Below, piece by piece: positions 1 to 64,000 of a stretch of 64,000 bases of DNA. The translations under genes and the position numbers were made by a program. How positions within the stretch are numbered: position 1 is the stretch's first letter; every line of letters begins with the position of its first letter. Under the pieces are notes generated by a model. It was given only the letters and a program-made list of their open reading frames with translations. It was not told the DNA's origin and searched no databases. The stretch covers positions 1-64,000 of the IMG/VR virus record IMGVR_UViG_3300042483_000380. The stretch is one strand, 5' to 3'. The DNA is from a virus.

Positions 1-2
1 CA

Positions 3-404
3 GTAAATGGTGTAGAACCCGAAGATAAATCTACCTCAACAATTCAACTTAATTGTTATATGTTAGACCAAACTGAAATAGAAAATAATCCTGATTTGAC
101 CGGAGAATATAATGTTCCAAGAGCAATCTCAACATTTAATAAAAAGGTTGAACCATTGTTGATTGTTTTCAATAAAGAATTAAGAGAAAGTTTGTTAATT
201 GCTAACCCTGAAGAAAGAGGATTCTTTACTAAAACTCAGTGTGAGTTAATTGGTGGGGTTCCAAATAAAGAGGGTGACCAAGACACAATTGAGGACTTGT
301 TAACAATAACCGACTTAGAATTAAAGTTTTGGGATAGAGTTGGTGTTAGTTCTGAATACATTTATGAGTTAGCGGAACCTGGTTGGGAAGAACATATTAA
401 TTAA
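3..404 (+). CDS. Unknown protein, 5' end outside the window
   Basis: The frame is open from base 3 with no stop, so the gene begins before the window. The first internal Met is at base 60, but the codons before it (reading VNGVEPEDKSTSTIQLNCY) look like ordinary protein. At least 134 residues are present, with an acidic C-terminal half ending in WEEHIN. No domain is recognised. It lies directly upstream of a strong terminator and converges with the leftward neck-gene block. A structural or DNA-packaging role would suit the position but nothing in the sequence shows it. Confidence 0.7.
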   Translation, partial: VNGVEPEDKSTSTIQLNCYMLDQTEIENNPDLTGEYNVPRAISTFNKKVEPLLIVFNKELRESLLIANPEERGFFTKTQCELIGGVPNKEGDQDTIEDLLTITDLELKFWDRVGVSSEYIYELAEPGWEEHIN

Positions 405-409
405 AACAG

Positions 410-438
410 AAAAGGTGTCGTATTCGACACCTTTTTTT
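410..438. terminator. Bidirectional rho-independent terminator
   Basis: An 8-bp perfect stem AGGTGTCG / CGACACCT (413-420, 425-432) with a TATT loop is followed by seven T on the + strand and preceded by A-rich sequence, which gives a U tract for the opposite strand. It sits between convergent genes ending at 404 and 437, so it can end both transcripts. Confidence 0.9.
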
Positions 439-823
439 ATTCTAATTTTAAACCATCTGAGGAAACTATATACCAATTATTTTCTAACGAATAAAATTCG
501 ACACACGCACCTAAATCGATAAATATTTCATCGTAATATTCGTCTATTTTACCAAAACTTGGTCGGATATAAACTTTAGTAAATGCTTTAACAATTATAC
601 GTTCGGTCGTATTTGAGTCTAATGTAAGATGACAAGCCTCAACATCTTTTATAACGATTAATATTTCACCATTTGTTCTATATTCTAAGTTATTAATTAT
701 TTTTTTCATTGGGGTTGTTTTAGGTATCTCTATTTTAGTTTCTTCTATTTCGATTAAAGTGTTTCCTAAAAATCGTTTTTCGTTAATTGTTTTTCTTGTT
801 AATCTATCAGATATTTTATTCAT
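437..823 (-). CDS. Unknown small protein, possibly virion-associated
   Basis: A 128-residue protein starting with ATG three bases after the stop of the gp13-like gene, so it is the last gene of the leftward block. It is rich in beta-prone residues and ends in WYIVSSDGLKLE. A Trp-Tyr-Ile plus Ser-Asp-Gly-Leu-Lys ending of this kind is common in small phage virion and fibre proteins, but that is a loose resemblance. There is no signal peptide or membrane segment. Function is not known; the neighbours suggest a structural or accessory neck role. Confidence 0.65.
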   Translation of the reverse strand: MNKISDRLTRKTINEKRFLGNTLIEIEETKIEIPKTTPMKKIINNLEYRTNGEILIVIKDVEACHLTLDSNTTERIIVKAFTKVYIRPSFGKIDEYYDEIFIDLGACVEFYSLENNWYIVSSDGLKLE

Positions 824-826
824 AAA

Positions 827-1969
827 TTATATTACATAAATTTGTCTTGGCATTGCTCTAAACTTAAGTTGTTTATTTAAATTTTCCGCAAGTAAAGCTT
901 CTCGTTCCATCATTTTTTCAGGTCGTAATCTTTCTAATCTTAACTTTAATTCTTCCTCAAGTTTTGTTTTTTCATCCTTACCTTCTGTTGCCAAAGTTGC
1001 GTAGTCCATTGTTAATTCACTATCAGGTGTTTTAATATTACCACTAAATTTACCTCTAACTCTTGATAATGTTTCTTTACAATAAGCAGTAAACCATCTT
1101 CTCACAAATTGTTGTGCGGGATTATTTAAATCAATCCAAGACATTGAATCAATTGGAACGTCTGATGGAAGTTTAATGATATCCGGATTGTTTTTTAAAC
1201 AATTGTCTCTATCTGCCGGACCAACATCATAATACCAATACCAAACTTTACCTCTAGCCATTTGTTGATTACCAAAATCAAATTTACCACCGGGTGTATT
1301 CATTAAGTGAAGAGCTTTTTTACCTTCAGGTAACGCTGTTATTGTGTAAGTTAAATCTCCCGCAATAATTCTTCTTTGAATATTAATTTCTTGCATTCTC
1401 AATAACATGTCAAATGCTGGCATCATAAAATATGACCCTGACGCACCCATTTGAGCAAAACCTCCGGGTCCACCAAAACCACCACCACCTAAACCACCAA
1501 AAGTCCAGGGGTCAAATAATAACCCATTTAATTCTGAAGGTGTAAACCATAATACTTCATTTATCTCTCGGTTTGCGGGAATTTCGTATATTTGTTGGTT
1601 TGGTACTAATTGAACAAAGTCTTTTTTCAAAACCCAATCACCACCGGCTTGTAATCCGACAATTTTAGAGTATGCGTAAGTGTATCTTGTTTCCCAATCT
1701 AAACTTTTGGTTACAAAAGCTCTTGATAATGATTCTGTGTCCAAATTTAAATTGTACAATGAAGTCCATTGAGACTCAATTAACCAATCTTGTATATATT
1801 GAGAATAATCACCAATAGATAATTCTAATAAACTATCCATTTGTTCATCATCTAATTCAACACTCCTTAATGGTGCTCCTAAAAGATGTTTAATTCTTGT
1901 ATATAATTTAGTTCTTTCTGGTTCCGGTATAATAGCTGTTTGATATGTAGCCCCTGTTAATATTCCCAT
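827..1969 (-). CDS. Neck protein, T4 gp13-like
   Basis: In T4, gp13 forms the neck collar that closes the filled head and receives the tail. This 380-residue protein has features typical of that family: an N-terminal RIKHLLGAPLRSVELDDEQM segment followed by a helical region, then VPNQQIYEIP leading into the core. It is longer than T4 gp13 (about 309 residues), partly because of a Gly-rich insertion (FGGLGGGGFGGPGG, near residues 158-171). The C-terminal 60 residues are charged and helical. It is transcribed opposite to the gp14-like and gp15-like genes. A TATTTATAA element lies 12 bases before its ATG. The gp13 call is from recalled family patterns. Confidence 0.6.
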   Translation of the reverse strand: MGILTGATYQTAIIPEPERTKLYTRIKHLLGAPLRSVELDDEQMDSLLELSIGDYSQYIQDWLIESQWTSLYNLNLDTESLSRAFVTKSLDWETRYTYAYSKIVGLQAGGDWVLKKDFVQLVPNQQIYEIPANREINEVLWFTPSELNGLLFDPWTFGGLGGGGFGGPGGFAQMGASGSYFMMPAFDMLLRMQEINIQRRIIAGDLTYTITALPEGKKALHLMNTPGGKFDFGNQQMARGKVWYWYYDVGPADRDNCLKNNPDIIKLPSDVPIDSMSWIDLNNPAQQFVRRWFTAYCKETLSRVRGKFSGNIKTPDSELTMDYATLATEGKDEKTKLEEELKLRLERLRPEKMMEREALLAENLNKQLKFRAMPRQIYVI

Positions 1970-1981
1970 AACGTTTTTATT

Positions 1982-1990
1982 TTATAAATA
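1982..1990 (-). promoter_or_regulatory. Candidate late promoter element TATTTATAA
   Basis: On the minus strand TATTTATAA ends 12 bases before the ATG of the gp13-like gene. The same word recurs before many structural genes here. Confidence 0.5.
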
Positions 1991-2920
1991 TCAACTTAAT
2001 GTATAAATCAGGTCTTCTTTAGGGAAAATATACTGACCACCCATTATTTTTGAGTGTTTATTATCAAAGACCAATACTTCTTTATTATTTCTAGTAAAAA
2101 TTAACCAATCGGTTGAATATCTTTTAACATTTGCGGTTCCTAAAATCATAACAGAATTATCAATTTCTTTTTCCCCCGTAAAAGGTTTAATTTGTGCGGT
2201 TTTTTTAACTCCATCAATAATAACTTCACAATCAATACCACCAATCATATCTTCTTTACTACCAAGTTTACCAATGGCGTTAACATTTTTTTCACCAAAT
2301 TGTTTTTTCAATATTTGAATTGTTCTATCTTCACGAGCTTGACCCCAACTATCCGTTTGAGTTAAAACTTTCATAAGATTTTGAAATGTTGAGGATTTTT
2401 GTGAAAAAATTCTAGACTTATATTCATCTAAAACATTAACAAGTTTTTTAACTTCACTAATTTGTTCAAAAGGTTTTAAACCAATAATTTTTATTTCGGG
2501 TTCATTTTTTGATTTTAAGACTTGATTAACATCGTTTAATAAGATACAAAAACAACTATAGTTTGTGTTTAATTTATTTAAAACAGAACGACCATCTTTT
2601 TCTAAATCATATACTCCGGCAACTTCTCCTTCACTATACTCATTATTTCCATAATAGTTATCAGGGAAGACTTCTTTCATCATTCGATTAATACCGTCTT
2701 TAAAAATTGTTTTAACTTTAGGGTTAATGTTAAACACCATTCTAATTGATTCGTTCATTTCCCTACTACATCTTTCCGATTTACCTTCAGATATAATAGA
2801 TTTAAGTTTTTCAATTTCTATTTTTTTCATTTCATTAATGGAGGGTTTTTGATTACTAAGGTTTTCCACCGATTTAATCTTTTCTATAATGAGTTTAATT
2901 TTATTTTTAATATTTTTCAT
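1991..2920 (-). CDS. Putative PD-(D/E)XK-type nuclease
   Basis: A 309-residue protein with a Lys-rich helical N-terminal third and a C-terminal domain that resembles a restriction-endonuclease fold. Candidate catalytic residues are Glu197 (in GQAREDR), Asp230 (in GGIDCEV) and Gln243-Ile-Lys245 (in TAQIKPF), which would be a QxK variant of the usual (D/E)xK signature. A segment ending DWLIFTRNNKEVLVFD follows, as expected for later strands of the fold. It lies between the gp13-like neck gene and the SNF2 helicase in one leftward block, so either DNA repair or a head/neck DNA-end role is possible. The fold is inferred from motif spacing only. Confidence 0.5.
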   Translation of the reverse strand: MKNIKNKIKLIIEKIKSVENLSNQKPSINEMKKIEIEKLKSIISEGKSERCSREMNESIRMVFNINPKVKTIFKDGINRMMKEVFPDNYYGNNEYSEGEVAGVYDLEKDGRSVLNKLNTNYSCFCILLNDVNQVLKSKNEPEIKIIGLKPFEQISEVKKLVNVLDEYKSRIFSQKSSTFQNLMKVLTQTDSWGQAREDRTIQILKKQFGEKNVNAIGKLGSKEDMIGGIDCEVIIDGVKKTAQIKPFTGEKEIDNSVMILGTANVKRYSTDWLIFTRNNKEVLVFDNKHSKIMGGQYIFPKEDLIYTLS

Positions 2921-2936
2921 GTAGGCTTGTTTATTA

Positions 2937-2945
2937 TGATAAATA
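2937..2945 (-). promoter_or_regulatory. Candidate late promoter element TATTTATCA
   Basis: On the minus strand TATTTATCA lies 16 bases before the ATG of the putative nuclease, in the short gap after the helicase gene. Confidence 0.45.
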
Positions 2946-2959
2946 TCTAAACAACCGGA

Positions 2960-4735
2960 TTATCCCCGATTGTTTATCTTATTCATAAGTTCTCCGATAA
3001 AATCTCCTCTTTCAGAGATGTTGTCCCCCATCACGGTTCCAATATTTTGTTTCTTTTGATTTACCATATCGTAGATGATTCCTTCTATTGAGTTATCAAA
3101 TATTGGGTAGTAAACTGACACCGAATTTTTCTGTCCATATCTGTATGCTCGGTCTTCCGCTTGTGCTAAATCACCCGGAACAAATGATAGGTCATTAATG
3201 ATTACAGCTTCGGCTGCGGTTAGTGTGATTCCAACACCAGCGGCTTTTACGTTTCCAACAAATACTTTAATCTTTTCGTTGTCTTGGAATTGGTCAACCG
3301 CATATTGTCGTTGAGGTTTTGATGTTGAACCATCTAATCTCACCGCTTGTTTTCCAAAATGGTCGGCAATTCTGTTTAATGTCTCAGTAAAGTTGGTAAA
3401 GATGATAACTTTTTTATCTTGTTCCAAAATATTCTCAGCTAATTCTATGGTATCTTTAATTTTTTCTTCAGCAATCACTTGACGAACCTTCATTAATTTA
3501 CTGAACTGAACTGTTAGAGATGTTGACTCATCGGGGTTTTTATTGTACCAATCATAGTATTCTCCCATCAACCCTTCATAAAGTTTTGACTTTAACCTTA
3601 GATAAACCGGTGTAATAATTTTCTCAGGTAAATCTAAAACTTCCGTTTTTAATCTACGTAAAACTTGTCTTGATGTTCTGTCTCTCAATTCTTCTAAGTT
3701 AGAAGCTCCGGTTACGTTCCATATCTTACGAGTTCCCGCTGTGAATTGATAACCTTGACAATATCTAATAGCGTAAGCCATCCAATTCTGAGCCACCGGA
3801 CTTTCAATAAGTGCCAATAGATTGAAATAATTCATCGGTCGGTTAGTCATCGGTGTTCCGGTTAATAACCACACTCTTTCACAACTTTTAGAGAAACTAT
3901 TAACAAGTTTGGTTCTTGCTGCTTGTCCATTACTAACATAATGTGCCTCATCCAAAATAATTAAATCAAAGTTTCCTTGTGAGATTAAAGATTCTGTTTT
4001 ACTTTTTAAATCATAGAAGTTTTTAAGAATATCGTAATTAATAATCACAAAATCGTGTTCTATTGAGAAATTCTTACCTTCGGAGATGTAAACACTTCTA
4101 TCGGTGTAGTTCTCAATTTCTCTTTGCCAGTTAATCTTCAGAGATGCCGGACAAACTATTAGTATTTTCTTCGCACCTGTCTCTAAAGCAGCAATAATGG
4201 TTGCGGTAGTCTTACCCAATCCCATATCATCGGCAAGGATAAACCTTTTAGACCCAGCAAGTTTTTCAATAGCTTCTTTTTGATGTTCTAACGGTGGTCT
4301 ATTGGAGTATTTTGAATAATCCACAACAATATTCTTTATTGTGTGTGTTTTAATCAAAGCTCCTTTTGGTAACCAAAAATCGTGGATTGTCTCGGATTCT
4401 AACACTTTTCCCCAAACATGATAGGATTTTTCTTTCTCAACTAATAACTTTTCCACCCATATCTGTTCAGGGATTTTAATTAATAATTTTTCATCAGCAA
4501 TTTTTTTAGCGAAGTAAGGGTCTAAATCAACCCATCTTTTTGCAACCTTAGGAGTTACTTCATTAAAATTCATAATGTAGTCAGATTGTGCCCGAGTTGG
4601 GAAGAATCTTTTATTAGTTTCCTTTTGGTGTTTTAATTTTAGGATATAGTTATTCGCCCCCTGATAAGTTTCAAGGATAGATATTGCTCGTTGTTCTATT
4701 GTTAAATTAGAATTTTCAGATGTATTGTTTTCCAA
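2960..4735 (-). CDS. SNF2-family DNA helicase/translocase
   Basis: A 591-residue superfamily 2 ATPase of the SNF2 group. Visible motifs are Walker A ADDMGLGKT (near residues 168-176), DEAH (about 262-265), motif III LLTGTPMTNRP, motif V AAGVGITLTAAE and motif VI QAEDRAYRYGQ, the last two being SNF2 hallmarks. About 150 residues precede the ATPase core and are not recognised. In phages such enzymes remodel forks and branched DNA, a role T4 gives to the unrelated-looking UvsW. The start used is TTG at 4735; no ATG lies in frame between it and the upstream stop near 4769-4771. It is divergent from the gene at 4786. Confidence 0.88.
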   Translation of the reverse strand: MENNTSENSNLTIEQRAISILETYQGANNYILKLKHQKETNKRFFPTRAQSDYIMNFNEVTPKVAKRWVDLDPYFAKKIADEKLLIKIPEQIWVEKLLVEKEKSYHVWGKVLESETIHDFWLPKGALIKTHTIKNIVVDYSKYSNRPPLEHQKEAIEKLAGSKRFILADDMGLGKTTATIIAALETGAKKILIVCPASLKINWQREIENYTDRSVYISEGKNFSIEHDFVIINYDILKNFYDLKSKTESLISQGNFDLIILDEAHYVSNGQAARTKLVNSFSKSCERVWLLTGTPMTNRPMNYFNLLALIESPVAQNWMAYAIRYCQGYQFTAGTRKIWNVTGASNLEELRDRTSRQVLRRLKTEVLDLPEKIITPVYLRLKSKLYEGLMGEYYDWYNKNPDESTSLTVQFSKLMKVRQVIAEEKIKDTIELAENILEQDKKVIIFTNFTETLNRIADHFGKQAVRLDGSTSKPQRQYAVDQFQDNEKIKVFVGNVKAAGVGITLTAAEAVIINDLSFVPGDLAQAEDRAYRYGQKNSVSVYYPIFDNSIEGIIYDMVNQKKQNIGTVMGDNISERGDFIGELMNKINNRG

Positions 4736-4772
4736 ATTTAATCTTTTAATAGAAATATAATAAATTATTTAA

Positions 4773-4781
4773 TATTTATCA
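4773..4781 (+). promoter_or_regulatory. Candidate late promoter element TATTTATCA
   Basis: TATTTATCA in the divergent gap. It ends 4 bases before ATG 4786 and 10 bases before the in-frame ATG 4792. If it is a -10 element, the second ATG is the more likely start. Confidence 0.45.
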
Positions 4782-4785
4782 ATAT

Positions 4786-5145
4786 ATGAGAATGGAACAA
4801 GAAACATTAGAAAGATTAATAAATAAAATGATAAAGCACATTAAACCTAATGGTGTGTCTGAACTTATTTATGAATTAAGACCTACTGATGATACTGGTG
4901 ACGAATATTATATGAGGGTAACATATGTTGTCCCTGATGATAGCGAATATTTACGAAGTTCAAATATGAGAAATTCAGATTTTAATAGAAAATCATGGAA
5001 CACTGAGATTACTAAAACAATAAAAGATTATTTTGATGTTAGAGTTATAATCAATGATTCAAGTATTCAATCGGAATCATATTACGAAAGACAAAAAAAA
5101 TATCAAGATGAGCAGACAATTAGTACCAATTACACGAATAGGTAA
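4786..5145 (+). CDS. Unknown protein at head of the neck operon
   Basis: A 119-residue charged protein with no recognised domain. Two in-frame ATGs are available (4786 giving MRMEQ, 4792 giving MEQET); the second fits better with the spacing of the promoter-like element. The N-terminus (LERLINKMIKHI) is helical and the middle (YYMRVTYVVPDD) is beta-prone. Its 3' end overlaps the gp14-like gene by 38 bases, so the two are co-transcribed and may be translationally coupled. Function unknown. Confidence 0.65.
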   Translation: MRMEQETLERLINKMIKHIKPNGVSELIYELRPTDDTGDEYYMRVTYVVPDDSEYLRSSNMRNSDFNRKSWNTEITKTIKDYFDVRVIINDSSIQSESYYERQKKYQDEQTISTNYTNR

Positions 5146-5623
5146 GTTCTTCGGAGCGGAGGATTACGACTTAGACATCTCTATGGGGGAGGAATGGTTA
5201 TATGGTGATATGAACTTTACGTTAGTACTATATAAGATAGATAGATTAAAAACTAAAACAGATGATGTTTATGGTGAGGTTATGACTGATGGTATTAAAT
5301 ATTTACCACCAATTGAAATTAAAGCTTATGTTCAAATACTCCCACCTGAGACCAAATATTTAGGTAACTCTAAAATTACTCAATCAGAACCTGGTAATAT
5401 GAAATTCTCAATTTATGCCGCACAACTTAATGATTTGGGTATTCAAATTAATTATGGTGACTATATTGGTTATTATGAAACTGAAACCAAAGTTAGATAT
5501 TATGTGGTTAGCGATGATGGAAGAATTAATTCAGATAATAAACACACATATGCCGGTTACAAACCATTTTATAAATCATATGTAGCGACTCCGGTAACGG
5601 AGAATGAATTTAGAGGATTATAA
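5108..5623 (+). CDS. Neck protein, T4 gp14-like
   Basis: A 171-residue protein beginning MSRQLVPITR. An upstream in-frame ATG at 5054 would lie deep inside the preceding gene, so 5108 is preferred. The segment DVYGEV followed by YLPPIEIKAYVQI matches the pattern of gp14 neck proteins as I recall them (a YGE motif, then a strand feeding a PIEI-type segment). In T4, gp14 joins gp13 to complete the neck after packaging. T4 gp14 is longer (256 residues). Context supports the call: a gp13-like gene is across the divergent gap and a gp15-like gene is downstream. The stop overlaps the next start in TAATG. Confidence 0.5.
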   Translation: MSRQLVPITRIGKFFGAEDYDLDISMGEEWLYGDMNFTLVLYKIDRLKTKTDDVYGEVMTDGIKYLPPIEIKAYVQILPPETKYLGNSKITQSEPGNMKFSIYAAQLNDLGIQINYGDYIGYYETETKVRYYVVSDDGRINSDNKHTYAGYKPFYKSYVATPVTENEFRGL

Positions 5624-5928
5624 TGAAAGTAATTATTACAGAAAATAAATTAAATTCAATTATAACAAATTGGTTAAATAAAAATTATAGTGATTTAGAA
5701 AGATTTAATCGTACTGAATTTAGAGAAATTTATTTATCCAAAAATGGATTGTTTAAAATTATGTATAATTTGAGAGGGAAACAATTATATATTGTTAATG
5801 AATTATGGGATTTTATTAGTGAGGTGTTTAGTTTAGATTATGAAGAAACGGGAAAAATTTTATTGAATTGGTGTAATAATAAATTTGGGTTTAGAGCAAA
5901 AGCCTTTTATAGAGTAAATGAAATATGA
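5623..5928 (+). CDS. Small protein with MKVIITEN N-terminal tag (1 of 3)
   Basis: A 101-residue basic, helical protein opening MKVIITENKLNSII. The same opening recurs in the next two genes, with different codons for the same residues, which points to selection on the peptide. The I-T-E-N segment fits the (I/L)-x-E cut site of T4-type prohead proteases, so the tag could direct the protein into the head and be removed there; that is inference. The rest of the protein shows no known domain. It is coupled to its neighbours by TAATG and ATGA overlaps. Confidence 0.65.
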   Translation: MKVIITENKLNSIITNWLNKNYSDLERFNRTEFREIYLSKNGLFKIMYNLRGKQLYIVNELWDFISEVFSLDYEETGKILLNWCNNKFGFRAKAFYRVNEI

Positions 5929-6344
5929 AAGTAATAATAACAGAGAATAGAGTATTTGAAACAATCTATAAATATTTGGATAAAACCTTTAACCCAAATG
6001 AAATGGATTGGGTTTATGGTATAGATGAAGATGATGACGATTCTGATATGGACAAATATAATGAGAATTTTTTAATTTTCTTTAAAGGTGATTGGCAAGG
6101 TGAATATGATTCAGATGTCGTTTTTCATTATTTTGATGTTGATTTCTATGATGAAAATGATGTTGCACAAAAACCTTTTAGAGAAAAAGCACCTGTTTTA
6201 GAGGTTATGGGTGAATATGGAGAAAATTTAGATACTATGTTTGGTAACCATTGGGAAGAACCAATGAAAAGATGGTTTGAAGATAATTTTAAATTACCGG
6301 TTAAAACCGTGTCAACATATTACAATTATGAAAATTATAATTAA
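5925..6344 (+). CDS. Small, very acidic protein with MKVIITEN tag (2 of 3)
   Basis: A 139-residue protein opening MKVIITENRVFETI. I count 18 Asp and 15 Glu against 13 Lys plus Arg, so its net charge is about -20, with an acidic cluster IDEDDDDSDMD near residues 33-43. Strong acidity is seen in DNA-mimic inhibitors of restriction and other DNA-binding enzymes, and a head-delivered protein of that kind would make sense, but no family is recognised. The start overlaps the previous stop in ATGA, and its 3' end overlaps the next gene by 17 bases. Confidence 0.65.
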   Translation: MKVIITENRVFETIYKYLDKTFNPNEMDWVYGIDEDDDDSDMDKYNENFLIFFKGDWQGEYDSDVVFHYFDVDFYDENDVAQKPFREKAPVLEVMGEYGENLDTMFGNHWEEPMKRWFEDNFKLPVKTVSTYYNYENYN

Positions 6345-6774
6345 CGAAAATCAATATAGAAGAATATTTGAAAATTTTTCAGATGAAGAAGAAAATGATT
6401 ACATAGGTAAAAAAGTTATGATTTATTATAACTTACATAAACAGACATTCTCAATTATCTATAAAGGATTAGTTGTTAATCATTGTGACTATGTTAAATT
6501 ATCTGACGTTGAATTTAGAGTTAGACCGGGAGGTAGAGAAAAGGTTATAAAAGAAAAAAGAAAGAATGTTCATTCATTTGTGATTGGAACATTAATGGAT
6601 TATTGTAAGTTCCCTTGTGAAAATTTACCAAGTGAACCTAATAATAATATTGTAACCTATAACCCTTACAAATATAATTCTTATGTTATGAAAGACACCG
6701 AAGAACCAATATACCGTGCCGGTGAAGTAGAAATGATAAATTCAAGAAACAAAATATTTATAACAAAACAATAA
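6328..6774 (+). CDS. Small protein with MKIIINEN tag (3 of 3)
   Basis: A 148-residue protein. The start at 6328 is chosen over an in-frame ATG at 6277 because it yields MKIIINENQYRRIF, the same tag as the two preceding genes. The body is basic near residues 65-80 (RPGGREKVIKEKRK) and otherwise mixed alpha/beta. No domain is recognised. It is followed after one base by the gp15-like gene, so all five genes from 4786 form one transcription unit. Confidence 0.65.
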   Translation: MKIIINENQYRRIFENFSDEEENDYIGKKVMIYYNLHKQTFSIIYKGLVVNHCDYVKLSDVEFRVRPGGREKVIKEKRKNVHSFVIGTLMDYCKFPCENLPSEPNNNIVTYNPYKYNSYVMKDTEEPIYRAGEVEMINSRNKIFITKQ

Positions 6775-6775
6775 A

Positions 6776-7813
6776 ATGGGTTTACCAAACAAAATAAAGA
6801 AAACAATTCCCTTAACGTTTCCAAAAACTCTATATCCACGAAGAGAAGAGTTGTTGGAGAAAATTAATAAAGACGGAACTTATTTACCTAAGTCCATTTT
6901 ACATGCCGATTTGGATGGGGGAATGTTAAACTTTGTTCAGAATGAATTACAGACTATTGTGGATGGTAATGTTATACCATCAATTGATATTTTAATAACG
7001 GCTCAAAATTGGTCTCAATTTACTGAAACTTGGAATTTTCAAGATTTGGATTCTAATGTCTCACCCCCATTTATTACGGTTGTTAGAAATCCCGAAGTTA
7101 AATTTGGTACTAACCCTGCATTACTATATAACATACCAAATAGAAAACAATATTTTTATGCTCAAGTACCAACGTGGGATGGTAATAGAAATGGTATGGA
7201 TATTTATAAAATACCTCAACCGGTACCTGTTGATATTACATATAGTGTTAAAATAATTTGTAATAGAATGAGAGAATTAAACGAGTTTAATAAAAATATT
7301 CTTGAAATGTTTTCCTCTCGTCAAGCATATACAACTATCAAAGGTCATTATATTCCAATCATCATGAATAACATTACTGATGAGTCAGTTATGAATATTG
7401 ATAAAAGAAAATATTATATTCAAAGTTATGATTTTACAATGTTAGGATTCTTAATTGATGAAAATGAATTTGAAGTTGCTCCGGCGGTTTCAAGAGTTTT
7501 AACTGTTATTGAATTTGAAAAAGAATCGTTCATGCGTGGAAGAAGAAAAAATATTGCCGATGAATCTACATCAACAAATATTTTATTCGTTGTTGGAAAT
7601 AATATTATTTCACAAGTTTTTGATTATACTGTTGATTTAAATTTAGGTGAAACAACTAATATAGATTCGTTTGATGTGTACATTAATAATCAATATTATG
7701 GGTCAGATTTGTATCAAATACAAATCAATACCAATGATGTTTTAAAAATTATAGTAGTTAAATCTAATGATACTCAAGAGGGTTCAATTGTGTTAGAAAA
7801 CCAATTAGTTTAA
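6776..7813 (+). CDS. Tail completion / sheath stabiliser, T4 gp15-like
   Basis: A 345-residue protein. The region from about residue 140 to 235 (PVPVDITYSVKIICNR, then a helical segment, then YDFTMLGFLIDENEFEV) follows the pattern of T4 gp15, the hexamer that caps the tail tube and sheath and docks the tail to the neck. T4 gp15 is about 272 residues; here the extra length is a C-terminal beta-rich domain after residue 260. Placement after the gp14-like gene and before the sheath gene supports the call. The 3' end overlaps a leftward RHH gene by 4 bases. Confidence 0.6.
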   Translation: MGLPNKIKKTIPLTFPKTLYPRREELLEKINKDGTYLPKSILHADLDGGMLNFVQNELQTIVDGNVIPSIDILITAQNWSQFTETWNFQDLDSNVSPPFITVVRNPEVKFGTNPALLYNIPNRKQYFYAQVPTWDGNRNGMDIYKIPQPVPVDITYSVKIICNRMRELNEFNKNILEMFSSRQAYTTIKGHYIPIIMNNITDESVMNIDKRKYYIQSYDFTMLGFLIDENEFEVAPAVSRVLTVIEFEKESFMRGRRKNIADESTSTNILFVVGNNIISQVFDYTVDLNLGETTNIDSFDVYINNQYYGSDLYQIQINTNDVLKIIVVKSNDTQEGSIVLENQLV

Positions 7814-7974
7814 TTCTCGCCGTATATATCCTTCTTTTCTTTACAATTCTCAACAATCATTCTTTCTAAAAAACGATACATTTTGATACCCCTCTTTTCG
7901 CAATAGGTCTTTAGGACGTTATGAACCTCAATTGATATCTTTAGGTTCTTTATCTTTTTTTCGTTGTCTGCCAT
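7810..7974 (-). CDS. Ribbon-helix-helix DNA-binding protein (54 aa)
   Basis: A short gene of 54 codons starting with ATG at 7974 and running against the structural genes. The segment KNLKISIEVHNVLKTYCEK followed by MYRFLERMIVEN has the strand-helix-helix pattern of Arc/CopG-type repressors: an alternating N-terminal strand, then two amphipathic helices. Such proteins bind short operators as dimers of dimers. An 11-bp inverted repeat touches the start codon and a TATTTATAA element lies upstream on the same strand. It occupies most of the gap between the gp15-like and sheath genes, so autoregulation or control of late promoters is plausible. Confidence 0.72.
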   Translation of the reverse strand: MADNEKKIKNLKISIEVHNVLKTYCEKRGIKMYRFLERMIVENCKEKKDIYGEN

Positions 7975-8003
7975 GGTAGAATAAAGGCAGAATTTATTCT
8001 ACC
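7975..8003. promoter_or_regulatory. Inverted repeat, candidate operator of the RHH gene
   Basis: GGTAGAATAAA and TTTATTCTACC form a perfect 11-bp inverted repeat with a 7-base spacer, immediately next to the ATG of the leftward RHH gene. It could be a protein-binding dyad or a hairpin that masks the start codon in the mRNA. Confidence 0.6.
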
Positions 8004-8007
8004 TAAT

Positions 8008-8016
8008 TTATAAATA
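8008..8016 (-). promoter_or_regulatory. Candidate promoter element TATTTATAA for the RHH gene
   Basis: TATTTATAA on the minus strand, 33 bases before the RHH start codon, with the inverted repeat lying between element and gene. A small dyad (TACTTC-TTAT-GAAGTA, 8015-8030) overlaps its upstream edge. Confidence 0.45.
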
Positions 8017-8053
8017 CTTCTTATGAAGTAAAGTATTTTGGTTTTTTTTATAA

Positions 8054-8062
8054 TATTTATCA
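8054..8062 (+). promoter_or_regulatory. Candidate late promoter element TATTTATCA for the sheath gene
   Basis: TATTTATCA lies 35 bases before the sheath start codon; the leader between them is A-rich with no Shine-Dalgarno sequence. Confidence 0.5.
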
Positions 8063-8097
8063 ATAAAAATAAATTTACAAATAAAAAAGACAAACTA

Positions 8098-11000
8098 ATG
8101 GCATCAAATCAAAAAGTATTCGTATCTCCCGGAGTATATACTTCTGAAGTTGATTTAAGTTTCGTAGCACAAAGTGTGGGAGTTACCACGTTGGGTATTG
8201 TGGGTGAGACCTTAAAAGGTCCCGCTTTCGAGCCTATCTTTATACGAAATTTTGATGAATTCACAAATTTCTTCGGTGGAACTTCTCCAGAAAAATTTAT
8301 AAATACACAAATTCCAAAGTACGAAGCGGCTTATATTGCTAAATCATACTTACAACAATCTAACCAATTATTCGTAACAAGAGTGTTAGGATTATCTGGT
8401 TACGACGCAGGACCATCTTGGTCTATCACCACAAAAGCGAATGTTAACCCGACAACGGTTGATTTCTTTTGTGAAAGTGCAACTACAGTTAATTGTGTTA
8501 CTGAATGTATAGACTTTAAAACTATAAACTATTCTGTTGAATTTTCAGCGTGTACTAATAGTATTAACACTGTTAGTTTTACAAACACATCTAGTTTACC
8601 ATCTGAAATATCTTCAATTTTGTATGAACCTTACGAACAATTTGATGGTTCAATGTCAACATTGTTTGATGATATGTCAAGTCAAATTTTTGATATCGTT
8701 TCAACACCGGCTAAAGAAGACACTTCAATTAATTATTATGGTGCAATACCAACTAGTGTTTATTCGGGTTTAAGTTCAGTATATACTGGTGAAACTAATG
8801 TTTACGGAGTGGATAATGTAAGTTCAAATTTATGTAATTATTCAGCACCTCAAAATGACCCTTGGTATTACTCATTATTTGATAATGTTGGTAATGCTTC
8901 TTATACAGGATTTTCATTTTGGTCTGTTGTTACAGGATTAACATTGACACCAATAATTACAACAACAACATCAACTTCAACGACGACATCAACAACAAAC
9001 CCTTGTACAACAACAACATCAACATCAACTACGTCAACAACAACAGCAAAACCTGTTAATTGTTATACAGGTACATTGATTGGGGTGATTTATATTTATT
9101 CGGGTACGGCATATACAGATTATGATGACTTAGTTGTTGCAACACTTCGTTCAAGAGGATTGTCAACATATGGTTTGGAAAATGGACCTGTTTATGAAGT
9201 TTCGGGTTTAACGGATGTTAGTTTAGATTGTACCGGGACATATTCAGGTGTAACTAAGAACCCATTTTCAACTTTTGGTGTTAATATTACAAGTAAAGAT
9301 GGTGACCAATATTTCTTTGAAACATCATTATCAAATTCAGATTCAAAATATATTAGTAAAGTGTTTGGTTCAACTAACTTCTCAAAACCAAGAACAGTAG
9401 TTCCATTATTTGTTGAAGAAAGATTCCAAGCTTTATTAACGAATGCTTGGAGAATGGGTTATATTAGAGGTTTAAATTGTGAATTAACAGCTTTACCTGA
9501 TGCTCGTCAATCGATTGACCCAACATCAATAGCTTTTTACTTAGAAAAATTCCAATCACCGGTTTCTCCGTGGGTTGTTTCAGAATTAAGAGGTAATAAA
9601 GTTTATAACTTATTTAAATTTACAACTATTGCAGATGGTGATTCAGCAAATATTGATATTAAAATATCAATTGCAAATATGTCATTTAACAATGGTACTT
9701 TTGATGTATTAATTAGAGATTTCTTTGATACTGATTCATCACCTGTTGTTCTTGAAAAATACACTAATTGTAGTATGAACCCTCAAGATAATTCATTTGT
9801 TGGTAAAAAAATTGGTAGTTTAGATGGAGAATATCCTTTATTGTCAAGTTATGTTATGGTTGAAATTAACGAGGATGCACCAATAGATGCTCTTCCTTGT
9901 GGATTCTTAGGATACGATTATAGAGAATATGCTGGTGTAAGACCACCATTCCCATTAATTAAATCTAAATATTATTATCCTGGTGAAGTAGTTTATAATC
10001 CACCGTTTGGGTTAGCTTCAGGAGCGGATGATTCAACAACAAGTGCTGGTGATAATGTAAGAAGAACTTATTTAGGTATTTCAGATACTGAAGGTATTGA
10101 TGTTGATTTCTTCCAATATAAAGGAACTCAACTTCCTTTAGATATTTGTAATGATACTGAAGGTAATCCTTGGAATTTTAGAACAAGAGGTTTCCACATG
10201 GACAAAAACGCAAGTGGTATTACAATTCCAAATATATTTGTAACAAGTGGTACTCCGGCATTCTTTTGTGGTGACGCACCATTTACATCAGACCCTGATA
10301 GTGAACTTAACCCTTATTATAGAATTTACGCACGTAAATTCACATTCTTAGTAAAAGGTGGTTTTGATGGTTGGGATATCTATAGAGAATTTAGAACAAA
10401 TAAAGATGAGTTTATGTTAGGTAGAAAAGGTTATTTAAATGGTTCCTGTCCTACTATCAAATATCCTACGGCATCAGGTTGGGGAGCATTTAAACAAATT
10501 ATTGTTGCTGGTAACACTCAAGATTGGGCAAACACCGATTATTACGCTTATTTATTAGGTCAACAAACATTTGCGAATCCTGAGGCGGTAAACATCAATG
10601 TGTTTGTAACACCGGGTATTGATTATGTTAATAACTCTAATTTAGTTGAGAGTGCTATTGATATGATTGAATATAGTAGAGCGGATTCGTTGTACGTATG
10701 TACAACTCCTGACTACAATATGTATGTTCCGTCAACAGGTAATCAATTAGATTTTATTTACCCACAAGAAGCTGTAGATAATTTGGCAAATTCAGGTATT
10801 GACTCTAACTATACCGCTACTTATTACCCTTGGGTGTTAATGAGAGATACTGTTAACAATACTCAGATTTACTTACCGGCAACTGCTGAGGTAACAAGAA
10901 ACTTAGCGTTAACGGATAATATTGCATTTCCTTGGTTCGCTGCGGCGGGTTACACAAGAGGTATCGTAAACGCTGTTAAAGCGAGAGTTAAATTGACACA

Positions 11001-11424
11001 AGAGAATAGAGATACTTTATATCAAGGTCGTTTAAATCCAATCGCAACGTTCTCTGATGTTGGAACTGTAATTTGGGGTAATAAAACTCTTCAAGTTAGA
11101 CAATCAGCTCTTGACAGAATCAACGTAAGAAGATTATTACTTCAAGCACGTAAATTAATATCGGCAGTTTCTGTTAGATTATTATTTGAACAAAACGATG
11201 CTAAAGTAAGACAAGATTTCTTAGATTCTGTTAACCCAATATTAGACTCTATTAGAAGAGATAGAGGTCTTTATGATTTCCGTGTAACTGTTTCGTCTGA
11301 CGCAGCTGATTTAGACAGAAATCAAATGACTGGTAAGATTTATATCAAACCAACCAAATCGTTAGAATTTATAGACATTACGTTCTATATTACTCCAACC
11401 GGAGCTTCTTTCGAGAATATATAA
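8098..11424 (+). CDS. Contractile tail sheath protein (gp18-like)
   Basis: The sheath surrounds the tube and contracts to drive it through the envelope. The N-terminus (VFVSPGVYTSEVDLSF, then GIVGETLKGPAFEP) and the last 300 residues (including FPWFAAAGYTRGIVNA and the NVRRLLLQARK to GKIYIKPTKSLEFI stretch) are typical of T4-type sheath proteins. At 1108 residues it is far larger than T4 gp18 (659). The excess is a central insertion that includes a Thr/Ser-rich linker at about residues 288-316. The start at 8098 (MASNQKVF) is preferred to an ATG at 8038 that lies before the promoter-like element. A hairpin follows the stop. Confidence 0.95.
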   Translation: MASNQKVFVSPGVYTSEVDLSFVAQSVGVTTLGIVGETLKGPAFEPIFIRNFDEFTNFFGGTSPEKFINTQIPKYEAAYIAKSYLQQSNQLFVTRVLGLSGYDAGPSWSITTKANVNPTTVDFFCESATTVNCVTECIDFKTINYSVEFSACTNSINTVSFTNTSSLPSEISSILYEPYEQFDGSMSTLFDDMSSQIFDIVSTPAKEDTSINYYGAIPTSVYSGLSSVYTGETNVYGVDNVSSNLCNYSAPQNDPWYYSLFDNVGNASYTGFSFWSVVTGLTLTPIITTTTSTSTTTSTTNPCTTTTSTSTTSTTTAKPVNCYTGTLIGVIYIYSGTAYTDYDDLVVATLRSRGLSTYGLENGPVYEVSGLTDVSLDCTGTYSGVTKNPFSTFGVNITSKDGDQYFFETSLSNSDSKYISKVFGSTNFSKPRTVVPLFVEERFQALLTNAWRMGYIRGLNCELTALPDARQSIDPTSIAFYLEKFQSPVSPWVVSELRGNKVYNLFKFTTIADGDSANIDIKISIANMSFNNGTFDVLIRDFFDTDSSPVVLEKYTNCSMNPQDNSFVGKKIGSLDGEYPLLSSYVMVEINEDAPIDALPCGFLGYDYREYAGVRPPFPLIKSKYYYPGEVVYNPPFGLASGADDSTTSAGDNVRRTYLGISDTEGIDVDFFQYKGTQLPLDICNDTEGNPWNFRTRGFHMDKNASGITIPNIFVTSGTPAFFCGDAPFTSDPDSELNPYYRIYARKFTFLVKGGFDGWDIYREFRTNKDEFMLGRKGYLNGSCPTIKYPTASGWGAFKQIIVAGNTQDWANTDYYAYLLGQQTFANPEAVNINVFVTPGIDYVNNSNLVESAIDMIEYSRADSLYVCTTPDYNMYVPSTGNQLDFIYPQEAVDNLANSGIDSNYTATYYPWVLMRDTVNNTQIYLPATAEVTRNLALTDNIAFPWFAAAGYTRGIVNAVKARVKLTQENRDTLYQGRLNPIATFSDVGTVIWGNKTLQVRQSALDRINVRRLLLQARKLISAVSVRLLFEQNDAKVRQDFLDSVNPILDSIRRDRGLYDFRVTVSSDAADLDRNQMTGKIYIKPTKSLEFIDITFYITPTGASFENI
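8959..9048 (+). repeat. ACN-rich low-complexity tract encoding a Thr/Ser linker in the sheath
   Basis: About 30 codons are almost all Thr or Ser (aca, act, tca, acg), broken once by NPC. The DNA is a degenerate trinucleotide array inside the sheath gene, and Cys residues flank the second half. It looks like a flexible linker between surface domains. Confidence 0.75.
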
Positions 11425-11431
11425 TTAATAA

Positions 11432-11464
11432 AATTATGACCCATTGTAATAGTGGGTCATAATT
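11432..11464 (+). terminator. Hairpin after the sheath gene
   Basis: A perfect 12-bp stem AATTATGACCCA / TGGGTCATAATT encloses a 9-base loop. It has no long T tract, so it may be a weak terminator or an mRNA-end stabilising hairpin ahead of the HAD gene. Confidence 0.6.
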
Positions 11465-11482
11465 AAGCCTTATAACAAAAAT

Positions 11483-12301
11483 ATGTTAAAAAATAAAATA
11501 ATTGAAGGAATTGACGAGGAAGGTGCTCCGGATGAGAAGTATTACGCTTTTGATTGGGACGATAATATAGTTTCAATGCCAACTAAAATAATCTTAAAAG
11601 ATGAAGATGGTGATGAGGTTGGAATGTCAACTGAAGATTTCGCAACTTATAGAGAAATTATAGGTAAGGAACCATTTGAATTTGATAAACACACCATTGT
11701 TGGATTTTCAGAAGACCCTTTTAGATATTTCGGGGTTAAAGGTGATAAACAATTTATTGTTGATTCTATGTTAGCAAAACCGGGACCGGCTTGGGCTGAT
11801 TTTGTTGAAGCAATTAATAATGGGTCAATTTTTTCTATAGTTACTGCGAGAGGGCACACACCATCAGTATTAAAAGAGGCTTGTTATAATTATATTGTAT
11901 CAAACCGTAATGGAATTAATTCAACTGAGTTAGTTAAAAATTTAGAAAAATATAGAGATTTAGCTGATGAAGAAAATGTTTCTAAAAAGGAGATGATTAG
12001 AGAATATTTAGATTTATGTAAATTTTATCCTGTAAGTTATGGAGAAGGTTCCGCAACAAATCCGGAAGAAGGGAAAATTAAAGCTTTAAAAGAATTTGTT
12101 CAATATGTTAAAGCAATGTCTCAACATATTCAAAAAAAGGCGTTCTTAAAAAATAAAATAAATAATTATTTTGTTCCTAAAGTAGGTTTTTCAGATGACG
12201 ACATAAAAAATGTGGATGTAGTAAAGAAACATTTTGAGCAAGACCCAGAAAATATTATTAAAACTTATTCAACAGCAGGAGGAATAAAAAAAGAATATTA
12301 A
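11483..12301 (+). CDS. HAD-superfamily phosphatase-like protein
   Basis: A 272-residue protein with HAD motifs: motif I FDWDDN with Asp24 as nucleophile and Asp26 as acid/base, motif II IVTARGH (Thr near 120), and a late VGFSDDD segment (near 234-240) as the acidic metal-binding motif IV. A helical cap-like stretch lies between motifs II and IV. T4 polynucleotide kinase 3'-phosphatase is one HAD relative in phages, but no kinase domain is present. The substrate could be a nucleotide, a nucleic-acid 3' phosphate or a protein. It sits alone between sheath and tube genes, an unusual place for an enzyme. Confidence 0.75.
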   Translation: MLKNKIIEGIDEEGAPDEKYYAFDWDDNIVSMPTKIILKDEDGDEVGMSTEDFATYREIIGKEPFEFDKHTIVGFSEDPFRYFGVKGDKQFIVDSMLAKPGPAWADFVEAINNGSIFSIVTARGHTPSVLKEACYNYIVSNRNGINSTELVKNLEKYRDLADEENVSKKEMIREYLDLCKFYPVSYGEGSATNPEEGKIKALKEFVQYVKAMSQHIQKKAFLKNKINNYFVPKVGFSDDDIKNVDVVKKHFEQDPENIIKTYSTAGGIKKEY

Positions 12302-12326
12302 ATACTTATAATAAAATAGAATTAAA

Positions 12327-12371
12327 TAAAAAAAAACTAGTTAAAAAAAAACTAGTATTAAATAAACTAGA
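12327..12371 (+). repeat. Three 15-bp tandem repeats before the tube gene
   Basis: TAAAAAAAAACTAGT occurs twice head to tail (12327-12341, 12342-12356) with no mismatch, followed by a degenerate third copy ATTAAATAAACTAGA. Each exact copy carries an ACTAGT palindrome after an A9 tract. It lies in the 179-base gap between HAD and tube genes, which otherwise holds only A/T-rich sequence and a promoter-like element; no gene is seen there. Confidence 0.8.
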
Positions 12372-12433
12372 CTGGATTATAATTATAATAAATTAAATTC
12401 TAAAAGTCAAGATAAATATTTTTTAAATAGAGA

Positions 12434-12442
12434 TATTTATTA
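12434..12442 (+). promoter_or_regulatory. Candidate late promoter element TATTTATTA for the tube gene
   Basis: TATTTATTA lies 38 bases before the tube start codon, downstream of the tandem repeats, so the tube gene probably has its own promoter. Confidence 0.45.
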
Positions 12443-12480
12443 AATAAAGATAAATAAAATAAAATTAAAAACAATTTGAA

Positions 12481-12969
12481 ATGGCTGATTTATTAATGAA
12501 AATGCCCATACCTTACGAACCTAAAAGACAAAATAGGTTTATTCTACGTTTTCCTTCAACATTAGGAATTAATGAATGGTTCGTAGAATCGGCAGCAAGA
12601 CCACATATAACAATTAATCCTGTTGCGATTCCATTTTTAAACACTGAAACATATGTTGCAGGTCGTTTTACATGGGGTACAATTAACGTTAAATTTCGTG
12701 ACCCAATTGGTCCGTCAGCGTCACAAGCTCTTATGGAGTGGGTACGTTTATGTGCTGAATCAGTTACCGGACGTATGGGATATGCTGCGGGATATAAAAA
12801 GAATATTGACCTTGAAATGTTGGACCCAACAGGTGTTGTTGTGGAAAAATGGATATTAGAAGGGACTTTCTTATCTGATGTTAATTTTGACGCTTTAGGG
12901 TATAGTCAAGATGCTTTAGCAACTATTTCTACAACATTACGTATGGATAGATGTATATTAGTTTACTAA
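12481..12969 (+). CDS. Tail tube protein (gp19-like)
   Basis: The tube is the inner channel of the tail through which DNA passes. At 162 residues it matches T4 gp19 (163). The pattern PYEPKRQNRFILRFPS, then NTETYVAGRFTWGTINVKF and PIGPSASQALMEWV is typical of T4-type tube proteins, with a C-terminal strand (LEGTFLSDVNF) and a final LRMDRCILVY. It is a single-gene unit, with an upstream promoter-like element and a strong terminator, as suits a protein needed in high copy number. Confidence 0.92.
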   Translation: MADLLMKMPIPYEPKRQNRFILRFPSTLGINEWFVESAARPHITINPVAIPFLNTETYVAGRFTWGTINVKFRDPIGPSASQALMEWVRLCAESVTGRMGYAAGYKKNIDLEMLDPTGVVVEKWILEGTFLSDVNFDALGYSQDALATISTTLRMDRCILVY

Positions 12970-12995
12970 AATAATATTTTATATTTAAATTTAAG

Positions 12996-13026
12996 AATCC
13001 ACATATCAAAAATATGTGGATTTTTT
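12996..13026 (+). terminator. Rho-independent terminator after the tube gene
   Basis: An 11-bp stem AATCCACATAT / ATATGTGGATT with loop CAAAA is followed by a run of six T (13021-13026). Confidence 0.88.
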
Positions 13027-13032
13027 ATTAAC

Positions 13033-13068
13033 TATTTATAAAAAAAAGTATACAATTATTATTTATAA
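13033..13068 (+). promoter_or_regulatory. Two candidate late promoter elements before the gp26-like gene
   Basis: TATTTATAA occurs twice in the same orientation, at 13033-13041 and 13060-13068; the second ends 15 bases before the ATG at 13084. Confidence 0.5.
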
Positions 13069-13083
13069 TAAAAACAAATTTAT

Positions 13084-13839
13084 ATGGATGAGAGTTTAAT
13101 TAATGCAGGAACAGAAAATTTCACATTACCACATGATGTGGTATCATTACCTAGTGGTGGAATTTTTTATAAATCTAAAAGAAAATCGGTTAAAATCGGT
13201 TACTTAACAGCGTCTGATGAAAATTATTTAATTGGTGCGCTAGCGGGTAAAGAAAATGTGGTATTAACTTTATTACGTAATAAATTATATGAACATGATT
13301 TACGTCCTGAAGAACTACTTGATGGTGATGTTGAAGCTATTTTGATATTTTTAAGAAATACTTCGTTTGGCGCTGAATACACAGTTAATTTAACTGACCC
13401 ACAAACTAACAAATTATTTACTCATACTGTTATATTGGATGAGTTAAATATTAAAAAAACCCAAAATCAACCGGATGAAAATGGATTTTTCTTAACTAAA
13501 TTACCTAAAACAGGTATTACTGTTAAATTAAGACCAACAACTTTCTATGATACTATTGAGTTAGATAAAATGGTTGAACAATATCCTGCAGGAAGACAGG
13601 CACCAAGAATTACTTGGAAATTACAAAAACAAATTGTTGAAATTGATGGGGATAACGATAGAGGTAAAATAGCTATGTTTGTAGATACTTTACCAATTAT
13701 GGACTCTAAATACATAAGAACTTTTTTAAGGGAGAATGAACCGTCATTGGACCTTAAGAGAACAGCAAACGCCCCGTCAGGAGAACTGGTATCTTTCGAG
13801 ATAACCTTTGGGGTGGAGTTTTTTCGGCCTTTCTTTTAA
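13084..13839 (+). CDS. Tail assembly chaperone / baseplate hub assembly protein, gp26-like
   Basis: A 251-residue protein of the T4 gp26 (T4_baseplate) type: an N-terminal LPSGGIFYKS, a helical core with DGDVEAILIFLRNT, and an ending FEITFGVEFFRPFF close to the GxxFFxP ending of this family. It lies just before the tape measure gene, where tail assembly chaperones are usually found. The last sense codon and stop read TTT TAA C, and a second frame (+1) continues with a conserved-looking extension, so a longer frameshift product of 298 residues is likely. The start follows a TATTTATAA element with no Shine-Dalgarno sequence. Confidence 0.78.
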   Translation: MDESLINAGTENFTLPHDVVSLPSGGIFYKSKRKSVKIGYLTASDENYLIGALAGKENVVLTLLRNKLYEHDLRPEELLDGDVEAILIFLRNTSFGAEYTVNLTDPQTNKLFTHTVILDELNIKKTQNQPDENGFFLTKLPKTGITVKLRPTTFYDTIELDKMVEQYPAGRQAPRITWKLQKQIVEIDGDNDRGKIAMFVDTLPIMDSKYIRTFLRENEPSLDLKRTANAPSGELVSFEITFGVEFFRPFF

Positions 13840-13981
13840 CTATCGGCAACTTCTAATTGAGGAATATTACTTGATGGCTAAATTTATAAGGACTTCTTAT
13901 AATGATTTCAACGAGATGCCCACTTATGTTAGAAAATTTTTAATAAACAGAATAATAGAAGATAATACACCAAAGACGTAA
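13838..13981 (+). CDS. gp51-like extension read by probable +1 frameshift
   Basis: After the gp26-like stop, the +1 frame stays open for 47 codons, starting NYRQLLIEEYYLMAKF and including DFNEMPTYVRKFLINRI. An MPxxxR(K/R)(F/Y) block of this kind is what I recall from the T-type half of tail chaperones and gp51-like proteins. The slip site is TTT-T-AAC at 13834-13840: a Phe tRNA on TTT can re-pair on the overlapping TTT while TAA waits in the A site, as in the RF2 +1 shift. An independent start at ATG 13874 (35 residues) is the alternative. The stop lies inside a 14-bp hairpin. Confidence 0.68.
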   Translation, partial: NYRQLLIEEYYLMAKFIRTSYNDFNEMPTYVRKFLINRIIEDNTPKT

Positions 13982-14006
13982 ATTAAAATATGTCTTTGGT
14001 GTATTT
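13964..14006 (+). terminator. 14-bp hairpin between chaperone and tape measure genes
   Basis: AATACACCAAAGAC (13964-13977) pairs perfectly with GTCTTTGGTGTATT (13992-14005) around a 14-base A/T loop. It contains the stop of the +1 frame and runs directly into a promoter-like element, so it could end the upstream transcript before a new start. Confidence 0.6.
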
Positions 14007-14014
14007 ATTTATAA
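14006..14014 (+). promoter_or_regulatory. Candidate late promoter element TATTTATAA for the tape measure gene
   Basis: TATTTATAA lies 12 bases before the ATG at 14027 and starts where the preceding hairpin ends. Confidence 0.5.
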
Positions 14015-14026
14015 AAGAAATTTAAT

Positions 14027-15922
14027 ATGCAAGATGCTGGAAGTAATTTAGAGGCTAGTGAAAAAAAAGGTAAGGATATTCTTAAGTCGTTAGGAGATGC
14101 TTTAGAAAGTAATTTTAGTGTTGATGCGGTTGGTAAGGTTGTTGCACAACTAGATGCGGGGTCAAGTGAACTTTTAAAACAATTTGGTCTTGGTCAACAA
14201 ATGGCTCAAACATTAAGTGCAACAATGGCGGATGCAGTTAGTAGTGTTAGAGTTTTAGGTGGTGATATCAAAGATGTAATTGAGACTCAAAAAGAGGCGT
14301 CATCAGCTTTAGGTAGAAATGTTGTGTTATCTGCTGAAGTAAATAAAGACCTTTACGCAACAATGAAAGTTACTGGTGAACAAATTGGTCCATTAGTTAA
14401 AGGATTTAAAGATGCGGGATATGGTGCGGGACAAGTCGCTAAGGAAATGAAAAATGTTGTGGATATTGCTGCTCAATCAGGTGTTAATGCACAAAAAGTG
14501 TCTTCAGCTGTTTTACAAAATATGGACTCTCTTAGTAAATATAATTTTGAAGGTGGTGTATCAGGTTTAGCAAAAATGGCGGCACAAGCGGCTATGTTAA
14601 GAATTGATATGAAAACAACGTTAGGTTTTGCTGAAAAAGTTTTTGACCCTGAAGGTGCTATTGAAATGGCGGCAGCTATGCAAAGATTAGGTGTTACTCA
14701 AAGTAGTTTACTTGACCCGTTAAAATTAATGGACTTAGCTCAGAATGACCCCGCTGAATTACAAAATCAAATGGCGGAGATGGGTAAATCATTTACTCAA
14801 TTAAATGAAAAAGGTCAATTTGAAATTATGCCGGGAGCAAAACGTCAAATGAGGGAGTTAGAGAAGGCGATGGGATTACCCGCAGGTGAATTGGCAAAAA
14901 TGTCTTTGGCAAGTGCGGAGTTAGAGGATAAAATGAGTAAAATTCGTTTTCCTGAGTTACCTGAGTTAGACGAAAAGATGCAAAAGACGATAGCCAATAT
15001 GTCTGAAATGGGTGCTGGAGGTAAATATGAGGTACAAGTAACTGACCCAGAAACAGGAAAAACAGTTGCAAAGGCTATAGATGAATTAAATGCTACAGAT
15101 GTTGCAAATCTTGAAAAAATGGCTAATACCGCTCCAAAAACTATGGAGGAGTTGGCTAAAGACCAATTATCTACGTTGGTGTCTATTGCTGCCGACATTA
15201 AATCATTGGCTGATAAACCGGGATTAGCTCTCGCCGGTAGTAAAAGTATGACTGGTGTTCAAAAATATACTAGAGCAGCAACAACAAGTGCAAGAAAAGT
15301 TCTATCACCAAAAGAATTAGACTCAAAAAATCTTAGAGGGACAATTGATACAGGGATTGATAGAAGTTTAGACACTCTTAAAAGATTAACAGATGGTGAA
15401 ATAACAGCTGCTGAGGCTAGAAAGGAAGTTGGGGAAAATTTATCAAAGTTAAATACATTGATTAAATCAGCATTTCAAACAGGAATGAATACCGCTAAAG
15501 AAGAACAAGAAAAGTTAAATAAAGATTTTCCTAATGTTGCCCGAATGGAACAATTGATGAAAAATGATTTAAGAGCCACCTCTAGTGCTAAAAAACAATC
15601 ATCGGATGCTAATCCAACAAATGTTAAAAGAGATATTAGTAATGTTAGAAATACGTCAACAATGTCGACTAATGAACAACAAAGTTCAAATAGTAATACA
15701 ACAAAAACACCAATTGAAATCACTTTAAATCATAATGTTGATTTAAAGACTAATGGTAATGTAGATACTAATCAAATTGTTATGGCACTTAAGAATACGG
15801 ATGTTCAACAAGGTATTGTTATGGCGATAAAAGAGGGAATGTTTAGTAATGGTTTATTGGCTCCAACGGCAAACAAAACACAGTTAATGAACTCTAATTT
15901 AAGTTCAACATTAACAACATAA
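14027..15922 (+). CDS. Tail tape measure protein (gp29-like)
   Basis: A 631-residue, Ala/Gly/Lys-rich, largely helical protein without Cys, the usual make-up of tape measure proteins that set tail length and are threaded inside the tube. Helical segments with many Met and Ala (such as MAAQAAMLRIDMKTTLG) fill residues 150-300; a Ser/Asn/Thr-rich stretch (about 520-560) precedes a short C-terminal domain. T4 gp29 is 590 residues, so tail length would be similar. It follows the gp26/gp51-like chaperone pair, as expected because those chaperones coat the tape measure during assembly. Confidence 0.8.
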   Translation: MQDAGSNLEASEKKGKDILKSLGDALESNFSVDAVGKVVAQLDAGSSELLKQFGLGQQMAQTLSATMADAVSSVRVLGGDIKDVIETQKEASSALGRNVVLSAEVNKDLYATMKVTGEQIGPLVKGFKDAGYGAGQVAKEMKNVVDIAAQSGVNAQKVSSAVLQNMDSLSKYNFEGGVSGLAKMAAQAAMLRIDMKTTLGFAEKVFDPEGAIEMAAAMQRLGVTQSSLLDPLKLMDLAQNDPAELQNQMAEMGKSFTQLNEKGQFEIMPGAKRQMRELEKAMGLPAGELAKMSLASAELEDKMSKIRFPELPELDEKMQKTIANMSEMGAGGKYEVQVTDPETGKTVAKAIDELNATDVANLEKMANTAPKTMEELAKDQLSTLVSIAADIKSLADKPGLALAGSKSMTGVQKYTRAATTSARKVLSPKELDSKNLRGTIDTGIDRSLDTLKRLTDGEITAAEARKEVGENLSKLNTLIKSAFQTGMNTAKEEQEKLNKDFPNVARMEQLMKNDLRATSSAKKQSSDANPTNVKRDISNVRNTSTMSTNEQQSSNSNTTKTPIEITLNHNVDLKTNGNVDTNQIVMALKNTDVQQGIVMAIKEGMFSNGLLAPTANKTQLMNSNLSSTLTT

Positions 15923-15936
15923 AATAAAGTACAATC

Positions 15937-15945
15937 TATTTATAG
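15937..15945 (+). promoter_or_regulatory. Candidate late promoter element TATTTATAG
   Basis: TATTTATAG lies 14 bases before the ATG at 15960, in the short gap after the tape measure gene. Confidence 0.42.
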
Positions 15946-15959
15946 ATAAATTAGAATAT

Positions 15960-18900
15960 ATGGCAGAGAGTTCATTATCATTTGCGTCCACGTCTTCCTT
16001 TAGAAATTCTCTAATGGCGAAAAACTTGGCACCTTATAGTGTTCAAGGAGTGTACACCCCACCGGCAAATCAAGTTAATTACGAAACCATTTTAGGTGTA
16101 AGTAATGTTATTGATTCACCAGGTGAGTTAATAACGAATGACCCATATGGTAATTTATTATATCCATTAAACGAATATGGACCTAATGGTGGGTATAATT
16201 TAGAAATTAATTTTAACGGACCTCCTTTACCTGTAAATTCAAATCAGGGGGAATATAACCCCAACGACACAGCGTTAGACTTACTTAATGAATTTTTTAT
16301 TGATGCTGCTTATATTCAAAATGGGTATGGACCGTCGGGTGGTTATAATGATTTAGTTATTATAACAGATGTTGAAAATAACAATAAGATATATCAACCT
16401 TATTGGGAACCACCAAGTTTTGCTCCATCAACTTATTCGCCTTATAATATTTTATTATCAAATAATCCTATTGGAAGTAATGGGTTGCTATCTCAGGATT
16501 CTTTTATTGCGAGATTTGGAGCTCTTGAATTAAATTCGTTATTGAAAAAAAGAATTGATGCTGAATTATTTCAAAACACATTAGGTCAAATAAATTTACA
16601 ATCTCTACAAGACCCGTTTGAGATTAGTATGATGTTGTCAGGTCAACAACCTTTAATTTATAAAAATTGGAAGATTACAGTGCCTGAAAACCCTGTTGTT
16701 GCCGCTGCCGACTTCTTAACAAGATTGGCGGGTGCTTATTGGCCAGTTTCATTAATACCGGGAGATTATTTCAATGATAATAACGAAAATAGTCAAACAC
16801 AACAAACATCAAATGCTTTAAGTACTGTTAATCAATTAACAGGTGGTTTATTAGGTCCAATATTAAATCTTAGTAGAGGTGGTTCACAAATATTTTTAGC
16901 CAACACAGGTAACGGACAAAGGTCAGTTTTATTTGCAAATATTAATTATAATAGATATCAACCATCATACGATAAAGATTATGGTTTATTATTTGGGGTT
17001 GCTCAAGGTCTTGTTAATTTATTAGTTCCAAATATTAATCCGGGTAATGGTACATTAGTTGGAGGTTATTATGTTGGTAATAGAACATCTGAACCTTCTT
17101 ACATTACATCACCCCCAAATCAAATACCGGTTAACGCATTTGGTCAACAAGACCCTTCACCTGTATATGGTCCATCAGAGATGGGTATTTTATATGAAGG
17201 TAATGAATCAACACTTAACAATTTTGGTTTAGGAGGTAAGTCCTATAGTGACGGTGGGGGTATTGACGGAGGATTTGTTTGGGTATCTCCAAAATATAAA
17301 GCCAATGCTGGATTCAGAGCGATACCGGGTGGTGGTTCCGGAACTATGGATGAGGACTATCAATTGGTTAGTGGAAACATCACTAGAGATGAATCAACAA
17401 ACATTGAATTTAAATCAACATCAATATTAGACCAAACTCAAAGATTAATTGATTCGGCTGATAGTGTTACGGGTATTGCTCGATTGAAACACGTTGGTAA
17501 CGCAATGAATCAGATTAGTAAGGTATTCAATGATGGTTATAAAGAAATTACTAAAGGTTCTCAAGTTTTATCGTATACTGATAATACAACAGGTGGGGCT
17601 GCCGGTATTGAATATTGTAGAGTTTTCACAAAAGATAATCCTTATTACGCATATAATGATTTACAAAAAACAGATGGTATAACTACATCAGGTAGAAGAT
17701 TTACTCATTCTGTTTTGGATAACACATATAATTTGAATATTACTCCATTAAGAAATCCGGGCTCAACAAACATTATTGCGAATAATGTTAATGGAACGGG
17801 GGGATATGCTAAAAAATATATGTTCTCAATTGAGAATTTAGCTTGGAGAACATCAAGTAGACCTGGATTTACTTATGATGAATTACCTGTTTGTGAGAAA
17901 GGTCCAAATGGTGGTAGAGTTATGTGGTTTCCTCCGTATGATTTAAAGTTTTCAGATAGTAGTACTGCTAATTGGAATGATACTTCTTTCTTAGGTAGAC
18001 CTGAACCAATTTACACATATAAAAATACAAGTAGAACAGGGAGTTTAAGTTGGAAGATTATTGTTGATAGTCCATCTGTAATGAATGCTGTTGTGGAAAA
18101 ACAATTAAAAGGACAAAATAAAGAAAGGATTAATTCAATTATTGATTCATTTTTTGCTGGTTGTGTTAAGTATGATATTTATGAATTGGCGTTAAAATTT
18201 AATACTATACCAACAAAGGATTTATATACGTATCAAGAGATTTTAAGTAAACCAAATTTAACGAATGAAGAATTAAAAAGTGTAAGTGCTAGTATTCCAA
18301 GAGAAAATTCTGTAACTCAAGGAGGTGCGGGAACGCCTGGTGATGCAACAAATAGTACGACAAATCCGGATACTTCAATTGACGATTTCAAAAAGAATTA
18401 TTCTCAGTTAGCGTTTTATTTTGATAATGATATTCCTGACCCAAACTCAAAAGGTGTTGTTTCTTCAGTTCCTTATAATGAAACATATGAAACATATACT
18501 AGTGACGGAAATATTAAAACATATGTTGATACTGCAAGCGCAATTTTTAATGTTGGTGTTACTAATAGAAATGTTGGGGAGTTCTTTACTAATATTGTTA
18601 AGGATAATTATAAAAAAATTGCACTTAATGATAAAAACTTCATTGTTGACGCTTATAACATATTAAAAGAAAAAAAAGGTACTATAAATATTCAGATGGT
18701 TGGTTCAGCATCAGCAACTGCTAGTGTACCGTATAACACAAATTTATCTAAACGAAGAAATGATTCGGTTATCCAATTTTTGAAAGAGTATAAAATAGGT
18801 GAAGCTAATTTAGCACCATTTTTTGAAAATGGAACTTTACAAATTACATTACAAAGTGGTGAAGGTGAAAAAATATCTATTCCTCAAAGTGAGTCTGGTA

Positions 18901-20975
18901 CGGGAACGCAAGTTGAATGTACTAAAAATGTTGTATCATCATCGGGTACAGATGTTTCTAACAAAAAAGCTGAGACATATTCAACAGATGCTATGGCATG
19001 TAGAAGAGTTAAAATTAATAGTATTGCAATTGCACCAATTGCTCCAACAACTATAGTAAAACCACCTGAAAAGGCGGAAATAATAACGCCTGAAGTGACC
19101 AATACAACAATTAATACGATTAAACCTGTTCAGACAGTTACAATTGAACAAAAATTAAAAGAAGGTATTGGGAAAAGAATTATTAGACAATTATTAACTG
19201 AATGTGACTATTTTGATGTTATTAAAGAAACTAATCCTATGGTATATGGGTCTATAGCGGATAAAATTAAATTTTTCAATCCCGCTTTTCACTCTATGAC
19301 ACCTGAAGGTTTAAATTCTAGACTTACATTTTTAAATCAATGTGTTAGACCTGGTGAAACAATTCCTGTGATAGGCGCGGACGGTAAACCAAAATATAAT
19401 GATGCGGTTAATACTTCATTTGGAGCGCCACCGGTATTAGTATTGAGAATTGGGGATTTCTATAACGGAAAAATAATTCCAAAAACAATATCATTTACAT
19501 ATGAACCATTATTGTTGGATATGAATCCGGAAGGAATTGGTATTCAACCGATGTTAGCTAACGTAAATTTAAGTTTTGATATGATTGGTGGTATGGGACT
19601 TGCTAGACCTGTCGAACAATTACAAAACGCGTTGTCATTTAATTTCTACGCAAATACTGAAATTTATGATGAAAGGGCTAAATGGACAGAAGATACTTCA
19701 GCGTTAGATGCTACATTAATCCAATCAATATTAAATGCTCAACCACCGGTTACTGTTAATAATGTTCAAAATGAAATTACTAATGATGGTGGAAATACTA
19801 TTGGTGACATATTAACTAACATTCCGGTTACTAGTGGTCAAACAGGGGAAATTACCTATATGAGTATTATGGATAAAATATTAGATGCTACGAAAGAATA
19901 TTATACAAATGTTTTAAATCAAAGTGATAGTATTGTGAAATCATACAATTATGGTGTGTGGCAATTAATAACTCAGGATAGATTGTATACTTCGGGAGAA
20001 ATAAGTTTAAATTCTAGTAGTATATTAGCTCCAATTTATGGAAAACCGGAAGGTGTTGAAACTAAAGTGGATTCATTATTTAGTACATTTATATCAGATA
20101 TTAATGCTGATAATCCAACTAATCAAAATTATATAATATCAAGATTAGTGGGTTATAAATTTACAGATGCGACAATTCAACGAGTTAAAACAAATATGAA
20201 TCAATATATTACCACATTAAAAGGGGGTTATAGTAGTGGTTTATTCACTAAAATTCAAGAAATTGTAATATTAGAACAAAGTATGGTTCAAATTATTAGA
20301 AAAATAAATTTAGTAACAACTAAAACGGATGGTAAAATTTTAGACACCGGGATTCCTCGTGTTTATACTATTTCAGGTACAACCGAAGTTAATACCGCTA
20401 GTCTTGGGTCTCCATTAGACACATATCAAGAATTGTGTGATGACTATCGTTTAGTTGGTATTAGATTAGACGATTTTAATGTGTTAATGGATGCTGAAAA
20501 AATAATTACAACAGTTACTGTACCATATGAAGGTCCTGGTGAATTTGAACCAATTTCAAAAGATTTTGCAACAGCGTCAGTTCAGGATAAAAGACAATTT
20601 ATGGTAATGGCTCAAATATTTAATGATAAAAATAAATTAACACAATTTAAGAATGCTATCATTAGCGGAGAATTAAAAAGTGATAATAAATTAGTTAGAA
20701 AATTTAATAATATTTGTGATGATTTTGCCGATTTAACTAAAAAAGAATTAATTGCTGAAGAAAAATTTATTAAAACGATTAAAGGAAAAGAATCTTATTT
20801 AAAATTTGTAAATCAACCGGCTTATCCTAAAGGTAAATTGAGAAAGTTTACTTATACTACGGTTCCTGACCCTGCAACTGAAACACAACAAAAAACAGAT
20901 ATTGCTAATTTATATAAAACTGTAAATGTTAATAATGATAAATTAACGTTTGATGGTAAAATAAAATTTGATTAA
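15960..20975 (+). CDS. Large baseplate / tube-cap-like protein with OmpA-like domain
   Basis: A 1671-residue structural protein. Its position after the tape measure matches gp48/gp54 of T4, which cap the tube at the baseplate. A segment near residues 1180-1240 (SFTYEPLLLDMNPEGIG, then LQNALSFNFYANTEIYDERA) looks tube-initiator-like. About residues 880-1020 hold an OmpA C-like peptidoglycan-binding domain, with INIQMVGSASATASVPYN, then NLSKRRNDSVIQFL, ending near ACRRVKINSI. The first 800 residues are Asn/Gly/Tyr-rich and not recognised. The combination suggests a baseplate part that grips peptidoglycan during infection; that role is inferred. Confidence 0.68.
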   Translation: MAESSLSFASTSSFRNSLMAKNLAPYSVQGVYTPPANQVNYETILGVSNVIDSPGELITNDPYGNLLYPLNEYGPNGGYNLEINFNGPPLPVNSNQGEYNPNDTALDLLNEFFIDAAYIQNGYGPSGGYNDLVIITDVENNNKIYQPYWEPPSFAPSTYSPYNILLSNNPIGSNGLLSQDSFIARFGALELNSLLKKRIDAELFQNTLGQINLQSLQDPFEISMMLSGQQPLIYKNWKITVPENPVVAAADFLTRLAGAYWPVSLIPGDYFNDNNENSQTQQTSNALSTVNQLTGGLLGPILNLSRGGSQIFLANTGNGQRSVLFANINYNRYQPSYDKDYGLLFGVAQGLVNLLVPNINPGNGTLVGGYYVGNRTSEPSYITSPPNQIPVNAFGQQDPSPVYGPSEMGILYEGNESTLNNFGLGGKSYSDGGGIDGGFVWVSPKYKANAGFRAIPGGGSGTMDEDYQLVSGNITRDESTNIEFKSTSILDQTQRLIDSADSVTGIARLKHVGNAMNQISKVFNDGYKEITKGSQVLSYTDNTTGGAAGIEYCRVFTKDNPYYAYNDLQKTDGITTSGRRFTHSVLDNTYNLNITPLRNPGSTNIIANNVNGTGGYAKKYMFSIENLAWRTSSRPGFTYDELPVCEKGPNGGRVMWFPPYDLKFSDSSTANWNDTSFLGRPEPIYTYKNTSRTGSLSWKIIVDSPSVMNAVVEKQLKGQNKERINSIIDSFFAGCVKYDIYELALKFNTIPTKDLYTYQEILSKPNLTNEELKSVSASIPRENSVTQGGAGTPGDATNSTTNPDTSIDDFKKNYSQLAFYFDNDIPDPNSKGVVSSVPYNETYETYTSDGNIKTYVDTASAIFNVGVTNRNVGEFFTNIVKDNYKKIALNDKNFIVDAYNILKEKKGTINIQMVGSASATASVPYNTNLSKRRNDSVIQFLKEYKIGEANLAPFFENGTLQITLQSGEGEKISIPQSESGTGTQVECTKNVVSSSGTDVSNKKAETYSTDAMACRRVKINSIAIAPIAPTTIVKPPEKAEIITPEVTNTTINTIKPVQTVTIEQKLKEGIGKRIIRQLLTECDYFDVIKETNPMVYGSIADKIKFFNPAFHSMTPEGLNSRLTFLNQCVRPGETIPVIGADGKPKYNDAVNTSFGAPPVLVLRIGDFYNGKIIPKTISFTYEPLLLDMNPEGIGIQPMLANVNLSFDMIGGMGLARPVEQLQNALSFNFYANTEIYDERAKWTEDTSALDATLIQSILNAQPPVTVNNVQNEITNDGGNTIGDILTNIPVTSGQTGEITYMSIMDKILDATKEYYTNVLNQSDSIVKSYNYGVWQLITQDRLYTSGEISLNSSSILAPIYGKPEGVETKVDSLFSTFISDINADNPTNQNYIISRLVGYKFTDATIQRVKTNMNQYITTLKGGYSSGLFTKIQEIVILEQSMVQIIRKINLVTTKTDGKILDTGIPRVYTISGTTEVNTASLGSPLDTYQELCDDYRLVGIRLDDFNVLMDAEKIITTVTVPYEGPGEFEPISKDFATASVQDKRQFMVMAQIFNDKNKLTQFKNAIISGELKSDNKLVRKFNNICDDFADLTKKELIAEEKFIKTIKGKESYLKFVNQPAYPKGKLRKFTYTTVPDPATETQQKTDIANLYKTVNVNNDKLTFDGKIKFD

Positions 20976-20977
20976 TT

Positions 20978-21304
20978 ATGGGTACTAAAGATTATTATAA
21001 TAGATACAATAATTTTATCGTTAATGGACAACAAACAGTTGTACCATATATTGCTCTGCCAAGTAAATCTACAGACAAAAGATATATTTTTAAAGTTGCT
21101 CAATCTAGATTAGATAAAGTTTCTCAACAATATTATGGTAGTCCTTTCTTTAGTTGGTTAATATTACAAGCAAATCCACTATATGCTGGTCAAGAGTGGA
21201 ATATCCCCGATGGGGCTATCTTGACAATACCCTATCCTTTAATAGCGTCTTTACAGGATTACAACAATGACCTAGAAAATTACTTCTTTTATTATGGTAG
21301 ATAA
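20978..21304 (+). CDS. Baseplate wedge protein, gp53-like, with LysM-type fold
   Basis: A 108-residue protein. YIFKVAQSRLDKVSQQYYG followed by SPFFSWLILQANP and IPDGAILTIPYP matches the gp53 / LysM pattern: a strand, two helices with YYG, a Trp-containing helix ending in NP, then IP...I.IP. In T4, gp53 (196 residues) links wedges to the central hub. Here only the LysM-like core and a short tail remain. It starts two bases after the previous stop and overlaps the next start by 11 bases. Confidence 0.68.
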   Translation: MGTKDYYNRYNNFIVNGQQTVVPYIALPSKSTDKRYIFKVAQSRLDKVSQQYYGSPFFSWLILQANPLYAGQEWNIPDGAILTIPYPLIASLQDYNNDLENYFFYYGR

Positions 21305-24300
21305 ATCGGAAAATATATTAGTTGAGTTTGATTATAATAACATATCAATCATTGACCCAAATAAAGTTATAGATAATGACGGAAAAGTACAAGAACGATA
21401 TGTTAAGCAGGAAAATTTAGTAATGTATGCTAATTTGGAGTGTAAAGTTTTACCTCGTACCAAATTAGCACTTGGTGTTGCAAATAACGACCAAGTACAA
21501 ACAGTTTCAATAGCCACTATTAATTTTTTAAAACCGGGTGATAAAACATTTCTAGATAATTCGTATACAGATGAATTAACCGGTAAAGATACGATAAAAG
21601 GTAATGGTGTAAATCAACCAAAACTAACATCAGTTTCAAACCCAAATAAAAGTAGCGATTTTTACATTAGACAAACTATTAATTCAGGGGGTAAACAAGC
21701 CTCAGTTGATAATGGATTGTTGGGTATTACATCAATTAATATTAGACAAGGTTTAGATTTTTTACCTTCAATCACTATTGAATTAGAAGATGTTAAAGGT
21801 AGAGCCATGTTTGAGGCGGGTGATAATTCACCATACGCCGCATTTTTTAATTTACCATATCCAATGTTTCAATTAACAATAAAAGGGTTTTATGGTAAAG
21901 CGGTTAAATTAAAATTAATGTTACAAACATTTTCAACTAGATATGACACATCTAATGGAAATTTTAAAATTAAATTACAATTTTTTACTTACAAATATAC
22001 ATTGTTAAGTGAGGTACCTATGGCGGCATTAATTGCTGTCCCACATATGTATCAATCTAGAGTTAATATACAAACAGTTAAAGGGGGTTCTAGTAATTTT
22101 TCAAACGTCCAAGATTCTATTGTTTCAAGAGGGTATCAAAAAGTTAGAGAGTTATATAGTGAATATAAATCAAAAGGTATGATACCTGATGATTTTCCTG
22201 AAATTACTGTTGTACAAATGAAAAATAGGATTGAAAATTTTATTAAAAATATTTTATCTTCATTTTCACAACAAAATTTAGACCCATTAACTTATGTTGA
22301 AGAATATCAAAGATTGTTGGGTAATTTAGATAAGGATGTTTATGCCGGTGCCGGAACTTCATGGTTTTATACATATATGGATACTGAAAATTATTTAGTT
22401 ATGAAAGGTGTTAATGGTGTTAATGGAATTACTGAAGGTAGTAAGGTGTATACATTTAAACCTGAAATAAATACTGCTACAAAAAGAGATGCCGCTTTGG
22501 CTAAACTACAAGGTATTATTAGTGAAGCTCAAGAAAAAATGGATAAAAATCCTGTTTGTGGTGTTAATGGTAAATATACCATTGATGGTAAAACAAATAC
22601 TGATTCAAAAGTACCATTTAAAATTAAACCAAGTATATTTCCCGTAGAACCAAAAGAAAACGATGTTAATGTTGAAGAAACCTATCGTCAAAGAAAAAAA
22701 TTATCAACACAACCAACACCATTACAACTTCAGGAATTTAAAAATCAACTAGCAACTGAAGGAATTTTTAATTCATTAGTGATAGTAAATAAAAAAGGTT
22801 CTGAAGAAAAAAAATTCCTATTTTATATATTTGAGGGTAAAGATAGATTTGAAGATTTAATTAATCAAATGGCTACACTTGTTAAAAAAGCTAAAGAAAA
22901 TATTCAAGAAGAATTAACAGAGGCTTTAACTAATTTATTACAAAAGAAAGATAATGGTATTGGATTTGTTCCAAATATTAGAAATGTATTGGCGGTTATT
23001 TTTGCAAATGGTGAAGCATTCCTAAGATTAATGGATGATGTTCATGTACAAGCTTGGAATTTAAATGATACACAAATTAAAGCCAGAAGAAACTCAATTT
23101 TAAATCCTGAAACAGCAAATGCTTCTGTAGATAATTTAACATCTGGTGATAATAAAACATTACCAATATATCCTTGGCCTCAAATGTTGACAGCGACTTC
23201 AGGTAAAGATGGTCGTGAAAAATTTGAATTAACTTATCCGGGAGATAAAAATGTTATAAGTCAAACTAAAGCGTATTTAACAGATTTATGGCCTGAAGTT
23301 GAATTTGTTGAAGAATTTATTAGAGCAACAACTCAAACAGTAAAACCACCGGCTGACCCGACAGAAACCTCAAATCCTGTAACCGACATTCAAAGAGTTT
23401 CGTTAGACGCAATTGAATTTCCAATTAGTAATGCTGTTTATGATAATAAAGAAGAAATTAAATATTTTTATGAAATATTTGAAAGAATATTTTTAACATC
23501 TAACTACTCAGGTTTATTAAGAAGTAATGGTAATACTCAGGATGCGGATAAAGTAACAGACGTTATCGCTGAAGCAGAAAGTATTAATATTATTCAAAGT
23601 TTATCAAATGATAATCCTTTTATTATTAAAAAATTAAAAGAGTTTGGTGTTAATGCGGGTAATTTTGAAATTTTGATGAGACATATCTCAAATGATGGAA
23701 CAGGTGAGAGTTGGCAGAACTTTATTAGAGGTATCTTTAATACATCATATATTAAAAACAAAGTTAATAATTCTAGTTTTGAATTTTTAAGTCAAAATTT
23801 ATTAAATGAATCTAAATCACAACCATTAGTTTCTTTACCGGGTGAAAAAAATATTAATGATTTTATATCAAATTCAACATCAAGTAATGTTTTTAATTTA
23901 ACTGACACATATCCATTTACAAATTTTGCTTGGGTTAAAAGTGAGTTGGCGAATGGTAATTCAATTTCTGATATTAAATCATCGTATAATACAACAAAAG
24001 TGTTAACGTATAATACTAATAAAAAAATAATATCTAATTTTTTAGATATTACTAATGATGATAATAGAAGACCTTTTACTAACTTTTTATTTAATAATAT
24101 TAAATCCCCAATTTATTATTTTGATTTAAAATTATTTTATGAAAATAGAAGTTTTGATTCTCAATTACCGACAGAAGGTAATTTAAGATATTTAAATTAT
24201 TCAGGATTGGTGTCAAGTAACCAAACTGTGTCAATGTTAAACACTCCATATTTTACTAATTCAATTCAAGAAGGTGTTAAAAATTTTAGAAATGGGAGTG

Positions 24301-27300
24301 AATATCCATTTGTGGCGTCAGCTTATTTGTTTTTAAATAGTTTACCATTATCAACGCTTAGAGAAAAGTACAAAACTTATGAGACAAATTCCGTAACGGA
24401 TTTAGACTATATTTTTGCAACGCTTAAAAAATTTGGTGCGGTACATAAATTACCATATGCTTGGATATTAAAAATTGGTTCTGTTTGGAACCGATATAAA
24501 AATTTTGTTGAGACAGGTGTTGATATTATTGATACATCGTGGTCCGGATTTAGTTATGTGCATAATTATGACCCTGTTACAAATTCTGCATCTAGAAATT
24601 ATGGGTTAACAATTAACGGAGCTCAAATGGATATTGTATTAGAAAAAAATACAACATTAGGTCTTGAGACATCATCATTAATGAATACCGGATTTTACCC
24701 ATTATTGATTAATGATTTTAATGTGTTTTATCAAGGGTTCCAAATTTATTCAGGTTATACCGATACCGATATTCAAAATGGGTTTAGTTCAGGTGTTACA
24801 TTAAATTATGTGCCTGAAGCGATTATTAATATGCCAGAAGGGTTTGACCCGAATAATCCAAAAAGAGATTTAAGGGTTATTCCCTGGTCAGTTTATATTA
24901 CAACATTAGATAAAACTTCATCATATATTATCCCATCACAAGGTGCTTTAATAAATCAGACAAGTAATGAATGTATTACTGAGGAAACAAATCAATTAAA
25001 ATATGAGATAACTGGAAATACGGCAATGTATAATGGTTCTGTTAGATTATTTTGGTCGGCGCCTAACTATGGGTATTTTGATATTACTAAAGTTGTAAAA
25101 CCAACACCTCTAAAATATTTAAAACAAGTTTTTAATCTTACCGGAAATACTAAACAAGAAAATTTTTCTATTAATGGAAAACAAGATGATTACACAGAAA
25201 TTAGTGAAATGTTCTCAGTATTTGAAAAAGAAATTTTAGATAGTTTTGAGTCAGAATTTTTAAATTTTTCAAAATCAATTTATGATTTTGATAGTGAGTT
25301 TATATCAAACAGTGATACAGAAAGTACAAAATCCTTTAAGAATTTTCAAATGTTAATGAGAAATTTAATGAAAATACCTAAAATAACTGGTACGACAATA
25401 AATACTGAATTAGTTTCGGCTGTCCAAGAATCTCAATTAACTGTTTTATCTAACCTTTTACAATCATTTTTAAATTATGACGTGGTTTTTAAATATGGTA
25501 ATCCGGCAAGTTTTGATAAAAGATTATTTTATACTTTTTCAAATGGGTTGATTGCTGACCCATATACGTGGAGTAAATACTCATTTCAAATACCAACTCC
25601 ATTGCCGACATCAGGTGGTACAGTTACACTATCTCAATCTATTACTAACTATCCAAACGAATGGAAGGCGTTACAATTATATGTAGGGTTTTCAGAGATA
25701 CCTCAATTACGTTATAGTAATAATGGTTCTTATATAACTGATTTCTTTGTTGATTGTAATATAGATTTTAGTGTTGATAATATTAAAACTTTTGCACCAA
25801 TTATTAAAATTTATGCGACTCAAAAATTAAATGATAATACTTTAACATATAATAAATTTGTTAAATTAATGAATGAGTATATTGCGAGTACGGATAAATT
25901 TCAAAGTATTATTATTAATAAATTAATGCCTAAATTACAAAAACAATTACCGGATGTTGGTAGTACACCAGACGCTGTTTTGGCAACAGCTTTAGAAGGT
26001 CCTCAAACAAAATTAGAATATTGGGAATCATTTAAAGCATTAAATGATAAATGGATTGCGGGAAATGATTTTAAAACTAAGACACTTTTTGAAGATATTT
26101 TATTGATGGATAGAGCAAATAGAAATATTGGGGATAAAGTGTTAGTAGATATTCATAAATTGAAAAAAACGTTGACAAATATAAATCCTAAAACAAGTAT
26201 GTTGATTTTTGTCCAAGATATTTTAGTAACAAATAATTTTGTTGTTATGAATATACCGTCTTATGTTAATTTTTATAATGTACAAGATGCCGTTAAAAAT
26301 CCTGTACCAAAACCGGAAGGGACTATTGATTTTGCGAATACAATGTTTGGAACATTTTTAAATGTTGATTATAGAAATTCTTCGGCTAAAATGGTTTGTT
26401 TTTATGCTGGAAAACCAAGTGAACAACCGGATTTTAAAAATAATGCTAACGTAAGATTTAAAGGGGATTCCTTTGATTTAAGAAGAGCGAGTGATAATCC
26501 ATTAATTGAAGACCAAATAGGTAAACAAGATTGGGATAAATCTAATAAAGTTGTTGGGTTTAATGTTGATGTGGGACCACAAAATCAATCAATTTTTCAT
26601 GGGTTCCAAATAGACCAAAGTGCGGGGCAAGCAACTGCGGAGTCATTACAACAAACAGATGAATTAGTTAAACAATCGTCAGGTAAAGCGGCTGGTACTC
26701 AAAATGTTTCATTATATAACTTATATAAAAATAGAAGTTATGCTTGTACTGTATCTATGATGGGTAATGCAATGATTCAACCAACAATGTATTTTAATTT
26801 AAGACATGTACCAATGTTTAGTGGGGCATATATGATTCAGGAAGTTAATCATAGTATTGGTCCGGGAACATTTGAGACAGTTTTTAAAGGTATTAGGCAA
26901 TCCATTTCAAATTTACCGGAAATTGATAGTTACATCCAAACATTAAAAACTAATTTATTAACGTCTATTATTGAGAAAAACAAACAAGATAAACAAGCGG
27001 CGATAAAAGAAAGTGGTACAAAAGGAACTGATGTTATTAGTCAAGCTAATGACAAGGTTAAACAAGCATCATCTAAAGAAGCTAATAGTGTGTCAACTAA
27101 TCCAAATTGTAAACCAAAAATAAGTAATTATGAAAAATATGTTAATGTTAGTTCTCCAACAACAACTAAATCTAAATATAAAGATGCTATCAGTACAATT
27201 ATAGTTCAAACTCAAGACCAAAAATTAAGGTATTTAGTTTTTGCGGCGATTTATTTAGGTTCGTCAAATGGAACTGAATTAGAAACAAAAGAAAATAACT

Positions 27301-28196
27301 ATTCAGGTGTTAATTTATTACAAAATTGGGGTGCCACAGGAGAATCGTACTTTAATCAACAATATTATTGTATTTCAAGTGATGAGCCTTATTCAATTTT
27401 TTCAGATTTATCAAAACACGTTACCTTTTTAATTCAAAGATGGAAAGGTAGAGTTACACAATTACCTGAAATAACTGCTAAAGAGATTACTAAATTTTAT
27501 ACATTATATTTTTCGGCAAATGCTGAAAATATTGATGTTTATAACAAATTGGTTAAAGATAATCCGAGTCAATTAAGTCAGATGGAAACTAGTGTTCAAC
27601 AATCTATTGACCTATTTAAAACCGGTAGTGGAAATGTAAGTGGGACGCCACCACCAAATACACCACCAACTACAAATAGTAATGAGGCACTTTTTGAAAA
27701 TGCTAAAAAATTTAATACGGATTCGTTAGATAATCTTGTAATAAAAAATGATGTTCTTAGTGGTAGTTTTGAGGTTGGCAATCAAGATGAATTATTAACC
27801 CAAGACTATCCCGCTAAATTATATATTTCAGGAGGAATGAATAATGTGCAAATTGGTGCTTTTACAATAAAACCGACAACTAATAAAAATGTTGGAACAT
27901 TTGTTTCTGTTACTAATATTAATGAAATTTTAGAAACGGCTAGAAATGACAAAACATATGAATTTACGCTTATAATTAAAATTAATGCGTTTCCGGATAT
28001 TAGGTATGGATATTCAAGAGTTCTTTTACCAATTAGTTGTCCGGATGAAGATTATAAATATGGTCAAATAGTTGAGGTGGGTAAATGGGAGGCAATTAAA
28101 GATAATATTTGTTGTAATTGTTATAGTGAACCATATACAGGTTCAGAGATTATTTGGGACGGAAAACCGTGTTCAAGAAACGGAACAACATGTTAA
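21294..28196 (+). CDS. Giant baseplate hub protein with probable peptidoglycan hydrolase domain
   Basis: At 2300 residues this is the largest gene. The N-terminal ~300 residues (GITSINIRQGLDFLPSITIE, then FQLTIKGFYGKAVKLKLMLQ) and a domain near 1790-1890 (YACTVSMMGNAMIQPTMYF, then VPMFSGAYMIQEVNHSIG) look like the split halves of a gpD/gp27-type hub. Residues of about 1960-2100 resemble a glucosaminidase or lysozyme-like domain (AAIYLGSSNGTELE, then ENNYSGVNLLQNWG, then SIFSDLSKHVTFLIQRW). The last 200 residues follow a Pro/Thr linker and form an unrecognised domain with a CCNC cluster. It would pierce the envelope like T4 gp27-gp5, but in one chain. Confidence 0.75.
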   Translation: MVDKSENILVEFDYNNISIIDPNKVIDNDGKVQERYVKQENLVMYANLECKVLPRTKLALGVANNDQVQTVSIATINFLKPGDKTFLDNSYTDELTGKDTIKGNGVNQPKLTSVSNPNKSSDFYIRQTINSGGKQASVDNGLLGITSINIRQGLDFLPSITIELEDVKGRAMFEAGDNSPYAAFFNLPYPMFQLTIKGFYGKAVKLKLMLQTFSTRYDTSNGNFKIKLQFFTYKYTLLSEVPMAALIAVPHMYQSRVNIQTVKGGSSNFSNVQDSIVSRGYQKVRELYSEYKSKGMIPDDFPEITVVQMKNRIENFIKNILSSFSQQNLDPLTYVEEYQRLLGNLDKDVYAGAGTSWFYTYMDTENYLVMKGVNGVNGITEGSKVYTFKPEINTATKRDAALAKLQGIISEAQEKMDKNPVCGVNGKYTIDGKTNTDSKVPFKIKPSIFPVEPKENDVNVEETYRQRKKLSTQPTPLQLQEFKNQLATEGIFNSLVIVNKKGSEEKKFLFYIFEGKDRFEDLINQMATLVKKAKENIQEELTEALTNLLQKKDNGIGFVPNIRNVLAVIFANGEAFLRLMDDVHVQAWNLNDTQIKARRNSILNPETANASVDNLTSGDNKTLPIYPWPQMLTATSGKDGREKFELTYPGDKNVISQTKAYLTDLWPEVEFVEEFIRATTQTVKPPADPTETSNPVTDIQRVSLDAIEFPISNAVYDNKEEIKYFYEIFERIFLTSNYSGLLRSNGNTQDADKVTDVIAEAESINIIQSLSNDNPFIIKKLKEFGVNAGNFEILMRHISNDGTGESWQNFIRGIFNTSYIKNKVNNSSFEFLSQNLLNESKSQPLVSLPGEKNINDFISNSTSSNVFNLTDTYPFTNFAWVKSELANGNSISDIKSSYNTTKVLTYNTNKKIISNFLDITNDDNRRPFTNFLFNNIKSPIYYFDLKLFYENRSFDSQLPTEGNLRYLNYSGLVSSNQTVSMLNTPYFTNSIQEGVKNFRNGSEYPFVASAYLFLNSLPLSTLREKYKTYETNSVTDLDYIFATLKKFGAVHKLPYAWILKIGSVWNRYKNFVETGVDIIDTSWSGFSYVHNYDPVTNSASRNYGLTINGAQMDIVLEKNTTLGLETSSLMNTGFYPLLINDFNVFYQGFQIYSGYTDTDIQNGFSSGVTLNYVPEAIINMPEGFDPNNPKRDLRVIPWSVYITTLDKTSSYIIPSQGALINQTSNECITEETNQLKYEITGNTAMYNGSVRLFWSAPNYGYFDITKVVKPTPLKYLKQVFNLTGNTKQENFSINGKQDDYTEISEMFSVFEKEILDSFESEFLNFSKSIYDFDSEFISNSDTESTKSFKNFQMLMRNLMKIPKITGTTINTELVSAVQESQLTVLSNLLQSFLNYDVVFKYGNPASFDKRLFYTFSNGLIADPYTWSKYSFQIPTPLPTSGGTVTLSQSITNYPNEWKALQLYVGFSEIPQLRYSNNGSYITDFFVDCNIDFSVDNIKTFAPIIKIYATQKLNDNTLTYNKFVKLMNEYIASTDKFQSIIINKLMPKLQKQLPDVGSTPDAVLATALEGPQTKLEYWESFKALNDKWIAGNDFKTKTLFEDILLMDRANRNIGDKVLVDIHKLKKTLTNINPKTSMLIFVQDILVTNNFVVMNIPSYVNFYNVQDAVKNPVPKPEGTIDFANTMFGTFLNVDYRNSSAKMVCFYAGKPSEQPDFKNNANVRFKGDSFDLRRASDNPLIEDQIGKQDWDKSNKVVGFNVDVGPQNQSIFHGFQIDQSAGQATAESLQQTDELVKQSSGKAAGTQNVSLYNLYKNRSYACTVSMMGNAMIQPTMYFNLRHVPMFSGAYMIQEVNHSIGPGTFETVFKGIRQSISNLPEIDSYIQTLKTNLLTSIIEKNKQDKQAAIKESGTKGTDVISQANDKVKQASSKEANSVSTNPNCKPKISNYEKYVNVSSPTTTKSKYKDAISTIIVQTQDQKLRYLVFAAIYLGSSNGTELETKENNYSGVNLLQNWGATGESYFNQQYYCISSDEPYSIFSDLSKHVTFLIQRWKGRVTQLPEITAKEITKFYTLYFSANAENIDVYNKLVKDNPSQLSQMETSVQQSIDLFKTGSGNVSGTPPPNTPPTTNSNEALFENAKKFNTDSLDNLVIKNDVLSGSFEVGNQDELLTQDYPAKLYISGGMNNVQIGAFTIKPTTNKNVGTFVSVTNINEILETARNDKTYEFTLIIKINAFPDIRYGYSRVLLPISCPDEDYKYGQIVEVGKWEAIKDNICCNCYSEPYTGSEIIWDGKPCSRNGTTC

Positions 28197-28220
28197 ATTA
28201 AATTTTTTCAAAATAAAAGA

Positions 28221-28229
28221 TATTTATAA
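28221..28229 (+). promoter_or_regulatory. Candidate late promoter element TATTTATAA
   Basis: TATTTATAA lies 10 bases before the ATG at 28240, in the gap after the hub gene. Confidence 0.5.
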
Positions 28230-28239
28230 ATAAAAGATT

Positions 28240-28464
28240 ATGAACACGAAATTAATATTAGACAACTATTTAGGTAAAAATACCAGAAGTACCGAAAAAG
28301 ATTTGGGAGATGGTTCTAAACAAGTATGTGATTTAGATACTGGTGACTGTTATACTATCAGAATGAAAGATGGTTTAATAGAAAGAGTTGATAACACATT
28401 AAATAAAAATAAAAAAATTCAAGTTGAAACTTTAACAGGTGTAAAACAACTATTAAACGGTTAA
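28240..28464 (+). CDS. Unknown 74-residue protein
   Basis: A short charged protein (MNTKLILDNYLGKN) with a beta-prone middle, GSKQVCDLDTGDCYTIRM, that contains two Cys seven apart. No domain is recognised. It begins 10 bases after a TATTTATAA element and is followed after four bases by the Pro/Ala-rich gene, so the pair forms a small late-type unit between the hub gene and a terminator. Confidence 0.6.
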   Translation: MNTKLILDNYLGKNTRSTEKDLGDGSKQVCDLDTGDCYTIRMKDGLIERVDNTLNKNKKIQVETLTGVKQLLNG

Positions 28465-28468
28465 TAAC

Positions 28469-29134
28469 ATGAAAAAAATAGACAATCAGATTTTAGAGGA
28501 AATCGCCAGATATAATTCAATTAATAATTATATTGTAGAACAAGACGCTACGTTACCCCCACCACCTGGTGAGGTTGACCCAAATGCTGCACCGGCTCCT
28601 GAAACGGCTCCACCGGCAGACCCAAATGCGGGTATGGCTCCACCAACTGCTCCTGCAGGTCCACAACCTGTGGATGTTGCGACTGACCCTGATGTTGAAA
28701 AAATTGGTGCAGATGAAAAATCTGAATCAAAAACTGAAGAAATGGACATCACTGATTTAGTAAAGTCACAGAAAAAAGTGGAAGAAAAACAGGAAGAATA
28801 TTTTACTAACTTATTCCAACATTTAACGGATTTAGAATCTAAATTAGGAGAAATGGATGGAATCATGACTAAATTAAATGATTTAGAGGCTAAAGTTGAA
28901 AAATACCGAGAAAAAACGCCACAAGAAAGATTAGAGTTAAGAACATTGGATTCAGGTCCTTTTAATCAAAAACTAAGTCAATTCTTTGATGACAAGGAAG
29001 AAGATATGGAAAAATCGGGAAAAAATGAATATATTTTAACTCAAGATGAAGTTGAAGAATATTCTCCAAATGAAATCAAGAAAACCTTCAGAAATTTTGA
29101 AGATGAAACAAAACCATTTAAGCAACTAAGATAA
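28469..29134 (+). CDS. Pro/Ala-rich coiled-coil protein, possible head-core or virion protein
   Basis: A 221-residue protein in three parts: a helical N-terminal 25 residues ending NNYIVEQ, a Pro/Ala-rich stretch (about residues 28-70), and a long charged coiled coil (about 95-150) with an acidic C-terminus. I22-V23-E24 fits a T4-type prohead protease cut site, so the first 24 residues could be a removable head-targeting peptide, as in T4 core and internal proteins. This is inference from the motif and composition. A strong terminator follows the stop directly. Confidence 0.6.
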   Translation: MKKIDNQILEEIARYNSINNYIVEQDATLPPPPGEVDPNAAPAPETAPPADPNAGMAPPTAPAGPQPVDVATDPDVEKIGADEKSESKTEEMDITDLVKSQKKVEEKQEEYFTNLFQHLTDLESKLGEMDGIMTKLNDLEAKVEKYREKTPQERLELRTLDSGPFNQKLSQFFDDKEEDMEKSGKNEYILTQDEVEEYSPNEIKKTFRNFEDETKPFKQLR

Positions 29135-29136
29135 TT

Positions 29137-29163
29137 AAAATGGTCTCCGGACCATTTTTTTTT
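29137..29163 (+). terminator. Rho-independent terminator closing the tail block
   Basis: Stem AAAATGGTC / GACCATTTT with a TCCG loop, followed by continuing T to 29163. It separates the structural block from the replication genes. Confidence 0.9.
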
Positions 29164-29173
29164 ACAAAACAAT

Positions 29174-29202
29174 TTGACAAACACACGGCTGACACTTATA
29201 CT
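29174..29202 (+). promoter_or_regulatory. Sigma70-like promoter TTGACA-17-TATACT for gp32
   Basis: TTGACA (29174-29179) and TATACT (29197-29202) are separated by exactly 17 bases. The same stretch also fits the Bacteroidota pattern: TTTG at 29173-29176 and TACTTTT matching TAnnTTT. It lacks the TATTTATAA element, which suits early or middle expression by host polymerase. The start codon is 29 bases further on. Confidence 0.72.
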
Positions 29203-29231
29203 TTTATAAACCTTTAAATATTTTAAACACT

Positions 29232-30086
29232 ATGGCGACAAATTCATTAGACGCAGTTTTGGCTCAATATGAGCAAGCAAAACAAGGTAGTACTTCTTCT
29301 ACCTCAAAATTCACACAAGAAGAAAGAATGAAAAAATACTTCGCGGCAATCCTTATGGATAAGGAAACTCAAGGTCAGCGAAGATTACGAATCTTACCAA
29401 CAAACGATGGTTCTTCACCATTTAAAGTGGTTTATTATCACGAGATTCAAGTAGACGGAAAATTCCAAAAATTTTATGACCCAGGAAAAAACGACAACGA
29501 ACGTTCTCCTTTGACTGAAGTTTATGAGGAACTTCGTTCAACAGGAAAAGAGGAAGATAAAAAATTGGCATCAAATTACTTGGCTCGTAAATTCTATATC
29601 GTAAAAGTTATCGATAGAGATAACGAAGCGGACGGAGTTAAATTTTGGAGATTTAAATCTAACTACAAGAATGAAGGCATTTTCGACAAAATTATCCCAA
29701 TCTACAGAAACAAGGGAGATATTGCTGACCCTGAAACAGGTAGAGACCTTATTCTTGAATTAACTAAGGCAAAAACACCAAAAGGGGCTTATTACACCGT
29801 AATTCAAACAGTAATGTATGATGATGCGGCTCCGGTTCACGAAGACAAAGTATTGGCTGATTCTTGGATTAACGATGAGTTAACTTGGGAAGATGTTTAC
29901 TCTAAAAAACCGGTTGAGTACTTAGAAGCTATCGCAAGAGGTGAAACTCCAAAATGGAATACTGATAAAGGAGGTTACGATTATGGTAACTCTGATTCAG
30001 GTGAAATATCGTTTGGTGGTTCTAAACCATCTGCTCCGATTGACCCACAAGCGGGTGCTGAAGAGGACGATGATATGCCGTTCTAA
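29232..30086 (+). CDS. Single-stranded DNA-binding protein, gp32-like
   Basis: A 284-residue ssDNA-binding protein of the T4 gp32 type, which coats single strands at the fork and in recombination. Recognisable are ETQGQRRLRILPTNDG, a central OB-fold-like region with YYHEIQ and FWRFKSNYKNEGIFDKI, and an acidic tail ending EEDDDMPF, the usual tip for partner binding. No Cys/His zinc site like that of T4 gp32 is present. The first 25 residues are polar and unstructured. It heads the replication block, has a sigma70-like promoter, and is followed by a 12-bp hairpin. Confidence 0.85.
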   Translation: MATNSLDAVLAQYEQAKQGSTSSTSKFTQEERMKKYFAAILMDKETQGQRRLRILPTNDGSSPFKVVYYHEIQVDGKFQKFYDPGKNDNERSPLTEVYEELRSTGKEEDKKLASNYLARKFYIVKVIDRDNEADGVKFWRFKSNYKNEGIFDKIIPIYRNKGDIADPETGRDLILELTKAKTPKGAYYTVIQTVMYDDAAPVHEDKVLADSWINDELTWEDVYSKKPVEYLEAIARGETPKWNTDKGGYDYGNSDSGEISFGGSKPSAPIDPQAGAEEDDDMPF

Positions 30087-30108
30087 TCAAATAACTTAGA
30101 CATAAATA

Positions 30109-30137
30109 TAGGGCACTAAGACATACTTAGTGTCCTA
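30109..30137 (+). other. 12-bp hairpin between gp32 and uvsX
   Basis: TAGGGCACTAAG and CTTAGTGTCCTA pair over 12 bp with one G-T wobble around an ACATA loop. No T tract follows, so it may be an attenuator, an mRNA processing site or a stability element that lets gp32 be made in excess over UvsX. Confidence 0.65.
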
Positions 30138-30177
30138 CTTGTCTACAAAAACTAAAAAATTAAATTAACATAGATAT

Positions 30178-31167
30178 ATGGCGATTAAAAAGAAAACATT
30201 CTCGTTAGAGGATATAAAGGGTAAATTCTCTACAAAAACAAAATACAAACCTGAAAGTTTCTATAACTGCGGTGAAGCTTTTATGGATGCTTGTGGTTTA
30301 CCCGGACCTGTAATGGGGGGTATTAATATGTTCTTGGGTCATTCCAATTCTTCAAAAACAACGGCAATGATATTAGCGGCAGTTGATGCTCAAAAAAAGG
30401 GTCATCTACCTGTGTTTATAATAACAGAAAAGAAATGGAGTTGGGAACATGCCGTTGAATTGGGTTTACAGGCTGAACAAAATGAAAATGGTGAGTGGGA
30501 TGGTCAATTTATCTTTAATGATAGTTTTGAAACAATTGAACAGTCAACTGATTTTATAAATGATATACTTGATGCTCAAGAAAAAGGGGAGTTACCTTAT
30601 AGTGTTCCTTTTTTCTTTGATAGTATTGGTAGCATCCCCTGTCAAATGACATTTGACGGAAAAGGTGGAGGAATGCACAATGCTAAAGTTCTTGCGGATA
30701 AAATAGGTATGGGTATTCATTCTAGAATTTCAAAATCTAAAAAAGAGGACTATCCTTACTATAACACTTTAACTGTTATTGTACAACCTTGGGTTGAATT
30801 ACCTGACTCACCTTTCGGCCAAGCGACTATAAAACCTAAAGGGGGAAATGCGTTATATCTTGCGGCTTCTTTGGTGTTTTTATTTGGTAATCAAAAAAAT
30901 GCTGGTGTTAGTCATATTACCGCAACTAAAAATGGGAGAACCATATCTTACGCGGTCAGAACAAAAGTGTCTATATTAAAAAATCACGTAAATGGTATTG
31001 CTTATAAAGATGGTAAAATTATTGCTGTACCTCAAGGATATATTGCGGACACAAAAGAGGCTTTGGAGAAATATAAAAAACAATATTCTAGTTATTGGGG
31101 AGCAATCCTTAGTGGTACAGGTGAATTGGTGTTAGATGAGATAGGTGAAGATGATTCTGACGAATAA
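30178..31167 (+). CDS. uvsX: UvsX / RecA-family recombinase
   Basis: A 329-residue strand-exchange protein that forms filaments on gp32-cleared DNA. The Walker A loop is GHSNSSKT (residues 54-61), which departs from the RecA GPESSGKT and is closer to the SxSFK-type loop of T4 UvsX. Further RecA-core features are IFIITEKKWSWEHAVELG, the Walker B-like PFFFDSIGSI and the DNA-binding-loop region TIKPKGGNALYLAASLVFLF. The C-terminus is acidic (EIGEDDSDE), as in RecA proteins. The length is shorter than T4 UvsX (391). It is followed by a weak hairpin and a mobile RHH/HNH pair. Confidence 0.88.
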   Translation: MAIKKKTFSLEDIKGKFSTKTKYKPESFYNCGEAFMDACGLPGPVMGGINMFLGHSNSSKTTAMILAAVDAQKKGHLPVFIITEKKWSWEHAVELGLQAEQNENGEWDGQFIFNDSFETIEQSTDFINDILDAQEKGELPYSVPFFFDSIGSIPCQMTFDGKGGGMHNAKVLADKIGMGIHSRISKSKKEDYPYYNTLTVIVQPWVELPDSPFGQATIKPKGGNALYLAASLVFLFGNQKNAGVSHITATKNGRTISYAVRTKVSILKNHVNGIAYKDGKIIAVPQGYIADTKEALEKYKKQYSSYWGAILSGTGELVLDEIGEDDSDE

Positions 31168-31195
31168 AAAAAAGTTGTAATAATTCTACTTTTTT
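31168..31195 (+). terminator. Weak hairpin after uvsX
   Basis: AAAAAAGT and ACTTTTTT can pair over 8 bp around a 12-base loop, with the T run in the 3' arm. The stem is A/T-rich, so termination would be partial. Confidence 0.45.
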
Positions 31196-31207
31196 ATAAT
31201 TTGTAGA

Positions 31208-31216
31208 TATTTATTA
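31208..31216 (+). promoter_or_regulatory. TATTTATTA element at the RHH/HNH pair
   Basis: TATTTATTA ends only two bases before the ATG of the RHH gene. The 16-base context GATATTTATTAGTATG differs at two positions from that before the endonuclease gene at 50955. The spacing is too short for an ordinary leader. Confidence 0.35.
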
Positions 31217-31218
31217 GT

Positions 31219-31371
31219 ATGGGAAGAAAGAAAAAAGAAGAAATTGAAAAAAAAGTTAAAATTGGTGTTTCGGTTGACCCCGAATTACCACAATACTTTA
31301 AGGATAAATCTATAAATTTATCTTCCCTTGTTAATAAATTATTAAAAGAATATATTAAAAATGGAAACTAA
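31219..31371 (+). CDS. Ribbon-helix-helix DNA-binding protein (50 aa)
   Basis: A 50-codon gene. After a Lys/Glu-rich start (MGRKKKEEIEKK), VKIGVSVDPELPQYFKD followed by NLSSLVNKLLKEYI has the strand-helix-helix pattern and NLSxLVxxLL signature of Arc/CopG-type proteins. Its last 11 bases overlap the start of the HNH gene, so the two are translationally coupled. A repressor co-expressed with a homing endonuclease would keep the enzyme or its target operon in check. It is unlike the leftward RHH protein at 7810-7974 in residues outside the fold pattern. Confidence 0.75.
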   Translation: MGRKKKEEIEKKVKIGVSVDPELPQYFKDKSINLSSLVNKLLKEYIKNGN

Positions 31372-32089
31372 AGTTTGTAGTAAGTGTAATCTTAAAAAAG
31401 AATTGTCTAATTTTAGAAAAAGAAAAGATTCTAAAGATGGGTTTAGAACTGAATGTAAACAATGTTCTTATTTAGTTTGGAAAAAATATAGGGATAATAA
31501 CGATGAAAAAATAAAAGACCAAAAAAGAAAAGAATATGTTGATAACCGGGAAAAAATATTATTAAAAGTTAAAAATTACCGAGAAGAAAATATTGATGTT
31601 ATTAGGATAAAAGATAATGATAGGTCAAAAAAAAGATACCAAAAAGACCCAAACAGGTATAAAATATATTATGAGAAGAATAAAGAAAATATTTTAACTT
31701 ATAAAAAAGAATGGTCAGAAAAAAATAAGGAGAAAGTTAAAGTAAAAAGAAATCTTTATCATTCTTTAAGATTAAAGAATGATGTTATTTTTCGATTAAA
31801 ATGTGTGATGAGGTCTAGACTTTTATCGTTTCTTAAAACCCGAAACATCACCAAAAAAAACAAAACTTTTGATATTGTAGGTTGTTCCCCCCAATTTCTA
31901 AAAGAACATTTAGAAACCCAATTTACTGATGGTATGAGTTGGGACAACCGGAGTGAGTGGCATATTGACCACATCATTCCACTATCATCGGCAAAAACAG
32001 AAGACGAACTTTATAAGTTGTGTCATTATGAAAATCTCCAACCACTATGGGCGGAAGATAATTTGAAAAAGAGTAACAAAATTTTATAG
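31361..32089 (+). CDS. HNH homing endonuclease with zinc finger
   Basis: A 242-residue free-standing HNH nuclease. An N-terminal zinc-binding module has Cys6, Cys9, Cys32 and Cys35. A very Lys-rich helical middle (about residues 45-140) precedes the HNH domain: WHIDHIIPLSS (near 200-210) supplies the His and Asp, and ENLQPLWAEDNLKKSN (near 222-237) the Asn and the second metal-side segment. Such genes spread by cutting phage genomes that lack them. It interrupts the uvsX to RNase H order of the replication block and is richer in A and Lys codons than its neighbours, as expected for a mobile gene. Confidence 0.88.
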   Translation: METKVCSKCNLKKELSNFRKRKDSKDGFRTECKQCSYLVWKKYRDNNDEKIKDQKRKEYVDNREKILLKVKNYREENIDVIRIKDNDRSKKRYQKDPNRYKIYYEKNKENILTYKKEWSEKNKEKVKVKRNLYHSLRLKNDVIFRLKCVMRSRLLSFLKTRNITKKNKTFDIVGCSPQFLKEHLETQFTDGMSWDNRSEWHIDHIIPLSSAKTEDELYKLCHYENLQPLWAEDNLKKSNKIL

Positions 32090-32110
32090 TAACGAATACA
32101 AACAAACCAA

Positions 32111-33112
32111 GTGACTAAAACACTATTAGTGGATGGAAACAATCTACTTAAGATTGGATTTTGTGGGGTTAAAGACTTTTACCACAACGGAAAACACATA
32201 GGAGGATTATGGCATTTTATCAATACAATTAGACGTTTTATAGACGAACAAAATTTTGATAAGGTTGTTGTTATGTGGGATGGAGATAATAATTCATCCG
32301 CCCGAAAACTTATTTACCCCCAATATAAAGAAAAACGACGTATAACCGAAGATTTCAAAGATGAATCTTTTGAAGAACAGAAAGAGAGAATCAAACAATA
32401 CTTGGAGGAATGTTATATAAGACAAATCAACGTAGATAATAACGAAGGCGACGATTTGATTGCTTATTATTGCCAAATCTCGGAGAACGAACAAAAAACC
32501 ATCTATTCGGGGGATAAAGACCTAACCCAACTAATATCAGACAAGGTATCGGTATTTTATCCAAGAACTAAAGAAACTTATCATTTAGGTAGTAAAATCA
32601 AATGTGAATTTTACGAATTTCCACACGAAAACATTAAAACTTATAAGATATTGTCAGGAGATAAATCGGACAATATTGATGGGATATATGGGTTGGGTGA
32701 AAAGACACTTATAAAGTTTTTTCCTGAGCTACTTGAAAAACCGGTTTCATTTACCGATATTTTAGAAAAGGCGGAAATCCTTCTGAAAGAGAACAAGGAT
32801 AACAAGACCTTACAAAATTTGTTATCTGGTAAAACTAAAAGTGGTGTTTATGGTGATGAATATTTTGTGATTAACGAAAAAATCATAAATTTATCAAACC
32901 CTCTAATTAGTGATGATGCTAAGGAACTTGTTGAATTGTATTATAAAGAAACCTTAGACCCTGATGGAAGGGGTCATAGGGGTCTTATTAAAATGATGAT
33001 GGAAGACGGTTTTTTTAAGTATCTACCAAAGGGAGATGATGCGTGGGTAAACTTTGTTAGACCCTTTATGAAACTAACAAGAAAAGAAAAAAGAAATTAT
33101 AAAAACAATTAA
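32111..33112 (+). CDS. rnh: 5'-3' exonuclease / RNase H, FEN family (T4 Rnh-like)
   Basis: A 333-residue flap/RNA-primer nuclease. Metal-binding acidic motifs of the FEN family are in order: LLVDGNN, VVMWDGDNNSSARK, NEGDDLIAYY, YSGDKDLTQL, and the helix-hairpin-helix-like GDKSDNIDGIYGLGEKT. T4 RNase H (305 residues) removes RNA primers from Okazaki fragments. The start is GTG at 32111, since no ATG precedes the conserved TKTLLVDGNN. It sits between the mobile HNH gene and the helicase region. Confidence 0.88.
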   Translation: MTKTLLVDGNNLLKIGFCGVKDFYHNGKHIGGLWHFINTIRRFIDEQNFDKVVVMWDGDNNSSARKLIYPQYKEKRRITEDFKDESFEEQKERIKQYLEECYIRQINVDNNEGDDLIAYYCQISENEQKTIYSGDKDLTQLISDKVSVFYPRTKETYHLGSKIKCEFYEFPHENIKTYKILSGDKSDNIDGIYGLGEKTLIKFFPELLEKPVSFTDILEKAEILLKENKDNKTLQNLLSGKTKSGVYGDEYFVINEKIINLSNPLISDDAKELVELYYKETLDPDGRGHRGLIKMMMEDGFFKYLPKGDDAWVNFVRPFMKLTRKEKRNYKNN

Positions 33113-33120
33113 TTAAAACT

Positions 33121-33573
33121 ATGAAAGACCAAGAATCGGTAAAATTAGAATTCTTAATGATGGTAAATGATAACATCATTGTACAAAGATTTTTTAACGT
33201 GAGAGAGTTCAACAATGAGGCGAAATATTCGTTAGAACTTTATGAATTACTTCGTGAATTTAAAGACGATATTCAAACACAATTATCATTGAAAACCGTA
33301 ACATATATGACAGACAATATGTACGAAATTGTGAACAATCCTGCTATTTTGGAAACGTCTTATACTGACGGTCCGGAGTACTTTAACATCTTCATCAAAC
33401 AAAATGATGTGACAATTTGTCATAGACAGGTGGATGCTAAAGTATACCCTCCAAAGATAAGATATACTGTGGATGTACGCCCACACCTAAAAAACTTGTT
33501 GATGAACTTAACTGACATTTTTTCATCAAAAGATTTAACCAAAAAATATTTAGAAGTTAACCTAAGTGTATAG
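33121..33573 (+). CDS. Unknown protein of the replication block
   Basis: A 150-residue protein, mixed alpha/beta, with no recognised motif. It begins MKDQESVKLEFLMMVNDNII, has a helical YSLELYELLREFKDD, and ends in LTKKYLEVNLSV. It lies between the primer nuclease and the DnaB-type helicase genes, eight bases after the former. In T4, helicase and primase accessory proteins occupy comparable places, but there is no sequence reason to name it one. The stop is followed directly by a promoter-like element. Confidence 0.65.
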   Translation: MKDQESVKLEFLMMVNDNIIVQRFFNVREFNNEAKYSLELYELLREFKDDIQTQLSLKTVTYMTDNMYEIVNNPAILETSYTDGPEYFNIFIKQNDVTICHRQVDAKVYPPKIRYTVDVRPHLKNLLMNLTDIFSSKDLTKKYLEVNLSV

Positions 33574-33582
33574 TATTTATTA
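33574..33582 (+). promoter_or_regulatory. Candidate promoter element TATTTATTA before the helicase gene
   Basis: TATTTATTA starts directly after the previous stop codon, lies within the small dyad GTATT-TATT-AATAC, and ends 19 bases before the helicase ATG. Confidence 0.4.
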
Positions 33583-33601
33583 ATACACTAAAAGAAAAAA
33601 T

Positions 33602-34987
33602 ATGGCGTCAAACAAAAATTTCGAGTATCTGGGGAGTACCTTTCAGATACAATTATTAAACCAAATCATTATCGACAAAGACTTCTCAAGGTCTATTATA
33701 GATGTGATTGAAACAAGTTATTTTGAGAATAAATACTTCAAATTAATCATTCAAATGATTAAAGAATATTACACAAAATACGAACACACACCAACCTTTG
33801 ACACATTAGAACAAATTACAAAATCTGAGATACAACAACCTCTAGCGGCTAAAATCATTATTGATACCCTTACAAAAGTTAAGGAGTCCACGCTTGAAGG
33901 TGCTGAATTTGTACAAGAAAAATCGATGAAGTTCTGTAAGCAACAGGAGTTACAGAAAGTAATGGTTAAAGCTCAAAAAATCATCGACACCGGTGAATTT
34001 GAGAGTTATGACACATTAGAGGAAATGGTTAGTAAGGCATTACAAGTTGGGGAACACGATAAGGGAACGGAAAGTGTTTTTAGTAACTTAGATGATGTTC
34101 TAAACGAAGATTATCGTCATCCGATACCGATGGGTATTCCGGGTATAGATAGACTCTTAAAAGGGGGGTTGGCTAAGGGTGAAATCGGTGTTATTTTAGC
34201 ACCAACAGGGGTAGGTAAATCTACCTTACTTACAAAAATTGCAAATCACGCATTTAATTTGGGGTATAACGTTTTACAAATATTCTTTGAGGATAACCCA
34301 AAGATTATCCAACGTAAACACATTACATTATGGACAAAGATTCATCCGGATGAATTGTCGATAAAAAAAGAAGAGGTTATGATTAAAGTTCAAGAAATTA
34401 AGGAGAAAATGCCTAATGAATTGATACTTAAAAAATTACCCTCTGATACAATAACAATGATGCAGATTAAGAATCAAATCAGAAAAATGATTTCAGAAGG
34501 AATCAAAATTGATATGGTATTGTTAGACTACATTGATTGTGTGGTTCCGGATAAAAACTTGGGGGATGAATGGAAATCTGAAGGGTCTGTGATGAGAGGT
34601 TTTGAATCTATGTGTCACGAACTTGATTTGGTAGGATGGACAGCAACTCAGGGTAATAGAAGTTCAATATCGTCAGATGTTGTAACAACCGACCAAATGG
34701 GTGGTTCTATCAAGAAAGCTCAGGTTGGACACGTAATTATTTCCGTGGCTAAATCTCTACAACAAAAAGAAATGAAATTGGCGACGATAGCAATAACTAA
34801 ATCCCGTATTGGTGATGATGGTGTTGTATTTGAGAATTGTAAATTTGATAATGGTATGTTGGAGATTGATACTGAAAGTTCGGTAACATTCTTAGGTTTA
34901 GAAGAACAAACCGAAGAAAGAAATAGACAGAGAATCAAGGACTTGTTAGACAAGAGAAAAGAAAAAAACCAACAACAAAATAATTAA
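33602..34987 (+). CDS. Replicative DNA helicase, DnaB / gp41 type
   Basis: A 461-residue hexameric replicative helicase. The N-terminal 170 residues are helical, with [20 protein letters not shown], as in the DnaB N-domain. The RecA-like core has Walker [10 protein letters not shown] (about 200-208), [16 protein letters not shown] after it, Walker [13 protein letters not shown] (about 303-314) and an ATQGNRSS segment near 350 matching the DnaB Q-motif region. The C-terminus is charged and Gln/Asn-rich. No primase domain is fused. It is followed one base later by nrdB. Confidence 0.9.
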
Positions 34988-34988
34988 T

Positions 34989-35939
34989 ATGAAAGAAAAA
35001 ATATTAGAACCAAACAATGACAGATTCGTTATCTTCCCAATAGAACATAACGACATTTGGGAATATTACAAACAACACCAAGCAGCGTTTTGGACAGCTG
35101 AAGAAGTGGATTTATCTAACGATATTAGAGATTGGGAAAACCTATCTGATAACGAAAGATTTTTCCTTAAAAATGTATTAGCGTTTTTCGCAGCGTCTGA
35201 TGGTATTGTAAATGAAAACTTGGCGGAGAATTTCTTAAAAGAAGTTCAGTATGCTGAAGCAAAATTCTTCTACGGATTCCAAATTATGATGGAGAACATT
35301 CACTCGTTAATGTACTCATTATTGATTGATACTTATGTATCTGATGAGACAGAGAAAGACGAATGTTTCCACGCAATTGATAGATTACCAGCGGTTCAAA
35401 AGAAAGCTAAATGGGCTCTTGATTGGATTGAGAACGCTTCTTTCCAAGAAAGATTAGTTGCGTTCGCGGCGGTTGAAGGAATTTTCTTCTCAGGGTCGTT
35501 CTGTTCTATTTTTTGGATGAAATCAAGAGGAATTATGCAGGGATTATGTAACGCTAATAGTCTTATTTTCAAAGATGAGAATTTACACTGTGATTTTGCA
35601 ATTCATTTGATTAACAATCACGTTGAAAACAAACCAACGGAGAAAAGAATTAAAGAAATCTTATTATCAGCGTTAGAGATTGAAAAAGAGTTTATTACTG
35701 AATCATTACCTGTATCTTTAATTGGTATGAATTCAAACTTGATGAAACAATATCTTGAATTCGTAACTGACGGACTACTAGTTAAGTTTGGATGTAAGAA
35801 ACATTTTAATGTTGAACAACCATTCAAATTTATGGAACAAATTGCTGTTGAAACAAAAGGTAACTTTTTTGAATCAAGAACTATGGAGTACCAAAAAGCT
35901 AAGTTAGGAGAGTCATTAACATTCACAGAGGATTTTTAA
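34989..35939 (+). CDS. nrdB: Ribonucleotide reductase class I small subunit
   Basis: A 316-residue R2 protein that holds the di-iron tyrosyl-radical centre needed to make deoxynucleotides. Iron ligands are visible: Asp71 ([11 protein letters not shown]), Glu102 and His105 (MMENIHS), Glu163 ([10 protein letters not shown]), Glu197 and His200 (DENLHCDF). Tyr109 in [11 protein letters not shown] is the radical site. The [12 protein letters not shown] and [11 protein letters not shown] context is the eukaryote-like class Ia form. It overlaps no neighbour and is one base from nrdA, so the subunits are co-transcribed. Confidence 0.95.
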
Positions 35940-35940
35940 T

Positions 35941-38355
35941 ATGATGTCACTAAAAATAAGAAAAAGAGGGGGAGATGAGGTTTCCTTTAACCCCCAAAAA
36001 ATATACAACAGAGTAAAGAGAGCAGCCAAAGGGTTGAACGTAAATGCTGATGAGGTATTCATTAAAGTAATCACTTCGGTTCCAACTGAAGGTGTTATTA
36101 CCACTAAAGAGTTAGATAAATTGGTTTACGAGATTGCTGCGGCTTATACCGGTAGTCATCACGATTACTCAAGACTAGCGTCATCTGTGGCAATATCTGC
36201 GTATCACAAAGAGACTGATGAAAGTTTCTGTAATACTATGAAACGTTTACACGAGGATGGAGTTATTAACGATATCTTAATCGATACAATTAACGAATAT
36301 GGTTGGGGTGATATTGATTCTGTAATAAATCACGAGAATGATTACAATTTTGATTATTTTGCGTGGAAATCATTACAGGAAATGTATTTGTTGAAAACAC
36401 CTAAAGGTGTTGTAGTTGAAAGACCACAACATATGTATATGAGAGTTGCTTTATGGGTGACTAAATCATTTGAAGAGGCGGTTGAATACTATAATTCGTT
36501 ATCGAATCAACTTATCTCTCCGGCAACACCAATTATGATTAATGCAGGTACCAAAACACCTCAACTAGCGTCTTGTGTATTGAAGTACAATAACGGAGAT
36601 TCAAGACAAGGTTTGTTGGATACATTTAATGACATTTCAACCTATTCGTCAGATGCGGCTGGAATTGGTTTATGTATGTCTAACATTCGTAGTAAAGAGA
36701 GTCGTATTAACTCATCAGGAGGATTTGCGGGTGGTTTATTGAAATACCTAAAGATTGTTAATGAAGGGTTAAGATTCTTTAATCAACAAGGTAGAAGACC
36801 GGGAAGTGCAGCTATCTATATTGAACCTTGGCATAAAGACATTATTGATTTACTTGAAATCAAAAAGAATACGGGGGCAGAAGAATTGAGAGCTAAAGAT
36901 TTATTTACCTCAATTTGGTTACCGGACAACTTTATGAACGCAGTTAAGAACAATGATGATTGGTATTTGTTCTGTCCTAACGACATTATCAAAGCGGGTA
37001 TCAAACCATTACAAGAAGCTTACGGTGATGAGTATGAATCAAATTACAACAAAGCGGTTGAACTTGGTTTAGGTAAGAAAGTGAAAGCACAAACAATTTG
37101 GAATAAGATTATTGAATCTCAGGTTGAAACCGGAGTTCCTTACTTATGTTCTAAAGATAGTGCCAACAGAAAGACAAACCATCAAAACATTGGAGTGATT
37201 AAACAATCTAACCTATGTAATGAGATTTACCAATTCACCGATGAGAATACCACAGCAATCTGTACGTTATCATCTATGGTATTGAAGAACTTCATCATAA
37301 AAGGAGAGTTTGATTTCAAATTACTTTATAGTGAAGTTAGAAAGGTTGTTAGAGCACTTAACAAAGTTGTTGACATCAATAGTTATTCAACTGAACAAGG
37401 AAGAAAAGGTGGGTTGGAACAAAGAGCGATTGCCATTGGAACACAAGGTCTTGCTGATGTATTCTTCTTAATGGATTATATCTTTACAACTGAAGAAGCG
37501 AAGAAACTTAATAAAGAGATTTTTGAAACAATCTACTTCGCAGCAATCACCGAAAGTATGAACCTATGTAAAACAGGTGAATACAAACCATACGACTTCT
37601 TTAATGGGTCACCAATGTCAAAAGGTATATTCCAATTTGATATGTGGGGGTTAGATTACGAAGGATTAGGAAGAATGTGGGATTGGGACTCACTTAAGTT
37701 AGAAGTATCCAATCACGGGGTTTGTAACTCGTTATTCACAGCTCAGATGCCAGTAGCATCTTCTGCTAAGATTACAGGTTCATTTGAAATGACAGAACCA
37801 GCTCACTCAGCATTATTTAATCGTCGTGTAGTTGGGGGTGAAATCTTAATAGTTAACAAATACTTAATTAACGATTTTGAAAAGTTAGGTGTTTGGTGTG
37901 AGGATTTGAAGAATGAAATCATTATGAATGAAGGGTCTGTTCAAAATATTAACTTTAATCACTATTTGGACCCGGAAGATAAGAATTACAATAAGAAGGT
38001 AAAACGAATTGAACATTTGATTCCAAAATATAGAACGATTTGGGAAATATCACAAAGAGAACTTATTGATATGGCGGCAGACAGAGCACCATTCATAGAC
38101 CAATCACAATCGATGAATATCTATATGTCTGAACCAACATTATCAAAGATTTCATCATCTCACTTCCATTCTTGGGGTAAAGGATTGAAAACTCTTTGTT
38201 ATTATGTTAGAACAAAAGCGATATCTACCGGAGCAAAACACTTGGCGGTTGACATTACAAAAATTCAACAACCAAAGACAGTTGAGAAACCAACAGTTGA
38301 TTTGACTACAAAACCAACAGATACTGAATTTGAGTGTTTTGGATGTGGTTCTTAA
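35941..38355 (+). CDS. nrdA: Ribonucleotide reductase class I large subunit
   Basis: An 804-residue R1 protein carrying the catalytic site for nucleotide reduction. An ATP-cone-like region covers about residues 1-95 (LKIRKRGGDEVSFNPQKIYN). Catalytic Cys positions are in QLASCVLKY, SNLCNEIYQF and AICTLSSM, and the C-terminus ends ECFGCGS, the CxxC pair that takes electrons from thioredoxin or glutaredoxin. The barrel signature MPVASSAKITGSFE is present. Two ATGs open the gene (MMSLK). No intein or intron is seen. A UUCG-loop terminator follows, ending the replication block. Confidence 0.95.
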   Translation: MMSLKIRKRGGDEVSFNPQKIYNRVKRAAKGLNVNADEVFIKVITSVPTEGVITTKELDKLVYEIAAAYTGSHHDYSRLASSVAISAYHKETDESFCNTMKRLHEDGVINDILIDTINEYGWGDIDSVINHENDYNFDYFAWKSLQEMYLLKTPKGVVVERPQHMYMRVALWVTKSFEEAVEYYNSLSNQLISPATPIMINAGTKTPQLASCVLKYNNGDSRQGLLDTFNDISTYSSDAAGIGLCMSNIRSKESRINSSGGFAGGLLKYLKIVNEGLRFFNQQGRRPGSAAIYIEPWHKDIIDLLEIKKNTGAEELRAKDLFTSIWLPDNFMNAVKNNDDWYLFCPNDIIKAGIKPLQEAYGDEYESNYNKAVELGLGKKVKAQTIWNKIIESQVETGVPYLCSKDSANRKTNHQNIGVIKQSNLCNEIYQFTDENTTAICTLSSMVLKNFIIKGEFDFKLLYSEVRKVVRALNKVVDINSYSTEQGRKGGLEQRAIAIGTQGLADVFFLMDYIFTTEEAKKLNKEIFETIYFAAITESMNLCKTGEYKPYDFFNGSPMSKGIFQFDMWGLDYEGLGRMWDWDSLKLEVSNHGVCNSLFTAQMPVASSAKITGSFEMTEPAHSALFNRRVVGGEILIVNKYLINDFEKLGVWCEDLKNEIIMNEGSVQNINFNHYLDPEDKNYNKKVKRIEHLIPKYRTIWEISQRELIDMAADRAPFIDQSQSMNIYMSEPTLSKISSSHFHSWGKGLKTLCYYVRTKAISTGAKHLAVDITKIQQPKTVEKPTVDLTTKPTDTEFECFGCGS

Positions 38356-38380
38356 TTAAAATAAAATAATTATAACATTA

Positions 38381-38405
38381 ATCACGACTTCGGTCGTGAT
38401 TTTTT
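38381..38405 (+). terminator. Rho-independent terminator with TTCG loop
   Basis: Stem ATCACGAC / GTCGTGAT with the very stable TTCG tetraloop, followed by five T. It separates nrdA from the baseplate operon. Confidence 0.92.
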
Positions 38406-38414
38406 ATTTTACTC

Positions 38415-38450
38415 TATTTATAAGAAATAATTATGACACTATATTTATAG
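38415..38450 (+). promoter_or_regulatory. Candidate late promoter elements for the baseplate operon
   Basis: TATTTATAA at 38415-38423 lies 29 bases before the gp25 ATG; a second copy, TATTTATAG at 38442-38450, ends two bases before it. The first has a workable spacing. The second may be chance or a start-site element. Confidence 0.48.
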
Positions 38451-38452
38451 AT

Positions 38453-38911
38453 ATGGCAGATGGAAAAACATATGGTATTAATTTCCCTTTTAGGGATTCT
38501 TATGATGGGAAGTATTTAGACCTTTCTACAGACAGTACTCAAGAAACAAGAACGGATTTAATACATTTATTATTAACTAGAAAAGGAAGTAGATATTTTT
38601 TACCCGATTTTGGAACAAGACTATATGAATTTATTTTTGAACCATTAGATGGTCCAACCTTTTCAGATATTGATGCGGAAATTAGAGATGCTGTTGAAGA
38701 ATATATACCGGGAATAACAATAAAAAATATAAGTATCACCGCAGCGTCTGATGGTGAAGAAGATAAAGGTACTTATGTTGACCAATACGATACTCGTGTT
38801 TTTAGAGTACCGGGTATTGGAACTAAAGAACATACTGCGAAAGTTAAAATAGATTATCAAATAAATAATGACGTGTTTAACGCTAGTGATTTTGTAATCC
38901 TAAATATTTAA
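38453..38911 (+). CDS. Baseplate wedge protein, gp25-like
   Basis: A 152-residue protein of the gp25 / type VI TssE family, which nucleates sheath assembly at the baseplate rim. The diagnostic segment is LLTRKGSRYFLPDFGTRLYE, matching the EPR-motif loop that forms the core wedge with gp6. T4 gp25 is 132 residues. The start at 38453 (MADGKTYG) is chosen because an in-frame ATG at 38396 lies inside the upstream terminator. It heads the long baseplate operon. Confidence 0.9.
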   Translation: MADGKTYGINFPFRDSYDGKYLDLSTDSTQETRTDLIHLLLTRKGSRYFLPDFGTRLYEFIFEPLDGPTFSDIDAEIRDAVEEYIPGITIKNISITAASDGEEDKGTYVDQYDTRVFRVPGIGTKEHTAKVKIDYQINNDVFNASDFVILNI

Positions 38912-38916
38912 AGAAT

Positions 38917-40755
38917 ATGGCTAATAAAAAAATATCGTATACTACGAGAGACTTCCAATCAATTAGAACTGAATTAATAAACTTCACTAGAACTTATTAC
39001 CCAGAGTTAGTTGATAACTTTAATGATGCGAGTGTATTCTCAGTATTATTAGATTTAAATGCTGCGGTTACGGATAACCTTCAATTTAATATTGATAGAA
39101 GTATTCAGGAAACTGTATTACAATATGCACAACAAAGGTCTTCAGTTTTTAATATTGCCAAGACTTATGGATTAAAAGTTCCGGGTCAAAGACCATCAGT
39201 TGCTTTGGTTGATTTTTCAATAACAGTACCCGCTTTTGGTGATAAAGAAGATTTAAGATATTGTGGTATACTACGTAGAGGTTCTCAAGTAAGCGGTGCA
39301 GGTCAAGTATTTGAAACGGTTTATGATATTGATTTTTCATCGCCTTCAAATGCTGAAGGATTCCCTAATAGATTAAAAATACCAAATTTTGATTCAAATA
39401 ATAAATTATTAAATTATACAATTACTAAACGAGAAACTGTTGTTAATGGAATTACCAAAGTTTTTAAAAGAGTTATTACAGCAAATGATGTAAAACCATT
39501 TTTTGAATTATTTTTACCTGAAAAAACTGTTTTAGGTGTAACTAGTGTATTATTAAAAGACGGTACTCAATATGCGAATGTCCCATCAAACCAAGAATTT
39601 TTAGGTGTTGATAACAGATGGTTAGAAGTACAAGCCTTGGCTCAAGATAGAGTTTTTATTGAAGACCCAACAAAAGTTTCTGATAATCCCGGTATTAAAG
39701 TTGGTAGATATGTAACTACCGCAACTAAATTTATAACAGAATTTACTCCGGAAGGTTTTTTTAAAATGACTTTTGGTGGTGGAACACAATCTGCGGATGA
39801 ACAATTACGAGAATTTGCTCGAGACGGAAAACCTTTAAATTTATATAAATATTCAAATAACTTTGCGTTAGGTAGTACTTTAAAACCTAATACTACTTTA
39901 TTTGTTCAGTATAGAATTGGTGGTGGTTCAGGAACTAATTTAGGTGTTGGTGTTATAACTCAAATAGGTACAGTTTCATTTTTTGTAAATGGTCCATCAG
40001 ATTCTGTTAATACAACTGTGGTTAATTCATTGAGATGTAATAATGTTACTGCGGCAATTGGTGGGGCTAATTATCCAACAACGGAAGAGGTTAGAAATTT
40101 AGTATCATATAACTTTACGGCTCAAAATAGAGCGGTTACAATAAATGATTATGAATCCATAATAAGAACAATGCCATCTCAATTTGGGGCTCCTGCTAAA
40201 GTAGCGATAACTGAAGAAAATAATAAGATTAAAGTTCAAATGTTATCTTATGACGAAACAGGTAGATTAACTGAAATAGTTTCTAATACATTAAAAAATA
40301 ATGTGGCGAATTATTTATCAAATTATAGAATGATTAATGATTACGTGTCAATTGAAAGTGCTAATGTTATTGATTTAGCAATAAATGTTGATGTTGTGTT
40401 AGATAATTCACAAAATCAGGGTTCAATTATATCTCAAATAATTAATATAATTACTGATTATTTTGACCCAACAAACCAAGAAATGGGTGAAAATGTTAAT
40501 GTATCAGAATTAAGAAGATTAGTTCAAAGTGAAAATGGGGTTATTTCTGTTTCTGACATGACATTTTTTAATAAAGTTGGGGGTCAATATTCTTCCTCTC
40601 AAACATCACAAAGATATATTGATTCGGAAACTAAACAAATTGAATTAGTTGATGATACAATTTTTGCCGAACCAAGACAAGTGTATCAAGTTAGATATCC
40701 AAACAAAGATATTAATGTTAGAGTTAAAAATATTAAAACGGTTAATTTCTCTTAG
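38917..40755 (+). CDS. Baseplate wedge protein, gp6-like (J-like)
   Basis: A 612-residue member of the gp6 / P2 gpJ family, which forms the iris ring of the baseplate with gp25. The opening YTTRDFQSIRTELINFTRTY followed by FNDASVFSVLLDLNAAVTDN is diagnostic. Other typical parts are AQNRAVTINDYESIIRTMPS near residue 405 and a C-terminal VNVSELRRLV segment. The length is close to T4 gp6 (660). It starts five bases after gp25, the conserved order in T4-type phages. Confidence 0.92.
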   Translation: MANKKISYTTRDFQSIRTELINFTRTYYPELVDNFNDASVFSVLLDLNAAVTDNLQFNIDRSIQETVLQYAQQRSSVFNIAKTYGLKVPGQRPSVALVDFSITVPAFGDKEDLRYCGILRRGSQVSGAGQVFETVYDIDFSSPSNAEGFPNRLKIPNFDSNNKLLNYTITKRETVVNGITKVFKRVITANDVKPFFELFLPEKTVLGVTSVLLKDGTQYANVPSNQEFLGVDNRWLEVQALAQDRVFIEDPTKVSDNPGIKVGRYVTTATKFITEFTPEGFFKMTFGGGTQSADEQLREFARDGKPLNLYKYSNNFALGSTLKPNTTLFVQYRIGGGSGTNLGVGVITQIGTVSFFVNGPSDSVNTTVVNSLRCNNVTAAIGGANYPTTEEVRNLVSYNFTAQNRAVTINDYESIIRTMPSQFGAPAKVAITEENNKIKVQMLSYDETGRLTEIVSNTLKNNVANYLSNYRMINDYVSIESANVIDLAINVDVVLDNSQNQGSIISQIINIITDYFDPTNQEMGENVNVSELRRLVQSENGVISVSDMTFFNKVGGQYSSSQTSQRYIDSETKQIELVDDTIFAEPRQVYQVRYPNKDINVRVKNIKTVNFS

Positions 40756-40809
40756 CAATTTATTTTAAAATTTATTGAATTATCCTTATTATTAATCAAA
40801 CAAAATAAT

Positions 40810-41724
40810 ATGGATTATATTTTACAATTTTTAGACGCTATAAAAGGTAATAATGGTACTTGGATTCAAGCTATCGTTATTAGTTTAATTTTACATATTA
40901 GACTTTGGATAGGAATACCATTTTTTATACATTATTTAATAATTGTTATTAAAAACAAAACAAATATTAAAATATTCCCAACATTAATGTGTATTTTTTT
41001 TATGACCTTGATTGGGTATGAATCTACAAACATTTATAGTGATAGACAATCTGAGACTAAAAAATATAACATAGAACATGTTAAAAAAACTACAAATAAT
41101 TTAATTATAGTGATACAAGGGGTTAATAATCCATTTAAGGATTTTATCTCTAAAAACAAAACTCAAGTTGACGTTACAAATTCTCGTGATGAAAATGGGT
41201 TGGGATATATTAAATCAAAAAATTTTACAAAAGATACTCAAGTTTTAACTTATGTGAGTTCACATAGTGAAAACTTAACACCTGAAGATGTTTATAGTGT
41301 GATTTATTACTACAAGTTATTTAATCCAAATGGGAAAGTTATTATGGTTGGACATAGTATTGGAGGATACAATGTTATTCAAGTTGTAAGTGAATTGAAA
41401 AAACAAAAAATTAATATTGATTTGACTATTTTAATTGACCCGGCAAATAAAAAAGAAAACAATGTTGACTATAATATCCCTACAAATATAAATAGATTAA
41501 TTAATTTAACTTCAACTGAATATAGTGATGAGTTCATATTTTTTACAAATTCAGGGGGTAAATCAACATCGTCAAATAATGTGAATTATGTTAACATTGA
41601 AATAAAAAATACTACACATACTACTATTGATAATGTTACTTATCTTAAAATTAATCAATTATTAAAAGATTTTATTGAAAAAGGGGTTAATCCGATAAGT
41701 GAGATTAAGAAATATAAGTTTTAA
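40810..41724 (+). CDS. Membrane-anchored alpha/beta-hydrolase-like protein
   Basis: A 304-residue protein with two or three N-terminal hydrophobic segments (about residues 18-47 and 57-70), then a soluble domain. The nucleophile elbow GHSIGG gives Ser183; Asp210 (ILIDPAN) and His270 (NTTHTTID) complete a credible Ser-Asp-His triad. The pattern suits an esterase or lipase facing either side of the inner membrane. It lies between the gp6-like gene and a giant baseplate gene, without its own TATTTATAA element, and is unlike any known baseplate part. Lysis, envelope remodelling or superinfection exclusion are possible roles; the sequence does not decide. Confidence 0.72.
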   Translation: MDYILQFLDAIKGNNGTWIQAIVISLILHIRLWIGIPFFIHYLIIVIKNKTNIKIFPTLMCIFFMTLIGYESTNIYSDRQSETKKYNIEHVKKTTNNLIIVIQGVNNPFKDFISKNKTQVDVTNSRDENGLGYIKSKNFTKDTQVLTYVSSHSENLTPEDVYSVIYYYKLFNPNGKVIMVGHSIGGYNVIQVVSELKKQKINIDLTILIDPANKKENNVDYNIPTNINRLINLTSTEYSDEFIFFTNSGGKSTSSNNVNYVNIEIKNTTHTTIDNVTYLKINQLLKDFIEKGVNPISEIKKYKF

Positions 41725-41777
41725 TCATAATTTATTTTATTAAATAATGAATTATCTTTTGAAAATAGTATATAAAC

Positions 41778-41786
41778 TATTTATTA
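41778..41786 (+). promoter_or_regulatory. Candidate late promoter element TATTTATTA
   Basis: TATTTATTA lies 12 bases before the ATG at 41799, in the gap after the hydrolase gene, so the genes from there on need not depend on the gp25 promoter. Confidence 0.45.
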
Positions 41787-41798
41787 AAAAAGATTATT

Positions 41799-44700
41799 AT
41801 GTCCAATTCATTTAGAATAAGAACTGAGCCTGGTGTTGATAAATCACTTAATGTCTTGATAGACCAAGAATTTGAGTATTTAGAAATATTATCTCTAAAA
41901 ATATTACAAAGTCAAATTTACACTAGACAATGCTCTGATTACGGAGTACTTGTTGGTAGAGTTAGTGTTAATAATGGTTTTGGTATCCCAAATGCTAAAG
42001 TTTCAATATTTGTACCATTAGATAGTACTGATGAATTAGACCCCGTAATTTCCGAGTTATATCCATATAAATCACTTTCCGACCTTAATGATGACGGATA
42101 TCGTTATAATTTATTACCTTATACACAATCCCATAGTGGTCATATACCAACAGGAACTTTTTTCACTAGAAAAGATGTGTTAGTTGACCCAACATTAATC
42201 CAAGTTTATGATAAGTACTATAAATTTTCCACAGTAACTAATACAAGTGGTGATTATATGATATTTGGATTACCAACCGGTAGTCAAACAATTGTTGTTG
42301 ATATTGATTTATCGGATATTGGTGAATTTTCATTATCGCCTCAAGATTTAATAAGAATGGGTATTGCAACACCATCACAAGTTGCGGGCGTTACATTTAA
42401 ATCATCGACAAATTTAAGAAGTTTACCTCAAATTGTTACAATTAATAGAACAGTTGAAGTTGAACCTTTATGGGGGCAACCTCAAATATGTAATTTAGGG
42501 ATTACAAGAACTGATTTTGATTTGTCATCTGAAGCAGGGATTGACATTAATCCTACAGCTATTTTTATGGGTTCCATAGTTTCTACAACTGATGATGATG
42601 CTTTAAAACGAACCTGTCAAGTTAGGGGTAATGCGGGTTATTTATGTAGTTTAACAACGGGTCCCGGAGAAATTTTAGGTATACGTCAAACAATATTCCA
42701 AGATGAATATGGTAGACCAATATTGGAATCTTTTGATTTAGATGAGGGTGGTAAAGTAATTGATTCAAATGGGACATGGTTAATTGATATCCCAATGAAT
42801 TTGGATTATTACATTACAAATGAATTTGGTGAACAAGTTTTATCAAACGACCCTAAAAAAGGTGTTCCAACAAGAGCCAAATGTCGTTTTAAAGTAAAAT
42901 GGGACCAGTCACCATCATTATCAGAACAAATTAAAAGAGGTTACTTTATTGTACCAAATGTTAGAGAACATGGGTGGACTAGTAGTGGTTCAGACCCATT
43001 GAGTGATTCTAATAGAGCATTAAATTCACCGTATGACTTGGCTATGAAATCATACGCGTTTAGTTTAGATTGGGCTGATTATGGATATACAGGTACGTCT
43101 AATAGTAGTGGTGCAAATATTGGTCGTCAAATGATTCAAGAGGCGATTGATTGTGACGATAAATTTTATGTAATGCAATACAATAAAGTTTATACGGTAT
43201 CTCAGTTAGTTGATAAATTTAGAAAAGGTATAACACCTGATAGATTTATTGGGATTAAAAATATATTAGATGATAGTTGTAATAGTGAAAACAACAAATT
43301 TCCAACAAACGATTCCAATATGAGATTTGATATAATTTATATTTTATACTCATTTTTAATGATGGTATTTAGACCCGTACTGTATGGATTATTAATAACT
43401 ATGCACTTATTATATTTTACAATAATGTTGCTTAGAATATTAGTGATACCTGCGTTAATACTTTATTATACTGTACAAATAATTAATACGGCAATTTTAG
43501 TTGTTGGAACGGTACCATATGCGTTAGGTTTAATTGTTGGGTATCTTCTTCAAATTATTCTTTATATATTACTTATTGCGGCTTTTGTTATTATATTAAA
43601 GGAATTATGGAAGATGGATTTAAAAGGTATTTCATTGCCTATGTTGACTTATCCGGATTGTGATTTATGCGATTGTTCTGTTGGTCAAACACCAAGTACT
43701 GAAGGTACTGTGAGTGAAGATGCCACGGCTTCCGTTTCAGATATTTCAGGTGATTCAACTGAGGAATTTCCTTGTCCGTATATATATCTTGACCCTAAAC
43801 CGGATAATGCGTTATCGTCATCTTTAGTTTTGTTAGGTGTTAGTAGTCCTTTATATAAAATTCCAGGTAATTCAGTAGAATCTTATATAAAAAATGCTGT
43901 TACATCAATATATTCAGGTAAAATACCTGCTGGTGATAGCGATAATAGTGTTGGTATTCCCAAAGTACAGGAAATAGTTTATGAACTTAATGGTAGTCAA
44001 GAAAATGATTATATATTTTCATCTAATTTAACTTTGGCGGAAAGAATAAATTTATTTAATACAAAAGCGAAATATTTTGATAACTCACCTGGCGTAAATC
44101 CGGGAGGTGGTGTTAATAGAATAAAAGTGACATTTGACCCAGATAATAATCCACCAACTCAAACTACTAATTTTCATTATGATAACACTATAGTCATTTT
44201 ATGTGATAAAAATAGTTTAAGTAGTTTAAGTGTTGGTCAAATGATTTCATTCCAAAATCCTACATTAACCAAAGATATTAATTTATTTAGTGGTGTAACA
44301 AATTCTTATGGTAATCAAGCGATTAGTGGATTTACATCAACAGGAATGACTCAGGTTTCTTTCTATTATGCTAACCCTAATCTCGCGGGGACACCTGTAC
44401 AGATTAATTATAATGTTATGTTAACAGGTTCAACGGAATTTACTGGTACAACAAATGGTTATAATAATTATTATAAATTCCCGATGGATTTGGAGTATTT
44501 CCAAGTTATAACAGGTATGACTTATTCTGAATTTAGTGGTCAATGTGGGACATCAATACCTAATTCTCTTAATGAACGATTTTTATTTAATGAAATGTTT
44601 CTTCAAAGATGGGCAGGTGGAGGTCAAATAACTCCGGGTTGTTGGGTTGGTGATTACACTAAAGATGGTAGTCAAGATTTTCCGATATTAAAAAAACCAA

Positions 44701-47087
44701 TAAATTATTTAAAAGACCCTGACCAACAATGTGTTTTAATCTTAAATAGAGGTGTTGACCCTAATGTACCGAGAGTAAAAATTAGATACGATTTAAATAT
44801 TTTATTTGGTAAAAATTTAGGAAGTGACCCATCATTAATTATTGAAGGGAATTATAAAATGAATTATCCAATTCAGGGTAAATTTAAGAATGTAAGTCAC
44901 GATGAAAATAATTTACCAAATAATTTAGCGACAGATTCATATTCTGGGGAAAAATTATATTTCGATACGTTTGATTTTACAGCGGACACCCCTTCATTTT
45001 CATCATTTACATCACCATTATTTAGTTATTATTCTAAATTAGATAACAATGCGTTAACTTATAAACCAAGTTGTCCTCCACCTCCGAATGGTCTTGAAGA
45101 CCCATTACCAGTTTCTTATGGTGCTCAAGCAAGTAGTGTATATGGTTTAAACGTTATTGGTCAAAATGATTTTACAAAGGAATGGAATGCTCCTGTAACG
45201 GTGAATATATATCCTTATCCTAGCTCGCCAGAATGTACATCTTATAACCCTGTAAGTAATGGTAATGGTTCAGATACTAATACAAATAGAGGTTATTATG
45301 TTGGAGAAATAGTTGAAGGTGGGTCGTTGGCGTATATGAGATTAACTGTTGGTCTACCAACAAATTATAGTTATGATTGGACAGGTAATTATTTTGCACC
45401 AATATATGATACAACAGGAAATACTTTAACTTATATATTAACGTCAAACGATAATAATAGAATGGTTATGAGGTCGGATAGATTACCGACCTCAACTACT
45501 GTTGAACAAACTTGTTGTAATGGATTTTCGTTACAACATAATTCATCTTTTATGATGTATGATATTCCTGATGAAGGTTTAGTGGGTATTGATACAGCTG
45601 TTAGTGCGGCATCTACAGGTGGGGGAGGAGCATCCCAAGATTTAACGGGGGATACTCAAAATTTCACAAATAGTGTTATTGATTCATTTACTTGTAGTGG
45701 GTCTGTACCATTAGAGTGTTATGGGGATGATGGTAATGGTAATATTGTAATAAATCATGGTGGGTGTGAAGAATATAATGGAGAAACAATCTTTCAAGGA
45801 GGTTGTTATATTGTTGTAACAACAGTTTTTGTTTCATTACTTCGAGATTTTGGTTTATTAACTGAGTGGATATCTAGAAGTAGTATTAATCTTGGTGCGT
45901 GTAGAAATGTTTGGTCACATATATTTGCAAATAATTGGATAAATGGTACTTTATACGCGTATTCCTTCCATAATGACGTTACGTATGGTAGCCCATTTGG
46001 GAACCAACCAAATGTTCCAAATAGTGAATTTTGTACAGATACGTTAGTGTTACACCCAACTAATAATTTTTATTATAGATGTAGTCCATATAAAGATTCT
46101 ACAGGTATTTTTATTGGTAAAGATAGACCATCATCTTCTAGTTTTAGTAATGCTCAAGGAGATAATTTTAATTATTTATTAACTCCAACAACTTTAATTG
46201 ATTTAGGACCAAGAAGTGCTTATTTACAAGAATTAGTTATGTCGGACGCATACGATGGGTATGTTGCAAATAAATTATCGACAACTACGTATGGTAATGT
46301 GACAGAAATATTAAATTTATTGATTATTAGTCGATTAATAAATAAAAGTTTTATTGACCAAATGTTACAATTTTTAGTAGGGTCTAATATTACGGCATAT
46401 TTTAGTCGTGTTAAATACAAAGTTGATGGTGATTATTCTCAATTGATTTCAATCAATTCAGAACTTGGGGTATCTCCTTTTGAATCTTTAAATTATCCTG
46501 ATAATCCATTTCCTCAACAAAATCCTGTTTATTGGAATGGATTTGCTTCGGATAGTGCGGTTATAGGGATTTTCTTTAGTTCGGATACTCAAACTAGAGA
46601 TTTTATTACACCAAAAAGAACGATTGTTGATAATACTGTACCAGCCAATTCGCCTTGTGGGTTTAGTTATTTTGATGCGTTTAGTCAAACAGTTCCATTC
46701 TATCAATGGAGAATTGAAGAATTGTCAAGTAAACCGTCAATATTTGGAAAAGAAGATAATGGTTGGAATACAGACCCAATTAATGGTGATGGTAGTTTTC
46801 TTTCGTTAAAATATCAATCAATGGATAGAATAGAAACAACATCAAGATATTTTAGAGGTACGGCAAATAATTCATCTGAAACTAATTATTATAAAGGTTA
46901 TATATTCGCGGTTAACAATCTCGGTCAAATAGATGAAAATATTTCAAATTGGGATAAAAATAATCCGGAACCAGACTCAGTAACTGTTGGGGCTCCGTTT
47001 CATTTTTACTTTGGTTTAAAGAAAGGTGCGTCTGCGTTTGATAGGTTTACAACTAAATGGATTGATACAACAACATTTGTTAATTAA
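41799..47087 (+). CDS. Giant baseplate-region protein with internal membrane segments
   Basis: A 1762-residue protein at the position of T4 gp7. Residues of about 45-180 hold a carboxypeptidase-regulatory-like beta domain (GRVSVNNGFGIPNAKVSIF, then TNTSGDYMIFGLPTGSQTI). Residues of about 509-605 are almost wholly hydrophobic and can form several membrane-spanning helices (such as LLYFTIMLLRILVIPALILY), followed by a Cys cluster CDLCDC. The rest is Asn/Gly/Ser/Tyr-rich beta structure typical of phage tail parts. It could insert into the host membrane after contraction, or be a membrane-bound assembly factor. No homolog is recognised by eye. Confidence 0.65.
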   Translation: MSNSFRIRTEPGVDKSLNVLIDQEFEYLEILSLKILQSQIYTRQCSDYGVLVGRVSVNNGFGIPNAKVSIFVPLDSTDELDPVISELYPYKSLSDLNDDGYRYNLLPYTQSHSGHIPTGTFFTRKDVLVDPTLIQVYDKYYKFSTVTNTSGDYMIFGLPTGSQTIVVDIDLSDIGEFSLSPQDLIRMGIATPSQVAGVTFKSSTNLRSLPQIVTINRTVEVEPLWGQPQICNLGITRTDFDLSSEAGIDINPTAIFMGSIVSTTDDDALKRTCQVRGNAGYLCSLTTGPGEILGIRQTIFQDEYGRPILESFDLDEGGKVIDSNGTWLIDIPMNLDYYITNEFGEQVLSNDPKKGVPTRAKCRFKVKWDQSPSLSEQIKRGYFIVPNVREHGWTSSGSDPLSDSNRALNSPYDLAMKSYAFSLDWADYGYTGTSNSSGANIGRQMIQEAIDCDDKFYVMQYNKVYTVSQLVDKFRKGITPDRFIGIKNILDDSCNSENNKFPTNDSNMRFDIIYILYSFLMMVFRPVLYGLLITMHLLYFTIMLLRILVIPALILYYTVQIINTAILVVGTVPYALGLIVGYLLQIILYILLIAAFVIILKELWKMDLKGISLPMLTYPDCDLCDCSVGQTPSTEGTVSEDATASVSDISGDSTEEFPCPYIYLDPKPDNALSSSLVLLGVSSPLYKIPGNSVESYIKNAVTSIYSGKIPAGDSDNSVGIPKVQEIVYELNGSQENDYIFSSNLTLAERINLFNTKAKYFDNSPGVNPGGGVNRIKVTFDPDNNPPTQTTNFHYDNTIVILCDKNSLSSLSVGQMISFQNPTLTKDINLFSGVTNSYGNQAISGFTSTGMTQVSFYYANPNLAGTPVQINYNVMLTGSTEFTGTTNGYNNYYKFPMDLEYFQVITGMTYSEFSGQCGTSIPNSLNERFLFNEMFLQRWAGGGQITPGCWVGDYTKDGSQDFPILKKPINYLKDPDQQCVLILNRGVDPNVPRVKIRYDLNILFGKNLGSDPSLIIEGNYKMNYPIQGKFKNVSHDENNLPNNLATDSYSGEKLYFDTFDFTADTPSFSSFTSPLFSYYSKLDNNALTYKPSCPPPPNGLEDPLPVSYGAQASSVYGLNVIGQNDFTKEWNAPVTVNIYPYPSSPECTSYNPVSNGNGSDTNTNRGYYVGEIVEGGSLAYMRLTVGLPTNYSYDWTGNYFAPIYDTTGNTLTYILTSNDNNRMVMRSDRLPTSTTVEQTCCNGFSLQHNSSFMMYDIPDEGLVGIDTAVSAASTGGGGASQDLTGDTQNFTNSVIDSFTCSGSVPLECYGDDGNGNIVINHGGCEEYNGETIFQGGCYIVVTTVFVSLLRDFGLLTEWISRSSINLGACRNVWSHIFANNWINGTLYAYSFHNDVTYGSPFGNQPNVPNSEFCTDTLVLHPTNNFYYRCSPYKDSTGIFIGKDRPSSSSFSNAQGDNFNYLLTPTTLIDLGPRSAYLQELVMSDAYDGYVANKLSTTTYGNVTEILNLLIISRLINKSFIDQMLQFLVGSNITAYFSRVKYKVDGDYSQLISINSELGVSPFESLNYPDNPFPQQNPVYWNGFASDSAVIGIFFSSDTQTRDFITPKRTIVDNTVPANSPCGFSYFDAFSQTVPFYQWRIEELSSKPSIFGKEDNGWNTDPINGDGSFLSLKYQSMDRIETTSRYFRGTANNSSETNYYKGYIFAVNNLGQIDENISNWDKNNPEPDSVTVGAPFHFYFGLKKGASAFDRFTTKWIDTTTFVN

Positions 47088-47089
47088 TT

Positions 47090-48913
47090 ATGGGTAATAG
47101 AATAGATACAAGAGTAATTTTAGGTTCATTAAGGTATAAGTCGGCTCCGGATACTAATCTGATGTTTAATGTACCTTTAGTACAAACAGCGCAACAAAAT
47201 GTTGAGTTTGATAGGAATATTGATGTGAATTTAGAACAAGTGTTTGATGATGAAAGACAAAAATCTGATATATTTAGACCTACATGTAAATTTTCCGTGT
47301 TATTTAATAATTCGTACACCGGATTTACAAATTATGTTCCGTTAGAAAATAATTTGTATTATGTAAATGAGGTGGCAGCGGCAAAGGCAAATTGTCCCAT
47401 AGACCCAAAGATTGCGTGGACAGGATTCCCCCAATATCATGAATTTGATTTTATTAGAAGTGATTACAATGTTTCGGGTTATACTGTTTTGGATGTTAGT
47501 GGTTATAGTCATGTTAATTTTGTAAGCAAAAGTGCTTCAACATATAATTGGAATCATTTTATAAGTTATCCTTTTGAAAATGATTATAACCAACAATTAG
47601 AGGCAATTGAGAAAAAAACAACTGAAACTTTAACTTGGGTGGCATCGTCCGGTATACCATTTATCATTGAAAACGATGAAAATAATGGACAAAATATTGT
47701 GGCATTTAGATGTCCGGTTAAACATGGTTTAACTGCGGGTGAATCGGTTAAGTTAAATTTTTCATACAATAATAATGACACTTTTACAGTATATTCATTA
47801 GGCGATGGGTTTGCGGGTAGTGATTTATATATTTTTAATATTTTTAATGTTGGATTTACAGGTACAACATTTGATGATGGTGTTGAGGGTACGTTTAAAA
47901 GAGTTATTAATTCAGATAATCCTAATGATACTACATCAATGTATTATGTTAGAAAACATAAGATTTTAACTAATGTTGATGATGCGGTTTTAGTTAACGC
48001 GGGATTTGACCAAAATATTTTTGGTATTAAGAAAAAATATGAAAGTAGTGGTTATACACCTAACAGAATTTCGAGAGTTTCAATAAAGGAAGGTTCACAA
48101 AATTACACATTATCTTTTAGTAAAGATATTAAAATAAATCCATTATTAGACAATTTACAACGACCAATTACAGAGTTATTTTTTACAACTATTTGGAAAG
48201 GTTATTTCGGATTAACTCTTGGAAGACCAAAAGGTGCTGGATTAGGGTATTATGGTTTAAAACAAGGTTATGAGTTTAATTTACCTTTAGACCCTGTAAC
48301 TAAACTACCATCTGTTTGGTGGGGTGATAATAACTCAAAATCAAACACTAATTTTCCTTTAGGTACTTATCAAACACCATTGGGGGTTTTGTTATCGCCA
48401 GCTGGTCAAAAAATTAATTTTACATATGTTTTACCATTAAAAGAAGGTGATACGTTAGACGGTGATTATTGTGAATGGAATAATTTTGAACAAACTGAAA
48501 GAGTTATTTCAAAATTGTACCATAAAATCACATATAATCCACAAGTGTTTAATATAGGAACACCAAAACCTGCGGGACTTAATATGTCATCAGGTAATCC
48601 TTATGGTTATTATTATCAACCTCATCAAGGTTTAACTATTAGGTCTTTTTCTCCGTATGTTGAAGAAGGTAATAAGAAAAATGTTGTTGATGTTCCGAAT
48701 TATTCGTATTTCTCGTCAAGTAAAGATGCCTTCTTGTGGAAAGATTTATATAGTTATGGTTATATAGATTCGGATAATGTTGGAGTTAATTATCCATTTT
48801 TAAATGGTGTTCATTATCCAAATGAGACAATTATTTTTAGAATAATACCGGAAGGAACTAATTATAGTGAACAAAACATAACCGCAGAACCAATAATAGA
48901 CGATTGTGAGTAA
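47090..48913 (+). CDS. Baseplate or tail structural protein
   Basis: A 607-residue, Asn/Tyr/Phe-rich protein starting two bases after the previous stop. The opening MGNRIDTRVILGSLRYKSAP and the later GLTLGRPKGAGLGYYGLKQG give no clear family. It has no signal peptide or membrane segment, and composition and context are those of a wedge or fibre-attachment protein. T4 places gp8-gp11 in this part of the operon, but no specific match can be claimed. Its end overlaps the next gene by eight bases. Confidence 0.65.
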   Translation: MGNRIDTRVILGSLRYKSAPDTNLMFNVPLVQTAQQNVEFDRNIDVNLEQVFDDERQKSDIFRPTCKFSVLFNNSYTGFTNYVPLENNLYYVNEVAAAKANCPIDPKIAWTGFPQYHEFDFIRSDYNVSGYTVLDVSGYSHVNFVSKSASTYNWNHFISYPFENDYNQQLEAIEKKTTETLTWVASSGIPFIIENDENNGQNIVAFRCPVKHGLTAGESVKLNFSYNNNDTFTVYSLGDGFAGSDLYIFNIFNVGFTGTTFDDGVEGTFKRVINSDNPNDTTSMYYVRKHKILTNVDDAVLVNAGFDQNIFGIKKKYESSGYTPNRISRVSIKEGSQNYTLSFSKDIKINPLLDNLQRPITELFFTTIWKGYFGLTLGRPKGAGLGYYGLKQGYEFNLPLDPVTKLPSVWWGDNNSKSNTNFPLGTYQTPLGVLLSPAGQKINFTYVLPLKEGDTLDGDYCEWNNFEQTERVISKLYHKITYNPQVFNIGTPKPAGLNMSSGNPYGYYYQPHQGLTIRSFSPYVEEGNKKNVVDVPNYSYFSSSKDAFLWKDLYSYGYIDSDNVGVNYPFLNGVHYPNETIIFRIIPEGTNYSEQNITAEPIIDDCE

Positions 48914-49706
48914 TAAATTTAGATTTGTAATCCCAAATGATGAACAGTACATTCTTTTACCGATTGAACTTAAATGGGATATGTATGGTCAAGAAGATAG
49001 TATTGAACTTTATGAAGAGGATGTCATAAAGGAGATAATAGGTGTTGCTGAAGATTTTGAATTACTGAGGTTTTCACACGCACCATATGATAATGATACA
49101 AAAACTGACGTTAAATATGATTTTCATTTTTATAGTGGTAATCCTACTAATGTAACAACGGCGACTAATAATGATTGGGTGACTAGTTATTTACCGGAAG
49201 GTTTTACTAAAACTGAAATTTACTATTTTGAAAAACCTTTTACCAAATCGTTTTTCAAATTAGATTTTTATGATACGATGGATGGTAAATCTCAAACCAA
49301 TTATTTCACAATAATTATACCGGTTCAACAGGGGTTTACGGAATTGGCTAATTTATCTCCATATATACCTGATGTTTTAATTAAAAAGCCATCGTATAAA
49401 TTAGATTTTGTTGGGGATAAAGAAGGGTTTTTCATTTATTGGTTAAAAAATGTTAAATTTTACAATTTAACAACTTTTTACATGAGTGCAAAATTTTTTG
49501 ATGGAAGATTAGGTGTTTATGTTAAAATGATGAAAGTACCGCAATCATCTCCATTGATTCCAAGTGTTTTTAATTTTGAGTCGAAGTATTTTTATTATAA
49601 AGTAAATTTGGATTACGTTAATAAAACGTATGAGATTTTAGATGATTTAAATGTTAGAGCTGGAACGGCAAGTTCCATAAAATGGTATGAATATATTAAT
49701 CCATAA
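48906..49706 (+). CDS. Baseplate or tail structural protein
   Basis: A 266-residue protein with a GTG start inside the 3' end of the preceding gene (overlap of eight bases), which implies translational coupling. It is rich in aromatic and acidic residues (LPIELKWDMYGQEDSIELYE near residue 20; PYIPDVLIKKPSYKLDF in the middle) and looks like an all-beta protein. No family is recognised. The stop overlaps the next start by one base, in TAATG. Confidence 0.62.
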   Translation: MSNKFRFVIPNDEQYILLPIELKWDMYGQEDSIELYEEDVIKEIIGVAEDFELLRFSHAPYDNDTKTDVKYDFHFYSGNPTNVTTATNNDWVTSYLPEGFTKTEIYYFEKPFTKSFFKLDFYDTMDGKSQTNYFTIIIPVQQGFTELANLSPYIPDVLIKKPSYKLDFVGDKEGFFIYWLKNVKFYNLTTFYMSAKFFDGRLGVYVKMMKVPQSSPLIPSVFNFESKYFYYKVNLDYVNKTYEILDDLNVRAGTASSIKWYEYINP

Positions 49707-50929
49707 TGAGTGCAAACACATATCGTATAAGAATATCTCCTGAAGTAATTAATGGTGATGTTTTTAAAATTAGTTATATCGGAGACCCGTATCTTGAAGA
49801 ACAAAAAATACCATTTTGTTGTGATATCTATACTCGTGAGGTAACCAAATATATTGATGGGAATGCTTATGTATATTCGTCAATGACTCAAATATTAACA
49901 GGAGGAACAAACACTTCTAATATTTCAAAAGCAACACTCAAACCTGGTACATCATTATTAACAGGTTTAACGATTCCAATATTAATTACTGAAAATACGG
50001 TAGATGTTGGATATTATTCAGTTTTTGATGGAATGGTATTACAACAAGAGGTTATGACTAACTTTTTGTTCTCAGCCAATACAATCGACCCATATACTTA
50101 TAATTTTTATAATACTTCGGACGTTGAATTTAAAAAATACTTATCATTTTCAAATTATGAAATTGATTGGGGTGATGGTTCCCCAAAACAAATAATAACT
50201 TCTACTAGTCCTAGTTTTTATTCACATACTTATCCGCCAAGTCCTTCTAGTGGGTTTACTATTAGTATGTCAGGCATGAGTCCGTGGGGTTCCAATGTGG
50301 TGAAGAAAACAATATATGTACCATTTACTAATGTGACAATATTAGACCCAAAAGGAAGGACTTGTTTTACACCTATGGGTGGTAATTGGTCGGCAACTTC
50401 AGTTTGTTATGATTTTATTTATAGTGGAGATGCTAGTTGTCAAACATATCAAAGTGGTGTTAACCCTTATTTAACTGTCCCATTAGTTGTAACAGGATAT
50501 ACACAATCATCGGTGTCTGATTTAAAGGTTTATGGTAATAAATCTACTTTAGATAATGGTAATTATAAAATAGGTGTCCAAGTGACAGGTACGACAGGTG
50601 TTGTCGGTACATATTGGGGCGGAAGTGCAAATGGTAATCAATTATATACCGGATATACAATTAATGGTGTTGATTATTATGATTATAATGATGGTACGAC
50701 TCTATTTGTTGTTAGTGGTGTTACACCAATAGATACGGTATGTGAACCAATTGTAAAAAATGAAGCATTATTAAATGTAATTGATGAGCCAGAAGTTCAA
50801 TCTAATGTGTTCATTGAACGGGGGAAAGTTTCTGGATTAGAATCGATGGAACGATTAGGTGAAGTTGATAATTTGGGAGACCTTGAAAAATATGGGTATA
50901 AGTTTTTTAATATAATAAAAGTAGATTAA
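49706..50929 (+). CDS. Tail structural protein with PKD-like segment
   Basis: A 407-residue beta-rich protein. YEIDWGDGSPKQIITS followed by FYSHTYPP (about residues 152-178) has the WGDG...HTY signature of PKD domains, immunoglobulin-like modules used for adhesion and spacing in Bacteroidota surface proteins and phage fibres. The C-terminal 50 residues (VFIERGKVSGLESMERLGEV, then LEKYGYKFFNI) look like a conserved attachment segment. It is followed by a mobile endonuclease gene, beyond which the structural operon resumes. Confidence 0.68.
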   Translation: MSANTYRIRISPEVINGDVFKISYIGDPYLEEQKIPFCCDIYTREVTKYIDGNAYVYSSMTQILTGGTNTSNISKATLKPGTSLLTGLTIPILITENTVDVGYYSVFDGMVLQQEVMTNFLFSANTIDPYTYNFYNTSDVEFKKYLSFSNYEIDWGDGSPKQIITSTSPSFYSHTYPPSPSSGFTISMSGMSPWGSNVVKKTIYVPFTNVTILDPKGRTCFTPMGGNWSATSVCYDFIYSGDASCQTYQSGVNPYLTVPLVVTGYTQSSVSDLKVYGNKSTLDNGNYKIGVQVTGTTGVVGTYWGGSANGNQLYTGYTINGVDYYDYNDGTTLFVVSGVTPIDTVCEPIVKNEALLNVIDEPEVQSNVFIERGKVSGLESMERLGEVDNLGDLEKYGYKFFNIIKVD

Positions 50930-50943
50930 AAATATAAAATTGA

Positions 50944-50952
50944 TATTTATCA
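50944..50952 (+). promoter_or_regulatory. TATTTATCA element at the mobile endonuclease gene
   Basis: TATTTATCA ends two bases before the ATG at 50955, the same close arrangement as at 31208. It may be a promoter giving a leaderless mRNA, or a translation-start context. Confidence 0.33.
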
Positions 50953-50954
50953 AT

Positions 50955-51737
50955 ATGAAACAAATTGTTTTTACATTAAAAGATATTGGAAAAATTAAAG
51001 AATTTTATTCTAATAGTTTAAGTTGCTCACACATTGGGAAAATTTTTGATGTTAGTAAAACACCTATTATTAAGATATTAAAGCAGGAAGGGTTATTGAA
51101 AAAAGGTTATAGTAATGGAAAAAAAATTATATTAACTAATGAACAAAAAAAAATAATTAAAAATTTATATATAATTGAGAAAAAAAATTGTAAAGAAATT
51201 GGTGATACTCTAAATCTTACAGAATCATTTATTAATAAATATCTTGGGACAGTTAATTATAGAAGAAGTAAAAGTGAAGCCAATTCTGAATATAGAAAAG
51301 GTAAAAAATTACCTCAAAAAACTAAAAATAATATGAAAATTGCTCAACAAAAATTGAGTAAAAGTGGTAATAGAAAACAAACCGGTGGTGTTTGTAAAAT
51401 TTTTAATGTTGACGGTATTAAATGTCAGGGTACTTATGAAAAATTTTACATTGAAAAATTAATCAATGAAAATATTTTATATCCCAAAAATTGTGAACCT
51501 ATTATAACACCTTATGGTGTTTATTATCCTGATTTTTCATATGGTAATAAATTAATAGAAATTAAATCTGATTACACTTATAATATTTTAATTGGTGTTG
51601 AAAAAAGTCGTTTTACTAATCTAATAGAAACTAATCAATTAATGAAAATAAAATGGGTCAATGAAAATGTTTTACCTGTTGAAATTATTGTTGTTGATAA
51701 AAGAAAAAATAAAATTATAAAAAAAGAAATTATATGA
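50955..51737 (+). CDS. Mobile endonuclease with PD-(D/E)XK nuclease domain
   Basis: A 260-residue protein. The N-terminal ~110 residues hold helix-turn-helix-like segments (SCSHIGKIFDVSKTPIIKIL, then KEIGDTLNLTESFINKYL), followed by a NUMOD3-like LPQKTKNNMKIAQQKLSKSG. The C-terminal domain has a PD-(D/E)XK site: Glu162 (TYEKFYIEKL), Asp193 (YYPDFSYG) and Glu202-Ile-Lys204 (LIEIKSD), as in very-short-patch-like homing endonucleases. The start at 50955 is preferred over a TTG at 50940 because it is an ATG. It interrupts the tail operon and overlaps the next gene by four bases. Confidence 0.8.
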   Translation: MKQIVFTLKDIGKIKEFYSNSLSCSHIGKIFDVSKTPIIKILKQEGLLKKGYSNGKKIILTNEQKKIIKNLYIIEKKNCKEIGDTLNLTESFINKYLGTVNYRRSKSEANSEYRKGKKLPQKTKNNMKIAQQKLSKSGNRKQTGGVCKIFNVDGIKCQGTYEKFYIEKLINENILYPKNCEPIITPYGVYYPDFSYGNKLIEIKSDYTYNILIGVEKSRFTNLIETNQLMKIKWVNENVLPVEIIVVDKRKNKIIKKEII

Positions 51738-52648
51738 GTACTGGCACCTATGGTACAATAAGACCCGCAGATGTATCACCAGAAGATGTGGACATCATTC
51801 TTAATTATACACCATCAAGAGATGAAACAGATAATTTTGTATTAACAAAATTAGATGCTGTATCAATATTAAGACCTTATTTTAATAATCAACAAACGAG
51901 TTCAAGTCCAAACCCTAATGTAGAAATATTAGGTGGGTTATACAATTTAAGACTGCCTGCAGAACAATTTAACCAATTGGGTATCTACACCTTATATATT
52001 AGACCAGCGGAGATTAGAACGAGTATTTTAGATTGTGGTGTGTTATCATCATTACCTAACGTAAAAGGAATTATAATTGATTTGAACGATGTCCCAAGTC
52101 AATTTAGAAATAAATTTGTTAATCAAGGTTTAGTTGGTTTTAGAATTGAGTATTTAAACTCTGATGGAACAAAAATACCTAATTTCTTTAGAATTGTTAC
52201 ATCATCATTCTTTTGTGAACCAGTTGTTCAAAATTTGACAAATACATCACAAAAAGCAATAAGATATAGATATACAGACAATAATACAAATATAATCTTT
52301 TGTACAGTTTCTCCGTCGTCATCTCCGACAAACAAACCAAATGCGACACCATATATTGGACAGCCAAATCAAAATATTATAATGTCTAATACCTTCTTTA
52401 ATCCTATCACTCTTGATATCGAGATTGCAGACCAAGATTTCTCAACATTGGCTATTGCTCTTTATGGTAATCAGACTAAATCTATGGATGATGGTATTTA
52501 CACGATTTATGATACAAATAACAACATTTACCAACAATATAATCTATACGAAATTAGAGACCAATTTAATACATTGTTATACGAAGTTAGACAAAATAGA
52601 GGAGATAATATTGATTTTAGTAAAAACTTTACAAACATAACTGAATAA
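51734..52648 (+). CDS. Tail structural protein
   Basis: A 304-residue protein starting in an ATGA overlap with the endonuclease stop. It has RPADVSPEDVDIILNYTPSR at the N-terminus, a central LGIYTLYIRPAEIRTSI and a C-terminal YNLYEIRDQFNTLLYEVRQN. It has no recognised family and the look of a baseplate-to-fibre connector. The one-base TAATG overlap with the next gene keeps it in the same operon as the long fibre genes. Confidence 0.65.
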   Translation: MSTGTYGTIRPADVSPEDVDIILNYTPSRDETDNFVLTKLDAVSILRPYFNNQQTSSSPNPNVEILGGLYNLRLPAEQFNQLGIYTLYIRPAEIRTSILDCGVLSSLPNVKGIIIDLNDVPSQFRNKFVNQGLVGFRIEYLNSDGTKIPNFFRIVTSSFFCEPVVQNLTNTSQKAIRYRYTDNNTNIIFCTVSPSSSPTNKPNATPYIGQPNQNIIMSNTFFNPITLDIEIADQDFSTLAIALYGNQTKSMDDGIYTIYDTNNNIYQQYNLYEIRDQFNTLLYEVRQNRGDNIDFSKNFTNITE

Positions 52649-55600
52649 TGGCGTTACAAAAATTTACATGTCCACCACAAGGTGCTTCCGGTGCAAGTTC
52701 ATTCTCTGATGACTTAGTTGGTTTCCAACTAGTTACGGGGGGTGGTTTAACACAGGGTAATTTTGAATTTGCGACATCTTTTAATGAAAAGACTAATAGA
52801 ACTTTTAATACCGGAACATTTTCGGAACCAATTAGTTTAGAAGGATTAGGTTTAGAAAGTACTTTCCAATCAAGAGCAATTTTTGAAAATAACTTTAAAG
52901 TTTACCCTAATTTTGATTTGAGTCAAATTACAAATTTTACTCAATATGGTTCATTAGTTAAAAGACTTTCAACTTCTGTTGAAACAATTATATCCAAATT
53001 CCCTGCGGCTCTTGAGGCGACGATAATGGGGGAAAATTATGTTAAGGGTGAGACGGCAACGAATATTAGTTATAATCAAATTGATAATATAACTAGTTTT
53101 GATTTAGATGTTTCTAGATTAAGAAACCCATTTGCGATTGATTTTACAATTAATTCAACTAGAAATCTTGCATTAAAAGAGATTCAAGTATCGGCGCTTA
53201 GAGATATGACAGTTCAGTATGCTTATTATAGTTTATACTATAAAGGTATTGGTTATGATGTAACGGCAATTATTCCAACAACGTCTATTACATCAGGAAC
53301 TTTAAATGTTACTGTTAGTGGTGACCCTTTTCCAAATCAAACATTTACGTTTGATGATTTAGTTATTCGACCAAATGATTATCAAGTTAATAGAGTTTTT
53401 AATGAAGATTTAGATGAAGTTGAGAATTTCTTATTAAATAGGAATGTTACACCAAAGTATACGGCAAGTTTTAATGTCCCGAGAGAGGCTGATGACGGGA
53501 CCTATTTTTCTTCACAAGAGTTTATTACATTTCCATTAAATGGGTCTTGGAATTTAGATATTGTAACAAAGGCTTTCACTAATTATCTAATTCAATTAAA
53601 TGATATTGGTGTATCACTAGATGGTTATAAAACAAATATTATTTCAAGATTTTTAGTTACGGGGGCATTCCAAGAATTTGATACGTTAGGTCAAAAAATG
53701 GAAAAAGTTCTACAAATTTATGGTAGAAGTTTTGACGAAACTAATAAATTTATAAGTGCGTTGGCGTTTATGAATTCGGTTCATTATAATCCGGGTGATG
53801 ATATACCATCTCAGTTACTTAAAAATTTATCTCAAACATTAGGTTGGCAAACAAATATGTCTCCGGTATCTACCGATGATTTTTTAAGTTCAGTTTTTGG
53901 TCAAACAAATACTGATAAATCTCAATACCCTGGTGTTTCAGACGCTACTACTCCTGATGAATTAAATTATCAATACTATAGAAATTTAATATTAAACTCG
54001 GCTTATTTGTTTAAATCAAAGGGGACTAGAAAATCAATAGAGACTTTAATGGCTTTAATTGGTGCTCCCGATGCTTTAGTTGAATTTAACGAGTATATTT
54101 ATTTGGCTGACCAAAGAATTAATGTTAATCAATTTAATAGTCAATTTGCTCAAATATCAGGTGGTACTTATGTTCAAGAATTACCGACATTAGAGGCTGG
54201 TAACACATATAAGTTTAGACAAGATACGTATACAGGATTTACTACGACAACAGTAATTCAAGATGTGAACATAACTAAAGATGAATATCCGATGGATGAT
54301 TTAGGGTTCCCTAAAGCCCCTGTTAATACTGATGATTATTTTTTTGAAAAAGGTAGTGGATGGTTTGAACAGACACCAAAACATCGAGCACCGGAAGAAG
54401 TCAGTTATACTAATAGTGTGTTTACAGGTGCAAATCCTAATTACCAAACAGTTTTGACACCATATACTTATGGTCAAGAATATTTTGATAGGTTTGCTCA
54501 GTTCCCTTTTATGAATTTAGGGTATAACTTAACACAAACTATTGATAATAATAAAAGTTGGGTTGATACCGAAGTTGGGTTACGTTCAAATTTAGATGGG
54601 GGGTACAATGCGAGATATTACACAACAAACGATGCGTTAGTACTTAATGCCAAAAACACCGATTTATTTTTAAACCCGGCTCAAGGTTTATCCTATGATG
54701 TGTGGGTTATGTCAAGAGAATATAATTTCCCAATCCCTAATGAGGGTTTAAATTATGTTCAACCAACTTATTGTGACCCAAATCCAATATCAAATTATCC
54801 GATGAGAGGTGGTGTGGATTGGACTGAAATAAATCCACAACCAAAACGTAAAACATTTTTTGAGTTTGCTCAAACATTTTGGAAAAACATGATTAATGTT
54901 AGAAATAGACAATTTTCAACTGATGGTAAGACTATGGGATATCCAACTCTTCAGTCGATTTATTGGAAATATTTAGATGCTCAGAAATTAGCGGGGGTAC
55001 CTGACGGTAGTTTCAATTATAGTAAAATGATTGAATATGTTGACGGAATGGGTGATTATTGGGTAAGACTTGTGGAACAAATGATTCCAGCAAGTACTAT
55101 TTGGAATACAGGTGTTAAATATGAGAATTCAATATTTCACAGACAAAAATTTGTTTGGAGAAGACAAGAAGGTTGTCAATTAATTCCGGTACCATGTAAC
55201 CCATGTTCAATGACTAGTAATCTTTTCACTTATGATTGTTATGTTCAATCAGTTCAATGTTCTATTTATCCATGGCAAAGTAACCCACAATTACAATCAT
55301 TTGAATCAGTGTTAGGTTATTTGTTAGGGAATTATTTAACATCACAAGGTTATGAATTAAATGATTGTTTACAAAATACTTTAATTAGTACTTGGTATGT
55401 AGTGTTAAGTCTTGATGATGTTAACATTGTTCAATATGAATTTTTTAGTGGTATTGGTTATCTTAATACAGGTTTGAGTTCACCAACAACAGAACAATGG
55501 AACGAGGCGTTGATACCCGCTTTAAATGGTTTAGATTTGTATGGTTTTGAGTATATTTTAAATGATACTAATGTTATGGTTTATAGTTCAATTTGTTCTG

Positions 55601-55665
55601 TAAATGATTCGGGAATCAATTTTAAATTGAATGTTGGAATAAATTTTGAAATTTTATGTAATTAA
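52648..55665 (+). CDS. Baseplate/tail protein with gpI-like segment
   Basis: A 1005-residue structural protein. Residues of about 445-480 read YLFKSKGTRKSIETLMALIG followed by APDALVEFNEYI, resembling the KGTRxSIExLLxLIG block of P2 gpI-type tail proteins that anchor fibres to the baseplate. An upstream helical part (FDTLGQKMEKVLQIYGRSFD) fits the same family. The C-terminal 200 residues contain several Cys (VPCNPCSMTSN) and probably form a fibre-binding beta domain. It is directly followed by the SprB-repeat fibre. Confidence 0.68.
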   Translation: MALQKFTCPPQGASGASSFSDDLVGFQLVTGGGLTQGNFEFATSFNEKTNRTFNTGTFSEPISLEGLGLESTFQSRAIFENNFKVYPNFDLSQITNFTQYGSLVKRLSTSVETIISKFPAALEATIMGENYVKGETATNISYNQIDNITSFDLDVSRLRNPFAIDFTINSTRNLALKEIQVSALRDMTVQYAYYSLYYKGIGYDVTAIIPTTSITSGTLNVTVSGDPFPNQTFTFDDLVIRPNDYQVNRVFNEDLDEVENFLLNRNVTPKYTASFNVPREADDGTYFSSQEFITFPLNGSWNLDIVTKAFTNYLIQLNDIGVSLDGYKTNIISRFLVTGAFQEFDTLGQKMEKVLQIYGRSFDETNKFISALAFMNSVHYNPGDDIPSQLLKNLSQTLGWQTNMSPVSTDDFLSSVFGQTNTDKSQYPGVSDATTPDELNYQYYRNLILNSAYLFKSKGTRKSIETLMALIGAPDALVEFNEYIYLADQRINVNQFNSQFAQISGGTYVQELPTLEAGNTYKFRQDTYTGFTTTTVIQDVNITKDEYPMDDLGFPKAPVNTDDYFFEKGSGWFEQTPKHRAPEEVSYTNSVFTGANPNYQTVLTPYTYGQEYFDRFAQFPFMNLGYNLTQTIDNNKSWVDTEVGLRSNLDGGYNARYYTTNDALVLNAKNTDLFLNPAQGLSYDVWVMSREYNFPIPNEGLNYVQPTYCDPNPISNYPMRGGVDWTEINPQPKRKTFFEFAQTFWKNMINVRNRQFSTDGKTMGYPTLQSIYWKYLDAQKLAGVPDGSFNYSKMIEYVDGMGDYWVRLVEQMIPASTIWNTGVKYENSIFHRQKFVWRRQEGCQLIPVPCNPCSMTSNLFTYDCYVQSVQCSIYPWQSNPQLQSFESVLGYLLGNYLTSQGYELNDCLQNTLISTWYVVLSLDDVNIVQYEFFSGIGYLNTGLSSPTTEQWNEALIPALNGLDLYGFEYILNDTNVMVYSSICSVNDSGINFKLNVGINFEILCN

Positions 55666-58600
55666 TGGCTTGTAGTTTAAGTGTAAATTTAAGTATAACG
55701 GGAGATTGTTCAAATACAAACTCAGGGGTTTTTAGTGTAGATATCTACGGTACTGCTCCGGATTATACTATACAATGGATAAGTCCCGCTTTAGGGACAA
55801 TAGCGTTAGGTTCTGGTGTGACAGGATATACCGCAACAACATTATCTGCGGGTACATATACCTTTAATGTTATCGATTCTTGTTCATCACCATCTCAAAA
55901 TGTCTTACCGGTAAATGTTAATATTTCTAGTGGTACATGTGTAAGTATTATAGGTCAACAAAATACTACCTGTAGTTTTAATAATGGGGCGTTGACGGCT
56001 CAAACAAGTAGTTTCTATGGTTCTGCTGATTTTTATTTATATAATACATTAACAGGGTTTGTAACATCTGCTACAACGGGTTATAATACATTCACAACCC
56101 CACCGGCGTTATCGCCAGGTATTTATTATGTTGTTGCCGATGATGGTGGAGGTTGTACAGGAATGTCAGAAACTATTATTATAAAATCGTCATCATCTCT
56201 TACTTGGGGTTTTTATGTTGTTGAAGATTCGGGGTGTAATAGCGTTGAATCTGGTAAAATATATGTGACGGGTTTAACAGGTAACCCACCGTTTACTTAT
56301 TTATGGTCAAATAACGAAACAACTGACTTTATTACAGGGTTAACAAATGGTACGTATAGTGTAACTATAACCGATAGTACTAATTGTACGTTATCTCAAA
56401 GTGCGACAGTAGGGTTGGTACCGGCATTAGGTGTTGCGGCAATTTTAACGAGCGTACCACCGTCTTGTTTTTCATCTGATGGTGAAGTTACGGTAACTAT
56501 ATCAGGAGGGACAGGACCATATTATTATTCTGCGTCTACAGGTCAAATTAATGTTTCATTTAGTTCTTCACAAACTTTTCAAAATATTGGTTCAGGATTA
56601 TTTTCTATAAAAGTGACTGATGCTGCTTTATGTTCTGTTGTTGGGTCAATATCGGTCTTAACGCCAAATGGGTTTTCAATTATTACTATTGACACAATTA
56701 ATGCGGATTGTGGAAATAATGGAAAAATAAAAATGACTCTATTAGGTGGTCAATCTCCTTACACATATACACTAGTAAATTCAAATGGAGACACTCAAAC
56801 ACAAGTAACTAATTCTTCTGTTTGGCAATTTACTAATTTGGCGGCTGATACTTACGATTTAACAATATCTGATAATGGTGCTTGTGTATATACTAATTCA
56901 TATACAATAGTATCTACGTCACCTTTTACTTTAAGTGCGAGTACAACAGGTACAACTTGTGATTTACAAAATGGTTCAGTGGAGATTAGTATTTCAGGTG
57001 GTACACCACCTTATACCGTTAATATTGGTAGTGAATTACAAATAATTCAAACTAGTGCAACGACATTTAATAATTTATTTTCAGGTGTGTACGCAGCAGA
57101 AATTGATGATGCGGTTCCGGGTTGTGCACAAATTATTAATTTTGTAATTGATACCTCTGAAAATGTTGATTTTTTATTATCTAGTACTGATGCCAATAAT
57201 GGTAATGATGGTACGGTATCTGCATATATTACAAATGGTGCACCACCTTTTACTTTATTATGGAGTAATAATGTAAATGGGCAGACAGGGTATTATTTAA
57301 ATAGCTTAAGTGCTGGAACTTATAGTTTACAAGTGACAGATAGTGATGGATGTGTTAAAATTAGACAAGTGATAATTGATGGATTTGATTCAATATCATC
57401 ATTTCAAACGTTTAATATTTGTAATAGTGATTTTGAAAATATTAACGAATTAGTTAAAAAAGGTCCAAAAGAAATGTTAAATGAGGGTTATTATGATTTA
57501 ACTTCCGGTTATACTAATTGTTTACTTAATCAAGCAATCTTTAATATTGTTGCAACTATTGGTAGTGTAACAGAAACTTCAGAATTTTATACAAGTTATG
57601 CTTTAAACCATTATCCAACTGATGAAGAATATTTTAACGCTTTAGTTGCTTTATTAGAAAGTTTTGACCAAGTTGCTCAAGTTAATATTGACCCATTAAA
57701 TAATGGGATTCAAATAATTGCAAAATGTGAAGAACAATATTTGGTAGCAACAGATGTTAATGTTAATGTGTTTATTGAGTATAATATCTCATGTCAATAT
57801 TGTGGTTTAGCTCCTACACCAACACCAACAATAACTATAACACCAACTTTAACTATAACTCCAACATTAACTGTGACACCAACATTAACTGTTACACCAA
57901 CATTAACCCCGACGTGGACACCTGGATTACCTCCAACACCAACAATAACTGTAACGCCAACTATAACTCCAACATTAACATTAACACCAACCCCTACATC
58001 AACCCCAACTGTTACACCAACAATAACTGTTACGCCAACAATAACTGTTACACCAACGGTTACACCAACACCATTACCATTGTGGTATTTATACGCATCG
58101 TGTATTCTTGGAGAGGATGGTGAGCCATATTATATATTACAACCTATATTAGTATTACCTAATTTATTAATTGGTGATGGATTTAGTTCTACTGACGTTA
58201 GAGGTGATGTATCGTGTTGGAAATTAAAAAATATTTATAATGGAGAACCAACATTACCACCTCAATTAAATGTTCAGATTTATAATACTAATTATTTCAC
58301 AACAATTAGTAATACAATTTATTCATCTGAAGATTGTTGTCTAGAATGTGAGAGTGATATTAATATTGAAAAACCAAGAAATTTCCTTGTTAGTATTCAA
58401 AAAGAAGAATCTCAAGTTACAAATATCCAACCACAGACGTTTTATCTATATGATAGTTCATATAGTTTCCCAGTAACTGTGTCAAATCCTTTATTGGGTG
58501 CTCAATTAGGGTTAGTTAATCAAAATTTAACTGTGACACTCTTATCTAGTGTGGCAAACTCACAATGTGTTTTATTATATGTGGATGCTTCACTTTATGC

Positions 58601-58715
58601 GAGTGAAATCGCCCCAATTACAACTCCCGGTTATTATCAAGTTCAATTTTATAATGTTACTGTTGCAGCAACATCAACATTAGAAATTCATGTAAATTCA
58701 GGAGTATGTCAATAA
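55665..58715 (+). CDS. Tail fibre / adhesin with SprB-like repeats and Thr-Pro linker
   Basis: A 1016-residue fibre. About residues 1-570 are tandem SprB-type units; good examples are GNPPFTYLWSNNETTDFITG with GTYSVTITDSTNC, and GGTPPYTVNIG. SprB repeats are the building blocks of gliding adhesins in Bacteroidota. A mixed region (about 580-710) follows, then a Thr-Pro-rich linker (about 716-805) and a C-terminal domain (about 810-1016) that is a likely receptor-binding tip. It is the last gene of the rightward operon and ends at a bidirectional terminator. Fibre function is inferred from domains and place. Confidence 0.8.
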   Translation: MACSLSVNLSITGDCSNTNSGVFSVDIYGTAPDYTIQWISPALGTIALGSGVTGYTATTLSAGTYTFNVIDSCSSPSQNVLPVNVNISSGTCVSIIGQQNTTCSFNNGALTAQTSSFYGSADFYLYNTLTGFVTSATTGYNTFTTPPALSPGIYYVVADDGGGCTGMSETIIIKSSSSLTWGFYVVEDSGCNSVESGKIYVTGLTGNPPFTYLWSNNETTDFITGLTNGTYSVTITDSTNCTLSQSATVGLVPALGVAAILTSVPPSCFSSDGEVTVTISGGTGPYYYSASTGQINVSFSSSQTFQNIGSGLFSIKVTDAALCSVVGSISVLTPNGFSIITIDTINADCGNNGKIKMTLLGGQSPYTYTLVNSNGDTQTQVTNSSVWQFTNLAADTYDLTISDNGACVYTNSYTIVSTSPFTLSASTTGTTCDLQNGSVEISISGGTPPYTVNIGSELQIIQTSATTFNNLFSGVYAAEIDDAVPGCAQIINFVIDTSENVDFLLSSTDANNGNDGTVSAYITNGAPPFTLLWSNNVNGQTGYYLNSLSAGTYSLQVTDSDGCVKIRQVIIDGFDSISSFQTFNICNSDFENINELVKKGPKEMLNEGYYDLTSGYTNCLLNQAIFNIVATIGSVTETSEFYTSYALNHYPTDEEYFNALVALLESFDQVAQVNIDPLNNGIQIIAKCEEQYLVATDVNVNVFIEYNISCQYCGLAPTPTPTITITPTLTITPTLTVTPTLTVTPTLTPTWTPGLPPTPTITVTPTITPTLTLTPTPTSTPTVTPTITVTPTITVTPTVTPTPLPLWYLYASCILGEDGEPYYILQPILVLPNLLIGDGFSSTDVRGDVSCWKLKNIYNGEPTLPPQLNVQIYNTNYFTTISNTIYSSEDCCLECESDINIEKPRNFLVSIQKEESQVTNIQPQTFYLYDSSYSFPVTVSNPLLGAQLGLVNQNLTVTLLSSVANSQCVLLYVDASLYASEIAPITTPGYYQVQFYNVTVAATSTLEIHVNSGVCQ
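57811..58080 (+). repeat. Degenerate repeat array encoding the Thr-Pro linker
   Basis: Roughly 90 codons are built from repeats of the form ACA-CCA-ACA with Ile, Leu or Val codons between (TPTLTVTPTLTVTPT). The DNA repeats are similar enough to recombine, so linker length may vary between relatives. Confidence 0.8.
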
Positions 58716-58716
58716 T

Positions 58717-58746
58717 AAAAAACCCCTCCGTTAAGAGGGGTTTTTT
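58717..58746. terminator. Bidirectional rho-independent terminator
   Basis: AAAAAACCCCTC / GAGGGGTTTTTT form a perfect 12-bp stem around CGTTAA, with A and T runs on both sides. It lies between the convergent fibre (ends 58715) and RuvC-like (ends 58750) genes and serves both. Confidence 0.95.
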
Positions 58747-58749
58747 ATT

Positions 58750-59349
58750 TTACCATATTTTTTCTTGTTTCATATGACCTATAACACAACAATAAGCATC
58801 TGTTTGGTCAAAGTTTTCTTTTTTAAGGGTATTGTTTCTTGTGTATAACCAAGTGATTTGAGGTTCTCTTTTTGCAATTAGGTCCCATATAATCATTTTC
58901 TTATCAATGTCTTTAGGAAGACCTCCAAATAGTACGTATTTACCTTTATCATTTAATTGAGTTAATTCCGGAAAGGCGAACTTACGAGAATTGTATGTTG
59001 ATATGAAATCAGGTACTACACCTAAAACGTCATATATTTCTTTTGTAATTAAAGTGTTGAATCTTAATAACGTTTGAACTGTATAAACATTGTTTGAGTT
59101 TAATAAAGGTTCCTCGATAATTACTTTAGTGATACCCATATCTTTGTATTCTAAAAGTTTACTTCTGAAAATTTCTCCTTTTAGAAGTAACTCTTTTATT
59201 TTGTTTTCTTCTTTTGGTTTTGGTACGGGAGATATATGTGTTAATTCGAGTAATTCTCTACTTTGTATATCAAATAATGCCCAACCAATAGTTTTAGTTG
59301 AAACATCAAGTCCTAATACTTTAGGACTTTCTTTAAGTGTTTTTTTCAT
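58750..59349 (-). CDS. RuvC-like Holliday-junction resolvase
   Basis: A 199-residue RNase H-fold nuclease. Acidic residues fit the RuvC site: Asp15 in VLGLDVSTKTIGWALFD, the Glu pair in KVIIEEPLLNSNN (near 79-80), and two Asp in FDQTDAYCCVIGH near the C-terminus (about 180-183). Such phage enzymes resolve recombination junctions before packaging, a job done in T4 by the unrelated gp49. It is the last gene of the leftward fibre operon, six bases after the fibre stop, so it would be made late. Confidence 0.78.
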   Translation of the reverse strand: MKKTLKESPKVLGLDVSTKTIGWALFDIQSRELLELTHISPVPKPKEENKIKELLLKGEIFRSKLLEYKDMGITKVIIEEPLLNSNNVYTVQTLLRFNTLITKEIYDVLGVVPDFISTYNSRKFAFPELTQLNDKGKYVLFGGLPKDIDKKMIIWDLIAKREPQITWLYTRNNTLKKENFDQTDAYCCVIGHMKQEKIW

Positions 59350-59355
59350 ATTTTA

Positions 59356-61821
59356 TTAGAAATCAAATTTAACTAAAAACTGTTGAATACCTTGTCTTAA
59401 TACAGGGGATTGTAGCTTTGATACAATCATAAGGTTCATATCAGAATCGTAAAGACCAATTTCTGTAATATATGAATTTGTCCCCTTAGTCCATGTAGGG
59501 TTTGAGGTTGATTGAAACTCGGCTTGTCCAAGATTTATTTTATATTTCATTTCATAAATGGTTGCTTGGATATCGGTTTCTAATGAACCATAGAAATAAT
59601 ATTCATCTCCAAAATTTAATGAAGGTGTTGTTGTTCCGTTAGGTACTAATGGAATAAAATCGTTTAAATCATAATCGTCAGCGGCTGCGTAGTTTTCTTC
59701 AGTGATTGTAAATGTGGTTCCTGTTAAACTATCTACGGTTAGATATCCATTAATTGTTGTTGCGCTTATCTGTGAGGTAAAATCAATAATTTTCCATTCA
59801 GCTGGGTCAGGTCTACTTGTACCAATAACTTTTTGACAAATAATTTGTAATGTGTCTGCGTAGAACCCTGTTATTATATCACATGATGGACATAATGTTG
59901 TGGTTGTTGTAGTTGTTGTTGTAGTTGTTGGGATAACAACAGGTTGATTTAAACAAGGGAATTCCGCACCAAATCTAATGGAAACGTTTTGTGACGCAAC
60001 TGAACCACAATCAATGTTAGGTCCTTGAATTTTAGTATAATAATTACAGTGTAATGAATTTGTAAAAATATCGGTATTACTAAATCTGTAAGTAACGTAC
60101 ATATATTCAGTGTTAGCACTTAAAATACCTTTTACAACAGGTTGATTATTTTCAACCACACAAGTATTTGGTGTTGTTAATGAAACCTTAGGTGCCGGTA
60201 ATGTCCAATTACGATTTGACTTGTAAGACATAGCGGCAATAATTTCTTCATCATCAATTACAATAATTTGTGAATCAGGGAATACTTTACCGATTCTACT
60301 TGGTAATCCATTATCATTCGCATTAGTGTCCCATAGTTGGTAATATCTAATACCGGGAGTATTCATATCACTATTTTTAGTTGACTCAATGTAATATGGT
60401 TGGAATAATAGATATTCATCAAATCCTGGTGGGTCAACCCAAAATGTTTGACCTTTACAACAATTTGGATTTTTATGCCACATTAACCACGGCAAGTGTA
60501 ATCTAAAATTGCGGGCTTCTCCTGTTGTATCAGAAGGGTTTGCCGGGTCGTAAGGTTCAAAGGCGAATTTTTCACCATAAAAGAAATCAATCGCTTGATT
60601 AGTATAATGAATAATTGCTATAGATTTTTGTTCACTAGGTTGAACAACTACTGTCTCGTCAAATGAGTTATAGTAATAAACAACTCCAGTATCTGTTTGA
60701 CCACTATCGGACATATATCCAAAGTATTCTTTACTACCCATATAAGACGCCGAACCAAAGTAAGGATAACCTTTATATGTTGAATTATATAAACCGGCAG
60801 GGTCTTCAGACCAGGGAATGTTCATATTCCAAATTTTAACATCTGATTCATCTGTACTACATAAAGATTCAAAATTAATAACATTTTGATTCCAATGTGA
60901 GTTAGGTGTGATACTGTCATATAATGTTGTCATGTTTGGCGGATATACTAATACTCTGGCAAAACATCCACTTGAAAAGTTTGAAAAATCAGGTGTAGGT
61001 CTATCTAATGTATAGTTACCGTTACAAATATCTACAATTTTATAAGTTAAGATTGAATAACAACTACTCATTGACATCTCACAATTTGGTGGTGTTGGGG
61101 TAGGTACAGGTGTTGTAGAACAACTTATTGTTGGGGTTGGTGTTGGAGTTGGTGTTTCACATCCTGTATATGTTGGTGTTGGAGTTGGTGTTGGTGTATT
61201 AGTGACTTGGTAAGTTGATGTTGGGGTATAGGTTGGGGTAGGTGTTAATCCTGGTTCACAATAACAATTGTATTCTCCTTGACCATCATAATATATTGTA
61301 ACAAAGTCACCAATAGATGGTAATCTTACAATATTTGAATTACACCCTGAATATACTAATTGAATAACACTACCACCCGTTAATGTAGACATATCTACGA
61401 GATAGTTAGAATTAATTGTATATTGGCTATTTGTTAATGCGCTCCATGTGAAAGTTGTTGCGGTTGTGTCTCCGGTGAAAAATCCTCTCATTGCGGCTCT
61501 ATTATATACCGATTGAGGGATAGACGCCATGTATGGGATTCCATAAGTGTTACCTGTTATTCCATCAATATAGTATGGGTATTTAACGTTTTGTTTGTTA
61601 TATTCAGGTGCTCCTGTCGAATTTTGAGCGTTAAAGGCTGGTTCAAGAATTTTTGTGGTAAATTGGTTGTATGACGTTCCTGTTAATGTATTGTAAGAAA
61701 CCTCACTATCTCCTACTTGAAAATAAGAGATATTAAAACTACCCTGTGATAATTTTTGTCTTCCGGTATCAGTTAGTCTTGTACTAAGTAAACCTTGTGT
61801 ATTTTTTAATATGTATCCCAT
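59356..61821 (-). CDS. Tail fibre protein with Thr/Pro linkers
   Basis: An 821-residue fibre-like protein. The N-terminal ~40 residues (GLLSTRLTDTGRQKLSQGSF then FQVGDSEVSY) form a compact attachment-like module. A TPTPT-rich linker follows (about residues 190-245), then a large Tyr/Asn/Pro-rich domain (about 250-620), a run of eleven Thr (about 631-641, before LCPSC) and a C-terminal beta domain that ends QSPVLRQGIQQFLVKFDF. The layout of attachment module, linkers and tip is that of a receptor-binding fibre. It is preceded on the minus strand by a TATTTATAT element. Confidence 0.72.
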   Translation of the reverse strand: MGYILKNTQGLLSTRLTDTGRQKLSQGSFNISYFQVGDSEVSYNTLTGTSYNQFTTKILEPAFNAQNSTGAPEYNKQNVKYPYYIDGITGNTYGIPYMASIPQSVYNRAAMRGFFTGDTTATTFTWSALTNSQYTINSNYLVDMSTLTGGSVIQLVYSGCNSNIVRLPSIGDFVTIYYDGQGEYNCYCEPGLTPTPTYTPTSTYQVTNTPTPTPTPTYTGCETPTPTPTPTISCSTTPVPTPTPPNCEMSMSSCYSILTYKIVDICNGNYTLDRPTPDFSNFSSGCFARVLVYPPNMTTLYDSITPNSHWNQNVINFESLCSTDESDVKIWNMNIPWSEDPAGLYNSTYKGYPYFGSASYMGSKEYFGYMSDSGQTDTGVVYYYNSFDETVVVQPSEQKSIAIIHYTNQAIDFFYGEKFAFEPYDPANPSDTTGEARNFRLHLPWLMWHKNPNCCKGQTFWVDPPGFDEYLLFQPYYIESTKNSDMNTPGIRYYQLWDTNANDNGLPSRIGKVFPDSQIIVIDDEEIIAAMSYKSNRNWTLPAPKVSLTTPNTCVVENNQPVVKGILSANTEYMYVTYRFSNTDIFTNSLHCNYYTKIQGPNIDCGSVASQNVSIRFGAEFPCLNQPVVIPTTTTTTTTTTTLCPSCDIITGFYADTLQIICQKVIGTSRPDPAEWKIIDFTSQISATTINGYLTVDSLTGTTFTITEENYAAADDYDLNDFIPLVPNGTTTPSLNFGDEYYFYGSLETDIQATIYEMKYKINLGQAEFQSTSNPTWTKGTNSYITEIGLYDSDMNLMIVSKLQSPVLRQGIQQFLVKFDF
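59896..59931 (-). repeat. Trinucleotide tract encoding eleven Thr
   Basis: On the minus strand the codons are all ACN, mostly ACA and ACT, giving an unbroken Thr run between two domains of the fibre protein. It resembles the sheath-gene tract at 8959 in make-up and also leads into a Cys-containing domain. Confidence 0.7.
61089..61250 (-). repeat. Repeat array encoding a Thr-Pro linker in the fibre
   Basis: Short ACA-CCA-type repeats encode TPTPTYTPT-like sequence broken by GCE and SCS. It shares its unit with the array at 57811 in the oppositely oriented fibre gene. Confidence 0.75.
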
Positions 61822-61824
61822 GTG

Positions 61825-61833
61825 ATATAAATA
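61825..61833 (-). promoter_or_regulatory. TATTTATAT element before the fibre gene
   Basis: On the minus strand TATTTATAT ends three bases before the ATG at 61821. It is a weaker match to the element, with the close spacing also seen at 31208 and 50944. Confidence 0.3.
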
Positions 61834-61846
61834 TTCTTATTTTTTT

Positions 61847-62872
61847 TTATTTTTGATTAACGTTAATAATTTCTACTACACAACATCCACAACCACTTAT
61901 AGTTGCGTTGTATATATTATATAAGTCCTCACTTAATGTATACGTACAAGGTGTTAATGGTCCATTGTTAGTTATTGTTGTAACCGTGTTAATAACAATT
62001 GAATCTGAATTTGTAAAGGTTAATGAGTTCCAAGTTTCGGTATAGAAATCTAAATACTTTATTAAGTTTTGACATCCTTGAATTGTATTAAAATTTGCAT
62101 CTGATGTTACAGTACCGTTTGATGTGGTTAGTATTAAATTATCATTTTTATATAAGGCACTACTAGTAACCAAACTTGCAGTTATACCACTTGGAGAATA
62201 GTAAAATTTGTTATTGTGTGATATGTTAAAATTGATTACAGTACCACTTGGTAATTCAGGTGATACACTAACCGTTGTTGTATATTGATTAGTCAACGTT
62301 GTATTATTATTAACCGGATTTGTTGATGTTGTTGTTAATTTTACACTATAAACTGTTGGTGGTGTAGGTTCATTTAATGTTACATTATCACTATTAGTGT
62401 TTCCACTTACATCAATAACTTTAACGCTATAAATTCCTGAACATAATTGACTAAACATTGGTGAATTATAATACGTAACACCATTATCAATTGAATATTG
62501 ATATGGTGGGTAACCACCTGAAACAGTTACCATTAAATTACCATCACATGAACATATTGGTTGATTAACACTATAGGTTAATGAATTAATACCTAATGGA
62601 TTACAAACACCTTCGTTAGCATAAACAGTTCCGTTAGCACCTAATACATACCAAGAGTTAAGAGGGGGTACAGAAGATGGTAAAGAAGAAAACACCAAAT
62701 AAGTTAGATTACCACCATTCAATTTCCATCTACTTAATGAGGTGTCCCAATTAATTGAATATGTGTAATCATCAGATACCCATTGATTATATCCATTAAC
62801 ATCTAATCCATTTGGGTTAAAATGAATTTGTAAGTTATTAATACTAATATTTAGACAAAAATTATATTCCAT
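61847..62872 (-). CDS. Fibre-associated protein with SprB-like repeat
   Basis: A 341-residue beta-rich protein. The N-terminal ~100 residues (ISINNLQIHFNPNGLDVNGY) are not recognised. About residues 100-170 form one SprB-type unit (DGNLMVTVSGGYPPYQYSID, then CSGIYSVKVIDVSGN). The C-terminal half is Thr/Asn-rich and ends with CTYTLSEDLYNIYNATISGC and two further Cys. It starts one base after the stop of the leucine-rich-repeat-like gene and probably forms part of the same fibre system as the neighbours. Confidence 0.65.
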   Translation of the reverse strand: MEYNFCLNISINNLQIHFNPNGLDVNGYNQWVSDDYTYSINWDTSLSRWKLNGGNLTYLVFSSLPSSVPPLNSWYVLGANGTVYANEGVCNPLGINSLTYSVNQPICSCDGNLMVTVSGGYPPYQYSIDNGVTYYNSPMFSQLCSGIYSVKVIDVSGNTNSDNVTLNEPTPPTVYSVKLTTTSTNPVNNNTTLTNQYTTTVSVSPELPSGTVINFNISHNNKFYYSPSGITASLVTSSALYKNDNLILTTSNGTVTSDANFNTIQGCQNLIKYLDFYTETWNSLTFTNSDSIVINTVTTITNNGPLTPCTYTLSEDLYNIYNATISGCGCCVVEIINVNQK

Positions 62873-62873
62873 T

Positions 62874-64000
62874 TTATGATATTGTTATTCCCACTCCTTT
62901 TGTTGTTTGAAGTGTGTTGTATGATGAAGTGTTTGTGTATTTAGGTGATGATGTGCCTTTTATTTTTAATAATTTACTACTAACCCAAGTTGAATTAGCA
63001 TAACTTGTTAATAATTTATCAACATTAGTACTATTAAAGCCGCTTCCCACTATTTCAATTATTCTTAAATCTGTAAAAATTCTTGTACTATTTGAGAATA
63101 CTGATATTGTGTTGTTACCGTATATATATAAATATTGGATATTTAAATGAACTAATGATAAATCACCTGAAATGACGTTATTACCTTGTATTCTAACATT
63201 TTTTGAATTAGAAGGTAAATCTTGAATATTACCATAAATTGTGTTGTTACCGTATATAGCTAGTTGGTTATAGTTATAAGTACTACCTATACTACCAATA
63301 TTACCAGTTAATGTATTGTTACCCTTTAACTCAAAAATCGCTCCTAGTTTTAAATTTAATGAACTAATATTACCAGTAATATTATTATTTCCATAAATTT
63401 GTAAAGTTGATAATATTGAATAGTTTAATGTGTTAATATTACCATAAAGAGTATTAGTACCTTCAACATAAATGTGTGATAAACTTGTTGGTAATGTTGA
63501 TATATCACCAGTAACAGTATTTCCACCAGCCAATCTTATATCCATAACACTATTTGATAATCCGCCTAAATCACCAAATATTGTGTTATTACCATATATA
63601 TTTATGGTATCTAAATTAGGTGTCGACATTAATGATATATCACCGGTAATAGTGTTTGAACCAGCAATCATAATTTTTTCAAGTGATGGGCAAGGAATAT
63701 TATTTATATTACCTGTTATGGTATTTATACCACCTAAAATAATAGTTTTTAATGTTGTTGGTAAATTAGAAACATTTCCTGAAATAGTATTTAATTGGTT
63801 TGGATAATTATTAAAGAACAAATTAATATGAAAATATTGTATATTAGGTGGTAAATTTGCAATATTACCTGAACAATTAGACCACCGTGAAATTAATGAT
63901 AATAATGTTGTCGGTAATAAACTTATATCACCTGATAAAAAATAATTTAGTCCATTACCGTCACCCATTCCAACTAACCCATCTAAAAGATTTAATTGAG
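62874..64000 (-). CDS. Leucine-rich-repeat-like fibre protein, 5' end outside the window
   Basis: The frame stays open past the Met at 63968 to the window edge (reading NLLDGLVG before it), so the start is missing. At least 364 residues consist mainly of about ten imperfect 22-24-residue units of the form LxxIxIxGNNTITGNIxxLP, a BspA/LRR-like solenoid. The C-terminal 60 residues (NVDKLLTSYANSTWVSSKLL, then TLQTTKGVGITIS) form a cap of a type seen at the ends of phage repeat proteins. A repeat surface of this kind suits receptor binding. It heads the leftward fibre operon as far as is visible. Confidence 0.72.
   Translation of the reverse strand, partial: QLNLLDGLVGMGDGNGLNYFLSGDISLLPTTLLSLISRWSNCSGNIANLPPNIQYFHINLFFNNYPNQLNTISGNVSNLPTTLKTIILGGINTITGNINNIPCPSLEKIMIAGSNTITGDISLMSTPNLDTINIYGNNTIFGDLGGLSNSVMDIRLAGGNTVTGDISTLPTSLSHIYVEGTNTLYGNINTLNYSILSTLQIYGNNNITGNISSLNLKLGAIFELKGNNTLTGNIGSIGSTYNYNQLAIYGNNTIYGNIQDLPSNSKNVRIQGNNVISGDLSLVHLNIQYLYIYGNNTISVFSNSTRIFTDLRIIEIVGSGFNSTNVDKLLTSYANSTWVSSKLLKIKGTSSPKYTNTSSYNTLQTTKGVGITIS

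Follow-up and report, generated by a model that had tools for sequence, protein, structure and literature searches.

The window, a stretch of 64,000 nucleotides that is part of a 66 kb virus record, carries a tail module in the order tail tube gene, G, T and an ORF at the tape-measure position (Table 1). G is a member of the PF12322 gp26/gp51 family. It matches PF12322 (T4_baseplate) in the Pfam search at 7e-9, above the curated cut-off, phrog_150 (baseplate hub) in PHROGs at 5e-11, and an alignment of cyanophage gp26 with an hhalign E-value of 7e-18. The tube gene just upstream also has a match to the Pfam family Phage_T4_gp19 at 1.4e-4, which is under the curated cut-off. The downstream ORF has no family match, but annotated tape measure genes follow the chaperone locus in Flavobacterium phage immuto and Listeria phage LIS04. 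The window, immuto, SP-15 and LIS04 all have a pair of overlapping ORFs that lies between the tail tube and tape measure genes, the window's tape measure being assigned by position only.

A protein identical to G is encoded on a 318 kb contig (L005), so the phage is probably a jumbo phage, a myovirus of about 320 kb. No tRNA genes were found in window positions 1-64000. The tail sheath protein (8095-11424) is very long, about 1109 aa, and its large insertion has a Thr/Ser-rich TTTTSTSTTTSTT stretch. Between sheath and tube lies a 272-aa ORF (11483-12301) to which Pfam gave no match and whose YAFDWDDNIVSMPTKI motif, by eye, resembles HAD-type phosphatases. The tail module also includes giant ORFs of 1671 aa (15960-20975) and 2300 aa (21294-28196), neither of which matches Pfam.

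Table 1. Features of the chaperone locus and its neighbours in the window
Feature	Position	Strand	Basis
Tail tube protein gene, gp19-like, upstream neighbour of G	12481..12969	+	phrog_4542, 3e-25
G, gp26-like tail assembly chaperone, 251 aa, 0 frame	13084..13839	+	PF12322, phrog_150, cyanophage gp26 profile
Synonymously frozen block, possible 5' stem, candidate +1 stimulator	13771..13814	+	RNAalifold; window group only
Frameshift element UUU UUU CGG CCU	13819..13830	+	Invariance across relatives
Most likely slip site UUU_CGG	13822..13827	+	Matches UUU_CGN; rare CGG; CGN in 49/50 loci
T, gp51-like domain, +1 frame, 51 codons past the predicted shift at 13822-13824	13826..13978	+	Conservation, model
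0-frame stop of the short chaperone, not the slip site	13837..13839	+	Position and identity vary in relatives
ORF at the tape-measure position, 631 aa	14027..15922	+	Position only

A gp51-like domain in the +1 frame

The 3' end of the G ORF reads CGG CCT TTC TTT TAA C and lies inside an ORF in the +1 frame. This frame is open from 13805 and runs for 47 codons beyond the 0-frame stop, including NYRQLLIEEYYL and MPTYVRKFLINRI, as the initial annotation recorded; it ends at a TAA at 13979-13981. Eighty relatives and further scans gave 50 distinct junctions in the window group (66-100% protein identity), 119 in the immuto group and 16 in the huge-phage group; one scan of bacterial genomes returned a single match, which was metagenome-assembled. 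The +1 frame stays open past the motif in all 50 window-group loci, and the other two frames over the same DNA contain stops in every one of them. It is also open in 117 of 118 aligned immuto-group loci, the closed one being L385. The rates in both frames, a comparison proposed with the initial annotation, gave dN/dS values of 0.13-0.20 for T, similar to those of G (0.13 vs 0.20 in the window group and 0.20 vs 0.19 in the immuto group). Synonymous variation in T is normal (observed/expected 1.13 and 1.06), and therefore the +1 frame appears to be read as protein. These comparisons indicate that the +1 frame is under protein-level selection, with its phase to G fixed.

The +1 part alone matches no Pfam or PHROGs family. 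Profile-profile alignment, also proposed earlier, links it modestly to cyanophage gp51 (E 8e-5, probability 61%, 41 columns). A direct comparison of T with T4 gp51 gave no significant match, and the link runs only through cyanophage gp51, which aligns with the T4 gp51 C-terminus at 2.6e-4. The claim that a programmed +1 shift joins gp26-like and gp51-like frames is thus supported by the profiles (8e-5 for T and 7e-18 for G) and by conservation. The predicted GT fusion has 298 aa whether the shift falls on UUU or on a nearby CCU, the two versions differing in their junction residues. T alone is modelled as three helices (pLDDT 83.5), and the AlphaFold2 model of the fusion, built with the CCU-shift junction, has a pLDDT of 85. 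The GT model resembles predicted viral baseplate hub proteins, for example that of SP-15 (3.5e-17), and has no PDB match with E below 0.3; a search of solved structures by sequence found nothing.

T could also be made without any frameshift, by separate initiation at TTG 13808 or ATG 13874. A TTG lies upstream in the +1 ORF in all 50 window-group loci, two relatives (L350 and L356) have separate T ORFs with an ATG, and T4-like phages are reported, as paraphrased in one source, to produce chaperones without frameshifting (PMC10885494). However, the conserved start at 13874 that the initial annotation had named as contrary evidence was not found, the ATG being missing in 28 of the 50 window-group loci. 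In 21 loci of the immuto group and 7 of the huge group, the +1 ORF offers no ATG, GTG or TTG upstream of its conserved part. Independent starts also leave unexplained the invariant UUU and CCU described below, and the fact that UUU is lost just where T starts from an ATG of its own. Independent initiation is very unlikely here and, as judged from the relatives, not general; the window group alone, where the TTG is always present, could not settle the question.

Three relatives that lack UUU (L350, L356 and L385) have no +1 T frame. In L350 and L356 (2209 onward in each) T begins at its own ATG, as a separate ORF in the -1 phase. This pair nests inside the +1 clade in a tree of G, so the separate ORF is derived, and the tree indicates that the pair is a natural loss of the frameshift within that clade, after the UUU run was lost. 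In L385 the T domain is absent from all frames shown after 2205, where by eye a terminator-like stretch is followed by a GIY-YIG-endonuclease-like reading frame.

The probable slip element

Just upstream of the G stop, UUU UUU and CCU are invariant in 50/50 window-group loci. The codon behind UUU is CGN in 49 of the 50 and is never AGA, the usual arginine codon: among the 20,067 codons counted in the window there are 444 AGA, 9 CGG (0.45 per 1000) and 2 CGC. A 0-frame UUU followed by a rare CGN is thus present at 13822-13827. UUU_CGN is established as a +1 motif, having been proved by mass spectrometry in influenza PA-X and proposed for amalgaviruses (PMC3498833, PMC5052127). In the immuto group the element TTT YTN TGG CCT is fixed, and of 77 conserved degenerate columns only UUU (-4) and CCU (-1) are without synonymous change. 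The codon behind UUU/CUU there is UGG, not CGN, and therefore the A-site trigger appears to differ in that group.

The initial annotation had placed slippage at the stop codon itself, on UUU-UAA (13834-13839), in the manner of RF2. The window's own UUU does overlap the UAA, with C next, but no RF2-like Shine-Dalgarno element adjoins it, and 35 of the 50 window-group loci have TTC before the TAA. In the immuto and huge groups the 0-frame stop lies 1-10 codons further on and varies in kind, against a fixed UUU-NNN-NNN-CCU (in the immuto group alone, it is 2 to 10 codons past CCT), so that a slip codon directly before the stop, as in RF2, is not a general feature. The first +1 codon after CCT (TCT, serine), which precedes the stop, is kept in 49 of 50 window-group loci, as is UUU CGN CCU further upstream across that group. 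The wandering stop, the TTC codons and the conserved +1 serine together argue that the stop codon is not the slip site, and a shift there is so improbable that we set it aside.

The +1 lineages found include phages of Streptococcus, Bacillus, Listeria, Streptomyces, Pseudomonas, Xanthomonas and Rhizobium, and in every one the Phe-Phe position holds UUU followed by C, U or A. The site reads TTT TTT CAC GCC in SP-15, TTT TTT AGT ACC in LIS04, TTC TTT CGT CCC in GXN1, and TTC TTT CCC TAA in QdP_Psa3 and phiXF1. The Streptomyces phages BRock, LuckySocke, pSt2308 and GiJojo (L258, 2726 region, and L443-L445) share CTG TTT CRN GAA CTC TRA, in which CRN is CGC in three and CAG in LuckySocke. Their conserved +1 T frame is annotated as separate hypothetical proteins or not annotated. 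Across these alignments UUU is the only element common to all +1 lineages.

These sites also bear on two other routes to the same frame. A backward slip by two bases on the U run would reach it, since UUU UUU permits re-pairing two bases back, and phage Mu gpGT uses -2 frameshifting (PMC3498833). The immuto-group UUU CUU UGG and the Streptomyces CUG UUU CGC nevertheless lack good -2 pairing, which makes a -2 slip highly improbable. Transcriptional slippage on the run of six T in the window could likewise yield an mRNA one base shorter or longer, but it is scarcely credible for a family in which neither TTTCTTTGG (immuto group) nor CTGTTTCGC (Streptomyces phages) contains a long run of T.

The alternative that needs most attention is a real +1 shift on the proline codon CCU (13828-13830), in which the Pro-tRNA moves from CCU to CUU. 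CCT is invariant in the 50 window-group and 118 immuto-group loci, where other invariant proline columns vary freely in codon, and proline codons are known +1 sites in the Listeria phages PSA, A118 and A500 (PMC5009743). This codon was initially preferred, and was downgraded because it is absent from other +1 lineages and kept in non-shifting relatives. SP-15 (GCC), LIS04 (ACC) and the Streptomyces phages (GAA CUC) have no CCU or CCC, and L350 and L385 retain CCT yet lack the +1 T frame, although three non-shifting cases are few. A CCU slip also leaves unexplained why UUU is invariant, why CGN is chosen and why U is avoided just before the UUU. CCU is a serious rival in the window and immuto groups, where it is as invariant as UUU; over the whole family a shift on it is unlikely. 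We infer that UUU_CGG is very likely the exact slip codon in the window, with CCU taking most of the remaining probability.

Sequences upstream of the slip element may also contribute. In the window group the ratio of observed to expected synonymous change falls to 0.45 over the last 25 codons of G, against about 1 elsewhere, and a frozen block of about 15 codons lies upstream of the element. It may form a stem in which GCCCC (13771-13775) pairs with GGGGU (13810-13814) and AGG (13779-13781) with CCU (13805-13807). The arms are nearly invariant and paired in 98% of cells; they show no covariation, as the pairs hardly vary, and the folding energy is not unusual against shuffles (z -0.08). The stem was not seen in the immuto group. 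Work with 70S ribosomes showed that hairpins upstream, next to the E site, promote +1 frameshifting and dampen the -1 kind (PMC6321510), and therefore this stem is a reasonable, if weak, candidate for a +1 stimulator. Downstream RNA structure was also considered and rejected, with no unusual stability and weak RNAalifold pairing.

Taken together, it is highly probable that a conserved +1 frameshift at UUU_CGG makes a chaperone pair of the lambda G/GT type from the gp26-like gene, so that both tail assembly chaperones would be encoded from one gene start. Most ribosomes would produce the short G and stop at 13837. A minority would move +1 at UUU_CGG: with the rare CGG still unread in the A site, the peptidyl-tRNA-Phe would leave UUU and re-pair with the overlapping UUC. 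Reading would then continue as GGC CUU UCU UUU AAC and so on, to give GT with its gp51-like T domain and, across the junction, the residues FFGLSFNYRQ. By analogy with lambda, G would serve to coat the tape measure protein and GT, in a fixed minority ratio, to bring in tail tube subunits; the efficiency of the shift, like the functions of the two proteins, is read from that analogy.

Direction of the proposed shift

The T4-type relatives, which include cyanophages, Vibrio, Aeromonas and Rhizobium phages, Methylophilales phage Melnitz and Agrobacterium phage Atu_ph07, share U_UUU_UUY over the same Phe-Phe pair, with the T domain in the -1 frame; one Rhizobium phage has UUG in place of UUY. In the cyanophages, the stretch of -1 frame that leads from the U run to the ATG annotated for gp51 reads R/Q-I/V-S, and the 0-frame codon varies. 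These relatives appear to slip backwards (-1) at codons homologous to those of the window. All 74 members of the -1 clade have U as the base just before the U run, as against 0/118 in the immuto group and 1/50 in the window group, where codon usage would predict 45.6 and 6.0, respectively; the loci counted are not independent of one another, forming 58 and 16 clusters at 85% identity. The U before UUU UUY that a -1 heptamer X_XXY_YYZ calls for is correspondingly present in one of the 50 window-group loci and in none of the 118 immuto-group loci. In the tree of G the -1 clade stands apart from the +1 clade, and Atu_ph07, on a long branch, falls with the +1 clade. It is somewhat favoured that a single ancient U-rich gp26/gp51 site came to support shifts in opposite directions, -1 on U_UUU_UUY in the T4-type phages and +1 on V_UUU (V = not U, with CGN behind in several lineages), with the base that precedes the run and the codon that follows it determining the direction.

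Relation to known chaperone systems

Frameshifting in tail assembly chaperones is known and is usually described as -1, and in T4 itself as having given way to separate genes. Vladimirov, Gautam and Davidson (Virology 566:9-15, 2022) reportedly described how the chaperones of T4-like phages are made without frameshifting. In lambda, too, gpG and gpGT come from a pair of overlapping frames that separates the tail tube gene from the tape measure position, and are a short major and a long minor chaperone, as predicted for the window. Lambda and most other chaperone frameshifts are -1, whereas the shift in the window is +1 and its G belongs to the gp26/PF12322 family.

The comparison with T4 is closer in homology. 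G matches the gp26 family, and the C-terminus of T4 gp51 matches the T domain of cyanophage gp51. T4 genes 26 and 51 are neighbours, as the initial annotation had it, but they lie on opposite strands. The cyanophage gp26 alignment matches T4 gp26 at 3e-19 and the N-terminal part of T4 gp51 at 1e-6. With a gp26-like N-terminal part and a T-like C-terminus, T4 gp51 (L088, 6480-7229) can therefore be read as a G-like part joined to a T domain, which would be a GT made by gene duplication, as the literature has already suggested. T4 would thus use a short gene and a separate gene, the latter with a G-like part and T, where the window has a single gene with a +1 shift. The published view of T4-like phages, as paraphrased in PMC10885494, likewise gives them one short gene and one longer, fused gene. 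The gp26-gp51 junction of the cyanophages and of the Vibrio and Aeromonas phages has a homologous Phe-Phe U run, with G and T homologous to those of the window, but the direction there is opposite (-1) and U precedes the run in every one of the 74.

The proposed decoding event itself resembles that of influenza A PA-X and the plant amalgaviruses, in which a UUU in the P site also gives way to UUC when a rare CGN occupies the A site; those are eukaryotic viruses, and the efficiency of about 1% was measured there. TTT-CGC has been proposed as a +1 site in the chaperone genes of the HF1-group haloviruses (PMC7230728). These likewise have a chaperone pair with a +1 shift and a UUU_CGN just 5' of the stop, the site in HF2 reading AAG TTT CGC AGA TAG. 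The HF2 chaperone has no detectable relation to the G family of the window (hhalign E 0.11, no PF12322 match), and the halovirus and gp26/gp51-family sites are probably convergent.

Chaperone frameshifting, the -1 shift in T4-like phages, UUU_CGN and the proposed halovirus UUU_CGC are known, and it is their combination in the gp26/gp51 family that appears to be new. Neither +1 frameshifting in this family nor a change of direction at a homologous site was found in the literature searched, a search that did not extend to the key 2022 paper on T4-like chaperones. The reading given here would correct the annotation of several relatives, in which the T part is either missing or entered as a hypothetical protein of its own. 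It would also place +1 slippage in the gp26/gp51 family in phages of many hosts, on a motif best known from influenza and plant viruses, and the +1 and -1 relatives, which appear to shift at homologous codons, would offer a natural comparison for what sets the direction of slippage.
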